Shown: piece after piece, positions 1-22,983 of the stretch
Numbering within the stretch: the first letter of the stretch is position 1
Layout: each line of letters starts with the position of its first letter
DNA from: Thoreauomyces humboldtii
Lineage: Eukaryota > Chytridiomycota > Chytridiomycetes > Spizellomycetales > Powellomycetaceae
NCBI GenBank assembly: GCA_027596035.1
Contig: JADGJA010000331.1
Location: 1 to 22,983, forward strand
Direction of reading: 5' to 3'
Length of the DNA stretch: 22,983 nucleotides
Made by a program: the position numbers and the translations under genes
The notes under the pieces: model-generated
What the model saw: only the letters and a program-made list of their open reading frames with translations
The model's database searches: none
What the model was told of the DNA's origin: nothing

Positions 1-96
1 CCCCCATCTCGCATGTTGCTCTCTCCCCCTCACTCACTTTACACGTGTATCATACAGCGCGGCGGTCCGACCACCGATATTTACTGTGTACGGAAA

Positions 97-3000
97 ATGG
101 ACCCAGTGACCGCGGCCACCGAAGACCCTTGGGAGGAGGATGAAGTTCTTGACTGGGACTGGGACTGGAGCGATCCGCAGCTGCTGGCCTCCCAGCCTCT
201 GGTTCCGGACAAAGAACCACAGGACGCCAACGTCCCGAACAGCACTTCAACGTACCTTGGCACAGACCGCATAAAGACTCTAGCAGAGATCGCTGCTGAG
301 GAAAGCATGAAGTCTCGACTCCTCATCAATCCAAATAAACCTGGGACCCAGTACATCGACAAGTCGGTGGTTCAACACATCATCTACGAGGCTTCAAAGG
401 GCTCTCCGTTCTTCCTCGCCGAGCAGCGGAGGGACGCCATCGCCACAAAGCGCGCGGACGCCCTGAAGGCTCGGGTCGAGGAATTCTCGACAATGAACTT
501 GCGTGCAGGTCGGTAACCAGAAACATGTCGATGCATCGTAGGGACACGAATTGCTCGCAGACTGACCCTAGACGAGTCGGTGTGCAGAACAGAGCCTGGT
601 CGACAGAGAAGTGTCTGTCATTCAAGCAGAATGGGATGCCACGGAGCCCCGATGCATAGCATGTGTCGACATGGTAACGTCATCTGTCTCTAACCGGCCA
701 TCCGGATCGTCGGCCTCCGAGTCTTTTGCTGACTTGTGGATGCCCCAGGATGCTTTCTACGCTTCCGTGGAGGAGCTCGATAAACCAGAGCTAAAGGACA
801 AGGTATAGACATCCTACTTCTTCCGGCTTGAACCTGGGCACGCACTCAAACGTTCTCTACGTCGGAAGCCTATGGCCGTTGGAGTGAGATTTCGGGTCAG
901 CTGAATCAATCACAGAGTGCGGGATCTGATCGTGGTGCGCACAGGGCATTGGAATGCTTTGCACTGCGAATTATGAAGGTGGGATCGACTTTGAAGCATT
1001 CTCGATGGTGAAAGGTCCATGCTGACCATTGTTTAGCCAGGTAATTCAGTCAGACGACTTCCATTCTGACCTGTTCAGCCTCCGTAGGCGAATGCTGATA
1101 CCTGACATCTATCTTCACATCAAGGAAGTACGGTGTTCGGTCAGCCATGCCTGGCTACATTGCCCTGGTTCGAACATGATGCTTGAATTTTCACATCCTT
1201 GCTTGAAAGATCATGGCTCATGTGCTTCGTCGAACAGAAACTCTGCCCAAATCTGGTGATCGTTCCTCTGAACTTCGACAAGTACACGGCCATCAGTCTC
1301 AAAGTTCGAGAAGTCTTCGCTGTACGTGTACGCGCGCGCTCCTTTTCAGTGCAGCATGAAGCTAACCGCGTGTTGCTGAAAGCTCTACGACCCACAATTC
1401 AGTGCGGGAAGCTTGGATGAAGGTAATTGCTGTCGGAACCGCAGCTAGTGAAAGGTTTGCTGACTTATAAATGCAGGATTTCTCGACCTGACTAGCTACC
1501 TGAAGTTGCACTTGTCTCAAGGACCCGAGGAAGTTGTCAAGGAGCTGCGTGCCGAGATCTTCCGGTAGGTGTCAGAGAAGTTTGCGAGTTTATTGTCTTG
1601 ATAACTGATCAGAACGCTATGGAAGTCGAACCGGCCTAACCGCTAGTGCAGGTAAACTACATACGCCTAAGCTTACTTACCCCGGTGTGACTCACGGGTA
1701 TGTTTCTTGTCCTCTTCAGGCATTGCAGGAAATAAGTGCGAACCGCCAAAGCTTGGAAAATCATATCGTTTAGTCGTTGATACTGAACTCGATCCTTTGA
1801 CGGACGATACGATAGGATGCTCGCCAAGGTAAACTTACCCAACCCCCCAACCCCCCCGCAACAGCGGGTCCTTCATATTACATGCTAACTGCCTGCTCAT
1901 TGTCTGTACCGAAGATCTGCTCAGATGTGAACAAGCCAAACGGACAGAAGTATCTCCCGCCCGATCCAGGCGTGATTGAAGCATTCTTGAAATCGCTACC
2001 TGTGCGAAAAATACCGGGAATAGGCAAAGTGAACGAGCGAAATCTGGAGGCTCTGGGTGTAATTTTGTGCGGAGATTTGGTATGGAAGACGGTTGTCACG
2101 TCTTACAGAAGCGTTTCTCATTGCTTGTTTAGTAGAAGTCGAATCTCGTCAAAATATATAAGCTCTTCTCTCCGTTATTCTTTGGCTTCTGTGTCCGAGC
2201 TGCCCTCGGGATAGGCTCTACGCATGTCGACAAGTGAGTAATCGAGGACTTTCGATCATAATTACTGACGTAGACCTGACTTCAAATATCTGCAGCCATC
2301 AGGAGCGGAAAAGTTTTGGTTGCGAGAGGTGAGAGATAAACGCTTGGAAAAGACCTGTGTTTCGGAAGCTGATGGAATGCCTTAGAACGTTTAGCGCCAT
2401 GTCTGGCAAAGCCGAAATGCATACAAAGCTGCAGGAACTGGCCGAACATCTTGCCGCTGATCTCGCCAAGGATGGCGTGAAAGGACAATGCGTCACATTG
2501 AAGCTAAAAGATACCGCGTTCCGGCTGTCCACCCGGGCTCGAACGCTTACACGCTGGGTTTCAAATGCTAGCGATTTGAAAGCCATAGCCGGTCTTTTAT
2601 TAGACGTCGAACTGGCAGCAAATCCGCAGCTGACTCTTCGTCTCATGGGTATAGCGTTGAGCAAACTTGCCAAGCGCCCTACTGACGTACCCAGCGGAAT
2701 ATCTCGTTATTTAAAACGTGCTTCATCGAATCCACCAGAGGACGCCCTTCCGCCACTCTCGCATCGGCAGCCCCTCGACTCCGGGCCACGTGCACCGGTG
2801 TCGTCTTGTCCCATATGCTCCATATCATTTGCCAGGGCTATCGACCCGCGCGCCATGGACGAGCATGTTGGCCGCTGTCTAGACGATATATCAGCATCTA
2901 CGCGTTCAGACTCAAACGCACCCGCACGAAAACGCAGCCGTCAGGACGGTACTCTCCAAAAATGGATGGTAAGACATGTCATGGGGTTTGCTGATCTGAG

Positions 3001-3160
3001 ATATCTGTCAATCTGAATGTCTTTGAAACAGCATCGTCCGCAGGTGTCAGGTGTGATGTTCCCAGTGTGCCCGATTTGCAAGGCCGCGCTATCATCTGGG
3101 GCTCTAAGCGTCGTCAATGCTCACGTGGATGCGTGTCTCGCCCGCTCCGTGTCTGAATGA
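97..3160 (+). CDS. POLK: DNA polymerase kappa (Y-family translesion polymerase), 18 exons
   Basis: This Y-family polymerase bypasses damaged bases during replication in the nucleus. My model has exons 97-508, 588-673, 749-802, 869-883, 945-978, 1037-1040, 1125-1167, 1238-1321, 1383-1422, 1477-1564, 1626-1651, 1720-1735, 1816-1828, 1915-2079, 2136-2233, 2296-2328, 2386-2968 and 3032-3160, giving 640 residues. All phases agree. Visible motifs are the kappa N-clasp (IIYEASKGSPFF), the catalytic CVDMDAFYASVEEL and SLDE acidic residues, NYEARKYGVRSAMPGYIA, LTASAGIAGNKMLAKICSD, the helix-hairpin-helix RKIPGIGKVNERNLEALG, LGIGSTHVD and the little-finger domain. Two UBZ-type zinc fingers (CPIC..HVGRC near 545-570, CPIC..HVDAC near 610-635) end the protein. 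The least certain junctions are 509-587 and 2080-2135. The start is the ATG at 97, which opens the conserved frame. Family identity is very secure. Confidence 0.93.
1037..1040 (+). other. POLK: 4-base microexon of polymerase kappa
   Basis: The bases ccag lie between an acceptor (gtttag) and a donor (gtaatt). Splicing them between the exon ending at 978 and the exon starting at 1125 completes codons for Ala and Arg in the conserved YEARKYGVRSAMPG block. Without them the frame is lost. The flanking introns are 58 and 84 bases, within the local range. Confidence 0.8.
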
Positions 3161-3425
3161 GCCGAAATTCCATCGTTGCTCAAGGCGGGGAGCTGCCAAG
3201 CTAGGTCGGGAGGAAGCACGGAGTTCGGCTATTTCCCCCGTCTTTCCCCAACTTCACATTCAGCATCCATAGCACCCCATTGAGCGAAAAACGCCACCCA
3301 ACATCACATAGTTTAGAGAGGGGTCTAGCTCGCTCTAAGGACGAACTGACAACAATAAGACATGTTCACACCACTCCAGAGCACAAGTCGTTGCGTCACG
3401 AACTACAGCAACCGAGCTGCCCGGA

Positions 3426-3573
3426 GGAGGGGGTTTCAAACTTGGACCAAATTTTCAACCTTCTTGGACTTGTAGTTGGCTGGCTTCATGGAAGAATTAC
3501 CTCGACGCCGGATGGATTCTGACGTCGAAAAACGCACTCTGGAGGTGCGTTAGAGGGGGTTTGAAAGTTGGAC
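3426..3573. repeat. 22-base direct repeat, two copies
   Basis: The copies at 3426-3447 and 3552-3573 both read G-rich then tttNaaaNttggac and differ at two or three positions. They are about 126 bases apart. No coding sequence surrounds them. They could be a remnant of a larger repeat. Confidence 0.45.
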
Positions 3574-4090
3574 TTTGCGAGAACGAAGGAATCTATAAGC
3601 TCTCGATCCTTAGCACCTCCCCATCGTGTCGGTTCTCTGGGAGCGCCGTCCCATACTCTGGGAAGGGCGGGTTGTTGCTGTTGGTAGGTTGTCCCATGCG
3701 GTCGTCCTGGCACCCCGATTGGCCCCATCTTTCGACGCAGAGGAGCATTAACCCTTTGAGACCCCGGGACTTTTACCTAGATCTAATAAATTTTACCCCT
3801 TTATGTCGGGGACGAGGAACGCAGTCCCTCGGTCTAAAGAATGAGGGAAGAGGTAGTGTGTAGCGCGTGGAGGTCGCAGAAAAATACAGAGCGATGCACG
3901 TCGGACGGATCGGACGGAAGTTGGTGATCAGTGAGTGGGAAGCACGTGACAGGGGGATCGCCACGGCCACCGTGTCAGAGACTCAGAGCCCTCGCATTCC
4001 CAGGCCTCTACGATTTACTAGTTTCGTCGTAGCGTAGTCTTTCTCTGTGGTAGCGTATCACTCATTCGAGCGGGAGGAAGCAGACGAAGC

Positions 4091-4098
4091 CTATATAG
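4091..4098 (+). promoter_or_regulatory. TATA-like element before PEX5
   Basis: CTATATAG lies about 40 bases upstream of the PEX5 start codon. Its spacing suits a short-leader promoter, but function is only inferred from sequence. Confidence 0.3.
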
Positions 4099-4137
4099 AC
4101 TTTGAGAACACCTCCTCCTTCTTTTCTGGTAACCGAA

Positions 4138-6798
4138 ATGTCTGCTTTGAGGGACCTCGTCGGCAGCGGAGCAGAGTGCGCCGGAGGAAACTCCCTTAGC
4201 CAGTTTACGAAGCAACTGCAGCAAGACCGATCCTTGCAGCAGGTATGGGGTACGCTGCTTTGATTTCACGAAGACGAACGCGCTAACACTCTCTCCGGAA
4301 ACGCAGGACCGTTTCGGGCATGCCTCACCGGGAGGCGAGAGCAGCATGGTGAGGGCTGGTCGTGTCGTCCCGTCCCCCCTTCCCCCTTGCAATGTTGTAC
4401 TTCAAACTTACGGATGATCATTCTGGTAGGATCTGCGGTCTCGGTCCGGCCGACAAGTTCAGAACGATGTATGATGGTGTGAGAGATCGATCATCTGTCA
4501 CCCGCCCGGGTACTGATTCTCCCTCAATAGGGCCTCGAGGAATTCTTTCAGGCTGGGCCTGAGGAGAACGCAGCACAGCGAAGGATGTTTGACCTGCAAC
4601 CAATGGGCAGAGAGCTCGACGCTCTCGTATTGCAGCGGCCGCCCATGATGCAGCAGGATGGGAATTGGGGAGCCGAGTTTGCTCAGATGCCGGACCTGGG
4701 ACATCTGCTTGAGCACGGGCCACAGCAGCAGCTCGGAAACAGCGCGGACGCCTCCTGGGCCACCGATTTCACTCGCATGCAAACCGAGCCTTTCCGGGAA
4801 AGTCAAGGTGAGTGGAGCCGAACCGGCATCTTCAATGGGACACTAGCTAACCCTTGCGACTCCTCTCAGGGAATGTTTCTAACTGGGTATCTGATTTCCG
4901 CAATCAGCAAAGCTTGCTGCCAGAATTGCAAAAGACCGTGGCTTCAGATATGGTGCTACAAAACGCCTTCGAACAAGCCAAACGTTCGTGCGCGTGGCTC
5001 ATCTGCTGTCTTGAGGAAACCGTGGCTGACAGTTGAGCCCTCATTAGAGCAGGCAACCTGGGATGCAGAGTTTGCGAGAACGCAGGACCCCGCTTCTTGG
5101 GCTTCCGAGTTTTCGAAGGCACAAGCGGAGTCTTGGATCAATGAGTTCAAGGAGCAAGAAGGAATCGCTGTTAATGCTGGAGACTCGAAAGAGGCTCTTG
5201 CTGAGACCGCAGGATTGCTTCTGGATGCTGTTGCGGGCTCGGCGAATCCAAAATTTCGCGATTCTAAATTTTTGGGCTTCATGCAGCAACTGCGGGATCA
5301 GGAGCTTTCGATCGAGGGCAACAAAGTAGTCGAACAGACGACGCCCATCGCCGCCGCTCAGGACTGGGCCAAGGAGTTTGGAACCACCGTCAATCAAGGA
5401 TCTTGGGAAGAAGACTTTTCTGCGCAGCAAGATCCGATGGGATCGATCGCATCTCCGAAGCTTTGGGCGGAGGAGTTCGGCAGCCAAGCGGAATCTGGCT
5501 GGGCGCAGGAGTACCAAGGAAATGGTCCTCCGCTAGAGGACAAACACTGGACGAACGAGTTTGAGCGTCAGCAAGCTGAAGCCCTCGCGCAGGCGTCACG
5601 AGCCATGAGTCAGGAGCAAACGCCATTGGAGGACCAAAGCGATCAAGCGATGGCGGATCTATACAAAGATGCGTGGGACTACGACAACATGGATTTCAGC
5701 GAGTTCGCCGCGGGGCGGGCCGTTGGAGCGCGTTACGAACATTACGAGTTCACTTCCACAAATCCTTACATCGGACGCGGCGCACCTCTGAGTGTCCGAA
5801 ATCTGACGGAAGGAATTCTTGTCTTGGAAGCGGAAGTACAGCAGGACCCTACCAATGCAAAGGCCTGGTATGAGCTTGGTATCCGACAGCAGGAAAACGA
5901 GAATGACGTCGGCGCCATTGCCGCCCTCCGGCAAGCTGTGCGTCATGATCCCGGACTCACCGATAGCTGGATTGCGCTGGCCGTGTCCTTTACCAACGAG
6001 AGCGCCCGGGAAGACGCCTACGATGCGCTGGAGTCGTGGATTACCAACAGCGAACGATACGCAAGTATTCCGCGAATGGCGCCCACAGCCCAGAACAGGC
6101 ACGAGCAAATCTCGGACATGTTTATCTCGGCTGCGCGGATGGCGGCTGGGCAGGACCTGGATGCTGACGTACAAGTCGGGCTCGGCGTCCTTTTCAATAT
6201 TTCGGAGGAATACCTTAAGGCCGTGGACTGCTTTGAAGCTGCGCTCTCCATACGACCACATGACTATCTACTTTGGAACAAGCTGGGGTAATGTGCGACC
6301 GGGTGCCGTTTCAACCCTTACTTCGAATCCTAACGTTGTTTTCTCGCAGAGCGACGCTTGCGAACTCCAACAACTCTGACCGCGCCATTGAATCATACTT
6401 CCAGGCGCTCGAGATAAACCCGTCGTACGTGCGCGCGAGGTACAATCTTGCTATATCGTGCATTCAATTGGGCCAGTACCGGGAAGCCGCGGAACACCTT
6501 CTTGGCGCTCTGTCCGTTCAAGTCAACAATATCAACACCGTCATGGCCGAGACGAAAGGCAAGGGTCCCGCGGATCAGGGCGACCTGGATGCAATGCATA
6601 CAGTTCAGAGCAGCACGGTGTGGGCCACCTTGAAGATGGTCGCTGATGGACATTGTGAGTGGAAACAGGATGGGCAGCGATCGCCGTGTTATATCTAGCC
6701 CTCCTAATCAACTCTTCGTCCCAGTGCGCCGGCACGATCTGGCAGATGCGTGCGAAAAGCGGGATCTGGACGCGTTCCGGGGCGAGTTTGATTTTTGA
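4138..6798 (+). CDS. PEX5: Peroxisomal targeting signal 1 receptor (peroxin-5), 8 exons
   Basis: PEX5 binds cargo ending in SKL-like tripeptides in the cytosol and carries it to the peroxisomal membrane. Exons 4138-4242, 4307-4348, 4430-4468, 4531-4807, 4870-4983, 5048-6287, 6350-6654 and 6725-6798 join in phase to encode 731 residues. The N-terminus has the hallmark motif with the monoubiquitination cysteine (Cys14, in GAECAGGNSL). Residues about 108-365 hold eleven WxxxF/Y motifs, which in this family bind PEX14 and PEX13: NWGAEF, SWATDF, NWVSDF, TWDAEF, SWASEF, SWINEF, DWAKEF, SWEEDF, LWAEEF, GWAQEY and HWTNEF. The C-terminal half (about 450-715) is the TPR domain that holds the signal, with typical helices such as NAKAWYELG, LWNKLGATLANS and ARYNLAISCIQLGQYREAA. 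The protein ends in RDLDAFRGEFDF. It runs convergent to the downstream editing gene. Confidence 0.95.
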
Positions 6799-6915
6799 GA
6801 ATCATTACTTCCGGTTCCTAGGAGTCTCACTCTATTGTCGGCTCATGGCGGTGTCAACTGTCCGCCCATAAAAAGTACATGATCTGGACGCGTTCCTCTC
6901 CTCTCAATCTTTGCT

Positions 6916-8462
6916 TTACCACGTAGCATCATTCAGAACTTGGTCTAGCCGCACGAGATCGCTTCGAAACCATCCGCCCGTCAACTTGCCCTGCCAGCGT
7001 CCCTTGCCGCCCCCCTTGAGCTTGTGTCCAAGCGAGATTTTGAGCAAATCGCCAGCCTTCATGATCGTGACGTCCGAGCTCCCCGACATCAGGAGACATC
7101 CACCTGGTGACGCTGAACTACTCTCAGAGATAATCTCGCCGCCCGACAAGATAACAAGCCAAGGAACGGGAGTGCCCTCCGTATCGACCGGAGGCTTAAA
7201 CTCTTGCAAGACGGCAACAAGGAAATCGATGTCGGTAGACTCCTCAGCCCGATGAAGAGTCGCGGCCATGATGCCGTGGCTGTCCTTCATCGCACTGGTG
7301 AGATCTGAGGCAAGTGCCCTGACCGCATCAGCGCGTAAGACCTTCTCCCTTCGCTTATCCTCCCTCCGTGCCACAAGCAACTTGTCGACTCGCGAGGCCA
7401 GCTCGTCGATGCCGCAACCGAGGTGCATGGCGGCGGCCTTCGCCGTCTGGTGATAGCTCGCAAGACTGAGGAGGACGCGATCGCCTACCACGAAGAACAC
7501 GCGGCTGCGGGCAGGGGCTGAGATGGTCTGATAACCCGGGAATATGTGGACCGCGTTCAGGAAGGAGAGAGTGGGCGCATGGGTACCACAGCAAGGATTG
7601 ACTTCCAGATTCTCGATTTCAACGTAACGGACCACTCCTTCCTGATAGTCAGTAGGCATCGAACCAGGACGTTCTGAGTCGAGTCGGATGTCTACGGTGA
7701 TGCGGCGATTTTCAGCGATAAGGTCTCGACACCGTCGTGACACGTGTTCAATCTGCTCCTGCGTCGGCGGGGTGAGAAAATCCACGTAACATGCCCCTGT
7801 GGCGGTCAAGCTCCACCCATGTGTCAAGATGCCGAGTTCCTGCTCGAAAATGCCGCTGATGAGATGCTGACCCGTATGCTGTTGCATGTGATCGCGCCTT
7901 CGTTCCCAATCGAGGTCTAGACGGACGCGGGATCCGGGCGCCCAGCCTTCTGTTGAAGGATCAGCGTCTGGCGGCAGTGAGATGAAGTGAATGGCATCGA
8001 GATCTCTTCGGATAACGTTTTCAATCTTGATGGACTTGGCCGAAGGGAAGAGGGTGGCAGTTCCTTGGTCCGCGGGTTGTCCGCCCCCTTCCGGGAAGAG
8101 GACGGTATCCTCGAATTCGATTTCCCATTCAACAACTGCTGGTTCGGAGCTAACTGGCAAGTCGGCAATCTTCTTGTGTGCCTTTTTTCCTTTTGCCGCC
8201 TTCGCGGCTTGTACGATCGCAGGTTGTCGCTTCTCCACTCTTACAACGACCGTCTCGATCGTTCGGAGCATCGGATCATCTATTTGAACAGGTGTAAGAA
8301 CACGAGATCACAATGAACCGTGTTTGGTCTTTCGATGCGGTTACTTTGGGCGGCGAGGAGACCGACGAACTTCTTGGAGGGTGGGGAAAAGCCGACGGGG
8401 AGTCGCAGATATCCCACGTCTGATGCGACTGGAACGATGGAAGTCAAGGAAGACACGGCCAT
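6916..8462 (-). CDS. AARSD1: Alanyl-tRNA editing protein (AARSD1/AlaX family)
   Basis: Free-standing AlaX-type proteins hydrolyse serine (or glycine) wrongly attached to tRNA-Ala in the cytoplasm. The main exon is 8279-6916. A short first exon 8462-8345 joins through a 65-base intron and gives the family start VGLLAAQNDPMLRT. The total is 493 residues. Visible motifs are EDTVLFPEGGGQPADQG, the zinc ligands HTGQH (about residues 174 and 178) and CCGTH (about 269 and 273), and the C-terminal GGKGRWQGK that ends this class. An Ala/Lys-rich insert near residues 58-78 looks specific to this copy. The ATG at 8462 is the first in that exon but could be preceded by another. There is no aminoacylation domain, so this is not an alanyl-tRNA synthetase. 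It is divergent from the flagellar gene and convergent with PEX5. Confidence 0.9.
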
Positions 8463-8875
8463 TGCGGTTGGCTGAAATACTAAGTGACTGCTTTGTTTGC
8501 AGGTTCAAGTCATATGCGAACACAACACATCGGTTGAACTTGTACACGGGCGGAAACGCGAATTGGTGGCACAGCACATTCATAACTCCGCTTTGAAGGG
8601 CTATCCAAAAAACAACAGTTGACTCGTAAAACTACTTTAGAACCGAACGGGACATGCATGCGCATGGCGTGGCTTGATGCATACCTGTGGCTTCCCTCTT
8701 CCGGAGATTTTCCAAAGCGTGAGGATCAGGAGAAAAAGCCCCGAGCATATTGTTACATTCTCATTCAACCAGCCTGCCTGACGAGCTCCTTCACTGCGTG
8801 CTTCTTGATAGGGTTCATCTGACGAGGACCGACCGACCTACTTATCACCGAAACCAGCTTTGACGATCCCCAACC
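8463..8875. promoter_or_regulatory. Shared divergent promoter region
   Basis: These 413 bases separate two genes pointing away from each other (the tRNA editing protein and CFAP96), so both promoters must lie here or overlap the genes. I see no clear TATA or CCAAT box and no convincing open frame. Confidence 0.4.
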
Positions 8876-10389
8876 ATGAGCAACGAACTGGGCAACAAGT
8901 TCGGCAGGCCTGACCTGGATCGCATTGGCATCTTCAGCGAAGCTCCCTACATTTCGACGGGCGACAAGTTCAATGAAAAGAACTCTGGTGCGACACATGC
9001 AATGATGCGACCGACGTTTAGAAGAAACGCAGCCTGACCAGCGAAATCTCTTTTGATAAATAGGTGCTTTCCTTGCTGAACGAACTAAAGGTGCAACCAG
9101 CATACTGTTTTACGAAAACCATCTGGCAGCTGTTCACGCATGCCTCTTCATCTAGGAAAGCAATTCATCACCAACCCGGGGAAGCTGTATTTCAACAAGG
9201 AATTTGCGCGCGTGTTCGAGGTGACCATTTAGCTTTCCAGTTGTTCGTTGGCGTTGTCCCAAAAGTCTGAAGAAGTTTCCTGTTGGAAGAATGAACCGTA
9301 CACAGATCTCGTTGCTTTGCGTCGTCGATGGAGGATGCAAGCAAAAGAGAAAAACATTGTCCCAGCAGCGTTCCGTCCCTCGAATGTGCCTCCAAAGCCG
9401 TGAGTGGATACCTGCTCTCGCCTTCTTCCTCCCAATCCTTGCTGCGTTTCCCTGTCACTTCACCTTATTAACGTCCTGTGGATGTCACAGCTCTGGCAAG
9501 GGTTCTCCGTTCGGCACGTTCGATCAGCAGTGGCCCATTCAGCGGAAGAACAGCGAAGGCATCCCTTCCTTTACGGCCCTGCGAGAGCAGCCCAAGCACG
9601 AACGGCAAAAAACCAATTTCCTCACCAGCCCACCAAAGCGGGGAACCGGATATGGATATGGTGAGTGACCAGCAACATTTTGATACCACGTTTCCCAACC
9701 GGCAACCATTCTGATCTTTTCTCGTTTGTTCGTCAGCGAACGTGACCATCGGCAAGTCTCCGGAGTACACTGGCGACCCATACAACGCCGCTGACGTGGC
9801 ATCAAAGGTACGAAAGCGCATATGTGATGGTGCCTGTCCATCGATCATTTCTCGACTGACCGCCGTTGACTCTCCATATGCAGAAAACCCACGAGGATCA
9901 CAAAAGACGGGTAGTTGGAGAGCGACCGTTCGTGACCAGCAGCTCGAACATGGAGTTCTTCACACCTTTCGTCTCCCTCGCCAAGGACGGTAAGGAACCA
10001 TCTCGGTTTTGAATTTAATGTCAACGCCGGAACTTGGCCGGCAGCATATCGGCTTATTTACTATTTTTGTTCTCTCAGGTGCAGGGGCTGGAAAGGACGT
10101 CAAACCAACATCGGCCAAGCGGGCGTCGAAGCAAGGAACCACGCAGCAGCCTTTCAAGCCGTCATCGGGTCCAGGCTACACCATCAACAAATATCCCAGC
10201 GCAGAGGAAGGCAAAAACGGGAAGGCCGGCGGGGAGGATGCCGTTCGACCACCTCGTGGGCCTGCGCTCATCTTCAGGTGTGCTGGAGCACCCAGGACTT
10301 ACCCGATTCGCAGCATCATCGAGAGCAATATTCCGATCGCACCGCCGTTGTGGATCCGCCAGGAGGCTGCTGCGGCTTGCAAGACGTGA
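8876..10389 (+). CDS. CFAP96: Cilia- and flagella-associated protein 96 (C4orf47/UPF0602 family), 8 exons
   Basis: This family is found in ciliated eukaryotes and is linked to the axoneme or basal body; its molecular role is poorly defined. Exons 8876-8987, 9064-9090, 9156-9220, 9290-9399, 9491-9660, 9737-9807, 9884-9989 and 10079-10389 join in phase to encode 323 residues, close to the roughly 310 of the human protein. Family motifs in order are PDLDRIGIFSEAPYISTGDKF, FARVFENEPY, LRRRWRMQAKEKNIVPAAFRPS, GKGSPFGTF, PPKRGTGYGYANVTIGK, PYNAADVASKK, FKPSSGPG and YPIRSIIESNIP. No membrane segments or signal peptide are seen. An A-rich/T-rich tract follows the stop and may be the 3' end. The gene is the best evidence that the organism makes flagella. 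Confidence 0.92.
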
Positions 10390-10508
10390 AACGTTTTTTT
10401 TTTGTGTGAACTTTGGGGGGAAACAATCATGTACAAGAATGAATGCGGGAAATTATAAAACAAGCAGGTGACAGCTGTGACAGATATGAGATGGGGCAAG
10501 GGTGTTGT

Positions 10509-13500
10509 TCACGACGATGTTCCCTTCCCCTTGAACGTCTTTTCTTTATCCTTCTTTCCAGACTTCTTGTTCTTCTGGTCGTCCGGCTGAGGGCTTCGTA
10601 GCACGTAAAGACGGTCATGCTCACGAACGATCAGGGACGGCACCGGATTAGTGTAAACGAAGGGAAGCTCGTTCCCCAGCTTATCGCACGGCTCGCGGAG
10701 CATGGCAATGGGAATGGCTGGCTTATCGGTTGCCTCGGTGAGGGAACGGAACACATCCGCAAAGGTCTTGCCAGCAAGCTCTTTGGGTAACGGTACAAGC
10801 GCCAGTCCCGGGCTTGACGCTTGTTCTGCTGCCGCTGCGAGGTCTCCGCAGAGAGCTTTGACAATTGGCAACGTATCTCGGTTTTGGTAGATAGCAAAGA
10901 TAAAGCAGTCCAGCAGGGAGGAGAGGAGGGTTTGCCCCGCAGCGTAAACGGGTGAGTGCAGATGGTCGATGACAGCTGTGCTGCACTCCAACGCATGGAG
11001 GAAACGAATGGATTTGCGGTCCAAAATTTCGGTTATCACGGTAGTCTGAAACAAGCGACATGAATGAGTACGAGAAAGCATAAAAGACTGCGCAAGCTCA
11101 ATGCGGCTTACCTTTCTGTGAGATGGTGCGTGGCCATCGTCGTCCGAGTCGTTCGCGTTCTCGTGAAGCTGCTTAACGGGACCAACAACACCCTGCTTTT
11201 CACCATCATTGTCCTCGTTCTCGTCGTCTGTTAGAGGTCGAACGTCATTGACGCTAACTCCCGAGGAGGCCATTATCTGGTGAACCACATGAGTCGTCAT
11301 GACTGCTGCAGAATCTGCGACGCTGGCAGTCACTTCGTGCGTCTCGGCAGGGTTAGGCCCCGCACGCTTTTCACCGCCTCCGAAACTCTCCGGCTTTGAC
11401 ATCACGAGAATAGTCCGAGCGTATTTTGCTCCAGCACGCAACATGTCCGCTCGACGCCGACAGTCGCCTACGACGTAGTAGACACGCGGGAATACGGCTA
11501 AGGTATGCCGGAACTCCTCTTCAGTTGGCTCGTCCACCCCGAGGACCACAATCTGGCGCATGCCTGCACCTTGCGATGCAGATCGCATCGTGCACATGAA
11601 ACGAAACAGAGGCTGCTGCCCGGCACACACAACAATATGACCTCTGAAGTGCGTTGCTGAAGAAAGCAAGCAATCGGCTACGGTGGCCCGCGGTTTCTTG
11701 AGAAGATGGCACAGAGGAGGTGCGTCCTCCTGCGTTGCCGTATACGGGGACTCGGGTCTTCCTAGAATGGTGTCCTCCTCGGATTCCGCGATGCCGATCA
11801 AAGGATCAGCGGACCCACGGCCTCTGCTAGAATCAGTTGGGGCTTCCGTCGTGATCTCTGGTTGTTTTTCTCCTTTCTCGGTAGCCTCGGAGGACCGACG
11901 GCGGGGCTTGGCTTCGTTCGCTGCATCTCCAACGAACTCGTCATCATCGTCAGATGCGTTCTGGAGGCTATAGGTCCGCTTCTCAGCCTGCGGCCTCCCT
12001 CCGGAAACATGAGGTCGGGTACCGTCTTTGCTCGTTGAATCGGTTCGCCTTCGCTCTGCTTTGCCATCCATGGGGCGATCTTCCTCTCGTCGTTCATCCT
12101 CCGCGATTTCCTTGGCAGATTCTTGTTCGATGTCAACTGTAACATCAGGAGAGGCTTCGTCCTTGTCATACTGTCGGAGAGATCGGTCGATCTGATCCTT
12201 GCTGAATTTCTTCGAGATTCGTTTAATGTCCGAGGTGTGGTGAGCAATGTAATAGCATTGATCCTGCCTAGCCATCTTGTATGTCTTTCCTGGGTTAAGC
12301 AGCATGGTAGACGTTCCCGGCTTTCCATCCTCAGTGGGTTGCGGCTGCGGTTTCACGGCAAAGAGAACAACCTGAAACTCTACGAACAGATACCAGGAAA
12401 GCCACGCGAACGGGCGCCCGATGAAAACTTCGTTAACAGGTGCAATGTAGATCTCGTTCGCGAGGCCATCTGAGTACTGGTATTCCCAAGGTCGCTCGCA
12501 ATTGTTCGAAGGGTTCGACTGGAAAATGAGATTCAGGATTACAGTCGATGCGCCTGAACATGAGCTGTTAGTAGGAAATCACAGGGGATGCCCGAGATTC
12601 TGTCCTCACCCTTATGCAAACAGTTGTAGGCTAGCAATACTTGTTTTATCTCGTCCACGCAGACCACCGCTTCCGTCATTTGTTGGAATGCGGCGGTTTC
12701 GGGCAAAAGCACCTCGGTGTACAAAGGGATCTTGGGATTCGCGATATGGAAAGACCATGCACATAATGTAGTATGACAGTCCTCATCGAACCAGGACTTC
12801 GCACGCCTGTTGGAAAGCATGAAAGCGGCTGTGGCCCCGCGCGCCTTCATGCGTTCGAAATCCCGCTCGTCCAAACAGGCGCCTTGAAGATACGTCGTGT
12901 GGGCCTATTGTATTTTCTCGCAAGTTAGCTTCAGGGGCACGTGATCGGCGGCGATGGCAGTCAATCTATCACCTTGTAGAACGGAAGTGCCAGAAGAGAC
13001 TGCACCGCCAAAGGGGCGGCGTTAGGTCCCATAAGAACAAGGTGAATCTTGGGATCACTCTCGTTGCGCAGATCTAAAAAGCCGTTCAACAAGTCCTGCA
13101 CACGATTTGGGTCGGAGAAGTTGCCAACGAGAATGAGATGTTCCTTCGTTCCAGAAACAAAGGATTTGGATGACTCTTTGTTCAGACTATGATACCCAGA
13201 AAAATCAGCGTACACTTCGAGACCATTGTATCACAGCACTGCTCACCTCCATGTGTCCAGGAAGTCAGAAATCTGCAAAGCGGGTTAGTAGCGGTCGACC
13301 GGATACCTATTTTCCGACAGGACTTACCAGGCCAGGAATCAGACCCAACACAACAAAGATCAAAACAATGACAATCACCCGAGAGACCCAATGTGAAGGC
13401 TCAATGTCGCCGTAACCGATGGTGGACGCCGTGACCAAGGAGAAGTAGAACACATCTAAGGCCTTTGAGGCGTGTAAGACAGCGTTCCGGTGAAAGACAC

Positions 13501-14597
13501 ACCGGCGAGACTAACCGTGTAAATTTGAGAGGAGAACATCATCTCCGACCTACAATCAAAGATTTATGCTTAGTATCGTTCCGCGAAATACGGCCTCAGG
13601 GTAAATCCCGCACCATTGAAAGCAGCACATCCCGGTAAATAAGATGGCCAGAATTTGCGATAGCAATACGATAAGCTGGTGCCGAAGCGGATTGATCTGG
13701 ACGCTGTTACTGTCGGCATCCAGGTTGGCGTTGACGCTCATGGCCCGGTTGGACCTCCAGATAATGTACCAGCACCGCAGAAAATACGGCACGTACAAGA
13801 ACTGCCCTACAGTCAAGAACCCATGTTCAGCCTCTTTGCATCATCCAACCTGTCAAGGCCAGGACGACGATCGTACCATCGACCAGGAACAAGCTGACTA
13901 TCAACGGAACCGTTGTAACGAGATCAACGAGCGGATCCGTACTGAGGATCGCCCGCCTCTTCTCTCCCGTGAAAGCGATCCGTCCCAAGAGCGAGATGGC
14001 ATTGTAGAAGCCACAAGCAAGGATAACTCGGTAGAGCCAGAGAGGTCGATCGATCCAGAGCCACTGAGGACTGCGGCTGTACGGGGAGCCCACGGACATC
14101 TGCCAGATGTACATGAAGCAGAGGATCACGTCGACGAACAGATCCAGGTAGACGAAGGTAATGGCGAAGGTATGAGCGTCCGTGATCTGCTTCAGCATCC
14201 GCAGGTACGACACGGCGTGGAACCGCACATCGAGGATCCGGAACGGGGTCCCGTCTGGGTTCCCCGACTTTCGCGTGTTCGAGTGCCGGATCATGTAGTT
14301 TGACCGAACGAGCGACAGTCCGGTGACTTTATTCGTAAAGGGATGCGGTATGAGCCAACGCCAAGGTGTGGATTGCTTCCTAGCCGTGACATAGACCTCT
14401 TCCTTGCTAGCGTCCAGTCCTTCCAACGCGTCGATGCCTTGCGTGTCGGCCTGGCTGCGACCCGAGTTGTTTTGGCCGTTGGGATGTAGAGCGTTGGACG
14501 AGGCTCCGCCTCGCGGTCGATTTCGTCCTCGCTGCAGCATGATGTTCATGAGGCCCCCCACGGGGCGGCTCCTGCCGCTTTGTTCATCTTCGGACAT
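10509..14597 (-). CDS. Slo2-like potassium channel with tandem RCK domains, 9 exons
   Basis: This is a plasma-membrane or organelle K+ channel gated by ligand through cytoplasmic RCK domains. Exons 14597-13850, 13806-13614, 13549-13516, 13462-13328, 13272-13247, 13186-12973, 12904-12610, 12553-11112 and 11045-10509 join in phase to give 1207 residues. S1-S4 lie at about 140-270. S4 carries few basic residues (LYVPYFLRCWYIIWRSNRAM), as in Slo2. The pore filter is TIGYGD (about 339-344). RCK1 begins near 380 (EHLILVGNFSDPNRVQDLL; LQGACLDERDFERMKA; TEAVVCVDEIKQVLLAYNCL; LLNPGKTYKM). A long acidic, Ser/Glu-rich linker (about 640-830) precedes RCK2 (GHIVVCAGQQPLFRFM; VYYVVGDCRRRADMLRAG; HSPVYAAGQTLLSSLLD). 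No S0 helix or calcium bowl is visible, so Slo2 (KCNT) fits better than BK. The activating ion is unknown. The 11111-11046 intron is 66 bases and in frame. Confidence 0.88.
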
Positions 14598-14713
14598 ATC
14601 AGGTAGGGATACCGCGAGTTCTGACGATTGCGAAAAACCGAGTAGGAGAGACCAAGGAGGGAGAAAACAGGTCGAGAGGAGACAAGAGAAGCCAGCACCC
14701 CAGCGTCTAGCAT

Positions 14714-14729
14714 AGAGAGAGAGAGAGAG
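14714..14729. repeat. (AG)n microsatellite
   Basis: Eight AG dinucleotide units are seen directly, in the upstream region of the channel gene. Confidence 0.8.
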
Positions 14730-14997
14730 TTGGAGAAGACTTGGAAGAGAAGAGGCCTCCCTGGCGCAGGGAACGAAAAATTCCCAGGCAGATGGCCCAC
14801 ACGAGCACACGTTCGAGCACCTTCACGGTCCTGACGTCATCTTTTCCCGCCCTGACCGAGCGCTCCAGAAACCAGGGACGTGAAGAGCATAAAAGGCGTA
14901 TCGCCACAACCGAAAAGATCCCGACAAATTGGTAGCCGAAAAACAGTAGAGTGGCTGTGAGGGCCACTTGGCATTTTTGGAGGACAAACCCTCCCGT

Positions 14998-15065
14998 CCC
15001 CCTCTCTCGCATTCACGTCCCCCTCTCACGCATTCCCGTTCCCTCTCACGCAAGCCTCTCACGCG
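14998..15065 (+). repeat. Tandem CCCTCTCACGCATTC repeats before FKBP
   Basis: Two units of about 21 bases (ccccctctcNcgcattcNcgt) are followed by two shortened units that keep CTCTCACGC. They end about 11 bases before the FKBP ATG, so they probably fall in the promoter or 5' untranslated leader. Confidence 0.7.
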
Positions 15066-15076
15066 TTACCAGTCCA

Positions 15077-16335
15077 ATGGCTGCTTTCATCAAGACGAGG
15101 TTCTGGGGTCTCCAGGTCCAGGCTGGAAAGGAATACAAAGCGGTTGTGGAAAGAAGTTTTGCAATCTCAGGAGCAGCTCTCGTCCGCGATCTCCCTGCCA
15201 ACGGATCGCGCACCAGCATCAGCGTGGCGATCGAAGGCAAGAAGTTTACCATCTGCTCTCTGACGCCTCACGTGATTGAGCAGCAGGCCCTGGATCTCAG
15301 CGTCCTCGAAGGAACAGAGCTCACGCTCGTCAATCTCGGTGACTGCGACGTCGATCTCACGGGCAACTACACCGTCCTCGAAGGCTTGGAAGAGGAAGAC
15401 CCGCAGAGCGTGCCAGGATCGTCCGATGATGAAGGTAGTAGCGATCGTTCCTGTTGGTGCCTTTTCCCCCCCATCATGGCTCGCTAAATGTTTTTCGTCC
15501 CTTAGGCAGCGAGGGTTCAGATGACCAGTCCATGTGGCAGGATGTGGAAGGGGAGGAGATCGTGTCGGACGCCGAGGAAACGGAGAAACCTGCGCCGGTT
15601 CAGCTGGCCAAGCGAAAGCTCACCGAGGCTACTTCACCAGTCGCCAGCAAAAAGTCCAAACCTACCTCAGTGGTGCCCGAAAAGTCGTCAACTACAAAGA
15701 AAATCGCGGTCGCAGCACTCTCTTCAACCGCCAAATCTGCATCTACTACACCGGCCTCGGTGTCTCAGGCCACAACACTAGTGCTTCCCCAGAAGCAGCG
15801 CAAGGCTTCGACCAAGTCGCTGCAAGCTTCCTCGGTCGTGCCGGCGCCTGCTACCGTCCCCAAGACGCCGGTGAAGATTGCGCAAGTACGCGCGCCACCC
15901 CTCTCTGCCAAAGCCGTTGCGAAGCTGGCTGCAATGGAAAATCCGCCACCATCTGTCAAGATGGACGCCGCAAGTCTACCACCAACTCCCAAGCCCGTCA
16001 ATAAGGTCCTCCCGAATGGTCTCGCTGTAATGGATGTCGTTGTGGGAAGCGGCACCAGGGCCAAGAACGGCAAGGAAATTGGCGTTCGTTTCGTAGGTCG
16101 ATTCGAAGATGACACAATTTTTGACGAGAGAAAGGGTGGGCAGCCTCTTAGGTTCAAGCTCGGAGCCGGAGACGCCATAAGGGGATGGGACTTGGGTCTG
16201 CAGGGTATGAAAGTAGGCGGAACTCGAAGATTGAAGGTCCCCCCCACGCTCGCATATGGCTCGAGGGGACGCGGCTCCGTCATTCCGCCGGATTCCACAC
16301 TGTTTTTCGAGGTGAAGCTTGTTGAGGTCAAGTGA
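15077..16335 (+). CDS. Nucleolar FKBP-type peptidyl-prolyl isomerase (NPL plus FKBP domains)
   Basis: This is a prolyl cis-trans isomerase of the Fpr3/Fpr4/FKBP39 type, which act in the nucleus and nucleolus as histone chaperones. Exons 15077-15434 and 15506-16335 join in phase for 395 residues. The N-terminal nucleoplasmin-like domain (about 1-95) starts AAFIKTRFWGLQVQAGKEYK and includes LTLVNLGDCDVDLTGNY. An acidic Ser/Asp/Glu stretch follows, then a long Lys/Ser/Pro/Ala-rich linker with likely nuclear localisation signals (KRKLTEA, KKSKP). The FKBP domain occupies about 285-395, with FDERKGGQPLRFKLG, AIRGWDLGLQGMKVGG, AYGSRGRG and VIPPDSTLFFEVKLVEVK, all normal for the family. The ATG at 15077 opens the conserved NPL sequence. 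Upstream in-frame sequence lies in the repeats and is not needed. Confidence 0.93.
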
Positions 16336-16571
16336 AAGCACCCCCGTCCTGTACAGAACTCGAGGATATCCTCAACGTTGGTTTCCAATAATTTGCATAT
16401 CCACTCGCTAAATACCTGTCTACCTCCGATGTCTCACCGCTGATAAAGATGCCGTCAGTCATGTGACTTGCTCTAGTAGTTTGTGGCGTCAACCCTGCCG
16501 GGCGCACCAAATTTTTGTTTCCAGTGATTTGCTTTGCAGGTTGACTGTCCATAGGTGACTGGTATTCTAGA
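16336..16571. other. Convergent intergenic spacer
   Basis: These 236 bases lie between the stops of the FKBP gene (+) and the hexokinase-like gene (-). They presumably hold both 3' ends. No gene is seen. Confidence 0.5.
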
Positions 16572-17654
16572 CTAAACCACAACCTCTTCCGACGCCGAGT
16601 CCGCGAGCGCGGCGATTAGGGCGGCCCCTTGGCCCGATCCATCCCGAGCTGGCGTGAAGATGTATAGGTATTGGTTACGTGAAGAGGCATGTGCAAAACC
16701 CGTACTTACCTTGAGCAAGAACGATGCTTTCGGAACTGACCCCGAGCAATTCGCGGAGCCCATCCTGCATCCTCGTTCTGAAATGCGGGTAGTGTTCAAA
16801 AACCGACCCGTCGACAGCGACCGAGCATCCTGACAACTTGTTTGTCTTTGTGACGACCGAGGCAACACCGACCGCTGCGAGACGTGCCGCGCGTGTCCCG
16901 ATGAGCTCGCATACTCGCTTAACCAAGCGACGGTCACTGAGGGTAGTCTTCTTTACGCCAAACAGATCCTCCAGCACGGAACGAACGTCCATGAGTTCGA
17001 TACTATGGTCGCGCTCGATCCTTGACATCAAGGCGGTATCGAACGAGTGCTCAACCTCCAGCGACTCGCATGAGCGGCCAGCGACGAGGTTGCCGGTGGC
17101 AATGAGGTCAACCATGATATACCGAACCAATTCACCGAGGGCCAATGTTGGCCACCTATCTTTCCCCCCTTCCACAATGCCCACATCCTAGTAGCGATAT
17201 TTTTCATGGGATCCTGCACTATTGCATAGGATAAAGAGTGTACCTGGCCCTTGCCCTGAAGCGAAACCTCGCAGACGCGGAAGTTCGATCCCCCAAGATC
17301 AAGCGCCAAGTACGTGCCGACCTCCTCTCCAGTGGGCCGCCGGACTACAAAGGAGGGGATCGTCTTCAACGTGGTTCCATCGCGCTTTAGGCCTCTACGC
17401 AATGAAATCAGTTTTAGCCTCCGCGCAGGAAGGCTTTGACCAGTAGTATGTAACATAGCAGTAGAGAGCTGGAACTCTCTCTCAAGCTTCTGCGTCACTG
17501 TTTCGACTTGTTTGCGGGAGGAAAGAGCATTGTCGCTGACGGGGGCAGAGGTAAAGGTCGGTTTCAGACCGCCTACACTGAGCACAGAATGTAGAAACGA
17601 GACAGCGGCGCTGACGGCGATTCCTGTCGTAAGAGCAAACACGAAGAGAGACAA
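16572..17654 (-). CDS. Hexokinase-like protein missing the central catalytic region (possible pseudogene or fusion part)
   Basis: Both ends of a hexokinase are clear: PTGEEVGTYLALDLGGSNFRVCEV (phosphate-1 loop) on one side, and LGELVRYIMVDL, SFDTALMSRIERD, IGTRAARLAAVGVASVV, CSVAVDGSVFEHYPHF and DGSGQGAALIAAL on the other. Coding blocks 17654-17244, 17187-16710 and 16648-16572 join in phase (about 321 residues, against 450-500 for normal enzymes). Around 190 residues are absent between Gln of LQGKGQ and LGELVR. These include the sugar-binding LGFTFSFP, the catalytic-Asp NDTVGT loop and the GTGTN and EWGAFG segments. Phosphorylation of hexose is therefore not expected. The N-terminus has a hydrophobic segment (LSLFVFALTTGIAVSAAVSFL). 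No in-frame ATG opens the frame, which runs back to a TAG near 17742; the first ATG is at 17456. A 60-base intron (from 17455) is a possible extra splice. Confidence 0.7.
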
Positions 17655-17722
17655 ACGGTTCTCCGCGGACTGAAGCGTACTGTATTTATCAAGGCTCGTG
17701 TTGAGCCGAAGGGTATAGAGGA

Positions 17723-20405
17723 CTATGCGTCGGTGGTTGGGCTAAGGCTGGTTTGCCCTCCAGACGCCCTGCTTACCAGCAGGAATGCGCCGTTATTGGG
17801 GTCTCGGCAGCCGACAATCACGCGCCGCGAGGCCAAGAAGCGAAGTGCACCAGGAGCGGTGTTTTTGGCGAATCTGCCACAGTCCTCATCGTAGTCGTTT
17901 CCTCGTAGCTTATCCAACGACTCGAGCAGCGTGTAAACCGACTCAGTGATCCACAGAGCTTGAGGCGAGAAATACCACGAGAAGCCGCCGCCCCCGAGAT
18001 GCCCGTAGAAATGCATGCAGAGGATCAAAGCTGAGCTTACAGCGCCAAGATAGAGGATAGCGTTACAAGCGACATTGGTGTTGAGCTTGGCGAGAAGGAC
18101 ATTGGTTGTGGCCCTTGTTATGGAAGTGGGGTCGTAATCGAAAACATCACTCTGTTCCACATACGCGGCAAGATATAGCGTGCTGAGCCGTGCAAGAGCC
18201 TGTAGATGATCAGAATTAGTATCAATCCAGAAGAGTTCGCAGTTAGACGCGTCACTAACGGATGTGACAGAGAAGAGATCAGGAATGGTGTAGCTTGAGC
18301 CAGCGCCGGACACCATCCCGGTCAAGACCGCGAAGCCTGGGACTGAAGTGGAACTTGGGGCGCATCTAAGTGCCGTTTGAAAAGGCGTAAGCTGGGTACC
18401 GCAATCCTCATTGCATAAGATTAGACTCACGGCATCAGGTCACAGGTCACCATCTGCAAAGCCTGCAGCAGGAAATGTGCGGTGCCATACCCCGAGGTTC
18501 CCCCACCAAATCCACTGTCAGCCAAGCTCATATTGAAAAGCTGCCGATGCCCAATGCGCTCAGCCGACAACAAGGTGGCGACACGGCTAGGTGATTTGCG
18601 GTATGCGGAAACAAGTCGATTAGCCTTTGCATTTGAAGGATTCGAGAGTACTAAGGTATATAAACCTCGGCTCCGTGGAGTTGATGAAAACCTCCGCGTT
18701 CGTCAGTCCAATATTGACTTGTATCTTGCAAAGGGCAAAGCTGACGTTGCGGAAGGTTCCATTGTCTAAGGGGGCCTGCAGCGTCGTGAAGTTGCGGATT
18801 GGAGCAGCGAAATTGTACCCCGTCATTGCCAAATACATTGCTCCATCAGCGCCGATGTATGGCTCATAGTCGTTAAGGCCTGTCCCCATAGTCAACACCT
18901 GCATTGTTGGCGTCGTAAAGTCACTTCTTCCCACAAAGTACATGTAGGCGGCGTTGCTGATCTCATTGCCGTCCTCGAACTCGACGGTGACAGTGGCCCC
19001 GTCCGCCCCCCCACCGGTCCAGTCGACGAATGTGTTTTGAAGAGGCAACGGCCCACATGACGCCGTAACACCGACTGTTGACATAGCGCCAGTGTAGGTG
19101 TCTCCAGGAGTCACGGAAACCCAGGTAGGGTCGACCTCCGTAGTCTCTTGAATATTGGGAAGCGTGACCGAGGACACGACAATGTCCGAGCAAGCCAACT
19201 GCCAGCCGATCGGAGCGTCAGGACCGGCACACTTTGTCTCCGGCGGAACCAAGATTGCGCTTAACGAAAGAGGATCATAAAGTCTCCCTGCAAGCTTCGA
19301 GTCAGAACAAGTTCATCCCTCATTCCTTCTTGAGAATCAGAGCTCACCCAGTTGAAGCACTGCTGTTAAAGCCTCTTCGTAGGCATCGTCCGCGTCATAC
19401 CTATGGGAAAGAAGGTGAGCTCTGAGTTCTTTTGTAAGAATGAAGGGTACATGACATACTGTGAGGTGACTTGAATTTGCATCGGCCCATACGCAGGCAT
19501 GTGGCCGGCGGCTCGGAGCGATGGAAATGGGGACGAAAGGTAAAGCGAACCGATACTTCCTAGTTGATAACGTTCGTTAACAAGAATTCAGTTCCTTGAC
19601 GCAACTGCTTCGGGCGCACCAATGACGAAGGCTTCCGCAATATAAAGGGTAAGAAGGAGAAAGGTAACTGGTCCCATACGCCAATGTGCGTCTTCGATGC
19701 CGCGGTAGTTGTTGCTAGTGAAGACCTCTCTTAGACCGGGCAATCGGGCTGCCATCCTCAACTGACAGGTACCTATATATGGTGCTCCAGGCCGTGACCA
19801 TTTCTCGCTGAGTCATGCCGCGATGGGACAATCGCCAAGCAAACAAAGCCTGGCAAAGTCGGCGACCCAATTCGATAGGAGCAAAGATGGCGATCTGAAC
19901 GGTGCATCCCACAACGAGCCCAGCGATATTTTCAAAGATCCCTCCAGGTGGAAACTTGATCCAGGAGCTCTGTCCCACAACCAACGCGGCGAGGCATCTG
20001 AGACAGAAGCGTAAGAAGCGTGCTCAACAAAGCTAACACATACGATGTGGACTCTCACAGAAAGAGCATCACGAGAATCTTCAATACAAAGAAAATTCGC
20101 CAGCCCTCTCCCGCACTTTCCGGGATGGTGACTACGTCGTTGTCCAAATTCTTCGTTTTCGTGTCCTGGCCGGTAGATGGCAAGTACGGATCTTCCTCCT
20201 CCGTCTCCACCTCGTGGAGAAGTCTTGATTTTTCGTGCGGTTTTTGAGTGGGCCTGCCATCATTGATCTCTCGTCTGTTCAAGGTGCCGCTTTTGTGGAC
20301 ATGTAAAGAGAGCTCGGCGTCCGTCACATCCAAGTCGTTGACACTGGCTGATCGTTTGATGCTGATACTTTGATTGCTTCTGTGCTGCGCCTTTCCAGGA
20401 TCCAT
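17723..20405 (-). CDS. Unrecognised multi-pass membrane protein with large glycosylated ectodomain, 8 exons
   Basis: I do not recognise the family; the layout loosely recalls fungal DUF3176-type proteins, at low confidence. Exons 20405-20059, 19997-19773, 19714-19620, 19559-19460, 19400-19348, 19287-18692, 18624-18431 and 18365-17723 join in phase for 750 residues. Introns are 52-67 bases where measured and mostly have GTGAG/GTATG-like donors. A hydrophilic, Ser-rich cytosolic N-terminus (1-100; SISIKRSASVNDLD) is followed by TM1 (about 101-123), TM2 (134-157) and TM3 (204-232, GPVTFLLLTLYIAEAFVIG). A domain of about 390 residues follows, with several N-glycosylation sequons (NFT, NGT, NVS, NMS) and paired cysteines, then TM4 (about 632-655) and a tail. 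An alternative last splice (donor at 17776) would replace the final 18 residues. The coding strand choice rests on phase agreement at seven introns. Confidence 0.65.
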
Positions 20406-20887
20406 AGCTGCAAGCTATGGCGTTGCCGCTTGTTTTTTTTGTGCAAGGATGAGCCATCCGGGGGGAGGGAGACCGCAAGTGAACAATAAGAGTACCCTCT
20501 TGCATAACCCGCTTGTTTCCAGGGGAGCTTACAAAGGGCCAAACAGGCCCGTGGAGCTCTGGCGCCTAAACTGAATGAGGTTCATTCCACCCAGAGAAAG
20601 GTCCATCTCATCTGGAACTTGACTGTACTCCTCCCAGAAACTTGGTTCCAAGGGGCCTCCGCATGCTGATCGGGGGGAAATTCGGTGCGTTCGTGGAGAC
20701 GGAGCGGAGTTTGGAGTGGTTTTGGCAGTAATGAGAAGCCGGAGTGGCGCAGCCTTCCACTTCGGCCAATGACATTCCTGGCTTTTCCCGAACGGTCACG
20801 GCCAACGAGCCCGACGTCGCAATCTTCGGCCGTCCGCAACATATAGTAGGCGACAACGCGAACACCAAAGTGGACAAAGGCACCATC
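20406..20887. promoter_or_regulatory. Divergent promoter region
   Basis: The membrane-protein gene and the thioesterase gene point away from these 482 bases. Open frames on both strands lack motifs. A CCAAT-like ccaatgacat occurs near 20765, about 120 bases before the thioesterase ATG. Nothing else is supportable. Confidence 0.35.
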
Positions 20888-22896
20888 ATGGACAATGCGA
20901 ACAATAGCAGCACTCAGGAGAGACTACGGACGCTCATTGAGGACGGATTAGAGCTGGAAGGTGCTTAGTTTTTCGATCTGTGGTCATACCGTACGCAACA
21001 AAGCAAAGGGGTTGACGGCGGGTCTTGCAGAAATCGACCTCAACCTTTTCCGAAGCAGACATCTATGGCTTCCCGCGGGAGCGCGTGGTGTCTTCGGTAG
21101 GTTATACGCTTGGAGTACCCAGAAGGAAAGGCGGAAAATGCACCCGATCCACCGTCCTAAACGCGATCTGATTCTTTGACAGGCGGGCAAGTTGTGGGGC
21201 TTGCACTCTCCGCGGCCACAAAGACCGTCGACGCGAAGTATCGTGTGCATGTGCGTGTACTCCTATGTGGGCAAAGCAGTTGCCACGAAGGACGTGTCTT
21301 GAGCTGACTTCTCACATTCTTTATAGTCATTACACTGCTACTTTCTGCTTCCCGGAGACAACACGATTCCTATTATCTACCGGGTTCAACGCAATCGCGA
21401 TGGCAAATCTTACGTTACTCGCACCGTCATGGCTGAACAACGTGGAAAGTCTATCTTTGTCCTTACCTGCTCCTTTCAGTCGGGAGAACATTCTCTTCTC
21501 GAACATCAGGTACCGTAACATAGCTGGTTTGTGTTGGCTTCCGACACGTCATGACCTGTCCGAAGTACCCCATGCCCGATGTCCTTCCGCCAGAGCAGCT
21601 CAAGAGCACGGAAGAGAAGTTGCAGCGTAAGGAGTCAATCATTAAAGTAATCTTACCGCCTTTACGTACTTTGTTCATGACACTCTGCGTCACTTTCTGC
21701 CAATAGATATGCTGGAGCATCCTCGGGTTGGCGCGAATCCGAAGTACCGCCAGCAGTTTCAAATGCGCCTTCAGGACGTAAGTGGCGCAACCATTCATCT
21801 TCCGAATCAAGCTTACGTCTTCTATGCAGCCCATTCCAATTGACATCCGGGACTGCCATGGGTTCCAAAGGGCTCGCGACCTTTTGTGCCCAACGAAGAA
21901 AGAACCGAAGCAGTACCTCTGGATGCGAGCCAAGGGCAAATTGCCGGACGATCCTGCCTTTCACAACGTGAGAGCACGATACGCAGCGAGGCGTGAAGCT
22001 TTTGTGGAGATGGCGGTTTCTAATCGTATTTCTCCCTTCAAAATGGCGTTTTAGTGCGTGGCTGCATATTGCTCAGATGTAAGCGAGCCTGCTCATCATT
22101 ACCGAGTCTGACTTGCGCTTCGTCTGACCATCTGCCGGCATAAAAATAGCACTATCTCTTGACAACCAGTCTGCTAGCGCACGGAATTACTGGATTCTCC
22201 AATCCTCGCCTAAGCATGCTGGCTAGTCTTGATCATTCGGTGGTAATCATTGCTGCGGGGCACACACCATAGCTCGCATCTGTCTGACGCATCGCTTACT
22301 GCTTTCGACTCTGCAGTGGTTCCATGCTCCCTTCCGAGCAGACGAGTGGCTCCTGTACGAGATGGAGGTAACCGCCAAAGTCCCGGGACCCCACCCAGTA
22401 GACGATACAAGTATCAACTTACTCATTCACGCAGAGCTCCCGAACGATCGCCGGACGAGGTCTCTGTTTCGGCAGGATTTTCACGCGGGACGGGCGTCTT
22501 GTGGTATCAACGGCGCAGGAAGGTGTCGTGCGGGCCGAGTATCGCAGCGTCGAGAGCATTCCGAAGCAAATCGACGGCAAGGCCGGTGCATCGCCAAGCT
22601 CCCTCGGGACTTCGGCAGCCGGTTACATGGTCGATGACAAGAATCCAGCTGGCGGAGGTCGAAATGCCGGCAACAATGGGAAGAAGGGAGCGGAAGCCGC
22701 CGGTTATATGGTGGACGACAAGACTCCATCTGGCGGAGATCGAAAGGCCGACAATGATGGACAGAAGGGAGCGGACGCCGCCGGCTACATGGTCGATGAC
22801 AACACTCCGGCTGGCGGAAATCGAATGGCCCACGATGGCGGACAAGAGGGAGCAGCCGCCGCCGGCTATATGGTGGTTACGAAGCCCAAGCTTTGA
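20888..22896 (+). CDS. ACOT8: Acyl-CoA thioesterase of the ACOT8/TesB family with tandem-repeat C-terminal extension, 11 exons
   Basis: This double-hotdog enzyme hydrolyses acyl-CoA to free acid and CoA; eukaryotic members work in peroxisomes. Exons 20888-20960, 21031-21096, 21183-21250, 21327-21509, 21566-21626, 21707-21777, 21830-21967, 22055-22078, 22150-22239, 22317-22367 and 22435-22896 join in phase for 428 residues (human ACOT8 has about 320). Motifs are RGVFGGQVVGLALSAATKTV, SLHCYFLLPGDN, PIIYRVQRNRDGKSYVTRTV, MPDVLPPE, LLAHGITGF, SLDHSWFHAPFRADEWLLYEME and STAQEGVVRAEYRS. The TesB-type triad is present as Asp228, Ser254 and Gln303. After about residue 312 the family usually ends, but here about 115 residues follow: a linker, three 27-residue repeats and a partial one. 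The last residues are PKL, a non-canonical PTS1-like signal. The start is the ATG at 20888, in good context. Confidence 0.92.
22615..22875 (+). repeat. Three 81-base in-frame tandem repeats plus a partial unit
   Basis: Units start at 22615, 22696, 22777 and 22858, spaced exactly 81 bases. Each encodes AAGYMVDD[KN][NTK]P[AS]GG followed by a charged Asn/Asp/Gly/Lys stretch and GA. The fourth stops after AAGYMV and runs into TKPKL and the stop. The repeat sits inside the last exon of the thioesterase gene. Confidence 0.95.
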
Positions 22897-22983
22897 AATG
22901 CAGGAGCTTTGTCGTCCCCGATCGTCCCCCTCTCCCAGCCTCTCTCCCCGTCTCTCTCTCTCTCTCTCATCCTCGTTCTCACC
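22897..22983. repeat. Pyrimidine-rich end with (TC)9 microsatellite
   Basis: After the thioesterase stop the sequence turns C/T-rich, with nine TC units at 22951-22968. It is either the 3' flank or the promoter of a gene beyond the window. Confidence 0.7.

Follow-up and report, generated by a model that had tools for sequence, protein, structure and literature searches.

Exons of a single base are known in plants, as described in the available portions of two papers (PMC4674806; PMC8831610). For the single-nucleotide exon of Arabidopsis APC11, the authors find intron definition with successive removal of the introns more plausible, to judge from the part of the text available (PMC4674806), and the accessible sections of the second paper describe competition between the two introns that flank plant microexons (PMC8831610). 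In fungi, the P450 genes of the white-rot basidiomycete Phanerochaete chrysosporium are dense in small introns (45-55 bp) and contain very small exons, the shortest being 6 bp (given as 2 aa) in the part of the report available (PMC1184071). A microexon has also been reported in Xlr2 of Trichoderma virens, and the accessible text of that paper cites six earlier works on fungal microexons, which by its account were tested in S. pombe (PMC11121469). Within the titles and opening lines of abstracts in the literature on tiny exons, we found no exon below 6 nt in a fungal nuclear gene, the fungal references cited by the Trichoderma paper lying outside this comparison; nor, within the same titles and opening lines, did we find any work on chytrid microexons.

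Here, we describe a candidate exon of four bases, CCAG, in the DNA polymerase kappa gene of the chytrid Thoreauomyces humboldtii. Like the P450 genes, this gene is fungal and intron-dense, with small introns and very small exons, and its shortest exon would measure four bases against the six reported there. From the genomic sequence, we consider it highly probable (about 0.88) that positions 1037-1040 are a genuine, constitutive four-base coding exon of polymerase kappa, lying between two U2-type introns.

The polymerase kappa gene and its surroundings

The window, by which we mean the whole 22,983-nt stretch of DNA that was analysed, is contig C259 in its entirety; the genome searched comprises 20,668,376 bases in 823 contigs. 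On the plus strand of the window, 97..3160 (stop included) holds the coding sequence of DNA polymerase kappa, which we modelled as 18 exons. When joined, these exons encode 639 residues without interruption, closed by a single stop. Intron lengths range over 54-86 nt (mean 67), the 17 introns being set within 1,920 nt of coding sequence. As we placed the exon borders by hand, with the GT-AG rule and conserved protein residues as guides, the GT-AG ends of all introns (17/17) are partly true by construction; the stop-free read-through and the match to the family are not.

The spliced product carries the IMS (PF00817), IMS_HHH (PF11798) and C-terminal little-finger IMS_C (PF11799) domains, all above cut-off and in the order found in Y-family polymerase kappa. 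The best 8 of the 60 distinct solved sequences listed (80 matched) are polymerase kappa, with E-values of 2.5e-98 or better, and the next is a polymerase IV of the E. coli type at 3.3e-59, so the solved relatives nearest to the product are kappa rather than eta, iota or Rev1. Among the matches listed, the best homologue is the polymerase kappa of Powellomyces hirtus (Spizellomycetales, Chytridiomycota), with 56% identity over 93%, and the nearest polymerase kappas are those of P. hirtus, Geranomyces variabilis and Spizellomyces punctatus, all of them Spizellomycetales chytrids. The top identity among the best 120 of 7,554 homologues (E 0.001 or better) is 57%, so that none of these 120 appears to be a model deposited for the gene itself. 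A six-frame search of the genome with PF00817 listed four other places, on three contigs, and left the polymerase kappa locus unlisted, because the gene is so finely cut by introns.

Besides CCAG, the gene model contains three tiny exons on the plus strand: exon 4 (869..883, 15 nt, encoding PMAVG), exon 12 (1720..1735, 16 nt) and exon 13 (1816..1828, 13 nt, encoding MLAK after a split Lys codon). When 17 introns are placed at random in 1,920 nt, 44% of trials yield an internal exon no longer than 4 nt, and four or more exons of 16 nt or less (those observed have 4, 13, 15 and 16) turn up in 14%. A tiny exon is therefore to be expected at this intron density. An earlier, sequence-only reading of the locus had stressed how rare such short exons are; because the gene is so intron-dense, they are less exceptional here than that reading implied. 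Provided that tiny exons are tolerated, an exon such as CCAG seems to follow from the high density of introns, and the informative part is that the tolerance seems real.

Elsewhere in the window, a hexokinase-like gene lies on the minus strand at 16570-17654. Its N-terminal half matches positions 3-99 of 201 of PF00349 (at 17196-17492) and, after a short gap, its C-terminal half matches positions 82-224 of 242 of PF03727 (at 16720-17139), so that the enzyme lacks its middle part. The genome has two fuller hexokinase loci, on contigs C596 and C51. The lack of the middle could reflect a deletion, a non-catalytic paralogue or an assembly fault. At 22618-22874, an 81-bp repeat in 3.2 copies (27 residues, AAGYMVDDK...) lies at the 3' end of a gene that we take to resemble acyl-CoA thioesterase. 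A minus-strand open frame at 10512-12356 has a slowpoke-like RCK domain (PF22614) and is probably part of a potassium channel gene, and another, at 13830-14810, gave no Pfam match. Within 17723-20405, also on the minus strand, three open frames (17726-18430, 18623-19252 and 20058-20405) gave no Pfam match at E 0.01 and may be parts of one large gene.

A candidate four-base exon at the nucleotide-binding site

Exon 5 (945..978, 34 nt) encodes GIGMLCTANYE and the first base of an Ala codon, and ends in GAAG. It is followed by intron 5 (979..1036; 58 nt, GT-AG, phase 1), which ends in TTTAG, by the four bases CCAG of exon 6 (1037..1040) and by intron 6 (1041..1124; 84 nt, GT-AG, phase 2, within an Arg codon), which begins with GTAATT. 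Exon 7 (1125..1167, 43 nt) supplies the third base of the Arg codon and KYGVRSAMPGYIAL; its letters from 1125 are GAAGTACGG, opening G AAG TAC. These letters and coordinates are exactly those given by the sequence-only reading, which had also noticed that two codons are split over the junctions. With splice junctions marked by slashes, the product reads GAA G/CC AG/G AAG TAC, or Glu-Ala-Arg-Lys-Tyr, in which CCAG contributes bases 2-3 of Ala201 and bases 1-2 of Arg202. With 4 nt between complete splice sites, this candidate internal exon lies below the limits of 15 or 30 nt that define microexons by size.

The same reading had called the surrounding block nearly invariant. Consistent with this, our alignment of the 120 listed homologues shows Ala retained in 117 of them and Arg in 118; P0006 and P0033 depart at both residues, and P0007 at Ala only. 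Counted along the printed chain of the alignment, Arg202 aligns with Arg144 of human polymerase kappa, a residue reported, from two published structures, to make bonds with the incoming nucleotide's triphosphate. CCAG appears to complete an almost invariant part of the polymerase kappa nucleotide-binding site.

We listed all one- and two-intron GT-AG structures within 945-1167 that have introns of at least 40 nt, stay in frame and are free of stops. There are 14 of these, 3 with one intron and 11 with two, and the conserved block is kept only by the one that includes the CCAG exon; none of the 3 single canonical introns keeps it, and none of the 10 remaining two-intron structures does. That CCAG is the sole GT-AG route to YEARKYGVRSAMPG, and that both introns beside it resemble the gene's other introns in length, donor and branch-site-like motif, supports the four-base exon. 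To judge these signals, we took as a sample 110 introns identified, without recourse to homology, in 220 kb of the same genome; the search for them started from matrices of the gene's other 15 introns, and they were selected on donor, acceptor and coding scores. The donors of introns 5 and 6 fall at the 67th and 65th percentile of this sample. A CTRAY motif lies near the 3' end of both flanking introns (CTGAC in intron 5, its A 11 nt before the last base), and is present in 12 of the 17 polymerase kappa introns and in 38 of the 110 sampled introns, versus 14% in shuffles. The acceptor before CCAG is at the 1st percentile of the 110, and 10 of the gene's 17 acceptors are at or under the 1st percentile; since strong acceptors were among the grounds for selecting the sample, we disregard the acceptor score.

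As a chance control, we subjected the 146 nt between exons 5 and 7 (979-1124) to 20,000 dinucleotide shuffles and searched the results for the pattern AG-CN[A/C]G-GT. An equivalent four-base exon encoding Ala-Arg, with both introns at least 50 nt long, arose in 34 of the 20,000 shuffles, and at an intron minimum of 40 nt in 57 of 20,000. At the 50-nt minimum, it was accompanied by a CTRAY branch site in 4/20,000, and by both CTRAY and a donor of CAG or AAG followed by GTR, in 0/20,000. The CCAG arrangement is above chance level.

The sequence-only reading had claimed that the block can only be rebuilt with CCAG. This holds among GT-AG structures and fails outside them, as a single non-canonical excision, 979-1120, also rebuilds it, and is the only one to do so among single excisions of at least 30 nt with any borders. 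Such an intron would have GT-AT ends and leave the CAAG before 1125 exonic, giving an identical protein (G/CA AGG AAG) without the need for a tiny exon; the mRNA would differ from that of the CCAG model at exactly one base, GCA versus GCC. In a variant of this explanation, a base error in the contig at 1120 masks a normal acceptor. We consider either form unlikely. U2 introns with GT-AT ends are extremely rare, GT-AG introns suffice for reading all the rest of the gene, and an error exactly at 1120 has a low prior. The rescue of the block by this excision is itself a cheap coincidence: the AG at 1123-1124 gives the AG of the Arg codon free, and one more base, a C, would have to be right by chance (about 1 in 4). 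By contrast, the arrangement CTGAC...TTTAG/CCAG/GTAATT would become an accident, of the kind that only the 4 branch-site-bearing shuffles in 20,000 reproduced. Nor does a stwintron account for the locus, as 979-1120, the sole block-keeping single excision, ends in AT and by reasoning fits no nested GT-AG pair.

If one instead requires a canonical intron and no tiny exon, 1008-1128 is in frame, GT-AG and stop-free, and its donor ranks at the 31st percentile of the sample. It would lengthen exon 5 and give NYEGGIDFEAFSMYGVR, in which ten other residues replace ARK. This intron extends the conserved block by seven residues and drops the very Ala and Arg that nearly all of the 120 homologues keep (117 and 118), including the dNTP-binding Arg, and the loss of these two residues makes the model highly improbable. 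Its acceptor at 1128 scores 1.6 bits, under all 110 sampled acceptors, although this measure is weak given that the sample was chosen partly by acceptor.

Proposed splicing and intron history

The CCAG exon would arise from a pair of ordinary, short introns of the U2 type, 58 and 84 nt long, that lie four bases apart. We propose that they are recognized across the introns (intron definition), which fits with the short and uniform introns of polymerase kappa, and that introns 5 and 6 are removed successively, because two spliceosomes could hardly share four bases. Whichever intron leaves first, CCAG would supply the CAG of the donor CAG/GTAATT. Because 4 is not a multiple of three, skipping CCAG shifts the frame and inclusion should be constitutive. 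In translation, skipping leads to a stop after 214 aa, retention of intron 5 to one after 215 and retention of intron 6 to one after 202. If these three truncations were put to use, skipping of the microexon or retention of an intron could serve, in addition to the main reading, as a regulated off-switch for polymerase kappa dose. We think this quite unlikely, as any frame-breaking exon would act alike and nothing here indicates regulation or conservation.

The models deposited for relatives bear on the history of the two introns. In Rhizophlyctis rosea (P0007), the protein is garbled at the same place. Upstream of RKFGVR, the deposited model seems to be in the wrong frame within the block and to retain an intron of ~59 nt. 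Read one base over (+1 frame), this stretch can encode the block at 32 of 35 residues, compared with a maximum of 14 of 35 among 300 shuffled targets. Worked out by hand, its codons require the exon to finish with CAT G[C/T]C AG, followed by GT, and a read-through ending in Val-Arg allows ...AG/R AAR TTY. Reasoning by hand from the protein, we infer that R. rosea has a ~59-nt intron at the same phase-2 site in the Arg codon, with an uninterrupted Ala codon. As R. rosea appears to have the downstream phase-2 intron, this suggests that intron 6 is the older of the two. The phase-1 intron 5, likely an additional intron and absent from the reconstructed R. rosea gene, would then have been gained in this lineage at a site four bases upstream, which left CCAG stranded; alternatively, R. 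rosea would have lost it.

We considered a multi-copy (introner-like) origin of the extra intron and set it aside: a genome search with 884-1321 returned its own locus and nothing else, although with so long a query a lone 58-nt copy could be missed. Comparison of introns 5 and 6 with the other introns of the gene gave nothing convincing, the best similarity being 22 for intron 5 and 21 for intron 6, against shuffled 95% points of 21 and 22.

Two further models depart from the family at the block. In P0006 (Spizellomyces 'palustris'), the conserved block is missing altogether, and its garbled stretch, read by eye as a shifted frame of the block, gave no fit. P0033 (Paraphysoderma sedebokerense) has Gly-Ser at the place of Ala-Arg, which 117-118 of 120 homologues have, and this could have come about if a splice site within these two codons was misplaced. 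We offer both departures as leads only. That some deposited chytrid models (P0006, P0007) lose or garble conserved active-site residues here is an annotation hazard, as it may be misread as loss of function.

A broader view is possible and we put it forward tentatively, as somewhat doubtful. CCAG may be shorter than any fungal coding exon described so far, formed through the gain of an intron at a distance of four bases from an older one, and may exemplify a hidden class of exons of at most ~6 nt among intron-dense zoosporic fungi, missed by standard annotation and sometimes located at catalytic residues. P0006, P0007 and P0033 would then be traces of intron crowding.

Comparison with known tiny exons

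A catalytic-site Arg carried on a four-base exon, in an early-diverging fungus with short introns, would offer a clean natural test of minimal exon size under intron recognition. Nothing is overturned by it, since plants already have one-base exons and a gene this rich in introns should contain tiny ones. CCAG is probably real, and a very short addition to the known class of tiny exons.

Within that class, the Arabidopsis APC11 exon (PMC4674806) and the plant microexons of 15 nt or less (PMC8831610) are likewise tiny, some of them not a multiple of three and many of them unannotated, in the parts of those papers available. They were proven by constructs, RT-PCR or RNA-seq, according to the same parts, whereas CCAG has four bases, belongs to a fungus and is known from sequence alone. 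The regulated neural microexons of animals are in-frame insertions whose inclusion and skipping both keep the frame; CCAG, at 4 nt, is frame-breaking, and its skipping brings the early stop described above, after residue 214. The Xlr2 exon of Trichoderma virens is also a fungal microexon, and its inclusion depends on glucose in the portion of the report available, whereas the inclusion of CCAG should be constitutive (PMC11121469). A parallel may also be drawn with stwintrons, in which two fungal introns are likewise removed consecutively from nearly the same place, as the accessible texts describe (PMC12403724; PMC6616335). In a stwintron, an internal intron breaks the donor, branch site or acceptor of an external one and leaves no exon, whereas here four coding bases would stand between two complete introns.
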